Positions 1 through 34,230 of a stretch of 34,230 bases of DNA are shown piece by piece. The DNA lies in IMG/VR virus record IMGVR_UViG_3300035698_023465, positions 1-34,230 of that record; one strand, written 5' to 3'. Position 1 is the stretch's first letter. Every line of letters starts with the position of its first letter. The stretch is from a virus. The translations under genes were made by a program, and so were the position numbers. The notes below the pieces were generated by a model. That model was given only the letters and a program-made list of their open reading frames with translations, did no database searches and was not told where the DNA came from.

Positions 1-127
1 ATTCAAGAAGAAGAGCAACAAGCGCAACAAATGCAACAAGCTCAATCTCAAATGGCATTACAAGAACAAGAAGCTACTATGCAAATGGCTAAAGCTCGTG
101 CTGCTGCAGATATAGGACTTGGTCTTG
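1..127. repeat. Terminal overlap, left copy (circular closure)
   Basis: These 127 bases are identical to the last 127 bases of the window (34104-34230). The reading frame of the portal gene passes through the join without a break, so the window is a circular or circularly permuted genome of 34,103 bp cut inside the portal gene. A length of exactly 127 equals a common maximum k-mer size of short-read assemblers, so an assembly overlap is more likely than a physical terminal repeat. Confidence 0.95.
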
Positions 128-474
128 AACGAAGATCTCGTGTTAGTGAGAACCAAGCATTAGCAGTAGAGAGACAATCTCAATCAATTGAAAATATAGC
201 TAAAGCACAGAGTGAAGAAGAAGATGCTTTGCTTAATAAAGTTAAAATGCTTAAAGAATTACAAGATATTGATCTACGCCAGTTAAAGGATGTAATTGGT
301 TTGTATCGTGAAATAAAGCAAGAAAGTGAAGTTGATAGAATTAACAAGGAACAAGAGAAAAATAAGATAATGGATCAATTATCTTTCTTGCAAAATAGTG
401 ATGTTGATAATCAACAACAGCAACCACCTATGGAAGAACCTCCTGTGGGTGGTGAAGTAGATAGAGGTCTCTAA
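1..474 (+). CDS. Portal protein, C-terminal part (gene continues from 32439)
   Basis: This is the 3' end of the portal gene that starts at 32439 and crosses the arbitrary ends. The frame is already open at base 1 and stops with TAA at 472-474. Joined across the 127-base overlap the protein is 712 residues, close to the P22 portal (about 725). This part is a long Gln/Glu/Ala-rich helix with many heptad-like repeats, then a Gln/Pro/Gly-rich disordered tail ending near PPMEEPPVGGEVDRGL. In P22 the equivalent C-terminal helical barrel projects into the capsid. The ATG at 31 is an internal methionine, not a start: there is no ribosome-binding site and the upstream frame is open. Confidence 0.9.
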   Translation: MQEEEQQAQQMQQAQSQMALQEQEATMQMAKARAAADIGLGLERRSRVSENQALAVERQSQSIENIAKAQSEEEDALLNKVKMLKELQDIDLRQLKDVIGLYREIKQESEVDRINKEQEKNKIMDQLSFLQNSDVDNQQQQPPMEEPPVGGEVDRGL

Positions 475-510
475 ACCTATCCTAACGGATGTTTCTACAA
501 AGGAGCCATT

Positions 511-708
511 ATGGCAAAGAAAAAATATTACGGATCAAAAGGTATGAAGTTTGCAGCAGGAGTTATGCCTGAAGATGTAAAGATGGAAACACTTCCTTCA
601 TTGGATTACGTCGATGCACCTGTTGGAGACAGCTGGGAAGATATGGATGCTCAAGCTAATAGAGCGGTTAATGCTGCTAAAAAACAATTAGCTAAGAAGA
701 AGTATTAA
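511..708 (+). CDS. Small lysine-rich protein, unknown function (65 aa)
   Basis: A 65-residue protein with a strong AAAGGAG site in front of its ATG. Both termini are basic (MAKKKYYGSKG at the start, AAKKQLAKKKY at the end) and the middle is acidic, with PEDVKMETLPS and DSWEDMDAQ. It lies directly after the portal gene, with two more small basic proteins downstream. Small basic proteins at this position are common in podovirus head modules and may be minor virion or DNA-binding components, but I recognise no family. The start is secure; the function is unknown. Confidence 0.75.
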   Translation: MAKKKYYGSKGMKFAAGVMPEDVKMETLPSLDYVDAPVGDSWEDMDAQANRAVNAAKKQLAKKKY

Positions 709-710
709 TC

Positions 711-869
711 ATGGCTAGCGCACCTAGATCAAATAGTAAAGCCACAAGAATAGCTTTTGAGATACTAGGTGTGCCTAGTCCTCTTAAAGGCTATTACGGC
801 AAGTCTTATAAGAAGAAGCAAAGAAGAAACAATCAATTAAATGATACGCCAAGCGGGTTATCGTTTTAA
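711..869 (+). CDS. Small basic protein, unknown function (52 aa)
   Basis: An ATG two bases after the previous stop opens a 53-codon frame ending TAA at 867-869. The product begins MASAPRSNSKATRIAFEILG and has a strongly basic stretch (SYKKKQRRNNQ) before its C-terminal LNDTPSGLSF. The ribosome-binding site is weak (AAGAAG inside the end of the previous gene), so translation is probably coupled. It fills what would otherwise be the only gap in a tightly packed series of small basic genes, and the spacing on both sides is normal, which supports it as a real gene. No family recognised. Confidence 0.6.
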   Translation: MASAPRSNSKATRIAFEILGVPSPLKGYYGKSYKKKQRRNNQLNDTPSGLSF

Positions 870-877
870 GGAATACA

Positions 878-1171
878 ATGGCTGGAAAAAAGAAATCAGG
901 TATTGCTATTGTGGTTGCTGTTAAGCCAGTTAGTAAGAAGAAAAAAGGAATGTGTTCCGATTGTGCGCATGAGTTTGAAGAGGGCGAACGATTTGAAGGT
1001 GATAAACTTAAGAATCGTAATAAGAAAATTACTAAAGTTATGAGTGAGTTTGGTGATGGCGAACTTCATAGTGGGTCTAAAAAAGGTCCTAAGGTTAAAT
1101 CTCGTAAGCAGGCTTTAGCGATAGGATACGCAGAATCTAAGAAATCTTTTAAAAAGAAAAAGAAAAAGTGA
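878..1171 (+). CDS. DUF6496-like basic protein with a CxxC motif
   Basis: A 97-residue, very Lys-rich protein. Residues 50-88 match the pattern I associate with DUF6496: KVMSEFGDGELHSGSKKG, then PKVKSRKQALAIGYAESKK. That short domain of unknown function is frequent in phage and bacterial small basic proteins. The N-terminal part adds a CSDC pair near residues 26-29, which could bind metal only with other ligands. The C-terminus is a run of lysines. The final codons overlap the GTG start of the next gene, so the two are translationally coupled. A role in nucleic-acid binding is inferred from charge only. Confidence 0.7.
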   Translation: MAGKKKSGIAIVVAVKPVSKKKKGMCSDCAHEFEEGERFEGDKLKNRNKKITKVMSEFGDGELHSGSKKGPKVKSRKQALAIGYAESKKSFKKKKKK

Positions 1172-1653
1172 TTAAAAAGTTTTTATTAAGTGCATTGTGT
1201 ATTCAAAGTGTTTTATTTGGTCAAAGTACTGTTTTTCACTCAAATTATGAATATTTAATAGAGCAAAACTTTGACCAAATAAAAGAAGTTTTTGATAAAG
1301 AAGAGTGTTGGGGATTATATACGACAATTGATTTATATGAATGTGATAGTGAGCTTATAAAAGATAAAGAATATATAGAGAATTTCGTTATATTGCTCTG
1401 TATGGTTATTGATATGAATAGATTTGGAGATCCAGTTATTATCCATTTTGGAAAAGATGAGAAAGTAGCAGGGTATTCAATGTATCAACTTATCGAAACT
1501 TCAAACATATCTGGTCATTTTGCAAATAAAACAAATGCTGCATATATAGATATTTTTAGTTGTAAATTATACGATCCATATCTTGTTGCAGAATTCGCCG
1601 CAGAATACTTTGAAGCTCGTAGGTTTAGAATGAATGTAATTTTTAGACAATAA
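1168..1653 (+). CDS. Secreted S-adenosylmethionine decarboxylase (SpeD/SpeH)-like protein
   Basis: The start is GTG, overlapping the previous stop. Residues 1-19 form a Sec signal peptide (IKKFLLSALCIQSVLFGQ). Residues 49-150 follow the layout of prokaryotic AdoMet decarboxylases: LYTTIDLYECD, then TSNISGH, then AAYIDIFSC and DPYLVAEF. Ser112, His117 and Cys132 keep the spacing (5 and 15) of the pyruvoyl-forming serine, processing histidine and proton-donor cysteine (Ser63, His68, Cys83) of the Thermotoga maritima enzyme. The glutamate usually before the serine is Thr111, and the His after it is Asn. Known family members are cytosolic polyamine-pathway enzymes, some neofunctionalised to other amino-acid decarboxylases; a signal peptide is unexpected. 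The substrate cannot be told. Assignment rests on motif spacing. Confidence 0.6.
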   Translation: MIKKFLLSALCIQSVLFGQSTVFHSNYEYLIEQNFDQIKEVFDKEECWGLYTTIDLYECDSELIKDKEYIENFVILLCMVIDMNRFGDPVIIHFGKDEKVAGYSMYQLIETSNISGHFANKTNAAYIDIFSCKLYDPYLVAEFAAEYFEARRFRMNVIFRQ

Positions 1654-1663
1654 GAGTGTGGAA

Positions 1664-2167
1664 ATGAAAAAGGTACAAAAAAGAGAGTCTGTTGGAAAGC
1701 TTGCAATAGAAGCCCAACAAAAAACACCTGAATCTACTGATCCACGTGAGATTGGCAATGAAATGACCAAGCCATATGTATCAGAATTATTCAAGGCTTT
1801 AGAAGATGGTAAAAAAAAGATAGATGGGAGCTTCTTTTTAGTTGTTCTAACTAAGCGAGAGAGATTGTTAAAGAATGTAATACGTAATTACTTTTTCTAC
1901 CGATACTCCTGTCCAACCCCTGATTATGATCAAGCAGTATATAGATATGATAGAGAGGGAGATTCTCTTGATTTGATATGGGTACTTCCTAATAGAGAAT
2001 ACTCTTTTCATCTAAAAGATAATATGATTAATTTAGATAAAGAGTATAAAGGTCTCTTGTCATATATTTTAGATTTTGATGATAAAACGTTATTTAAAAA
2101 AGCGAGAACTTTCAACAATGAGAACAATCTTATTGGGAATGTTACACTAGAGGAGATTCATGAGTAA
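1664..2167 (+). CDS. Conserved phage protein of unknown function (167 aa)
   Basis: The ATG at 1664 is preferred because AAGAG at 1652-1656 lies seven bases upstream; a GTG at 1658 in the same frame is the alternative. The N-terminal 35 residues are polar and probably disordered. From about residue 40 there is a compact domain with VVLTKRERLLKNVIRNYFF, SCPTPDYDQAVYRY and LDLIWVLP. I associate this pattern with uncharacterised proteins in head modules of uncultured short-tailed phages. It precedes and overlaps the scaffold gene by eight bases, so a head-related role is likely by context only. Confidence 0.65.
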   Translation: MKKVQKRESVGKLAIEAQQKTPESTDPREIGNEMTKPYVSELFKALEDGKKKIDGSFFLVVLTKRERLLKNVIRNYFFYRYSCPTPDYDQAVYRYDREGDSLDLIWVLPNREYSFHLKDNMINLDKEYKGLLSYILDFDDKTLFKKARTFNNENNLIGNVTLEEIHE

Positions 2168-3041
2168 AGAATTAGAACCAAAGGAAGAAGTTTTAAATGA
2201 AGAAGTTAATGAAGAAACATCCCAAGAGATCCCAAAAGCAGGTCCATTGGATTCGCTCTATAATCAAGAAACTGAGCAACCTGAGCAAGAAGTTTCTGAG
2301 AATAGTGAAGAGATCAGTCAAGAATCATCAAAAGAGATACCTCAAGAAGGCGGTCCAAAGCAAAGTTGGAAAGAACTAAGAGAAAGAGCTAAGAGAGCTG
2401 AAGATGCTGAGAAAAGAGCATTAGAAGCTGAAAAGAAATCTAATGAATATTATGAACTGTTGTCTAAAATAGAACAGGAAGCTCGTCAATATTCTAATAC
2501 CCGAGCTATTCCAAAACAGACAGACGAAGAAGACTTTGACTATAATTCTATTGATGATGATGAAATACTTACTGGTAAAGACCTTAAGCGTTCATACAAA
2601 AAAGAACAACATCGTCTTAAGAGCCTTGAAGACAATGTTAAATATCAAAACAGAATAGCAGAAGAGGTAAGGATAGAATCACGATTAAAAGCAAAGCATA
2701 ACGATTTCTTGGATGTTCTTAATGGCGATAACATTAATAAGCTCCGTGAGATGAGACCTGGCCTTGCACGATCATTGCATTTGAATCCTGACCTTGAAGA
2801 GAAAGCGTATGAGACTTATCAAGCTATAAAAGATCTTGGTATTTATCGTAAAGATACTCACTCTCAAGAAAAAGACATTGCTATTAAAAATTCTATAAAA
2901 CCTCGTCCTCTTAATAGTGTAAGTCCTCAAATGGGTAATAGCCCATTATCTAAAGCCAATGCGTTTTCTAGTGGAACAATGACTGAAGATGTAAAAAAAC
3001 AATTATATGCTGAGATGCTTGAAAAATCTCGATCTAGATAG
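2160..3041 (+). CDS. Probable scaffolding protein
   Basis: A 293-residue highly charged protein just before the major capsid gene. Residues 1-65 are a Glu-rich disordered region (EVLNEEVNEETSQE), residues 70-110 a coiled coil (KELRERAKRAEDAEKRALEA), residues 140-215 more charged helix, and the C-terminus is basic (KKQLYAEMLEKSRSR). This composition, the helical basic tail and the position directly upstream of the coat gene are the usual marks of podovirus and siphovirus scaffolds, whose sequences diverge too fast for motif recognition. The start has AGAGGAG within the upstream gene. No protease is encoded nearby, so scaffold would exit intact as in P22 if this reading is right. Confidence 0.7.
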   Translation: MSKELEPKEEVLNEEVNEETSQEIPKAGPLDSLYNQETEQPEQEVSENSEEISQESSKEIPQEGGPKQSWKELRERAKRAEDAEKRALEAEKKSNEYYELLSKIEQEARQYSNTRAIPKQTDEEDFDYNSIDDDEILTGKDLKRSYKKEQHRLKSLEDNVKYQNRIAEEVRIESRLKAKHNDFLDVLNGDNINKLREMRPGLARSLHLNPDLEEKAYETYQAIKDLGIYRKDTHSQEKDIAIKNSIKPRPLNSVSPQMGNSPLSKANAFSSGTMTEDVKKQLYAEMLEKSRSR

Positions 3042-3063
3042 TAATTTTCAAGGTGCTTTTATT

Positions 3064-3103
3064 AATATAAATGGTGCTATGCGAATATAGCACCATTTAT
3101 ATT
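3064..3103 (+). terminator. Strong hairpin between scaffold and coat genes
   Basis: A perfect 17-bp inverted repeat: 3064-3080 pairs with 3087-3103 around a six-base loop (GCGAAT). It lies 22 bases after the scaffold stop. There is no clear U-run after it, so it may be a partial terminator, a processing site or a stabiliser of the coat mRNA rather than a full intrinsic terminator. A candidate promoter begins at its end. Confidence 0.6.
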
Positions 3104-3129
3104 GCATTAAATAGCATATTCTATATAAA
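3102..3129 (+). promoter_or_regulatory. Candidate promoter for the capsid gene
   Basis: TTGCAT (3102-3107), a 16-base spacer, then TATAAA (3124-3129), immediately after the 17-bp hairpin and 120 bases ahead of the coat ATG. The -35 match is modest. A sequence GACGCAAAA occurs twice in the leader (about 3138 and 3180). A separate promoter would explain high coat expression relative to scaffold, but this is inference. Confidence 0.35.
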
Positions 3130-3249
3130 ATCTATGTGACGCAAAAATTAAAGATATTCGTCAAATCTTTACAATTTTGGACGCAAAAGCCCGTCAAGTT
3201 CTCGTCCTGCTTGAAGTTGAAGTAATAATATTTAACTTTAAGGACTCTT

Positions 3250-4200
3250 ATGGCAATCACTACTACTGGAGTATTGCCTGCAGCGGTGCAACAATCATTT
3301 AACATGAAGTTGCTTGCAGTACCTACTCCAAATTTAATTCATAAAGTACCTGCTCAAAAAGATCGCATGCCCCGTAATGGTGGTACAACAATGCGTTATC
3401 GTCGGTACAACCCACTTAATACAGCATTAGTTCCATTAGGAACTTCTGGAGTTACTCCTCCTTCTCAACAGCTAACTGCTATTGATATTGATGCACAATT
3501 AAGCTGGTATGGTTCTTGGATCGAAATGAATGAGCAAGTTGTTCTTCAATCTCAAGAATCTGTTCTTAATGAAGCGTCAATTCGTTTAGGTGTTTCTCTT
3601 CGACAAACTGAAGATGAACTTACTCGAAATATGCTTGCTTCTACTGCAACACAAATCAATTGTGTAAATGGTTCTAATGGAGATGTTCCAACAGAACTTA
3701 CAAAAGAAGATGTTGAAGCTGTTGTGCGTACTCTTTTGAGCGCAGATGGACATATGTTCCTTAGTGGAATTGAAGGTGATGATAAATTCGGAACAGCTCC
3801 AGTAAGAAATGCTTATTTTGCACTCGCAAATACAGATCTTACTTCAGAGCTTTCTGAAATTAGTAATTTTATACATCAAAGCCAGTATCCATCTCAACAG
3901 AATGTTCTAGATTCAGAATGGGGAGCAGTTGGGAATTTACGTTTCTTACTTTCTTCTATTGGATCAAAAACAGTTACTTCTTCAGCTAAAGGAAATGATA
4001 TTTATAATATTTTCTGCGTTGCTAAAGAAGCATATGCTTGTGTTGAACAAGATGGGGCATCAGCTAAGTTTATTTATAGACCAGCTGTTTATTCTGGACC
4101 ATTAGCACAAAATGTAACTATCGGTTACAAATTTGCTGAAGTTCCAAGAATTTTAAATGATGCATGGGTATCAAATCTTCGTTGCACATTAAATCCATAA
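3250..4200 (+). CDS. Major capsid protein, N4-gp56 family
   Basis: A 316-residue coat protein. Its N-terminus MAITTTGVLPAAVQQSFNMK, followed by PNLIHKVPAQKDRMPRNGGT and MRYRRYNPL, has the pattern typical of the N4-gp56 major capsid family, including the basic stretch before a Thr/Gln-rich segment (LTAIDIDAQLSWYGSW) and the helical QTEDELTRNMLAS region near residue 120. The C-terminal GYKFAEVPRILND is also usual. The start has TAAGGA eight bases upstream. The coat follows the scaffold and precedes a beta-rich accessory protein, as in many short-tailed phages. The leader of about 200 bases has a hairpin and a possible promoter. Confidence 0.88.
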   Translation: MAITTTGVLPAAVQQSFNMKLLAVPTPNLIHKVPAQKDRMPRNGGTTMRYRRYNPLNTALVPLGTSGVTPPSQQLTAIDIDAQLSWYGSWIEMNEQVVLQSQESVLNEASIRLGVSLRQTEDELTRNMLASTATQINCVNGSNGDVPTELTKEDVEAVVRTLLSADGHMFLSGIEGDDKFGTAPVRNAYFALANTDLTSELSEISNFIHQSQYPSQQNVLDSEWGAVGNLRFLLSSIGSKTVTSSAKGNDIYNIFCVAKEAYACVEQDGASAKFIYRPAVYSGPLAQNVTIGYKFAEVPRILNDAWVSNLRCTLNP

Positions 4201-4209
4201 GGCTAAAAT

Positions 4210-5262
4210 ATGTCATATAATACTACAATTCAACAAGGTAGATTCACTCAAGCAGCAACAGCAGTGAATAAAACAATTTCAATCAGATCTGATTTTGATT
4301 GGATCAGAGTTTATAACGAATCTGCTATTATACAAGCAGCTGCTAACCTTGGAGCAGAATATTACTTTCAACGTGGAATGACTAATGGAAGAGGTGTTGT
4401 TTACACTAAACTTGGTGCTGTAGCGAATAATCCAACATCAGTTGGTCAAATTGCTGCAAGTGCTGGGTTTACTCTTCTTGATACTTCTGGAAATCCATTA
4501 GGAGCTTCAGTTGCAATTACTTCTGCAACTGATATTACAGAACCTGTATTTTCAACAGGATCAACAGCTGGAGTTGTTGCTGGAACTATTGTTAGACTTT
4601 CAGGAATGACAGGTCAAGAATCATTAAGTGGTTATGACTTTGCAGTTGATACTATTGTTGCTGATACTAGTTTCAAAATGGCTGCTGCTTTAGCAACTGC
4701 TCCTGGAGCTGCTGCAAGTGCTGGTAACTATCGTATTGTTAATTTTGATCCACTTTTTTATCCAAGACATCGTTTTGTTGTGAATATATTACGACCACAG
4801 GATGGTGGTGGAACTGCTTCTAGTTCATTATTTACAGTAAGTGTTCCATCTGGGTATCTTGTAGGTCAAAAAGTACGAGTGATTGTTCCAACTACTGCAC
4901 AAGCTGGTACTAGTGACTACGGCATGGTAGAAATGAACGGTCTTATTGGAACTGTTACCGCAGTAACCGATACTCTTGGTACTCAAACAGTAACTTTAGA
5001 TATTGATTCTAGTGCTTTCACAGCATTTACATTCCCTACTGCTGCTAAAGCAGCTAAATCATTATCTAAAGCAATGCTTGTACCTGTTGGTGAAGATACA
5101 GCTCATGCAATTGCTCAATCTCAAGATATTTTGAGTGATGCAACTGATAACCAAGGTCTTATTGGTGTAACTCTTACAGCGGGTACTCTTAGTCCCGGTG
5201 GAAGCGATAATGATGTTGTTTATTGGCAGGCTGGAAAAGCATTCAGTGTAGATAACGACTAG
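4210..5262 (+). CDS. Capsid-associated beta-rich structural protein (possible decoration)
   Basis: A 350-residue Ala/Thr/Gly-rich protein starting nine bases after the coat stop, with AAGG upstream. Sequence blocks alternate short beta strands and turns: AAANLGAEYYFQRGMTNGRG, then an Ala-rich immunoglobulin-like stretch (residues 75-180), then FYPRHRFVVNILRP, then VSVPSGYLVGQKVRVIVP and GTVTAVTDTLGTQTVTLDID. I associate these phrases with large virion-structural proteins encoded next to the coat in uncultured podoviruses. It may decorate the capsid or form part of the head vertex. No enzymatic motif is seen. Confidence 0.6.
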   Translation: MSYNTTIQQGRFTQAATAVNKTISIRSDFDWIRVYNESAIIQAAANLGAEYYFQRGMTNGRGVVYTKLGAVANNPTSVGQIAASAGFTLLDTSGNPLGASVAITSATDITEPVFSTGSTAGVVAGTIVRLSGMTGQESLSGYDFAVDTIVADTSFKMAAALATAPGAAASAGNYRIVNFDPLFYPRHRFVVNILRPQDGGGTASSSLFTVSVPSGYLVGQKVRVIVPTTAQAGTSDYGMVEMNGLIGTVTAVTDTLGTQTVTLDIDSSAFTAFTFPTAAKAAKSLSKAMLVPVGEDTAHAIAQSQDILSDATDNQGLIGVTLTAGTLSPGGSDNDVVYWQAGKAFSVDND

Positions 5263-5286
5263 TAAAGTTAATAGTTAGATATTTAG

Positions 5287-5320
5287 TAATTGAGGGGGTA
5301 TTAATTTACCTCCTCGATTA
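5287..5320 (+). terminator. 14-bp hairpin after the capsid-associated gene
   Basis: 5287-5300 pairs with 5307-5320 around the six-base loop TTAATT, with two G-T wobble pairs. The top of the left arm is GAGGGGGTA and the right arm contains ACCTCCT, the same letters as the 3' end of 16S rRNA. There is no clear U-run, so termination may be partial. It lies between the 4210-5262 gene and the next gene's ribosome-binding site. Confidence 0.5.
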
Positions 5321-5344
5321 AAACCATCACTTAAAAGGAAAATT

Positions 5345-5779
5345 ATGAATGTAAATGAAATAGCTACAGATATTGAAACAACAGTTAAAAAAGCAATATC
5401 TGATGTTAAAAAGAAAAAAATTAAAACTAAATCAAAAAAAGAGTTAGAGATTGAAAAAGATACAAAGATTGTAAAAGGTGTTTTTAGATATACAGAAATT
5501 CCTGGTGGAACTATGAAATTCTCTTTCAGAAAATATAAAGAAGTTCCACTTAAGTCATATTCTTTAGTTGATGGTCAAATATATGAACTACCGTATATGG
5601 TTGCGAAGCATATAAGTAATAATTGTTCTTATCCAATTCATCGATACATGCAAGATGATAATGGAAATGTTCATACTAAAGTTGGTCAAAAAGTAAGTCG
5701 TTGCAGATTTGAACCTTTAGACTTTATTGATACATCAGATTATGACTCACCAAATATCATTACAGTTGAAAGAATTTAA
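5345..5779 (+). CDS. Conserved head-region protein, unknown function (144 aa)
   Basis: Starts after AAAAGGA. Residues 1-45 are Lys-rich and likely disordered (KKKKIKTKSKKELEIEK). Residues 48-144 form a conserved-looking domain: GVFRYTEIPGGTMKFSFRKY, YSLVDGQIYELPYMVAKHIS and VGQKVSRCRFEPLDF. I have seen this phrase pattern in uncharacterised structural proteins located between the coat and the head-tail connector of short-tailed phages. The position here, just before a head-tail adaptor candidate, is the same. A head-completion role is plausible but not shown by the sequence. Confidence 0.6.
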   Translation: MNVNEIATDIETTVKKAISDVKKKKIKTKSKKELEIEKDTKIVKGVFRYTEIPGGTMKFSFRKYKEVPLKSYSLVDGQIYELPYMVAKHISNNCSYPIHRYMQDDNGNVHTKVGQKVSRCRFEPLDFIDTSDYDSPNIITVERI

Positions 5780-5819
5780 TATTTAATAAAAAGTTTTTTT
5801 ATAATTAAATAGGAATGAT

Positions 5820-6866
5820 ATGGCTGATTCAACACTAACTGCTATTAGAACAAAAGTGAGACGGTTAACCCGTTCCCCGTCAGTAAATCAAATATCTGAT
5901 GCTGATATTGATGAATATGTGAATACATTTGTGTTATATGATTTTCCATCTCATTTAAGATTATTTAATTTGAGAAAAACATTTTCATTTTATACTGAGC
6001 CAAATATAGATACATATAGTACGAATACTATCGCTGCTAATAATCCGATGTTCAACTTTAAGAACGCTATTATATCATCTCATGATCCTATTTTTATTGG
6101 CGGATATAAATCATGGTTTAGTCAAAGCAGAGAGAGCTTTTTTGGAAGATATCCAGTTGTTAAGCAAATCGCTCAAATAGGGACTGGAGATGCAGCGGTT
6201 ACTAATTTTACTGGTACTTTAACAAATATACCTGTTCTGCCAAAAGACCTGTTATTCACTTCTATTGATGCTAATGGAAATGCTGTTGGACTTGTTGCTG
6301 TCCCTTTGGTTGATGCTGTTACTGGAGTGCAGACTCAAAATGGTAATCTTTATAGCACTCAAGGAGCAATTCCAACGACTCCGCCTACTGTTACACTAGC
6401 AACTAATACAATTAATTTTGTAACTGGTGTATATTCTTTAACTTTTGATACTGCACCTGGTTCTGCAAAAGTTGTTAATGTTCAGTCTGTTCCATATGCA
6501 TCAGGACGACCTACAAGCGTTCTTTATTTTGATAACACATTTACTGTTAGGCCAGTTCCTGATCAACAGTATGATGTAAAAATAGAGTCATATGTAAGAC
6601 CTACTGAGTTATTAGCTGCAAATCAATCTCCAGACTTAGAACAGTGGTGGCAGTATATTTCATATGGAGCTTCAAAAAAAGTATTAGAAGATAGAGTTGA
6701 TATGGATACAGTTCAATTATTGATGCCAGAATTTTTAAAACAAGAGCAACTCGTTCTACGTACAACACTTACTCAACAAGGTGATGATAGAGCTGCTACT
6801 ATATATTCTGAACAATCAGGACTATCAGGTGGTCCAGGAGGATGGCAAAACAATGGAACATGGTAA
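5820..6866 (+). CDS. Head-to-tail adaptor-like protein
   Basis: A 348-residue protein with AGGA before its ATG. The N-terminus (residues 5-50, LTAIRTKVRRLTRSPSVNQ, then SDADIDEYVNTFVLYDFP) is the helical start seen in gp4/gp11-type adaptors and tail-completion proteins of podoviruses. Residues 105-230 look like an inserted beta domain. The C-terminus returns to helix with WWQYISYGASKKVLEDRVD and LMPEFLKQEQLVLRTTLTQQ, then a Gly-rich tail. Such adaptors dock under the portal. The next genes encode a fibre and a nozzle-like protein, consistent with head-tail joining. Confidence 0.65.
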   Translation: MADSTLTAIRTKVRRLTRSPSVNQISDADIDEYVNTFVLYDFPSHLRLFNLRKTFSFYTEPNIDTYSTNTIAANNPMFNFKNAIISSHDPIFIGGYKSWFSQSRESFFGRYPVVKQIAQIGTGDAAVTNFTGTLTNIPVLPKDLLFTSIDANGNAVGLVAVPLVDAVTGVQTQNGNLYSTQGAIPTTPPTVTLATNTINFVTGVYSLTFDTAPGSAKVVNVQSVPYASGRPTSVLYFDNTFTVRPVPDQQYDVKIESYVRPTELLAANQSPDLEQWWQYISYGASKKVLEDRVDMDTVQLLMPEFLKQEQLVLRTTLTQQGDDRAATIYSEQSGLSGGPGGWQNNGTW

Positions 6867-6894
6867 AATTAAAATAGAAAAGATAGGATAATTT

Positions 6895-7476
6895 ATGGCT
6901 TATAACGAAAATAAACCACAAGCCACTGATCAATTGAAGAATTCACAAGATGATATTCTTCAAAACTTTCAGGCAATAAAAACTGTAATTGATATAAATC
7001 ATGAAACATTTGGTGCTGCTGGGCAAGGTAAGCATACTAAAGTAGATTTGCCTAGGGGTCTTGCTCCTGTTGCTGCTGGAAATGATCTTACATTATTTAA
7101 TATGCTTGGAGTTGTTTTAAATACAGAATCACATCTTTTTGCTATAAGAAATGGTGGTGGAATAAATTCAATCACAGAAGGTACCGCAAATGTAGATGCT
7201 ACTTCTGCTGGATGGTATCGATTCCCTTCGGGATCTTTAGTTAAATGGGGAACAAATACTCAGGCGACTGTAGCTACAGTTGCTAAAACTTTTGTATTTG
7301 ATGTAAGTGCTAATATTCCAGTATTTGCAACAGCTCCAATAGTATTTGCTATGCCTGCAAATGCAACTGAAAATGTAACGTTTAATCTTAATAATACAGT
7401 TACTACTACAGGATTTAATATAAAAACGAGTGTAACAGGAAATCTACTTGTTGCATATTTTGCTATAGGGACTTAA
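6895..7476 (+). CDS. Tail fibre/appendage protein with gp53-like C-terminal domain
   Basis: 193 residues. The N-terminus (MAYNENKPQATDQLKNSQDD, then INHETFGAAGQGKH) is a common virion-attachment leader in uncultured phages. From residue about 105, the pattern GWYRFPSGSLVKWG, followed by alternating beta strands with PVFATAPIVFAMPAN and a terminal LVAYFAIGT, fits the small C-terminal beta domain known from gp53-like and other tail-fibre tips. It lies between the adaptor and the nozzle-like gene, so it is likely a short appendage on the tail. Receptor and stoichiometry cannot be deduced. Confidence 0.6.
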   Translation: MAYNENKPQATDQLKNSQDDILQNFQAIKTVIDINHETFGAAGQGKHTKVDLPRGLAPVAAGNDLTLFNMLGVVLNTESHLFAIRNGGGINSITEGTANVDATSAGWYRFPSGSLVKWGTNTQATVATVAKTFVFDVSANIPVFATAPIVFAMPANATENVTFNLNNTVTTTGFNIKTSVTGNLLVAYFAIGT

Positions 7477-7489
7477 TAAGGAGATTGTC

Positions 7490-9715
7490 ATGCCATACGA
7501 AAAGTTTCTTATTGCTCCATTAACATCTGGTGCGCAGCAGAATGTTAAGCCCTGGCTCTTGATAGAGACCGCATTCTCTGAGTTACAGAATCTTTATACA
7601 TGGCGTGGAAGTGTAAAGAAGCGATTCGGTGCAAGAGTTATGAATGGATCTAAGGGGTCACCACAAAATCAGTTATTTACCAGGCTTCGTGTAAATGTTG
7701 GAACAACTGATGGAAATGGAGATTTAACTGTAACTGTTCCAGGAGCTGCATTTAATGTAGGACAAATGTTTTCATGTGGAGATGAGATATTTACTGTTGT
7801 TGTTGCTGGAACTCCTGGTACTATGTTGATTTCAGATAATGCTTTAACAGCTAGTTTTAATACTAATACAGGGCAAGTAGTTATTACTGGCTCTAATGCA
7901 ACAACTGATCTGTTTTTTTATCCTGCTGAACCTGTTATGCATTTTGGTACATATGAAGTAGCGAGCATTAATGATGAACAGTTATTTGCTTTTGATGAGC
8001 AATTTGCGTATCAGTTTGTTTATACTACTGGATGGAATAGAGTAACTGGTGGAACTGATAGTTGGACTGGTACTGATAGTGATTTTTATTGGACTACTAA
8101 TTATAGAGGCGCTACTTCTGATACATTTTTAATGTTTATAACTAATAATGTTGCTGCAGATGCAATGCGTTATTGGGATGGAACAACGTTTAATGCATTC
8201 GGATCAGCTGCCACTACTCCAATAAATGCTGCGGCTAATTATATAAAAACATGTAAATTTATTTTACCTTTTAAAGATAGATTAATTCTATTCAATGTAA
8301 CAGAAAACCTTGCTGGTGGTGATACAGTGTTCAGGAATAGAATTAGATACTCCCAAAATGGATCTCCTGTTGCAGTAGATGCATGGAGAGAAGATGTTGT
8401 TGGAAAAGGAAGTTATTTAGAAGCTCCTGTTAAGCAATCAATTATTTCTGCAGAATTTATAAGAGATCGATTAATTGTTTTTTTTGAAGAATCCACATGG
8501 GAGTTGGCATACACAGGTAATGAGGTATTACCGTTTAGATTTCAACAAATAAATACTGAACTTGGTGTTGAATCAATGCATTCTGTTATCCCATTTGACA
8601 AGCATGTATTAGGTTTTGGTAATAATGGAATACATGCATCAAGCGGAGTTTCTATTGAAAGAATAGATGAAGCTATACCGTATACTATATTTGATGTATC
8701 AAATGATAATGATGGTCCAAGGCGTGTACATGGAATACAAGATTATTGGACTGAGATGGTATATTGGACGTATTCATCAAATAAAAAAGATAGTGGGTTT
8801 AATGATACATTTCCTAATCAGGTACTTGTATATAATTATGAAAATAAAACATGGTCTTTCAATGATGATTCAATAACAGCTTTTGGAAACTACCAATTAG
8901 GCGAAACATTGACATGGGCTGATATAGAATCTCAATGGCAAGAAACTGGCGCTGTATGGTATGACCCAAGTTTAGAAGATAGATTTAAATCTGTAATAGC
9001 AGGTAATCAGCAAGGATATACTTTTGTTATTGACTCAAAAGAGTATAAAAATTCTTTATCATTACAAGTAACAGATATTGCTGTTACTGGAGCTGTAGTT
9101 ACTTTTGATTGTATTGATCATAATTTACCCCAAGGTAGTTTTGTATATTTTGAAAATATTCAATCAGATGGTGGAAATATGGATGATGACGATATTTTAA
9201 ATAATAAAATATATGAAGTAAATACGACATCTGATGATGAATTTACTGTTAATACAGGAGAAGTAGCTATTACAGGAACATATATAGGTGGTGGAGTTGT
9301 AACACGTGTAAGTGAAATTGGATTTTTAACAAAAGAGTTTAATTTTTTCAATAAAACAGGTACCAATATAGCATTTAATCAAATTGACTTTCTTGTTGAT
9401 AAGACAGAAAATGGTGAAGTAACTTTTGGTATTTATCCTTCATCGTCAAGTAGAGAATTGTATACAGATTCTCTTGTTTCTGGGTCATCCATTGGGACAG
9501 ATATTCTTGAAACATCTCCATATGCATTGGTACCATTAGAACTTGCACAAGTAAGATTTTGGCATTCAATATATATAAGTGCAGTTGGGGAGAATATCCA
9601 ACTTGAACTATCGCTATCTGATGAGCAAATTATGGATCCAGACATTGCATTTTCTGATTTTCAACTTAATGCAATGATGTTCTACGCAACACCAACTAAT
9701 CAGTTCGGTGGATAA
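7490..9715 (+). CDS. Large tail hub/nozzle protein (P22 gp10-like stabilisation role)
   Basis: A 741-residue protein, the largest virion component apart from the portal, with AAGGAG before the ATG. The start PYEKFLIAPLTSGAQQNVKP and NLYTWRGSVKKRFGARVMNG resemble the N-terminal region of podovirus nozzle and DNA-stabilisation proteins, where a strand-turn-KRPG motif begins the first blade. The middle contains propeller-like repeats with KFILPFKDRLILFNV and FIRDRLIVFFEESTWEL. Residues about 515-620 (TDIAVTGAVVTFDCIDHNLP) look like a small inserted beta domain. It should close the tail below the adaptor. Homology to gp10 itself is inferred from architecture and position, not strong identity. Confidence 0.65.
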   Translation: MPYEKFLIAPLTSGAQQNVKPWLLIETAFSELQNLYTWRGSVKKRFGARVMNGSKGSPQNQLFTRLRVNVGTTDGNGDLTVTVPGAAFNVGQMFSCGDEIFTVVVAGTPGTMLISDNALTASFNTNTGQVVITGSNATTDLFFYPAEPVMHFGTYEVASINDEQLFAFDEQFAYQFVYTTGWNRVTGGTDSWTGTDSDFYWTTNYRGATSDTFLMFITNNVAADAMRYWDGTTFNAFGSAATTPINAAANYIKTCKFILPFKDRLILFNVTENLAGGDTVFRNRIRYSQNGSPVAVDAWREDVVGKGSYLEAPVKQSIISAEFIRDRLIVFFEESTWELAYTGNEVLPFRFQQINTELGVESMHSVIPFDKHVLGFGNNGIHASSGVSIERIDEAIPYTIFDVSNDNDGPRRVHGIQDYWTEMVYWTYSSNKKDSGFNDTFPNQVLVYNYENKTWSFNDDSITAFGNYQLGETLTWADIESQWQETGAVWYDPSLEDRFKSVIAGNQQGYTFVIDSKEYKNSLSLQVTDIAVTGAVVTFDCIDHNLPQGSFVYFENIQSDGGNMDDDDILNNKIYEVNTTSDDEFTVNTGEVAITGTYIGGGVVTRVSEIGFLTKEFNFFNKTGTNIAFNQIDFLVDKTENGEVTFGIYPSSSSRELYTDSLVSGSSIGTDILETSPYALVPLELAQVRFWHSIYISAVGENIQLELSLSDEQIMDPDIAFSDFQLNAMMFYATPTNQFGG

Positions 9716-9737
9716 TATAATCTTTAAATTGGTGGAC

Positions 9738-9773
9738 AAAAAACCCCGTTACCACCATTCAGCAATAACGGGG
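9738..9773 (-). terminator. Intrinsic terminator read on the minus strand
   Basis: CCCCGTTA (9744-9751) pairs perfectly with TAACGGGG (9766-9773) around a 14-base loop. On the minus strand the stem is followed by six T residues (A-run 9738-9743 on plus). On the plus strand there is no T-run after the stem. It therefore stops leftward transcription, most simply from the minus gene at 10451-10996, although a plus-strand gene now lies in between. Confidence 0.75.
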
Positions 9774-9862
9774 AAAAAAGGAGAGTAATGAAGCAGTATT
9801 ACTATACATAGGTAATGATATATATTGCAATCACTGAATTGTAATAATTAAGAAGGATTTAT

Positions 9863-10450
9863 ATGAAATGCAATCTTCTTTTGATATTTTTATTTTTGTT
9901 ATCATTTTGTGCATTTATTTATGGCGGAAAAAAAAGCGATTCTCGTGGTCTACAACTCTATAATGAACATCGCGTAGATATTAATGATATTTTAGAAACA
10001 CCTACAAATATGGACTCTGACCAAGAAGAAAATGATCTTGCAACTCTTATATTATGTTTTCAATTAAAAGCTATCAGGAATGGAATTGGTGTCCATATTA
10101 GAAATATAATGTGTAATAAGTTAAGACGTATGAGAAGTTCTGAAGAATTTTCTAGCAATGCGCATATTAGAGAACTTGAAGGTCTTATGTTTAATTTGAA
10201 TTCTGAAAGGCAAATGCAAAAAGTCCAAAAGAAGATATTGAAAGATGCTCAATTATACTCATATATAAATGATATGGTAAGTGAGGCAATAGAAGAATAT
10301 TCTATTGAAAAAGATAAAGAAATAGAAGTTCATAAAAATATAGCACAAAAAAAAGAAAAACAAAGACGAGTAGCTATTGGTGCAACTCTTTTAAGTGCAC
10401 TAATTGGAGCCTCTACAACTCTTATTGTTAGTCTTGTAGGATGTAACTAA
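9863..10450 (+). CDS. Exported, membrane-anchored coiled-coil protein (moron-like)
   Basis: 195 residues after an AGAAGGA site. Residues 1-21 form a hydrophobic Sec signal or anchor (LLLIFLFLLSFCAFIYGG). Residues 30-165 are charged and helical, with a coiled coil toward the end (SIEKDKEIEVHKNIAQKKEK). Residues 172-195 form a second membrane segment (GATLLSALIGASTTLIVSLVG). The product is probably tethered in the host envelope with the coiled coil outside the cytoplasm. It does not belong to the tail series around it, sits between a tail gene and a minus-strand gene, and its stop abuts the stop of the opposite gene. Spanin-like or superinfection-exclusion roles are possible but nothing identifies one. 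Confidence 0.65.
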   Translation: MKCNLLLIFLFLLSFCAFIYGGKKSDSRGLQLYNEHRVDINDILETPTNMDSDQEENDLATLILCFQLKAIRNGIGVHIRNIMCNKLRRMRSSEEFSSNAHIRELEGLMFNLNSERQMQKVQKKILKDAQLYSYINDMVSEAIEEYSIEKDKEIEVHKNIAQKKEKQRRVAIGATLLSALIGASTTLIVSLVGCN

Positions 10451-10996
10451 TTATTGTTTTATATACTCAAGAACTACATATGTTGTTGTAAAGGGTGAAA
10501 AATCAGCTGCTGTTTTAATAGTTATATTAGCCGTCCCTACTGATACTGATATATTCTGACTTAGTGTAGAAGATGAATATGGAAGTGGAATAAAAGTAAG
10601 ACCTGGTCTGTTAGCGACACCATATATTCTTGTAAAAGATGTATTAGCATCAATGGTTATGCCATGCGCTACTGTTTTAGTTGTTATAGCAGGAAGTGCT
10701 CCAAAATTTATTACTTTTCTAAACACTTGTCTCTGAGTAGGATTCTGAGCTGTTGTAGAACTTAAACTTGGATTTGGAAAAAATACTTGAGAGTTAACAA
10801 ATTCTTCTTCAGAATATATTCCCGTATCTTTTAGGTTTAATTGTAATGAGATATCATTAATTCTTTCTGTAAGAACTTTTATAAATTGTTTAAATTCTGG
10901 AGAAGAAATATCTTTTCCTTCCAGGAATGAAGTATCAAATATTTCTGTTGTAGGTACAAATAAACCAGGTCCTACATTGGTAGGGAAATTTGCCAT
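10451..10996 (-). CDS. Tail-type structural protein on the minus strand (181 aa)
   Basis: Starts after CAAAGGAAG on the minus strand. The N-terminus MANFPTNVGPGLFVPTTEIF, the central FVNSQVFFPNPSLSS and RQVFRKVINFGALPA, and the C-terminal TTTYVVLEYIK form a pattern I recall from conserved tail-region proteins of uncultured phages. The second half (KTVAHGITIDANTSFTRIYG) is beta-rich, typical of small appendages. It is encoded against all surrounding virion genes. The neighbouring plus-strand gene starts 71 bases away divergently, and the gap is A/T-rich with several -10-like TATATA/TATCAT motifs. The likely terminator is at 9738-9773. Confidence 0.65.
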   Translation of the reverse strand: MANFPTNVGPGLFVPTTEIFDTSFLEGKDISSPEFKQFIKVLTERINDISLQLNLKDTGIYSEEEFVNSQVFFPNPSLSSTTAQNPTQRQVFRKVINFGALPAITTKTVAHGITIDANTSFTRIYGVANRPGLTFIPLPYSSSTLSQNISVSVGTANITIKTAADFSPFTTTYVVLEYIKQ

Positions 10997-11067
10997 TATT
11001 GCTTCCTTTGAGTTTGTTATGATATATATACTAATATAACGTTATCTATCCATTAAAAGGAATATAT

Positions 11068-11886
11068 ATGCCACAAATTGATTTTACTCCTTTAGAGGTT
11101 CAAAGACATGAGGATATTCAAAGAAAATATCTTACAAATTTAAGCGATCCTCTTTATAGACCTGGTAAGTATGGAGGAAGAAGTGCAGAAAGAGAAAAAA
11201 AAATTGATTTAGAGCGAGCTCAAAAAGAAAGAGTTAAGGGCTATAAGTCAGAAATACAAAATCTAAATAAAGAATATAAAAAAACAGGTCAGCTAAATCC
11301 AGAACAAATGCAGAGATTAAGTGATTTGAGAGAGAGTGCTCCAGAAAGTGCATGGGACACTGCTAAAGATGTTTTTAAATCAGGTGGCCCTTTACCATAT
11401 GGTATAAAAAAACTTATGGAGCCACAACATGCATCAAAGAAGCAAGCTCTTAAAGATTTTGCACTTGGAACAGGACCTCAAGTTCAAAGATTTTCAAATC
11501 TAAATCCAGAACAAGAAAAATTTATTGGCAATATACTTGAAATGATTGGTCCGCAATTGCAAGAAAGACTTTCCTCTATGACTGAGCAACATAAAAAACC
11601 AGCAATAGAGCAATTAGGTGGACTTTTTGGTCCTCAATTATCAGGAGCTTTAGCAGGCCTCGCAGGATCTGGATTAGCTTCAATGGGCACTTCACAACCT
11701 CAATTTGCAAGTTTTGGTGGAGGTAGTGGATCAAATATTTCCCCTATGCTTATGTCTGCACTTGGTGGACTCGCAGGTTCTCAATATGGACCACAAATAC
11801 AACAGGGAGCATCTCAGTTAGGTCAAGGAATATCGCAAGCAGGTAGTTCTACTATGGATTATCTTCGTAACCTTTTAGGTAGATAG
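11068..11886 (+). CDS. Probable internal virion/ejection protein 1
   Basis: 272 residues with AAAAGGA upstream. The N-terminal half is charged helix (SAEREKKIDLERAQKERVKG). The C-terminal half has Gly/Ala/Ser-rich segments: LGGLFGPQLSGALAGLAGSG and MLMSALGGLAGSQYG, which resemble glycine-zipper helices able to insert in membranes. It heads a run of four proteins of similar style between tail and fibre genes, where podoviruses encode the proteins ejected with DNA (P22 gp7, gp20, gp16 or T7 gp14-16 positions). Assignment is by composition and context. Confidence 0.5.
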   Translation: MPQIDFTPLEVQRHEDIQRKYLTNLSDPLYRPGKYGGRSAEREKKIDLERAQKERVKGYKSEIQNLNKEYKKTGQLNPEQMQRLSDLRESAPESAWDTAKDVFKSGGPLPYGIKKLMEPQHASKKQALKDFALGTGPQVQRFSNLNPEQEKFIGNILEMIGPQLQERLSSMTEQHKKPAIEQLGGLFGPQLSGALAGLAGSGLASMGTSQPQFASFGGGSGSNISPMLMSALGGLAGSQYGPQIQQGASQLGQGISQAGSSTMDYLRNLLGR

Positions 11887-11893
11887 GAATATT

Positions 11894-12898
11894 ATGCCAT
11901 TTATGGATACTGTAAAAAGTGGTGCTAAGAAAGTTGCAAGAGGAGTAGAATATTCTGCTCCTCTTATTGGGACTGGAGTTGGAGCATTATATGGTGGGCC
12001 AGCTGGTGCAGCATTAGGAGGTCAGGTAGGAGGTGGATTATCTGGTCTCTTAGGAAAATTAAATCCACAAGAAGGAGATCCATTTGAAAAGCAAGCAAAG
12101 CAAGCGCAACTAGATCTATTACAGGATTTGCGTCCAAGGCCTGTTAATATACAAGAGCGTTTAGGCCAAATGAGAGAGATGCAAGATTTTCAACGGCAAC
12201 AACCAGAGTATCAACAACAGCAGCAATTACAGCAACAAATACAGCAGCAATTGGGTCAACAACAACAAGTTGATTTTGATCCAATAAGACAACAAGAAAT
12301 TAGAAGGTTTCAAGAAGAAACTATTCCAGGATTAGCTGAACGATTTACTGCTGGTGGTGGTCAAAGAGGTGGTGCATTTCAACAACAACTTGGTGGTGCT
12401 GGTGCTGGATTAGCAGAAAGACTTGATGGATTGCAATCACAACATGGAATGCAACAACAAGGATTGAATTTAAATAGACTTGGCCAATTGCAAAATCTAT
12501 TAGGTGGTCAGCAACAACAAGGTCAAAATCAATTTGCTCAGTTCCAAAACCTTTTAGGTGAACAAGATCAATTAGGATTAGCAAGAGGTGGTCAATTACA
12601 AAATCTTCTTGGTGGACAACAACAATTAGCTCAACAAAGATCTGCTCAACAACAACAAGGTATGTTTGGTGCTGCTGGACTTGGACTTCAAGGTGTTGGA
12701 TTGCTTCAAAAGCAACAGCAAATGAATGACCCAATGCAAGCTTTATTGAAACTAGCCCAAATGGGTACAGGCGGAAATGTTGAGACTGCTATACAGCCAG
12801 GAAATGCTGGATTTTTACAAAGTATATTACCGGGTTTAATTGGTGGCGGAGCTAAAGCAGCTGCTAGAATGGCGGTACAAGGATTATTATGGCAATAA
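11894..12898 (+). CDS. Probable Gln-rich ejection protein 2
   Basis: 334 residues, AGGA upstream. Residues 15-55 are a glycine-zipper segment (YSAPLIGTGVGALYGGPAGA, then ALGGQVGGGLSGLLGK) likely to cross or perturb membranes. Residues 100-150 and 195-255 are Gln-rich helices. A conserved-looking block, RRFQEETIPGLAERFTAGGG then QRGGAFQQQLGGAGAGL, occurs in putative ejection proteins of many uncultured phages. A second Gly/Ala segment is at the C-terminus. The stop overlaps the next start (ATGGCAATAA), indicating coupling. No enzymatic motif is visible. Long apparent ORFs on the opposite strand here only reflect CAA/CAG repetition. Confidence 0.6.
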   Translation: MPFMDTVKSGAKKVARGVEYSAPLIGTGVGALYGGPAGAALGGQVGGGLSGLLGKLNPQEGDPFEKQAKQAQLDLLQDLRPRPVNIQERLGQMREMQDFQRQQPEYQQQQQLQQQIQQQLGQQQQVDFDPIRQQEIRRFQEETIPGLAERFTAGGGQRGGAFQQQLGGAGAGLAERLDGLQSQHGMQQQGLNLNRLGQLQNLLGGQQQQGQNQFAQFQNLLGEQDQLGLARGGQLQNLLGGQQQLAQQRSAQQQQGMFGAAGLGLQGVGLLQKQQQMNDPMQALLKLAQMGTGGNVETAIQPGNAGFLQSILPGLIGGGAKAAARMAVQGLLWQ

Positions 12899-14061
12899 AA
12901 TTATTACCAGGGCAACCTGGACTTGGAGATGTCCTTGGATCTAGTTTAGGTCAAAGTTTAGAGGGATTGTCTGATTTTTATTTACAAGATAAATTATCAC
13001 AAAGACAGCAGAAGCAAAAAGAAGAGCGATCAATTAGAGAGGCGGAAAGGAAAGAAGCTCAATTAATTAGAGAGGCGGAAAGGAAACAACAAAAATCTCA
13101 GCTTTTCTCTCAACTTCTTGCTGGAGGACAAGGTGGGCAGTCAGATCAACAAGGGCAACCAGGACAATATAGTCAAGATATCCCTGGAATCTCGGATCCG
13201 AGTGGTCAGATGGCCCAAGGTGGACAGAGTGGCCAGGGTGGTTTAAGTAGAGATCAACTATTACAATTTGCAGCTCAATCTGGATACTCTCCACAAGAAA
13301 TTTCTCAATTAGAAAGATCGTATTCTAGTAGATCAAAAGAAGCAGAAAGAGAACGATCTTCTAGAGTAAAAGAAGATCTTCAACGAGAAGGCCTTCGGCT
13401 AAAAGAAGAAGCTCCAGAGAGAAAAATAGTTACTGAAGAATCAAATATAATAAGAAAGCGGGCAAAACTAGCTGATCAAAAAATATCAGACTATAAAGCA
13501 CTTAAAAAACTTGCTGAGTCAGGAGGATTAAGATCTGGAAAAGCAAGACAAGTATTAGATCGATTTGATCTTGGTGGTTTTTGGCAAGATCCTGCATCAG
13601 ATGTAGCAGAAAAGTTACTGGGAGATATAAACCTTGCTTCTATGTCAGAAATGACAACTCCAGGAAAAGCAACTGCTCAAATGCTCCAGCAGATATCAAA
13701 AACAAATCCAAACCTTTTTATGACTAACGAAGGCATGAAGAACACAGCTGATATCCGTATAATTAGTGAACAGATACAGCAGCAAGTTAATGCTGAGCTT
13801 AATAAAATAAAAAGCTCCTCAAAAGGAAAAGTTCTTCCACTTGATGCAATAGATTTAGCATATGAAAGATCGCAGCCAAAAATAGAAAAACTCCATGAAA
13901 AACAATTTAAAATTGCTGAGAAGATTTTACAGTCAGATCAAAAAAAACAAGTAGTCGCTAAACTTCCAAGCGCTTCAGGTATTAAAGGTAAGAAAATTCG
14001 TAATACTGAAACAGGTAAAATATTAGTAAGTGATGGTAGCAACTGGATAGAGTCATTATAA
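12889..14061 (+). CDS. Probable ejection protein 3
   Basis: 390 residues; the ATG overlaps the previous gene's end and has CAAGGA upstream. N-terminus: PGLGDVLGSSLGQSLEGLSD. Residues 35-65 are a charged helix containing an 11-residue tandem duplication (IREAERK twice). Residues 75-125 are Gly/Gln-rich and disordered, and residues 150-390 helical (KQFKIAEKILQSDQKKQVV). The C-terminus KIRNTETGKILVSDGSNWIE resembles a short beta tail. Together with its neighbours it is probably packaged inside the capsid and expelled into the host. I see no transglycosylase or protease motif. Confidence 0.5.
   Translation: MAIKLLPGQPGLGDVLGSSLGQSLEGLSDFYLQDKLSQRQQKQKEERSIREAERKEAQLIREAERKQQKSQLFSQLLAGGQGGQSDQQGQPGQYSQDIPGISDPSGQMAQGGQSGQGGLSRDQLLQFAAQSGYSPQEISQLERSYSSRSKEAERERSSRVKEDLQREGLRLKEEAPERKIVTEESNIIRKRAKLADQKISDYKALKKLAESGGLRSGKARQVLDRFDLGGFWQDPASDVAEKLLGDINLASMSEMTTPGKATAQMLQQISKTNPNLFMTNEGMKNTADIRIISEQIQQQVNAELNKIKSSSKGKVLPLDAIDLAYERSQPKIEKLHEKQFKIAEKILQSDQKKQVVAKLPSASGIKGKKIRNTETGKILVSDGSNWIESL
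13032..13086 (+). repeat. In-frame 33-bp tandem duplication
   Basis: A 22-base sequence at 13032-13053 recurs exactly at 13065-13086, a shift of 33 bases (11 codons). It duplicates the peptide IREAERK inside the charged helix of the ejection-like protein, keeping frame and helix. A recent duplication is likely. Confidence 0.85.
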
Positions 14062-14075
14062 AATAAGGATTTATT

Positions 14076-15401
14076 ATGCCATATGAGATATTAGATGATG
14101 AAGTTCAAGATACTCAACCAGACTATATAAAGCCTCAAGAGAGACCGCAAGATGAAGAAGGTACATTTGACTGGCTTAAGAGAAATATAACGGCAGCTGG
14201 AGCTTCTGGTGCTTCAGGAGCTGCTGGAGTTCCAAGAAACATGTTAGACTTGATACAATCATTTCGTTCTTCTGATGTAGAAAGTGTTTCTTCTCAATTA
14301 CCAGAAGGTATACGAGAAGAATATCTTAAATCACAACAAAGTATTCCCGGACAGCAATTATTAAGCAAGACTCAAGAGTTACTACCTATAGAAGAGAAAG
14401 TTAAAGAGGCGATAGGCTCTCAGCTTCCTGAGGGATATTTAGAACCTAGAAATGAAGCTGAGAAGTTGGTACAGGATATAGCATCTGACTTTGGAGCATT
14501 GTTGTTTCCAATGGGGTCGGTAGCAAAAGGAAAGCAGATTGCTAAGCTTGCTGTTATAGCTGGATCTAGTAATTTAGCAAAATGGGCCACTAAAGAGCTT
14601 GGCGCATCACCTGAAACTCAAGATAAAGTTAAGCTTGGAACTATGTTTATGACATCTTTAGGTTTACAGTCTTCATTGAAAAGTAGGGCACAAGATATAT
14701 ATAAAGAAATTGAGGAAATAGCTCCAAAGTCAAAAATGATTAATGCAGAGATTCTTAAAAAAGAAATGAATACTATTTATAACGATTTCTCTGGTATTGG
14801 AAATACAAATCTTCAATCAAAAAAAGCTGTTAATGATATATTATCATCTATTGAGAGTGTAAGTCCTGGGAATAAGATTAGTCTTGGCAATCTTATGGCT
14901 TTAAAGGAAGATATTAAAGAAAGCATATCAAGTCTAAAAGAAAATGTTCGTGCTAATCCATATCTCGATAAGATTAATAAATCTCTAAATGATCTTATTA
15001 AGCAAAATCCAGAAATACCAAAAGAAGTATCGAACCTTATTACAAAATCAGATGAGATTTTATCTGGAATTAATACTTCCAATAAAGCGATGTCTTTTAT
15101 TAATAAACTACCAAAGATAAAGGGTATGGTAGGTGGCGGTGCGGCAATTGGATTTCTTCTTAATCCAGTAGCCGGGGCAAAAGCTCTCGGTGTAGGAGGA
15201 ACTGCTTATGGGCTAGGTGAGATTGGCCGTATGACTCAACTTTTTATTACTAACCCATCTGTTAGATCTGAGTATACAAAAATGATGGCAGCTGCTCTTA
15301 AAGGCTTAGCTCCTCAAGTTATAAAATATGCTACAAAACTAGAAAATAAAATAAATAAAGTAGATAGTGAATCTTCTGGTGTATGGGAATATATGGATTA
15401 A
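14076..15401 (+). CDS. Probable ejection/internal virion protein 4
   Basis: 441 residues with ATAAGGA upstream. It starts with an acidic disordered segment, then AAGASGASGAAGVPRNMLDL, a Gly/Ala helix. Residues 135-175 (FGALLFPMGSVAKGKQIAKL) and 345-380 (VGGGAAIGFLLNPVAGAKAL, then GVGGTAYGLG) are hydrophobic and Gly-rich, as in membrane-active virion proteins. The middle is a long polar helix (residues 200-320). It ends the ejection-like run and is followed by an exported protein. No catalytic signature such as a lytic transglycosylase is seen. Confidence 0.5.
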   Translation: MPYEILDDEVQDTQPDYIKPQERPQDEEGTFDWLKRNITAAGASGASGAAGVPRNMLDLIQSFRSSDVESVSSQLPEGIREEYLKSQQSIPGQQLLSKTQELLPIEEKVKEAIGSQLPEGYLEPRNEAEKLVQDIASDFGALLFPMGSVAKGKQIAKLAVIAGSSNLAKWATKELGASPETQDKVKLGTMFMTSLGLQSSLKSRAQDIYKEIEEIAPKSKMINAEILKKEMNTIYNDFSGIGNTNLQSKKAVNDILSSIESVSPGNKISLGNLMALKEDIKESISSLKENVRANPYLDKINKSLNDLIKQNPEIPKEVSNLITKSDEILSGINTSNKAMSFINKLPKIKGMVGGGAAIGFLLNPVAGAKALGVGGTAYGLGEIGRMTQLFITNPSVRSEYTKMMAAALKGLAPQVIKYATKLENKINKVDSESSGVWEYMD

Positions 15402-15414
15402 CAGAAAGGATTTT

Positions 15415-15909
15415 ATGAATTATAGATATTTTTTACTGACTATTTTTATGTGTAGTTTTATTTATGGAATGGAGAAAAGAGAGGTAGCTTTTCCTTTCAC
15501 TCCATCAGTAAGTAGGCATAAAGAAATAAGAGTATGCTTTTTTAGTGATCCTATAATGTGTAAAATAAGAAATGAAAAATTTTATAGTTCATATGCAGAT
15601 ATTTTTAATGATATATGCGAAGAGTTAAATATAGAATTGATTGTAACTCACACTGAGAGTGGATTTATCTCATTGCGATGGGAAAATAATGAAGATAATA
15701 AAGATGTTTATGGGTATGATGTGAGAAAATTACTCAAGAATAAACGCATTTCAGTTTTTGAGGGATTCACTGCTTCTCCGAGTATTCAATCTATGGTAAA
15801 ATCAATGAGAAGATTGAGCATTCCTCCTAATAAAAGGCAGCAAATTTGTTCATCTCCTCCGTTTCCTCATGAAAGAACAAGCAAAGATGGTTTAGATTAT
15901 TTTAGTTAA
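15415..15909 (+). CDS. Exported protein of unknown function (164 aa)
   Basis: The ATG at 15415 is chosen because AGAAAGGA lies just upstream and a signal peptide then starts immediately: NYRYFLLTIFMCSFIYGMEK. An in-frame upstream ATG at 15367 lies inside the previous gene and has no site. The mature part has IRVCFFSDPIMCKIRNEKFY, then a segment around residues 55-110 with predicted alternating strands and helices, and a polar C-terminus with ICSSPPFPHERTSKDG. It may remain periplasmic or be secreted further. No family is recognised. Its stop lies four bases from the stop of a convergent minus gene. Confidence 0.65.
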   Translation: MNYRYFLLTIFMCSFIYGMEKREVAFPFTPSVSRHKEIRVCFFSDPIMCKIRNEKFYSSYADIFNDICEELNIELIVTHTESGFISLRWENNEDNKDVYGYDVRKLLKNKRISVFEGFTASPSIQSMVKSMRRLSIPPNKRQQICSSPPFPHERTSKDGLDYFS

Positions 15910-15913
15910 GTTA

Positions 15914-16168
15914 TTATTTCCAATATCCAAGATGTAAAGATAATAAGAATAATGAGGCAATTATAATGAATGGAATAAGCCATCCAGAAACTAAGCTAAA
16001 AAAGCCAATTGGCTCATTATCATATGCCTCTAAACATTCGCTACTTCCACAAGGCGTTCCGCCTATTCCATTACTAGATTTAAATTGATCACAAGAGGAG
16101 CATAATCTTGGTTGAAAAGCCCATATTAAGCAAGTAAGCACAAAAAAAAGTGACAATGTTTCTATCAT
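15914..16168 (-). CDS. Small membrane protein with Cys-rich loop (84 aa)
   Basis: Minus-strand gene with GAGAGGG five bases before the ATG. Two membrane helices, residues 4-18 (TLSLFFVLTCLIWAF) and 63-82 (WLIPFIIIASLFLLSLHLGY), flank a loop with CSSC (residues 23-26) and two more cysteines (40 and 45). The four cysteines suggest disulfides if the loop is periplasmic, or a metal site. It follows the ribbon-helix-helix gene by 13 bases in the same direction, so the two are one operon. A holin or a small membrane toxin are possibilities; neither is demonstrated. Confidence 0.55.
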   Translation of the reverse strand: MIETLSLFFVLTCLIWAFQPRLCSSCDQFKSSNGIGGTPCGSSECLEAYDNEPIGFFSLVSGWLIPFIIIASLFLLSLHLGYWK

Positions 16169-16181
16169 AATAACCCTCTCA

Positions 16182-16340
16182 TCATTTAATAAGTATCTCT
16201 TTTAGGTCATGATCACGTATCATCTTCTCTAAAATCGCTCTATTGACCCATTTTGTTATTTTTATGCTTCTTTTCTTTGCAGTTTGTGATAAAAGCTCAT
16301 GTAACCACTTATCTAAATCAACTGATAAACGCTGTTTCAT
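16182..16340 (-). CDS. Ribbon-helix-helix (Arc/MetJ-type) regulator, 52 aa
   Basis: The start at 16340 has AGAGG five bases upstream; longer in-frame extensions run into the opposite promoter region and look non-coding. The product MKQRLSVDLDKWLHELLSQT, then AKKRSIKITKWVNRAILEKM, is a classic strand-helix-turn-helix of Arc/CopG-type repressors: the strand KQRLSVD would enter the DNA groove and the ITKWVNRAI helix forms the dimer core. It is transcribed divergently from the large fibre gene and precedes a small membrane protein. Autoregulation and control of the fibre promoter are natural guesses. Confidence 0.75.
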   Translation of the reverse strand: MKQRLSVDLDKWLHELLSQTAKKRSIKITKWVNRAILEKMIRDHDLKEILIK

Positions 16341-16464
16341 ACCTGCCTCTTTTCTTATTGTAACACGATTCTGTACATAAATAAATAAATATATTGCTTT
16401 AGAATAGCATATAACCTTAATATTATGCGTATATATAATGATTTTAATAACATTAAGGATTTTT
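16341..16464. promoter_or_regulatory. Divergent control region between RHH regulator and fibre gene
   Basis: 124 A/T-rich bases between two divergent genes. On the plus strand TTGCTT is followed 18 bases later by TAATAT, and a TATATAAT lies nearer the fibre gene. On the minus strand TACAAT could be the -10 for the regulator. Runs of ATAAATAAATAA and overlapping TATATA motifs are possible operator sequence. The exact promoters are uncertain. Confidence 0.4.
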
Positions 16465-18009
16465 ATGTCTTTAAAGAAAAAGAATACGTTAAAAGCGTAT
16501 GGAATTGGTGGAGGCCCATTTATTGATGTGTTCCCAGGTCCAATTCTAGCAACTCGTGCTCCAAAAACATCTGACAATGCTGAAATTGGTCAATTATGGA
16601 TCAATACTTCTTCAGATATTCCTTATACATTAACATCTGTTACAGCTGGTTCATCAAACTGGTCTACATCTCCTACAGCTGGAGCAACCACTCTTGCTTC
16701 ATTAGTAGTTACTGCGGGCGCTACAATTGGGACAAGTCTCACTGTAGGTACAACTCTTGATGTAACTGGTGCAACTACATTAGTGGATCTTTCTGTTTCA
16801 GGAGCATTTGCTTTTGGTGGAGCTGGAGCGATTGATTTTCAAACATCTGCTGCTCAAGCTGACGCAATTGTTTTAAATGCAACTGCTGGTGGTATAACTC
16901 TTGATTCAACTAATTTTGATATTGATCTTACTGCTGCTCTTGGTTCTATTAATCTTCTTGCAACTGAAGATGCTGCAAATGCTATCTTTATAGAAGCTGA
17001 TGGTGGAATTTCTGAAACTATTGTTGTTCATTCAGATCAAGGTACTGCTCTAGGATCTATTGCTCTTACTTCTGATGTTGGTGGTATTGCTGTTACTGCT
17101 GGTGTAGCAAATGCTGCTGCAGTTGCAATTCAATGTGCTGCTGGTGGAGTTGATATAGATGGTGCATTACAAATTAATATAGCTTCATCACAAAATGCTG
17201 CTGACGCTATTCGTATAAATGCAAGTGCTGGTGGAATTGATATTGATGCACAGGGTGCATCTGGTGAAGATATTAATCTTACTAATACTGGTGGTTCTAT
17301 TGTATTAAGCGCAACTGAGTCTGTTGCTGACAGCATAAAAATTGAATCTACTGCTGGTGGTATTGATATTCTTGCTTCAGGAGCATCTGCTGGTAAAGAT
17401 ATTGATATTATAGCTACTGGTTCTTCAGTTAATATTAATTCTACTGAAAATGTTGCTACATCTGTTGTAATTTCTTCAACTGCTGGTGGTATCGATATTA
17501 CAGCATCATCTGCTGAGGATATAGATATCTCAGGATCTGGTGGTGTTAATATAAGTTCAAGTGAAGATGCAGCTAGTGCAATTTCATTGCTAACTAATAC
17601 CGGAACTACAGAAACAATAACTGTTGTTAATACTCAAGGTACAAATGCTGCTGCGATCGATCTTAATGCTACTGCTGGTGGTGTAACAGTTACAGCTGGA
17701 TTAGCTGGCGATGCTGTTAATTTAACTGCTACTAATGGTTCTATAACTGGAACTGCTGGTGAAAATGCTGCTGATGCGGTTAAGTTAAGTGCTTCACATG
17801 CAACTGGTGGTGTTACAATAGATGCAGGAGCTACTCCTGGTATTACATTTACTAATGGTACACAGACTGCACAGATATTAGTTGGAACAGCAACTCCTAA
17901 TGGATCAGTTACTGCAGTTCAGGGGTCATTGTTTATTAATGTCGCAGGAACAGGTGCTGATAGCCTCTATACTAACACTGATGGTGCTATGGCTTGGACA
18001 GCATTATAA
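16465..18009 (+). CDS. Repeat-rich beta-helical tail fibre/adhesin (514 aa)
   Basis: The start at 16465 has TAAGGA upstream. Residues 1-75 are an attachment region including PKTSDNAEIGQLWINTSSD, a phrase common in phage fibres. Residues about 110-450 are made of imperfect repeats around TAGGIDI and ENAADAI: AGGVDIDG, AGGIDIDA, AGGIDILA, AGGIDITA, AGGVTVTA. The alternation of small and beta-branched residues fits a parallel beta-helix. The C-terminus (NGSVTAVQGSLFINVAG, then YTNTDGAMAWTAL) is the tip-like ending found in many phage surface proteins. It should be a surface-exposed host-recognition fibre. No depolymerase catalytic residues can be identified. Confidence 0.7.
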   Translation: MSLKKKNTLKAYGIGGGPFIDVFPGPILATRAPKTSDNAEIGQLWINTSSDIPYTLTSVTAGSSNWSTSPTAGATTLASLVVTAGATIGTSLTVGTTLDVTGATTLVDLSVSGAFAFGGAGAIDFQTSAAQADAIVLNATAGGITLDSTNFDIDLTAALGSINLLATEDAANAIFIEADGGISETIVVHSDQGTALGSIALTSDVGGIAVTAGVANAAAVAIQCAAGGVDIDGALQINIASSQNAADAIRINASAGGIDIDAQGASGEDINLTNTGGSIVLSATESVADSIKIESTAGGIDILASGASAGKDIDIIATGSSVNINSTENVATSVVISSTAGGIDITASSAEDIDISGSGGVNISSSEDAASAISLLTNTGTTETITVVNTQGTNAAAIDLNATAGGVTVTAGLAGDAVNLTATNGSITGTAGENAADAVKLSASHATGGVTIDAGATPGITFTNGTQTAQILVGTATPNGSVTAVQGSLFINVAGTGADSLYTNTDGAMAWTAL

Positions 18010-18141
18010 TTCTATGTATTGAGACTAATATGTATGTTATGGATTTACGTGTAATTACATTTTAGGTTATTATCATTTTATGGGGTCTGTATCAAGGTGG
18101 TATAGGCTTCATAGAAACAATTATTTAAAGAGGATTGGTTT

Positions 18142-18390
18142 ATGAATAACTACATGCGTCAAGCAATGATTTACTTAGAGCATATTGAAGAAAAAGATGA
18201 TAAAAAACGTCTTTATAACTTTGGGATTCCATTTGGTTCACCATATGAAGAGATTTATTCAGTTTTAGATAAATTTAAAATTGAACTACAGAGATTAGAA
18301 AAAGAAGCTAACGAGCGAGAAGAAAAAGAAAAAAAAGAAAAAGAAGTAGTTGAAGAAAATGTTGAGAAGGTTGCAGTAGAAGTAGTATAA
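18142..18390 (+). CDS. Small charged coiled-coil protein (82 aa)
   Basis: AAAGAGGA precedes the ATG. Residues 1-45 contain MNNYMRQAMIYLEHIEEKDD and FGIPFGSPYEEIYSVLDKF; residues 46-82 are a Lys/Glu helix (LEKEANEREEKEKKEKEVVE) probably forming a coiled coil. It lies between fibre and appendage genes and may be a fibre chaperone or minor component. No family recognised. The 131 bases before it contain no convincing terminator or promoter. Confidence 0.6.
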   Translation: MNNYMRQAMIYLEHIEEKDDKKRLYNFGIPFGSPYEEIYSVLDKFKIELQRLEKEANEREEKEKKEKEVVEENVEKVAVEVV

Positions 18391-18431
18391 ATATATAGAT
18401 TACTAAAGATCTTTACCCTCTAGGATATTTT

Positions 18432-18770
18432 ATGGCTTATGGTAAGCGTGCATTATTTGAAGATCAGCGTTCAATAGCATTTGGGAGCATTGGCGCTAGT
18501 TATTCACTCGTAGGAAGTGTTTTTTTTCATCAGATAAGAAATTTGATTGTAACAAATGGGACCGATGCCTTATTGCAATTTTCTATTGATGGTAGGGCAG
18601 ATCATTTTGTTCTTCAACCAACTACGACATTCATTTTAGATATTACCAGCAATACAATTAGCGGTTATGCATTCTTTATTGCAAAAAGTGACGGAGTATA
18701 TGTAAAGCAAATTGATGCTCCATCATCAGGTTCTGTTTATGTCTCTACATTGTATGGTATAGGAGATTAA
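18432..18770 (+). CDS. Small beta-sandwich-like structural protein (112 aa)
   Basis: CTAGGA precedes the ATG. The sequence alternates strands: SYSLVGSVFFHQIRNLIVTN, LLQFSIDGRADHFVLQPTTT and FILDITSN. The phrase with DGRADHF followed by a Thr-rich strand is one I associate with small virion proteins of tailed phages. It lies between fibre-related genes and two bases ahead of the next gene. Function unknown; a virion component is inferred from neighbours. Confidence 0.6.
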   Translation: MAYGKRALFEDQRSIAFGSIGASYSLVGSVFFHQIRNLIVTNGTDALLQFSIDGRADHFVLQPTTTFILDITSNTISGYAFFIAKSDGVYVKQIDAPSSGSVYVSTLYGIGD

Positions 18771-18772
18771 TT

Positions 18773-19453
18773 ATGTCTCAAATATTACAATACCAAACAG
18801 CAATATCTCTTGGTGCTGTTACTACTCTTACTGGTGATTCAGGAGGTGCAATATCTCCCGTAACTGGAAATATTAATATTACTGGCGGAACAAATATTGC
18901 AACTGTTGGTGCTGGAAACACACTTACATTTAATTTTGATGGAACATTGCCGGTAACTTCTGGTGGAACTGGTTTAGCCTCTACAACTGCATATGCAGTG
19001 TTATGTGGTGGAACAGCATCTACCGCTGCACTACAATCAATTGCAAGTGTGGGGACCTCTGGTCAAATATTGACATCTAATGGCGCTGCCGCATTACCAA
19101 CTTTTCAGGCTGCCGCTGGAGGGGGTCTTTCTTGGAATGAAGAAACTGGTACATCAGCTACTATGGCTGTTGACAATGGTTATATTGCTAATAATGGATC
19201 CCAAGTAGATTTAACACTTCCTGATACTGCAGCTCTGGGATCAACTATTAAGGTTGTAGGAAAAGGAGTAGGTGGCTGGAAAATATCCCAAAATGCCTCA
19301 GAGATAATACATTTTGGTACAACTGACACTACGACTGGTGTTGGTGGATCTCTTGCCTCTACAGAGACATATGATGCTGTTGAGTTAGTTTGTACTGTGG
19401 CAAACACGGAATGGACAATTTTATCCAGTTTGGGCAATGTCACTATTGTATAA
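18773..19453 (+). CDS. Tail fibre/appendage protein (226 aa)
   Basis: TAGGAGA precedes the ATG. Residues 15-120 carry a pattern frequent in phage fibres and some bacterial surface proteins: TLTGDSGGAISPVTGNINIT, GGTNIATVGAGNTLTFNFDG, then PVTSGGTGLAS and SVGTSGQILTSNG. Residues 130-226 are a second beta domain (TMAVDNGYIANNGSQVDLTL, then SEIIHFGTTDTTTG) similar to compact tip domains. It belongs to the host-recognition block with the repeat fibre and the C1q-like proteins. Confidence 0.65.
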   Translation: MSQILQYQTAISLGAVTTLTGDSGGAISPVTGNINITGGTNIATVGAGNTLTFNFDGTLPVTSGGTGLASTTAYAVLCGGTASTAALQSIASVGTSGQILTSNGAAALPTFQAAAGGGLSWNEETGTSATMAVDNGYIANNGSQVDLTLPDTAALGSTIKVVGKGVGGWKISQNASEIIHFGTTDTTTGVGGSLASTETYDAVELVCTVANTEWTILSSLGNVTIV

Positions 19454-19475
19454 TCTTTTAATCGTGGGAGCTTGT

Positions 19476-19784
19476 ATGGCAAATAGTAAGATGTTTTTCT
19501 CTAAGTCATTAATAAAATGGTTATTAGTCACACTATTAGTGTTTTTAGGAGCTTCATTTTATAAGTGGGCACCATGGATTAAGCAAGATAATCCTATTGA
19601 GGAAAAAATAGAATATATTATCGAGGTGTACACTGGTCAGGATGTTGATTTAAGTCCTGATACACCTGAAAATAATAAAATAGAATTTGATGCAGATAAT
19701 AATCTAAGCATATTCAATCCGAATTATGATTACATTACTACATCTCCATCATCTAATAAGGAACAAAATGGCGAAACAAAATAG
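19476..19784 (+). CDS. Single-span membrane protein (102 aa)
   Basis: The ATG at 19476 is chosen for GGGAG five bases upstream; an earlier in-frame ATG at 19437 lies inside the previous gene. Residues 10-30 (LIKWLLVTLLVFLGASFYKW) are one membrane helix. A short conserved-looking motif follows: DNPIEEKIEYIIEVYTGQDV, then DLSPDTPEN, a pattern I recall from small membrane proteins in several phage genomes, function unknown. The C-terminus is acidic and polar. The last 17 bases overlap the next gene. A holin is conceivable because no other holin is obvious, but the sequence does not prove it. Confidence 0.6.
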   Translation: MANSKMFFSKSLIKWLLVTLLVFLGASFYKWAPWIKQDNPIEEKIEYIIEVYTGQDVDLSPDTPENNKIEFDADNNLSIFNPNYDYITTSPSSNKEQNGETK

Positions 19785-20430
19785 TGTTAATAATTTTGTA
19801 CAAGAATTGACCGTCGATCCAGGATCTTCTGGAGATTCTTTTGTTCAATTTAATATCAATGCAACGGGAGAATTTCGTATAGGTGTTGATGATGATGCAT
19901 CAGATGCATTTAAAATTTCACAGGGCTCAGCGCTTGGTACTAATGATACTTTTGTTATGACAGCAGCTGGTGAGCGTACAATGCCATTGCAACCAGCTTT
20001 TTTAGCTCTTGTTGCAACTACTATAGTAAATGTTACTGGTGATGGTACGGCTTATACAGTTGTATATGATACAGAAGTTTTTGATCAAGGTGGTGATTTT
20101 GACGGAACATCAACTTTTACTGCTCCTGTTACTGGAAAATACAGACTTGAAGCATGTACAACTTTTTCTGAATTAACTGGTTCAGTTACTAATGGATATC
20201 TTAATATGGTTACATCAAATCGTGGATATTTTACTCAATATGGAGTTGGAGTATCTAGAGATTCTGTATCTAATAGAGCCCCTGTTTATGCTACTTCTTT
20301 ATGTGATATGGATGCAACAGATACTGCAGTGATATCTTCTCAGTGTGTTGGGATTACAAAAGTAGTTGATGTATTTAGTGCAGGTGCAACTGATCCAAGG
20401 ACATGGTTTTCTGGAAATTTAGAGGTATAA
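19768..20430 (+). CDS. C1q-like appendage protein, copy 1 (220 aa)
   Basis: The start at 19768 has TAAGGA six bases upstream; an earlier ATG at 19726 is inside the previous gene. N-terminus MAKQNSVNNFVQELTVDPGS is followed by FRIGVDDDASDAFKISQGSA and TFVMTAAGERTMPLQP, a virion-attachment module. Residues about 85-220 resemble a C1q/TNF-like jelly roll: GDGTAYTVVYDTEVFDQGGD, FTAPVTGKYRLEA and a terminal WFSGNLEV. C1q-like tips are trimeric and bind receptors. The next gene is a clear paralogue. Likely alternative or heteromeric receptor-binding tips. Confidence 0.7.
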   Translation: MAKQNSVNNFVQELTVDPGSSGDSFVQFNINATGEFRIGVDDDASDAFKISQGSALGTNDTFVMTAAGERTMPLQPAFLALVATTIVNVTGDGTAYTVVYDTEVFDQGGDFDGTSTFTAPVTGKYRLEACTTFSELTGSVTNGYLNMVTSNRGYFTQYGVGVSRDSVSNRAPVYATSLCDMDATDTAVISSQCVGITKVVDVFSAGATDPRTWFSGNLEV

Positions 20431-20431
20431 T

Positions 20432-21115
20432 ATGGCTAAACAAAATTCACTAACAAATTCATCTGGGTCGTTAACACTCGATCCAGGATCGTCAGGCGAC
20501 TCTTTTTTACAGTTTGATATTAATACTACAGGTGAGTTCAGAATCGGTGTTGATGATACTGCATCAGATGCATTTAAGATTTCTCAGGGATCATCGATCG
20601 GGACGAATGATACTTTTATCATGACAGCTGCTGGCGAGAGAACGCTTCCATTGCAACCAGCTTTTTTAGCCTATACAGGAACTTTAAATAATAAAACTGG
20701 TGATGGTACAGTATATCAAATAGCTTTTTCTGCAGAGGTTTTTGATGTTGGGTCTGATTTTGCCACTGGTGCTTCAGCTGCTTTTACCGCACCAGTAACA
20801 GCTAGATATAGATTTTCATTAGATGTTGGAACGGGAAACTATTTTAATGGATCTGCTTTTACAAGTGGATATGTATCTATCGTTACATCAAATAGAACAT
20901 ATAGAAATGGATCGGTAAATCCATTTTTCATGGCTAATACTAATTCTTTTGAAAATTATCAGTATCATTTTGTTTTTTCAGCTATGGGAGATATGGATGC
21001 AGCTGACACATCGCATGCACTATTAACTGTAACTGGAGGATCGAAAACAATAGATGTAATTCAGGCAGGAGCTACCAGTTTGAGAACATATTTTTCCGGC
21101 GAAATGATTTTATAA
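20432..21115 (+). CDS. C1q-like appendage protein, copy 2 (227 aa)
   Basis: GAGG in the end of copy 1 serves as the ribosome-binding site. The first 75 residues are nearly the same as copy 1 (MAKQNSLTNSSGSLTLDPGS, then FRIGVDDTASDAFKISQGSS). The C-terminal jelly-roll frame is kept (GDGTVYQIAFSAEVFDVGSD, AFTAPVTARYRF, TYFSGEMIL) but loops differ. This is the expected result of tandem duplication followed by diversification of the receptor-binding face, with the attachment module conserved. Confidence 0.7.
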   Translation: MAKQNSLTNSSGSLTLDPGSSGDSFLQFDINTTGEFRIGVDDTASDAFKISQGSSIGTNDTFIMTAAGERTLPLQPAFLAYTGTLNNKTGDGTVYQIAFSAEVFDVGSDFATGASAAFTAPVTARYRFSLDVGTGNYFNGSAFTSGYVSIVTSNRTYRNGSVNPFFMANTNSFENYQYHFVFSAMGDMDAADTSHALLTVTGGSKTIDVIQAGATSLRTYFSGEMIL

Positions 21116-21137
21116 AATAATATTTATTAGGAACAGA

Positions 21138-21785
21138 ATGAAAATTTCAATTGATTCTCGAGAAATAACCACTTTAAATACACATAAAAAAGATGTAATT
21201 AAAAATGATATACCTGTAGAGATATTTGATATGGATATGCAACGTCGCATTATATATTGGGTTAAAGATAATCTTTTTGGTAAAGCGATGAATATATTAA
21301 AAAAACGATGGAGTTCTATACTGAGAGATCGTGGTATTGCAGATTTGCCAACCGGTGATTCAGACTATGCAGCATTATTATTAACCCAGCCAGAATTCTC
21401 ACAAGTTCCAGAAGTGAGTCAATCTATTGTAAGTGTTGATGATGTGGATCTATTTACTATTCCAGCAGATATGAAAAAAATAATTAGTTATTATTATAAC
21501 AAGGTTAATCCAGATCAATATATTGCACAGCAAATAGTATGGTTAATGAATCATAAATATGAACGATGTATGGAGCGTGTTCGCCTTGAATGGGAACCAA
21601 AATTAAAAGCTGAAGGTGTTAAGACAGTAAAGTCAGACAATACAGAATTTTATGATGGTATAAAAGCACGTCCTGATTGTAAAGATAGATCAGATCGTGA
21701 AAGAGAAGATCCTAAAGGGGAAGAATTTATTGCATCTCAATTAGATCAAGCTACTAAATTATTGAATAGATTAAAGAATCAATAA
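21138..21785 (+). CDS. Phage protein of unknown function (215 aa)
   Basis: TTAGGAACAG precedes the ATG. The protein is helical and charged with no membrane segment: YWVKDNLFGKAMNILKKRWS, IADLPTGDSDYAALLLTQPE, YNKVNPDQYIAQQIVWLMNH and a C-terminal FIASQLDQATKLLNRLKNQ. I do not recognise a family. It is the last plus-strand gene before the convergent early operon; the hairpin at 21788-21823 lies between them. The position at the end of the fibre block could fit a fibre chaperone or a late non-structural protein; this is a guess. Confidence 0.55.
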   Translation: MKISIDSREITTLNTHKKDVIKNDIPVEIFDMDMQRRIIYWVKDNLFGKAMNILKKRWSSILRDRGIADLPTGDSDYAALLLTQPEFSQVPEVSQSIVSVDDVDLFTIPADMKKIISYYYNKVNPDQYIAQQIVWLMNHKYERCMERVRLEWEPKLKAEGVKTVKSDNTEFYDGIKARPDCKDRSDREREDPKGEEFIASQLDQATKLLNRLKNQ

Positions 21786-21787
21786 AT

Positions 21788-21823
21788 AAAAAAGGCCTTG
21801 GAAAATATTAAAAACCAAGGCCT
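21788..21823 (-). terminator. Intrinsic terminator of the minus-strand early operon
   Basis: AGGCCTTGG (21793-21801) pairs perfectly with CCAAGGCCT (21815-21823) around a 13-base loop. On the minus strand the stem runs into six T residues (A-run 21788-21793 on plus). On the plus strand the sequence after the stem is CAAACAAATAAT, not a U-run. It therefore ends leftward transcription of the ERF operon, 50 bases after the last small gene. Confidence 0.85.
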
Positions 21824-21872
21824 CAAACAAATAATAAAAACACCATCAAGTAATAAAAACACTACAGGAATT

Positions 21873-22040
21873 TCACTTAAACATATTGATTACTATCCAT
21901 TGATACTGTTTTTTTGTCAACTTACTGTAAGGCACCTTATTTGTTGCTAATCTAATATTTCTTTTTACTCCTGATTGATCGCTTGATTCTTCTATTCTTT
22001 TGTGGAGATCTTCTAATTCTTGTTGATTTATTATATCCAC
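21873..22040 (-). CDS. Small basic protein with GTG start (55 aa)
   Basis: A GTG start at 22040 with TAAGGA four bases upstream opens a 56-codon frame, free of stops, ending TGA at 21873. The product reads MDIINQQELEDLHKRIEESS (GTG as Met), then a basic second half with NIRLATNKVPYSKLTKKQYQ and WIVINMF. No ATG lies upstream in frame before a stop. It sits 38 bases after the ERF gene and 50 bases before the operon terminator, filling what otherwise would be a 250-base gap. Role unknown; as the last gene of a recombination operon it might assist ERF. Confidence 0.6.
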   Translation of the reverse strand: MDIINQQELEDLHKRIEESSDQSGVKRNIRLATNKVPYSKLTKKQYQWIVINMFK

Positions 22041-22078
22041 TGTTTCCTTACTTTTTTATGCTTTTTACGTACTACATA

Positions 22079-22594
22079 TTATCTTTCATGGTCGTAGTCT
22101 TCTTTGTCGCCTTTTATTCCAAGAATATTTTCTAATGCATATCTCTTAACATAACTCACTGCTTTACCATACTCTTGATAGTACTCTTTATTGTTAGGTA
22201 CTTCTTTTCTTGAAGGTAAAAACAGAGGAGCTCTACCACGCATCCATTGCCCACTTGAATGGTGTAGGGTGGTAATGATCATCATCATCCCATCCTGCCA
22301 ATCCTCAGTGTGCTTTACAGCTAATGACTGCTCAGCAAGAAACGGTTTAACATGAGCCCTTATAGCTGGATATGATGCGTACTTAAAGTTATACCCTTTT
22401 GAATCAAGACCGAATCCAGTAAGTTTTGCTTGAAAATTTACTAACGAAGCACTAATTAAGTCTATTTCATTTGATTGTGTGTCCCATGCGAGAGGTGGGT
22501 AACTTCTAGGAGTCTCTGTGTTTTTTAAGTCTTCTAATTGTTTGGCAATATGTCTAAGACCAGTGAGTATTTGGTTATCGTTTTCCATTATCAT
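22079..22594 (-). CDS. erf: ERF-family single-strand annealing protein
   Basis: 171 residues (the Met at 22588 is equally possible and better spaced from AAAGAA). Matches the ERF superfamily plan: SLVNFQAKLTGFGLDSKGYN, FKYASYPAIRAHVKPFLAEQ, SLAVKHTE, then IITTLHHSSGQWMRG and the signature helix YGKAVSYVKRYALENILGIK followed by GDKEDYD. ERF proteins form rings that anneal complementary single strands and, in P22, circularise the genome after injection. Length is slightly below P22 Erf (204). It is the main gene of the minus-strand early operon, with the RusA resolvase located downstream on the plus strand as the probable partner. Confidence 0.85.
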   Translation of the reverse strand: MIMENDNQILTGLRHIAKQLEDLKNTETPRSYPPLAWDTQSNEIDLISASLVNFQAKLTGFGLDSKGYNFKYASYPAIRAHVKPFLAEQSLAVKHTEDWQDGMMMIITTLHHSSGQWMRGRAPLFLPSRKEVPNNKEYYQEYGKAVSYVKRYALENILGIKGDKEDYDHER

Positions 22595-22608
22595 TTCTTT
22601 TTTAAAAT

Positions 22609-22719
22609 TTAAATAAATATTTTAGCAAGCATAATTATAAAATTAATGAATCCGTATAGAGATCCAATACACATTATAGAATCAAGTACAATTTCGATTA
22701 TCTCTTCTGTTCTTCTCAT
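22609..22719 (-). CDS. Tiny membrane protein (36 aa)
   Basis: An ATG at 22719 with AAAGGA six bases upstream opens 36 codons ending TAA at 22609, 14 bases before the ERF start. The product is MRRTEEIIEIVLDSIMCIGS, then LYGFINFIIMLAKIFI: a charged N-terminus followed by one hydrophobic helix. The spacing on both sides and the good ribosome-binding site support a real gene. Function unknown; phage early operons often contain such small membrane peptides. Confidence 0.55.
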   Translation of the reverse strand: MRRTEEIIEIVLDSIMCIGSLYGFINFIIMLAKIFI

Positions 22720-22744
22720 TTTTTATCCTTTTAACGGTATAAGA

Positions 22745-22915
22745 TTAAATAACTTCAATTGTATAATCATCTACTTTATTATCATTCTCTTCACATACTA
22801 AATATGAAGCAACACATTCATCACTGCATAAGTACTCAAACTCATCTCCGCAGTAATCAAAAACAATCGCTCTATAACACCATTCACATTTTTTTATATC
22901 TAAATTATTAATCAT
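22745..22915 (-). CDS. Small zinc-binding protein (56 aa)
   Basis: The start at 22915 overlaps the previous stop (ATGATTAA) and has AAAGGA seven bases upstream; the longer in-frame start at 22951 lies inside the previous gene. The product has CEWC near residues 10-13 and CSDEC near residues 30-34, giving a CxxC...CxxxC zinc-ribbon-like site, then an acidic tail (DNKVDDYTIEVI). It resembles the next upstream gene in layout, suggesting duplication. It may bind nucleic acid or a host protein in early infection. Confidence 0.65.
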   Translation of the reverse strand: MINNLDIKKCEWCYRAIVFDYCGDEFEYLCSDECVASYLVCEENDNKVDDYTIEVI

Positions 22916-23093
22916 TATCGTTTCCTTTTTCGCTATATTCTTCATATTCAATTTCTCTTTTTACTGCTTTATGGAATCTATCGTCAGCCTCTTTAAAAGA
23001 TTTACAACAATATTTGCTACAGAATTTTTTACCGTACGCAAATATAACTCTTCCAATCTCCAACTTGTCTTCACATATATCGCAAAATAACAT
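22908..23093 (-). CDS. Small zinc-finger-like protein (61 aa), first gene of early operon
   Basis: Residues 1-30 have CDIC then CSKYCC (MLFCDICEDKLEIGRVIFAY, GKKFCSKYCC), a CxxC...CxxxC treble-clef or MYM/FCS-like zinc site. The rest is a charged helix (KAVKREIEYEEYSEKG). It starts just after AAAAGGATAAAAG and is the first gene after the divergent promoter region at 23120-23166. Its end overlaps the next gene, so translation is coupled. Function unknown; FCS-like modules in phages are often protein or RNA adaptors. Confidence 0.65.
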   Translation of the reverse strand: MLFCDICEDKLEIGRVIFAYGKKFCSKYCCKSFKEADDRFHKAVKREIEYEEYSEKGNDND

Positions 23094-23119
23094 CTTTTAT
23101 CCTTTTGTTTAAGTTGTTA

Positions 23120-23166
23120 TTGACTTTCACATGCTTATAGATTATCATATAAGTATGATAAGTCAA
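23120..23166. promoter_or_regulatory. Divergent promoter with palindromic operator
   Basis: Plus strand: TTGACT (23120-23125), a 17-base spacer, TATCAT (23143-23148), a near-consensus sigma-70 promoter for the 23192 regulator. Minus strand: TTGACT (complement of 23161-23166) is the likely -35 of the early operon, with a weak -10 near 23138-23144. A perfect 8-4-8 palindrome, TTATCATA-TAAG-TATGATAA (23142-23161), covers the plus -10 and the minus spacer. The two promoters overlap face to face, so one bound protein could control both. Confidence 0.7.
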
Positions 23167-23191
23167 CAAATAATAACAATAAAGGTTAAGC

Positions 23192-23617
23192 ATGTTTCTT
23201 TTTACCGATAGAGATAAAGAAGAGTTGAGAGATAAGATTGTTAAGTATATAAGAAAGAATCCAGGATCTGGTATGAATTATGGAGAGAAGATAGGGATAA
23301 ACTACAATACGATGAAACGCTTTGTTGCTAATCCAATTAAGGCTACATATGTAACATGCCAAAAGGTAGAAAACTTTTTAAACAAAAATAAACAAAAACA
23401 AAAACATACTATATTTCTACGCAGTGAAAAAGATAAACTAAGATCTGATGTTACTAAATATATGAGAAGCAGCGGCATATCATTGTATAAATGTTCTCAA
23501 GAAATTGGAATTGCTTATGGTACTTTAGACTTATTTGTTAATGATAGCTCTAAAGAAATATTAGATGGTACGTATTCAAAAATGGATGAATTTTTAAAAA
23601 CAATACAAAAAGATTAG
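23192..23617 (+). CDS. Regulator with two tandem helix-turn-helix-like repeats (141 aa)
   Basis: AAAGGT precedes the ATG. The protein is an internal duplication of about 65 residues. Repeat 1: FTDRDKEELRDKIVKYIRKN, MNYGEKIGINYNTMKRFVAN, KVENFLN. Repeat 2: FLRSEKDKLRSDVTKYMRSS, SLYKCSQEIGIAYGTLDLFV, KMDEFLK. Each has the layout of a short lambda-Cro/XRE-like HTH, with GEKIGINYNTMKRF and SQEIGIAYGTLDLF as the helix-turn-helix. It is the first plus gene at a divergent promoter with a palindromic operator, so it is probably an autoregulated repressor of the early operon. A two-HTH single chain could bind the palindrome as a monomer. Confidence 0.7.
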   Translation: MFLFTDRDKEELRDKIVKYIRKNPGSGMNYGEKIGINYNTMKRFVANPIKATYVTCQKVENFLNKNKQKQKHTIFLRSEKDKLRSDVTKYMRSSGISLYKCSQEIGIAYGTLDLFVNDSSKEILDGTYSKMDEFLKTIQKD

Positions 23618-23850
23618 AGTTTTTTAATATGTTTCTATCTGTAAAGCATATTTATTAGAATATTACCCAATATATTTCATAATATGGTTAATAAAACAAA
23701 TAGAAACATATTAAAAAAAAGCATTAAAAATAACTCAAATTAGGGTTGCAAAAGCAATCTAATCCAAGTATCTTTAATTTATTAAAAATCTTCTTCCAGA
23801 TGTTCTTGCCGGAGCGTTGAAAGAAAAAAAGAAAGACCTATAAGAGGACA
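23618..23850. other. Non-coding region with nested inverted repeats; candidate replication origin
   Basis: No convincing gene in 233 bases. A perfect 19-bp inverted repeat pairs 23620-23638 (TTTTTTAATATGTTTCTAT) with 23700-23718, separated by 61 very A/T-rich bases. A second stem-loop pairs ATTAG/CTAAT and TTGC/GCAA (23739-23749 with 23754-23763, loop AAAA, small bulge). The segment lies between a regulator and a winged-helix protein that may initiate replication. Origin function is inferred from the A/T richness, dyads and neighbour. The first dyad could alternatively end the regulator transcript. Confidence 0.5.
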
Positions 23851-24003
23851 AATGAACCACAAAGTATCAGATATCTCAAAAAGGACATTTTTATTATGAC
23901 ACATAACTGCCATGTTAGTCAACAAAAGCCTTTATCTTTCGCAAAAAAACTTAATAATGTTTCCTGTTCTTACTTATTCCCAGTTTTGGGGGCATTATGT
24001 TAG
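23851..24003 (+). CDS. Short ORF overlapping the replication-gene start (50 aa)
   Basis: An ATG after AGAGG opens 50 codons: MNHKVSDISKKDIFIMTHNC, then HVSQQKPLSFAKKLNNVSCS and a hydrophobic end (YLFPVLGALC). The stop TAG at 24001-24003 overlaps the ATG of the next gene (23997), an arrangement typical of translational coupling. An internal ATG at 23896 is also possible. It may be a real small protein or a leader that controls translation of the downstream gene. Confidence 0.45.
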   Translation, partial: NEPQSIRYLKKDIFIMTHNCHVSQQKPLSFAKKLNNVSCSYLFPVLGALC

Positions 24004-25454
24004 CAGTTTTAGATAGGAAGGAATTACTAAGACAGAACGGTTATTCTATATCAAGTGTTGATAAGCTTTTATCAAGAAAGGGAGAGTCTTTAACAGATAA
24101 AGATTTTTCATGGAGTGATGCTGTAGATTTTGTTTTAAGTAAATTTAGTAAGAATAAAAGAGCGCGAGCGCATCTTGTTCTTAATTACTTATCAAGACTG
24201 TCGTTAAAGTATAAATATGTAGACCCTATGCAATATTCCATTGCATCAGTTATTGGAGCATCATTATCAACTGCTAAGCGACTATTACGTTCATTAATAG
24301 GTATTGGGTTATTGTCTAAGTTAAATCGCTCATATGCAACATGTTGTTATTTTTTGGATTCAAGGTTTTTCACTGCTGATCGTAATATGATGCTTAGAAA
24401 GTACAAAGCGTTCATACCATTTGCTTTAGCTCTTCTTGTGTCTTTAAACGTTAACAAAGAAAATGTAAAAAATACTCTGGTATATCAGTCGTTTTTAAAA
24501 AATGACCTACTTATCTTAGTAAATTCTAAGAGATATATTAATAGTATTACTATGTTTGTAAGAGGAGCAGATTCAGTGGCTGATACAATAAATTTAAAAA
24601 TAGACAGGAGGGGAGTGATGAAACTAATTGTAGGACCTACGATAAATGAGATAGGTGATGCTTTACAAGCGACTGATCATGGAAAATTGATGCTCACTGC
24701 ATTCCAAGACTCTATTATTCGCCAAGCATATGAATTATTGAAAGAACAAGATTACATTGTTGGATGTAAAATTAAATGGCTTTGGTTTACTTGTAGGGAT
24801 CTTTCTAAACAGCAAAGTGTTATGGTAAGATCTAATCATATGAAAGCGTTATTATGTGCTCATAATTGGAAACCTGGAATGATTTTAACAGCAGAGAGTA
24901 CTTATAATGCACCTCAGAGTTTACAGCAAACGTATGAAGATAAATCTTTAAACAAACACGGAGATGCTATTAAAAAGGCTATTAACAGTGGTGGGGCTGA
25001 TATTGTACCTGCAAATAGACGAAGTAATTATCATGAACTTTCTGATGGTCCCATAAAAACGTATAAATATAATACAGGTCAGCATAAGTCATATGAGAAA
25101 GATCATGGATATCTTGTACCCAAGTCGCAACAGAATAAAAGAGCCCAAAAAGGGAAAGATGTTGATTTGTCTTCTCTGTTTGGGAGTCCTAAGTTGGCAT
25201 CTCCTAGTGAACGACCAGCTATCAGTCAAAATACAATTACTGGAGAAGCTGATACAATTCAAGAAGTATCAGTATGTGAAGAGACGTACATTCCACAGAA
25301 GAATAAATCTCAAACTTATAGAGCTCCAGAAAAAACGTATCGATCTCAATCAAAACCTATGCCCCACAACAAGAACTTAGAGATTCATGATAATGCAAAC
25401 AAATGGGCTTCAATGTTTCCAGCTCCGGAGTGGTCCAAATCAGATCCTGAATAA
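23997..25454 (+). CDS. Winged-helix protein, probable replication initiation role (485 aa)
   Basis: GGGGGC precedes the ATG. Residues 50-125 look like a winged helix-turn-helix: RARAHLVLNYLSRLSLKYKY, YSIASVIGASLSTAKRLLRS, LIGIGLLSKLNRSYATCCYF, as in plasmid/phage replication proteins that recruit to an origin. Residues 130-325 form a second region with KWLWFTCRDLSKQQSVMV. Residues 330-485 are polar and disordered (Gln, Ser, Lys-rich). I see no Walker box, primase or polymerase motif. It follows a dyad-rich non-coding region and precedes RusA. A DNA-binding replication or regulatory protein is the best reading; the exact role is open. Confidence 0.5.
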   Translation: MLAVLDRKELLRQNGYSISSVDKLLSRKGESLTDKDFSWSDAVDFVLSKFSKNKRARAHLVLNYLSRLSLKYKYVDPMQYSIASVIGASLSTAKRLLRSLIGIGLLSKLNRSYATCCYFLDSRFFTADRNMMLRKYKAFIPFALALLVSLNVNKENVKNTLVYQSFLKNDLLILVNSKRYINSITMFVRGADSVADTINLKIDRRGVMKLIVGPTINEIGDALQATDHGKLMLTAFQDSIIRQAYELLKEQDYIVGCKIKWLWFTCRDLSKQQSVMVRSNHMKALLCAHNWKPGMILTAESTYNAPQSLQQTYEDKSLNKHGDAIKKAINSGGADIVPANRRSNYHELSDGPIKTYKYNTGQHKSYEKDHGYLVPKSQQNKRAQKGKDVDLSSLFGSPKLASPSERPAISQNTITGEADTIQEVSVCEETYIPQKNKSQTYRAPEKTYRSQSKPMPHNKNLEIHDNANKWASMFPAPEWSKSDPE

Positions 25455-25478
25455 ACAATAAAAAAGAAAGGTAAGATA

Positions 25479-25904
25479 ATGACAGCACGTATATCTAAAA
25501 AGTATATAATTCACGGGAAGCCAATTCCACTCGCTCGTCCACGTTTAACAAGGAACATAGTCTACGACTCACAAAAGAGAAAAAAATTGATCATGATTGA
25601 TGATTTGATGTTTCAGCATGGTCTTGAAGAGATGTTTAGTGTTCCTGTCCATATGTATGTTGATTTCTATTTCGGGTTACCAAACGATAAGAAAAGAAAA
25701 GAACTCCTCTTGAAGCAAAGATATCATTGCTCTACACCAGACTTGGATAATTTGATAAAAATGGTCGGAGACGTATGTGTTGATTCGGGAGTTATAAAAG
25801 ATGATTGCTTGATTGCTTCAATTTCTGCACGTAAATTTTATGATGAAAATGGTGCTCGCACTGAATTTATTATTAGTGAGATAGTGAGAAAAACAGGAGA
25901 ATGA
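25479..25904 (+). CDS. rusA: RusA-type Holliday junction resolvase
   Basis: 141 residues, AGAAAGG upstream. Clear RusA family: N-terminal HGKPIPLARPRLTRNIVYDS, central VDFYFGLPNDKKRKELLLKQ, and the catalytic block STPDLDNLIKMVGDVCVDSG followed by VIKDDCLIASISARKFYDEN and ARTEFII. Asp88, Asp90, Lys94 and Asp108/Asp109 correspond to the acidic residues and lysine (Asp70, Asp72, Lys76, Asp91) of E. coli RusA. It resolves branched recombination intermediates, useful before packaging and with ERF. A divergent second copy follows immediately. Confidence 0.88.
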   Translation: MTARISKKYIIHGKPIPLARPRLTRNIVYDSQKRKKLIMIDDLMFQHGLEEMFSVPVHMYVDFYFGLPNDKKRKELLLKQRYHCSTPDLDNLIKMVGDVCVDSGVIKDDCLIASISARKFYDENGARTEFIISEIVRKTGE

Positions 25905-25910
25905 GTATTT

Positions 25911-26348
25911 ATGAAAAGAAACACACCTGAAGATGAAATAAAAAGAGTTTCTCAGTTATATGTATTAAAGTTTACTCCTATTCAGTTAGATAGATCACGA
26001 TTCAGTGATCATAGTGTTTATGATGATATTAAGCATATAAGAACATCAAGGGGTATCTGGTTACAGAACCAACATGATGATAAACCAGTCTTTAAAGGTA
26101 ATCTTCGTATTGTTGCAGACTTTTACTTTTTGAATTCAGTTATACCCTATGAAAATAGATATAAAATCAATCCAGTAGATTATACATTTAAGATAAAGAA
26201 TTCTCTGCTTATTGAATCTGTAAAGAATCTCTGTATTGATTTTGATATTATCTGTAAAAATGCAATCATTGTATCAACATATTCTGAAAAGCATTTTGAA
26301 AAGGGGATTCCACGAACTGAGTTTACAATTATACAATTGAAAAGTTGA
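25911..26348 (+). CDS. Degenerate RusA paralogue, probably catalytically inactive
   Basis: 145 residues, six bases after rusA. The fold pattern of the upstream RusA is kept: KFTPIQLDRSRFSDHSVYDD aligns with the PIPLARPRL region, LRIVADFYF with VHMYVDFYF, and LCIDFDIICKNAIIVSTYSE then PRTEFTI with the C-terminal half. The catalytic acids are lost: the DLDN block is KIKN and the KDD is CKN. This is a tandem duplication in which one copy lost activity. It may form a heterodimer with RusA or bind junctions without cutting. Recognition rests on alignment to its neighbour. Confidence 0.65.
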   Translation: MKRNTPEDEIKRVSQLYVLKFTPIQLDRSRFSDHSVYDDIKHIRTSRGIWLQNQHDDKPVFKGNLRIVADFYFLNSVIPYENRYKINPVDYTFKIKNSLLIESVKNLCIDFDIICKNAIIVSTYSEKHFEKGIPRTEFTIIQLKS

Positions 26349-26356
26349 AAACGAGT

Positions 26357-26932
26357 ATGACTAAAAAAGAATTGAAAGATAGAATTAAAGCGAATGCAAA
26401 ATCTAATAAGACTACTGATGATAAGTTATTTAGTACAATATTCATGGCCGCTCATGAAGATATAATGACAATGCATTCTTGGAGGGCCTATGATCCTCTT
26501 AAAAACAATCCTAGGCTATTGAAGGCTATGTGTAATAAGCTTCGTGCATGGGCTCAGCTTGAAGATTCATACGACTTTATAGATTTCTATACAATGATTG
26601 GTGTTTATAGGCAGACATTTGAGGGTTGGAGGAAGAAGTATGAAGAGCTAGAGTTTTCCTATCAAGTTGTTAAAGAGATGCTTGGTGCTCGTATGCAGAA
26701 GTTAATGTGGTTTAAGAAGCATGAAGCTAATCCAAGTGCCGTTCAAACAACGATTCATCTATTTCATCCAGATCATAAAGAGGCAGTGAAGCTTAACCAA
26801 GACTTTCAAAAAGAGATGAGAAAAATTGGAGCAGATAAAGATGATAATAAAAAACAGGTTGTAGTAATAGAAAGATTTGCTGAAGAAAAGAAAGATACTA
26901 AAAAGGCGAAGAAGAGTAATATCAGAAAATAG
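26357..26932 (+). CDS. terS: Terminase small subunit
   Basis: 191 residues from the ATG at 26357; a TTG at 26345 in the same frame overlaps the previous stop and is an alternative. Residues 75-110 (YDFIDFYTMIGVYRQTFEGW, RKKYEELEFSYQVVKEM) are the helix-turn-helix and following helix typical of phage small terminases, with ARMQKLMWFKKHEANPSAVQ next. Residues about 150-190 are Lys-rich (KKDTKKAKKSNIRK), as in DNA-binding tails. It recognises the packaging site and regulates the large subunit. Unusually, four small genes and about 1.6 kb separate it from the large terminase. Confidence 0.75.
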   Translation: MTKKELKDRIKANAKSNKTTDDKLFSTIFMAAHEDIMTMHSWRAYDPLKNNPRLLKAMCNKLRAWAQLEDSYDFIDFYTMIGVYRQTFEGWRKKYEELEFSYQVVKEMLGARMQKLMWFKKHEANPSAVQTTIHLFHPDHKEAVKLNQDFQKEMRKIGADKDDNKKQVVVIERFAEEKKDTKKAKKSNIRK

Positions 26933-26939
26933 GGCCTGT

Positions 26940-27200
26940 ATGAAAAAAAAGAGTGTAATTGAGTATGAAATAATTTTGGAAAAAGTGAATAAGATGACTA
27001 TTTATTTACTTACAAGACATCTTATCAGCTTTGGAATGTATGAGAATAACTCATTAGCATCAGTAGCCCGCAGAAAAAGGAAAGGTCCCAAGTACGTCCG
27101 TTTAAGGAATCGCGTATTCTATCCAAAAAAGTATGTTATACAGTATATAAAACAAGAGATTGAAGACATGAAAAGTATAGAAAGTGAGAATGATGAATAA
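26940..27200 (+). CDS. AlpA/excisionase-like small DNA-binding protein, copy 1 (86 aa)
   Basis: The start at 26940 has AGGGCC upstream; longer frames run into the small terminase. Residues 20-75 (TIYLLTRHLISFGMYENNSL, then KGPKYVRLRNRVFYPKKYVI, QYIKQEI) fit the winged-helix layout of AlpA/excisionase-like proteins, where a GPKYVRL-R-VFYPK hairpin forms the wing. A second gene of the same design is at 31902-32111, after the large terminase. The stop region GAGAATGATGAATAA overlaps the next start. A regulator or architectural DNA-binding role is likely. Confidence 0.6.
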   Translation: MKKKSVIEYEIILEKVNKMTIYLLTRHLISFGMYENNSLASVARRKRKGPKYVRLRNRVFYPKKYVIQYIKQEIEDMKSIESENDE

Positions 27201-27705
27201 AGAGAATAAAAAAAAATTAAGAGGGTTAGATATTCTAGAGAGAATAATAAGAGAAAAGAATAAAAAAAAAGTAAGTGAAGAGAATAAAAAAAAAGTAAGT
27301 GGGTTAAGTGAAAATGGTATTAAAGTGGCTAATGCATATGAAGTGAAAAAAGAGCCTAGTAAGTATAGGTATAAAACTGCTATTAAAATTGTTATCGCTA
27401 CGAGTTCCTGTAAAAATTTCTTTCTTGTATTAAATAGTTTATATGATGGTGAATATTTTACTAAAGGTTGGTATGAAAATAGTTTATATCAATTTGAGTA
27501 TTATGTTAGAACTAAAAAGTTTCTATTTATTGGAGATAGATATATAGGGATAAATCGTCATGAGGGATATATTCGTCGTATCACCTCGACAAATGATTCC
27601 TGGAATTATTATATAAATGTTTCTGACATAACACATATTTCCTTTGAACCTAAGAGTTACGACTTAATAAGTGAAATTAAACAAGAAGAAGAGAATGATG
27701 AGTAA
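27190..27705 (+). CDS. Unknown protein with duplicated N-terminal motif (171 aa)
   Basis: Start chosen at the ATG pair 27190/27193 overlapping the previous stop; the frame is open upstream to a GTG at 27184. Residues about 1-45 are Lys/Glu-rich and contain the motif KENKKKLRGL and then EENKKKVSGLSENGIK. The rest is a compact domain: AIKIVIATSSCKNFFLVLNS, KGWYENSLYQFEYYVRTKKF and HEGYIRRITSTNDSWNYYIN. The VSGLSENGI motif recurs in the next gene. No function recognised. Confidence 0.55.
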   Translation: MMNKENKKKLRGLDILERIIREKNKKKVSEENKKKVSGLSENGIKVANAYEVKKEPSKYRYKTAIKIVIATSSCKNFFLVLNSLYDGEYFTKGWYENSLYQFEYYVRTKKFLFIGDRYIGINRHEGYIRRITSTNDSWNYYINVSDITHISFEPKSYDLISEIKQEEENDE

Positions 27706-27751
27706 AGAGAATAAGGCAATAGTAAGTGGATTAAGTGAAGATGGTATTAGA
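27276..27751 (+). repeat. Direct repeat shared by two adjacent genes (27276-27324 and 27703-27751)
   Basis: Two 49-base segments match at about 40 positions and encode ENKKKVSGLSENGIK-type peptides in the N-terminal parts of neighbouring genes. The junction sequences also repeat: GAGAATGATGAATAAAGAG near 27187 and GAGAATGATGAGTAAAGAG near 27691. This looks like tandem duplication of a stop/start junction with its following leader, after which the downstream domains diverged or were replaced. Confidence 0.8.
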
Positions 27752-28069
27752 AATCATAAAGCTATTAGAATTGAGATTGGTACGTTATTAAATAAATATG
27801 ATTCAATATTGGATAGCGTTAGTTTAGAAAAAGACTATAAGAAGGTAATGAATCTTTTTGATATTCTTACTGAAGAGTATTTTGAGATGTTGTCAGATGT
27901 AGAACTAACAGAAGAATATTTTATAGAGATTGTTTCAAAGTTTCGTACTGTTTTTTCAGCACTTTCATTTGGTAGTGAAGATATGGAAGAAAAAAGTTCT
28001 ATATTGAAAGAAAGATGTGAAAGTTTTATTAAAAGAATGGTTGATCGTTCTTTTAAGGCACAAAAATGA
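27695..28069 (+). CDS. Unknown helical protein sharing the N-terminal motif (124 aa)
   Basis: Starts at the ATG pair 27695/27698, overlapping the previous stop. Residues 1-18 repeat the previous gene's motif (MMSKENKAIVSGLSEDGIRN). The rest is helical and acidic: IGTLLNKYDSILDSVSLEKD, MLSDVELTEEYFIEIVSKFR and EEKSSILKERCESFIKRMVD. The stop TGA overlaps the next ATG. A shared N-terminal tag on different downstream domains suggests a common partner or a docking peptide. No family recognised. Confidence 0.55.
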   Translation: MMSKENKAIVSGLSEDGIRNHKAIRIEIGTLLNKYDSILDSVSLEKDYKKVMNLFDILTEEYFEMLSDVELTEEYFIEIVSKFRTVFSALSFGSEDMEEKSSILKERCESFIKRMVDRSFKAQK

Positions 28070-28530
28070 GAATAATAAATAAAAAAACAAAAAAACAATT
28101 ATTAAAAGAAAAAATATTAGATTATTCAGAAGAAAAATTAAATAAAGAAGTAGAAAAATTCTTATGTAAGGTTTTAAAGCTTGATATTATAATTGATGAT
28201 CTTAAAAGTGTTATTTATTTTAATGTATCAAATGATGGCAATGGAGTTAGAAGGATAATTGATTTAATAGTTGCATCAGATTGTCCTTTTATGAAAATGG
28301 CGTATACCAATAATTATTCTGATATTTATAATCATAAAATAAAACTATCTCATTATGAAATGAAGCATGATACTGTTGGGTCTTTATTTATTCGGCTATT
28401 TTCTGAAATTGGCTTTATGAATGAAGATGTTTCTAATGATGCATTGAAGCAATTATGTAAAGTTAAGCAGTTTAGAGATAGTATCGGATATATACTTTTT
28501 AGAAAACATAATAATATTGCTTTTGAATAA
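28066..28530 (+). CDS. Unknown protein upstream of the large terminase (154 aa)
   Basis: Starts in an ATGA overlap with the previous stop. The N-terminal 30 residues are Lys-rich (NKKTKKQLLKEKILDYSEEK). The remainder has VLKLDIIIDDLKSVIYFNVS, RRIIDLIVASDCPFMKMAYT, GSLFIRLFSEIGFMNEDVSN. The stop overlaps the terminase start (TAATG), so terminase translation probably depends on ribosomes finishing this gene; no Shine-Dalgarno site is visible before the terminase. Function unknown. Confidence 0.6.
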   Translation: MRIINKKTKKQLLKEKILDYSEEKLNKEVEKFLCKVLKLDIIIDDLKSVIYFNVSNDGNGVRRIIDLIVASDCPFMKMAYTNNYSDIYNHKIKLSHYEMKHDTVGSLFIRLFSEIGFMNEDVSNDALKQLCKVKQFRDSIGYILFRKHNNIAFE

Positions 28531-31500
28531 TGGCTGAGATATCAACTAACACATTTACTCCTCGAGAGTATCAACTATCTTTATGTAATGCATTTGAGTC
28601 TGGGAAGTATAAGAAATTTATCTGTGTGTGGAATAGACGGGCTGGCAAAGACATCTGTGCCTTTAACTTAATGTTCCGTGCGGCACTGAGAAAGATAGGG
28701 GTGTATTTCTATATATTCCCAACGTACTCACAAGCTAAGAAGGTAATCTGGGATTCTATTACAATTGATGGAAAGAAGTTCAGAGATTTCATTCCAAGAG
28801 AGCTTGTTGAAAGAAGTAACTCTCAAGACATGAAGATAACACTCACAAACGGATCAGTGATTCAGCTTGTTGGTTCAGATAATATTGATTCGCTTATGGG
28901 AACTAACCCGATTGGTATTGTATTCAGTGAGTATGCATTACAAGATCCACAAGCATATCAATTCCTTCGACCTATCTTGTTAGTGAATGATGGGTGGTCT
29001 TTGTTTATATCAACTCCTCGTGGTAAGAATCATTTTTATGATTTGTTTAGAATAGCTCAAAACTTTCCAGAAGAATGGTATAGTTCGAAACTTACTGTTG
29101 AAAGCACAGGTGTTCTGTCTAAAGAAGCAATACAAAAAGAAGTTGATGAGGGTTTGATATCAGAAGATCTAGCACAGCAAGAATACTACTGTTTTCCAGC
29201 TGGGCAGTCTGTTTTAAGTTCAAATGGATTAGTAGATATTGAAAATATTGTTAAAGATGATTTGGTTGTTTCTCATAGCGGTAGGAATAGAAAAGTTTTA
29301 GAGACTGTTAAACGTAATTATGATGGTGAGTTATTTAAGATTGTAACTTATGGTTCATATGAGCCCATTATATGCACTCCGGGTCATCCTATTTATACTT
29401 ATGATAAATCAAGTCAGACATATACTTGGAAGAAAGCTTCTGATGTTCTTAATAATGATAAACTAGTATTTCCAAAATATAGCCTCGGTGCTCTTCCTGT
29501 TATTAGTTATGAGCTTTGTATGTTAATGGCATGGTATGTTACAGAGGGAAGTAGTTTTAAGAATGGGTTGAGTTTTACTATTGGAAACTGTAAGTCTGCT
29601 GTTTTTGTTGATAGAGTAAAATATTTAATAACTAAGCTTGGACTTGTGTTCAAAGTATATGACTCTATTGGGTGCGTTAATATAGTTGTAAATAGTGTGC
29701 AACTCATAGATTTTTTAAAGATACATTGTGGATCAACGTCTCATGATAAGAAGATTCCATTTTCATTAATATCAGCTTATGAAAATGATTTTTTTTATGA
29801 ATTAATGAATGGAGATGGTTGTTTATCTATTCATAAAGACCATAAAAAATATTCTTATACAACAGTAAGTAAGACTCTTGCATATCAAGTACAGTTTTTA
29901 GCTCATTCTATTAATGGTAAGTTTACTGCTGGTATATCAAAGAGGGTTGGATCTCCTGTTAAATTTCCTCATGGAAGAACGTATGAATGTAAAGATTCAT
30001 ATTGTGTTCAGATAAACATAAAAAATGATAAGTCTCGAGATTCTTTTTTATCAAGGTCAAAATACAGTATTAATGCAATGATAAGAAGTATTGAAACGGT
30101 TAAATTTAGCGGTGAAGTTTATAATTTGAAGGTTCAATATGATGAGAGTTATGTTGTAGGTGGTAGATCTGTTCACAATTGTTCATTCACTATGGGTGTT
30201 GAGGGAGCATATTACACTAAATACATCGATCGTATGCGATTAAATAATCAAATTGGTCTTATACCATGGGAGTCTGGATTTAAAGTCCATACAGCGTGGG
30301 ACATTGGTGTTCGAGATTCTACTGTAATTATCTTTTTCCAATCAATCGCTCGTACGGTTCGCATAATAGATTGTTATGTAAAGAACAAAGAAGGCCTTGA
30401 GCACTATATTAAGCTTCTGGGAGATAAGCCGTATGTGTATGGAAAGCACTTTGCTCCTCATGATATGGCAGTGAAGGAATTTGGTACTGGTATGACTCGT
30501 ATTGAGAAGGCGCGTAGTCTTGGTATTAACTTCACTCTCTCGCCTAATGTTTCTATCATGGATGGAATTGAATCTGTCAGATCCAGTTTAGGGAAGGTTT
30601 ATATTGATCAGAATAATTGTAAGCCGTTAATAAAATCGCTTGAGAACTATCGTCAAGAGTTTGATTCTAAGAAGAAGATTTATAAGTCTCATCCATTACA
30701 TAATGAGTTTTCACATGCATGTTTTACTGGAGACATGATGATATTAACTGTTAATGGATATAAAAGAATTGATTCTATTGTTCAAGGAGATTATGTAATT
30801 ACGCCTTTAGGTAATAGAAAGATAGAAAATGTATATGTAAGACCTGTAGTTGAATTATGTGATATTAAAATTGGAGATACTTTAATAACTACTACCCCAA
30901 GCCATGAGATATTTAGCGACAAAGGACTTGTCTATGCTGACTCGTTGAGGTATAATGATGTAATAGAACACTATTCATCATTAAGGACATGGTTATGGAA
31001 AAAGATATTTATATATTGTGGAAAGATGAAAGATTTAAAAGGGTTCAAGAAAATTATTTTATCTCTGAAGATGAATCAAAACAAATCTTTAATGGAATCT
31101 GCTTTAAGGTTTGTAACGGAATCTACTTCAAAGGATATGTTAATAGAAAAAGATACTTCATACATAGATTCATTTGGGAATTTTATAACGGAGAAATATC
31201 AAAAGGCTTTCATATTCATCACATCGATAAGAATCCCAAAAACAATAACATTGAGAACTTGCAGCTTCTTTCATCAAGAGAGCATCTTAGATTACATGCA
31301 ATGCATAAAGATAGTTGGAGTAACTCAAAAGAATGCAAAGAATTATTGTCTATCAACAGAGAAAAAGCAAAAGAATGGCATAGAAGCGAAGATGGAAGAA
31401 AGTGGCATAGAGAACATGCATATAGATTCTTACCAACCGTTAGAGGTGATACCTATGATAAGTCATGTGAAAGATGTAAAAAAGAATACAAAGCAAAAGT

Positions 31501-31874
31501 TAGACGTCAAAGATTCTGTTCTAATACGTGCAAAACGTACTTTAGATTTAACAGCAAAGTCGATAATGAAGTTCGTAATTGTTGCATTTGCAAAAGTATA
31601 TTTTTTTGTAACAAATATCTTGCCAAGAAAACATGTAGTAAAAAGTGTAGTAACTTATCAACTTCGAAATCAAAAACTGGTATACGACGTAACAGTTGAA
31701 AAAGATAGCTGCTATTACATTAATGGCTATTTAGTTTCAAATTCGGATGCAATGAGATACCTGTGTTTATCTCTTTCAAAGACGCAAGATGGTATGACTG
31801 AGAAAGATATTACTCGATTAAGATCTGAGGCTCTACACTCAGATTCTGGAAATTTACCTGAGATATTTAGATAA
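28530..31874 (+). CDS. terL: Terminase large subunit precursor with two inteins
   Basis: A 1114-residue open frame; removal of inteins (residues 221-550 and 731-1071) leaves a 443-residue terminase. Exteins: ATPase domain with Walker A WNRRAGKD (34-41), Walker B IGIVFSE (128-134) and LFISTPRG (about 157-164); then nuclease domain with TAWDIGVRDST (first catalytic Asp), APHDMAVKEF and the terminal HPLHNEFSHA-SDAMRYL. Spliced junctions read QQEYY-CSFTMGVEGAYY and FSHA-SDAMRYL, both the normal phage terminase sequence. The enzyme packages DNA through the portal. Packaging requires both inteins to excise, since both sit in or beside the nuclease fold. Start by stop/start overlap with the upstream gene. 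Confidence 0.92.
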   Translation: MAEISTNTFTPREYQLSLCNAFESGKYKKFICVWNRRAGKDICAFNLMFRAALRKIGVYFYIFPTYSQAKKVIWDSITIDGKKFRDFIPRELVERSNSQDMKITLTNGSVIQLVGSDNIDSLMGTNPIGIVFSEYALQDPQAYQFLRPILLVNDGWSLFISTPRGKNHFYDLFRIAQNFPEEWYSSKLTVESTGVLSKEAIQKEVDEGLISEDLAQQEYYCFPAGQSVLSSNGLVDIENIVKDDLVVSHSGRNRKVLETVKRNYDGELFKIVTYGSYEPIICTPGHPIYTYDKSSQTYTWKKASDVLNNDKLVFPKYSLGALPVISYELCMLMAWYVTEGSSFKNGLSFTIGNCKSAVFVDRVKYLITKLGLVFKVYDSIGCVNIVVNSVQLIDFLKIHCGSTSHDKKIPFSLISAYENDFFYELMNGDGCLSIHKDHKKYSYTTVSKTLAYQVQFLAHSINGKFTAGISKRVGSPVKFPHGRTYECKDSYCVQINIKNDKSRDSFLSRSKYSINAMIRSIETVKFSGEVYNLKVQYDESYVVGGRSVHNCSFTMGVEGAYYTKYIDRMRLNNQIGLIPWESGFKVHTAWDIGVRDSTVIIFFQSIARTVRIIDCYVKNKEGLEHYIKLLGDKPYVYGKHFAPHDMAVKEFGTGMTRIEKARSLGINFTLSPNVSIMDGIESVRSSLGKVYIDQNNCKPLIKSLENYRQEFDSKKKIYKSHPLHNEFSHACFTGDMMILTVNGYKRIDSIVQGDYVITPLGNRKIENVYVRPVVELCDIKIGDTLITTTPSHEIFSDKGLVYADSLRYNDVIEHYSSLRTWLWKKIFIYCGKMKDLKGFKKIILSLKMNQNKSLMESALRFVTESTSKDMLIEKDTSYIDSFGNFITEKYQKAFIFITSIRIPKTITLRTCSFFHQESILDYMQCIKIVGVTQKNAKNYCLSTEKKQKNGIEAKMEESGIENMHIDSYQPLEVIPMISHVKDVKKNTKQKLDVKDSVLIRAKRTLDLTAKSIMKFVIVAFAKVYFFVTNILPRKHVVKSVVTYQLRNQKLVYDVTVEKDSCYYINGYLVSNSDAMRYLCLSLSKTQDGMTEKDITRLRSEALHSDSGNLPEIFR
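29190..30179 (+). mobile_element. Intein 1 with LAGLIDADG homing endonuclease (330 aa)
   Basis: Residue 1 is Cys (terminase residue 221), in block A CFPAGQSVLSSNGLVDIENI. Block B is ICTPGHPIYTYD, with the splicing Thr and His. The endonuclease region carries two degenerate LAGLIDADG helices, LCMLMAWYVTEGSS and FFYELMNGDGCLSI, with acidic residues Glu and Asp at their ends. Block F/G is VYNLKVQYDESYVVGG then SVHN, followed by Cys+1. All canonical splicing residues are present, so both splicing and homing look intact. The site lies between the ATPase and nuclease domains. Confidence 0.9.
30720..31742 (+). mobile_element. Intein 2 with out-of-frame HNH gene in its middle (341 aa)
   Basis: Starts at Cys (terminase residue 731) in CFTGDMMILTVNGYKRIDSI; block B is LITTTPSHEIFS; block F/G is LVYDVTVEKDSCYYINGYLV then SN, followed by Ser+1. 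The penultimate residue is Ser, not the usual His, which is known to be tolerated in some inteins. It is inserted in the SHA-SDA motif that holds the last nuclease Asp. Between block B and block F about 220 residues in this frame match no known domain; they overlap a complete HNH gene in another frame. The terminase frame has no stop in that stretch. Confidence 0.85.
30995..31699 (+). CDS. HNH homing endonuclease nested out-of-frame inside intein 2 (234 aa)
   Basis: Encoded in the frame -1 to the terminase. The ATG at 30995 is preferred over that at 30989 because AAGGA (30983-30987) lies seven bases before it. Residues 54-93 are a textbook HNH_3 motif: YFIHRFIWEFYNGEISKGFH, then IHHIDKNPKNNNIENLQLLS, with His75, His76 and Asn88 in place and a basic helix after. 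The C-terminal part has two zinc-ribbon-like Cys sets (CERC...CSNTC and CCIC...CSKKC). The stop TGA lies inside the intein's block F coding sequence. It likely spreads intein 2 by cutting intein-free terminase genes. Confidence 0.85.
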   Translation: MEKDIYILWKDERFKRVQENYFISEDESKQIFNGICFKVCNGIYFKGYVNRKRYFIHRFIWEFYNGEISKGFHIHHIDKNPKNNNIENLQLLSSREHLRLHAMHKDSWSNSKECKELLSINREKAKEWHRSEDGRKWHREHAYRFLPTVRGDTYDKSCERCKKEYKAKVRRQRFCSNTCKTYFRFNSKVDNEVRNCCICKSIFFCNKYLAKKTCSKKCSNLSTSKSKTGIRRNS

Positions 31875-31901
31875 ATAATAATTAATTAATAAGGAGTTTT
31901 T

Positions 31902-32111
31902 ATGAGCCAAGAATTAAATAGTTCATTTGAGGATTTTCCAGAATTTTTATCTACACATGATCTTATTGATCTTGGTATTTATCCAAGTGTAAACGCCGCT
32001 TATGAAGATCGTATTCGAGGATCTAGTCCTAAATATATCAAACTACATCATAAAATTCTTTATCCTAAAAAGTCAGTCATTGAATTTTTGGAAAACAGAA
32101 TTAGTAAATAA
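31902..32111 (+). CDS. AlpA/excisionase-like small DNA-binding protein, copy 2 (69 aa)
   Basis: AAGGAG stands five bases before the ATG. Residues 15-65 (FLSTHDLIDLGIYPSVNAAY, then SPKYIKLHHKILYPKKSVIE, FLENRI) match copy 1 at 26940-27200 through PKY-I/V-L...YPKK-VI. The layout is a winged helix of the AlpA/excisionase kind. It is the last gene before the 327-base non-coding region with palindromes, which may hold its targets. Without an integrase, excision itself is unlikely; a repressor or packaging-related DNA-bending role is possible. Confidence 0.65.
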   Translation: MSQELNSSFEDFPEFLSTHDLIDLGIYPSVNAAYEDRIRGSSPKYIKLHHKILYPKKSVIEFLENRISK

Positions 32112-32180
32112 CTATATATATAAATAGAGAGCTATGTTAGTGTAGAAAGTGTATGAATAGGGAGTTATTCCCAAATTTTA

Positions 32181-32212
32181 GAAGGTTATTGAGTTGCCGC
32201 TCAATAACCTTC
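32181..32212 (+). terminator. Terminator of the terminase operon
   Basis: GAAGGTTATTGAG (32181-32193) pairs perfectly with CTCAATAACCTTC (32200-32212), loop TTGCCG, followed by ATTGTCTTTGTTT. A 13-bp stem with a T-rich tail on the plus strand. It ends transcription after the 31902-32111 gene. Confidence 0.75.
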
Positions 32213-32221
32213 ATTGTCTTT

Positions 32222-32244
32222 GTTTAGTAAACATTTAGTAAACA
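32222..32244. promoter_or_regulatory. Tandem TTTAGTAAACA repeats, candidate protein-binding sites
   Basis: TTTAGTAAACA occurs twice head to tail (32223-32233 and 32234-32244). With its flank the first copy is a perfect odd palindrome, TGTTTA-G-TAAACA; the second differs at one outer base. Tandem palindromes of this size are typical operators or small-terminase sites. They lie between the terminase operon and the portal promoter. Confidence 0.5.
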
Positions 32245-32292
32245 AACTATCTCCGCTCGTTGGGATAGGTTTTGTTTCATCTTGTTTCAAAC

Positions 32293-32323
32293 TGCCCCGG
32301 GCAGCCCAGGGCGGCCCCAGCCC
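32293..32323. other. GC-rich island in an AT-rich non-coding region
   Basis: 27 of 31 bases are G or C, in a genome otherwise strongly A/T-rich; C-rich sequence continues to about 32350. It contains the palindrome CTGCCC-C-GGGCAG (32292-32304) and further GGGC/GCCC blocks. No gene covers it. The 327 bases from 32112 to 32438 therefore hold a terminator, tandem palindromes, this island and a promoter. A packaging (pac/cos) site next to terminase and portal is one possible role. Confidence 0.55.
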
Positions 32324-32370
32324 ATTTCACCCCACATCAACCCACTTGCATTCCTTTTTTAACATAGTAC

Positions 32371-32400
32371 TTGTTTTGTTTTAACATTTGATTCTATAAT
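32371..32400 (+). promoter_or_regulatory. Promoter of the portal/head operon
   Basis: TTGTTT (32371-32376), an 18-base spacer, then a consensus TATAAT (32395-32400). The portal ATG follows 38 bases later with AAGGA in between. It is the only fully consensus -10 seen upstream of the head genes and follows a terminator, so it probably drives the whole structural operon. Confidence 0.6.
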
Positions 32401-32438
32401 AATCCTGTATTTTTATATAAAAATTAAGGAAAAATCAT

Positions 32439-34230
32439 ATGTCATTATTTCCTAAGATAGATTCTTCACATTTTAATGATGCAGATAAATCAATATTGAA
32501 TCGCATGGAAAGCTTTTACTCTGACTCGGTCTTAATGAATCAAGAGTTCTGGAGTGAAGCAGACTTAGATACTCGATTCTATTGCGGTGATCAAACAGTC
32601 TGGAATGATGTCTATGGTAATACCTCTGGATTCAATCGCCAGCAGTTCAGTTTTAACCGTATAAGACGCATTGTTGAAATGCCGTGTGGTTATCAAAGAA
32701 AGAATAGAAAGTCTACAGTTGTTGTACCTGTTGAAAACTCTGACCAACAAACTGCAGATCAATTTTCTAAGATAATGACGTGGCTTAACAGGCAAGAAGG
32801 AATCTCGGAGACTATATCTGAAGCGTTCACTGGTTCTATGATAACTGGTATGAATTTGCTACAGGTATGGATGGATTATAGAGAAGATCCTGTCTCGGGG
32901 AATATAAAGGTTTCAAACTGTAGCTACAACTCATTTGTTATTGATCCATTTTTTAAGAAACAAGATCTATCTGATTGTAATGCAATCTGGAAACGTTCGT
33001 TTGTAACAAAGAAGCAAGCTTATTCATTATTGCCTGATAAATATGAAGAGATCGATTCACTTTATGGTATGGGAGCAAAAGATGGGAAGTTTCAATATCT
33101 TCCAGAGAACTATAACAATGATCAGAAAAACTTACTGTCCTATGATGAGTTTTATTATAGAGATTATAGAACTCAAAAGATTTTGGTCGATACTGATACT
33201 GGCGAAACTCTTGAGTGGTCCGGTGATGATGGTGATCTGAAAGAGTATTTATCAATGTACCCATCTGTTACAGCTCTTGATCAAGAAATTCCTACTGTTA
33301 AGTTAGCAATCGTTGTTCAGGGCAAGGTGATGTACGATGGTCCAAACCCTATGGGTATAGATTCATATCCGTTTGTTCCTGTTTTAGGGTATTATACTCC
33401 TGAGCTTCCGTATTATAAGTATAGAATTCAAGGAATGGTTAGGGGTCTTAGGGATCCTCAATATCTTTATAATCGTCGTAAGGTTATTGAACTTGATATT
33501 TTAGAGAGCCAGGTTAATTCTGGATGGGTCGCAAAAGAGAATGCGTTTGTTGATCCTAAGAGCCCATACAAGACCGGTCAAGGTCAAGTCTTGTGGCTTA
33601 AGGAAGAAGCTCAAATGTCTGACATCCAACAAATTCAAGCATCAGCAATATCTCCATCAATGTTCCAAATGTCTGAGCAGCTTGGTAGAGAGATTATGGA
33701 AATATCTGGTGTTAATGAAGAGTTACTTGGAAGTGCTACTGATGATAAAGCCGGCATCCTATCACAACTTAGACAGGGAGCAGGCCTAACAACACTTCAA
33801 AGGTTATTTGATCAGTTAGACTACTCTCAAAAATTGCTTGGTAGAATCGTATTAAAGCTTGTTCAAGCGAACTTTACTCCAGGCAAAGTGAAAAGAATTA
33901 TTGAAGAGGAGCCGTCAGAGCAATTCTATAATAAAAACTTTGGTACGTATGATGCTGCTATTGAAGAAGGATTCGATACTACAACTCAGAAACAAATGCA
34001 GTTTGCTCAAATGCTTCACTTAAAAGAAGTTGGAGTTCCTATTCCGAGCAAAGTGTTAATTGAGGCAGCAACATTACAGAATAAAAATAAATTAATAGAA
34101 GCAATTCAAGAAGAAGAGCAACAAGCGCAACAAATGCAACAAGCTCAATCTCAAATGGCATTACAAGAACAAGAAGCTACTATGCAAATGGCTAAAGCTC
34201 GTGCTGCTGCAGATATAGGACTTGGTCTTG
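32439..34230 (+). CDS. Portal protein, N-terminal part (continues at base 1)
   Basis: ATG with AAGGA eight bases upstream. The frame stays open to the window end and, after removal of the 127-base overlap, continues at base 1 to the stop at 474: 712 residues in total. Early blocks include FYSDSVLMNQEFWSEADLDT, FNRQQFSFNRIRRIVEMPCG and YRDYRTQKILVDTDTGETLE; the core has VRGLRDPQYLYNRRKVIELD, SGVNEELLGSATDDKAGILS and LRQGAGLTTLQRLFDQLDYS. This matches the P22-type portal family (12-fold ring at the packaging vertex) in length, helical order and Gln-rich C-terminal barrel. Partner of the terminase upstream and the adaptor at 5820. Confidence 0.88.
   Translation, partial: MSLFPKIDSSHFNDADKSILNRMESFYSDSVLMNQEFWSEADLDTRFYCGDQTVWNDVYGNTSGFNRQQFSFNRIRRIVEMPCGYQRKNRKSTVVVPVENSDQQTADQFSKIMTWLNRQEGISETISEAFTGSMITGMNLLQVWMDYREDPVSGNIKVSNCSYNSFVIDPFFKKQDLSDCNAIWKRSFVTKKQAYSLLPDKYEEIDSLYGMGAKDGKFQYLPENYNNDQKNLLSYDEFYYRDYRTQKILVDTDTGETLEWSGDDGDLKEYLSMYPSVTALDQEIPTVKLAIVVQGKVMYDGPNPMGIDSYPFVPVLGYYTPELPYYKYRIQGMVRGLRDPQYLYNRRKVIELDILESQVNSGWVAKENAFVDPKSPYKTGQGQVLWLKEEAQMSDIQQIQASAISPSMFQMSEQLGREIMEISGVNEELLGSATDDKAGILSQLRQGAGLTTLQRLFDQLDYSQKLLGRIVLKLVQANFTPGKVKRIIEEEPSEQFYNKNFGTYDAAIEEGFDTTTQKQMQFAQMLHLKEVGVPIPSKVLIEAATLQNKNKLIEAIQEEEQQAQQMQQAQSQMALQEQEATMQMAKARAAADIGLGL
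34104..34230. repeat. Terminal overlap, right copy (circular closure)
   Basis: Exact copy of bases 1-127, in the same reading frame of the portal gene. See the left copy. Bases 34104-34230 should be dropped when the genome is closed into a 34,103-bp circle. Confidence 0.95.

Follow-up and report, generated by a model that had tools for sequence, protein, structure and literature searches.

An HNH endonuclease reading frame nested out of frame within an intein of a phage terminase large subunit gene

Background

Fractured genes with split inteins (of the gp41-1 type) were reportedly described by Dassa in 2009. An endonuclease hidden in another reading frame of its host gene has been found in the ShiLan domain, where an out-of-frame HNH lies within a phage methylase that carries no intein (Arsenault, Gosselin and Gogarten 2025, PMC11855218). 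The TerL inteins of mycobacteriophages have been reported in the ATPase domain (PMC5050341), and the HNH protein of phage HK97 has been reported to act in packaging (discussed in PMC10448857).

Here we analyze a viral genome record (the window, 34,230 nucleotides in all) in whose terL gene the second of two inteins overlaps an HNH reading frame. A sequence-only reading of this locus knew of no standard description of such an arrangement; this stands for a true intein, for which no out-of-frame HNH was found in the literature searched, although Gosselin et al. 2025 (10.1101/2025.01.02.630785), whose title speaks of a "non-canonical architecture", lay outside that search and may describe one. 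For out-of-frame HNHs outside inteins it does not stand, since ShiLan is a precedent (PMC11855218). We conclude that intein 2 is very probably a mobile TerL intein with a compact splicing domain, whose homing endonuclease is nested as a −1-frame gene; its splicing, the expression of the HNH and its cleavage of DNA are inferred. More than 100 homologues, a switch in codon-position constraint and stop avoidance all support the dual coding that had been proposed, in which one frame gives a splicing linker and the other a free HNH.

Organization of terL and intein 2

The first and last 127 bp of the window (1-127 and 34104-34230) are identical, so the record probably represents a whole genome, either circular or terminally redundant. 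The features of terL are given in Table 1. The site of intein 1 is uninterrupted in L001, a relative of the window element that was added by a viral_contigs scan.

Table 1. Features of the terL region in the window
Feature	Position	Strand	Evidence and remarks
terL (terminase large subunit) host ORF	28530-31874	+	phrog_2 terminase match, 1e-22; interrupted by two inteins
Intein 1 of terL	29190-30179	+	Intein_splicing, LAGLIDADG_3 (weak LAGLIDADG domain); element separate from intein 2
Intein 2, terL frame, 341 aa	30720-31742	+	Cys 30720 to Asn 31740-31742, Ser +1
N-terminal splicing (Hint) half of intein 2	30720-30995	+	AlphaFold pLDDT 92-98, intein residues 1-90
Shine-Dalgarno AAGGA	30983-30987	+	7 nt upstream of HNH ATG 30995
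HNH homing endonuclease ORF (putative), 234 aa	30995-31699	+	−1 frame of terL; PF13392 8e-17, phrog_15471 1e-34
Linker part of dual-coded stretch	30996-31631	+	intein frame open; pLDDT 44-77, residues 121-300
C-terminal splicing half, blocks F and G	31632-31742	+	pLDDT 83-98, residues 301-341; TIGR01443 0.0017

The layout read earlier from the letters alone, with splicing blocks at both ends and a −1-frame HNH between them, is confirmed by the motifs and by the PF13392 match, and the positions then given for the Shine-Dalgarno (SD) sequence, ATG, stop and AAAAAG run all hold on recheck. Intein 2 is inserted in the TerL nuclease-domain motif (SHA/SDAMRY, the slash marking the insertion point) and has the residues that define a class 1 intein, namely C1, T59, H62, N341 and Ser +1. 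Among 56 aligned inteins C1, the block B TxxH (T59, H62) and the terminal N341 are invariant, and Intein_splicing (PF14890) matches 55 of the 56. The nearest solved sequence relative is the gp41-1 intein (4e-20), and Foldseek matches the Hint halves to inteins and intein-like domains (down to 5e-07). Together the AlphaFold model and the Foldseek matches predict the expected Hint fold built from two halves; in the model, for which alignments were built from viral_contigs rows only, the two halves are confident and most of the linker between them is of low confidence. The intein is not split, its halves sharing one open frame in the window, and the usual in-frame endonuclease is lacking, the HNH being in the −1 frame. 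The C-terminal splicing half overlaps the 3′ end of the HNH ORF, whose TGA stop (31697-31699) falls within intein block F (VYDVTVE).

The HNH protein has a confidently predicted fold (pLDDT 91.3) and carries two Cys4 zinc-binding motifs downstream of the HNH core; H75, H76, N84 and eight Cys are invariant among 40 aligned HNH proteins. It thus combines an HNH core bearing the catalytic His/Asn with DNA-binding/zinc parts, as a homing endonuclease should, and its best solved relative is I-HmuI (1u3e; sequence E 0.0027, fold E 0.014, probability 1.00).

Two other families, phrog_35162 (31182-31757) and phrog_30251 (30693-31763), annotated as terminase or without known function, have matches that span the intein-frame linker, and these matches may partly represent the HNH read in the other frame. 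A group I intron with an HNH ORF was also considered and rejected, as no Rfam match at E ≤ 1 was found in 28400-32200.

Recurrence in other phages and assemblies

Loci of the same dual type were gathered by viral_contigs scans and by HMMs for the HNH and both splicing blocks, and the absence of intein-frame stops played no part in their selection. They number 129, of which 111 are distinct and 102 non-redundant. All 111 distinct dual inteins carry the HNH in the −1 frame and are free of stops in the intein frame. The search for homologous two-frame terminase inteins that the sequence-only reading had called for was thus amply answered, and terminase-frame stops in dual-type homologues, which it had named as refuting, were not found. 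Compensating indels, its other proposed refutation, cannot explain the layout because 111 distinct elements share it, an argument that rests on homologues and not on reads.

An HNH-only scan gave 79 new loci, 47 of them dual-type, not yet counting loci with diverged C blocks, and no in-frame HNH within an intein was found among the 173 loci classified. The scans favor relatives of their queries, so these prevalence figures are not census values. By tblastn of the HNH against phage records the layout was found in Tetrasphaera phage TJE1, Acinetobacter phage Highwayman, Rhodobacteraceae phage MD07 and a faecal phage record; the annotation of the three named phages has the terminase only and misses the HNH. 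No Mycobacterium phage was among the matches listed in two HNH searches of phage records. With the intein frame as query, tblastn in phages gave one match only, which is in keeping with a poorly conserved linker, and a single-protein scan of viral_contigs gave none. Inserts of dual loci lie at or near the TerL nuclease motif (H..DA.RY), and TerL families match the N-exteins of all 10 divergent loci tested.

The dual element is also present in prokaryotic assemblies (L254, L257, L258, L260, L263, L267 and L269), with carriers that include Bacteroides, Nitrospiraceae, Patescibacteria and a Thermoplasmatales MAG. The sequences concerned may represent proviruses or viral contigs. The Thermoplasmatales copy (L258:3717-4691) lies on a contig whose title gives it as an archaeal MAG chromosome. 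Two further loci are unusual. At L062:3800-4800 the intein frame is open and the HNH is apparently in the +1 phase, the sole such case seen, and L142:3580-4700 holds a two-frame intein in a phage that seemingly reads TGA as glycine, where both frames are open only under that reading.

Stop avoidance and constraint on the two frames

The sequence-only reading took the open terL frame across the overlap to be unlikely by chance. For the window alone this was overstated: synonymous permutation of its HNH gives 3.1 expected terL-frame stops, P(0) = 0.017, and genome codon usage gives 4.4, P(0) = 0.0056, so that the single locus is only suggestive. Across its relatives the claim is decisively upheld. 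The 102 non-redundant dual HNHs have 0 intein-frame stops against 234.6 expected under synonymous permutation, whereas the 31 HNHs that are free-standing or split contain 192 where 203 would be expected and show no stop avoidance. A Met followed by a residue with an obligatory A-starting codon, a pair that forces an intein-frame TGA, never occurs in dual HNHs, as compared with 4.9 such pairs per 1000 aa in free or split HNHs (Fisher p = 5e-19, a nominal value because the loci are related).

Substitutions in eight close pairs point the same way. Mismatch rates at intein codon positions 1, 2 and 3 are 0.043, 0.033 and 0.127 in the N block (chi-square p = 8e-13) and 0.030, 0.080 and 0.038 in the overlap (p = 1e-10), in which HNH position 3 coincides with intein position 2; in the C block the peak is back at intein position 3, on few sites. 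This shift of the fast position means that the constrained frame switches to the HNH and then back. The proposed comparison of constraint in each frame therefore comes out as dual coding would have it, HNH position 3 being fastest in the overlap and intein position 3 in the splicing blocks, and the absence of stops together with the codon-position switch bears out the claim that selection keeps both frames open. As far as sequence comparison can establish it, both frames are kept open, and the HNH is the conserved frame in the overlap.

These data also bear on whether the arrangement is merely a pseudogene or artefact, in which a once in-frame HNH was displaced by indels or assembly errors and the other frame is open by chance. 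The window taken singly leaves some room for this, its open frame having a P of only 0.006-0.017, but one phase is shared by 111 distinct elements, found on independent contigs and in named phages, the catalytic and zinc residues are invariant, and HNH third-position substitutions dominate the overlap. We find this explanation scarcely credible; chance, artefact and pseudogene are rejected on the stop avoidance and the third-position substitutions.

What the intein frame itself encodes in the overlap is less conserved. Among 75 aligned dual elements its identity there is 0.213 vs. 0.205 in HNH-synonymous, stop-free permutations, a small but statistically clear excess (z = 11.9) that may reflect relatedness. 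With identity so near the permutation level, the linker appears, from sequence, to be constrained to little more than being stop-free.

Expression of the nested HNH

A start codon is present in the right stretch in 109 of the 111 dual elements, both exceptions being decayed copies. In the window another ATG, at 30989, follows the AAGGA by only 1 nt. First HNH starts are preceded by an SD of at least 6 nt in 12% of cases vs. 0.4% for other intein ATGs, and by one of at least 5 nt in 28% vs. 3.5%, while about half of them lack an SD of even 4 nt.

The alternative route raised earlier is programmed −1 frameshifting at AAAAAG (30999-31004), by which the HNH would be made fused to the N-terminal intein half. 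The run is in the right stretch and the HNH phase is always −1, but it is read in frame as G AAA AAG, which is no canonical −1 heptamer, and canonical heptamers occur in the relevant stretch of only 23 of 102 relatives. Moreover, in 96 of 102 the HNH frame meets a stop within about 66 nt of where the N block ends. Start codons are nearly universal, often with an SD, and frameshifting is not needed. The proposal is unsupported and in our judgment quite improbable, and internal initiation is favored, with expression itself inferred.

Mobility, decay and related states

The closest terL relatives are 67-83% identical to the window across the segment 30183-30719. Among 80 close terL relatives of the window, the site is empty in 70, occupied by the element in 4 and unclear in 6; the nearest (L174, 83%) has an empty site, SHMADASRY. 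Empty alleles, expected for a class 1 intein, are thus abundant. Decayed copies also exist. L001 has lost its HNH through an in-frame TAA and a 20-codon gap that deletes the HIHH motif, with its intein frame still open, and L105 likewise has a decayed HNH in an intact intein frame; only an HNH remnant is left in L105 and L106, and L117 has no HNH.

In many phages free-standing HNH relatives adjoin terL, and in some loci (L014, L033, L067, L087, L094, L256, L259, L264, L266 and L282) a terL that looks split at this same site has the HNH between intein halves. Regex motifs for the intein halves found almost none in the free and partial loci, and rebuilt HMMs found halves. Both the split and the free terL-side HNHs are kin of the nested HNH. 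The HNH tree cannot be explained with fewer than 13 switches between the nested state and the rest, and supported branches force 5 of these; only 28 of its 132 branches are well supported. The pattern is in keeping with movement among free, split and nested states at a single target site, the direction of which is not shown. We consider it reasonably probable that these loci represent a widespread class of dual-coded true inteins, with a −1 nested HNH and an intein frame kept little more than stop-free, found in phage terL genes and prokaryotic assemblies, and with HNHs shared with free-standing and split-intein neighbors at the same terL site.

We propose that translation in the terL frame would give a TerL precursor containing the intein, whose two Hint halves would come together, with the long and largely disordered linker between them, to excise the intein and restore TerL, as inferred from the motifs and predicted fold. 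Ribosomes initiating at the internal ATG would make the free HNH nuclease, an inference from the start codons and the enrichment of SD sequences. This nuclease would cut the intein-free terL of co-infecting phages at the conserved nuclease-motif codons, a cleavage site placed from the insertion site only. Repair would then copy the intein and its nested gene into the cut allele. Homing by the HNH is inferred because of the empty sites, the sporadic presence of the element and the HNH family.

An argument against this explanation is that HNHs near terL can serve packaging, as discussed for HK97 (PMC10448857). The nested HNH could likewise be kept in terL for packaging with the terminase and not as a homing enzyme, and both the known terminase-adjacent packaging HNHs and the free-standing relatives beside terL would suit such a role. 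However, the insert is absent from 70 of the 80 close relatives, inteins whose HNH is missing or decayed persist, and the best solved relative, I-HmuI, is a homing enzyme, so a packaging role seems to us unlikely, and homing remains the preferred interpretation.

Comparison with known systems

Besides being fused in frame or lying in a split "fractured gene", a homing endonuclease would here have a third way to reside within an intein. The arrangement suggests how a free-standing nuclease gene can colonize a mini-intein with splicing unbroken, and it offers a clear example from nature of overlapping genes where a protein function is carried by one frame and the other is mainly kept open. Because cultured phages carry it (Tetrasphaera TJE1 and, apparently, Acinetobacter Highwayman), the two-frame intein is testable.

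Like ShiLan, intein 2 is a mobile insert in a phage gene whose host frame stays open and hides a zinc-finger HNH in the third (−1) frame, its stop codon at the end of the insert; the ShiLan hallmark of a −1-frame HNH concealed in an open host frame is therefore met. The ShiLan host gene is, however, a methylase, no intein blocks were found in its insert, which is thought to stay in the protein, and its HNH has a GTG start with no SD found, whereas the HNH of intein 2 has an ATG and AAGGA. The absence of splicing signals that marks ShiLan does not apply here, the host frame being a canonical intein.

With canonical inteins (e.g., PI-SceI and those of mycobacteriophage TerL, PMC5050341) our element shares an endonuclease that interrupts the Hint domain, and TerL is a favored host; the endonuclease is in frame in those inteins and in the −1 frame here. 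The mycobacteriophage TerL inteins also differ in lying in the ATPase domain, and those described here lie at the TerL nuclease motif. Fractured genes are similar in that gp41-1 is the nearest solved splicing domain, an endonuclease gene lies between the intein halves, and split terL genes with the same HNH family exist (L014, L033, L067, L087 and L094). Unlike in fractured genes, the halves here are joined by an open frame running through the endonuclease gene, and splicing would thus be in cis. Finally, the I-HmuI/HNH_3 homing endonucleases of phages belong to the same catalytic family and include free-standing relatives beside terL, but these enzymes are encoded free or within introns, whereas the HNH described here is nested out of frame in an intein.
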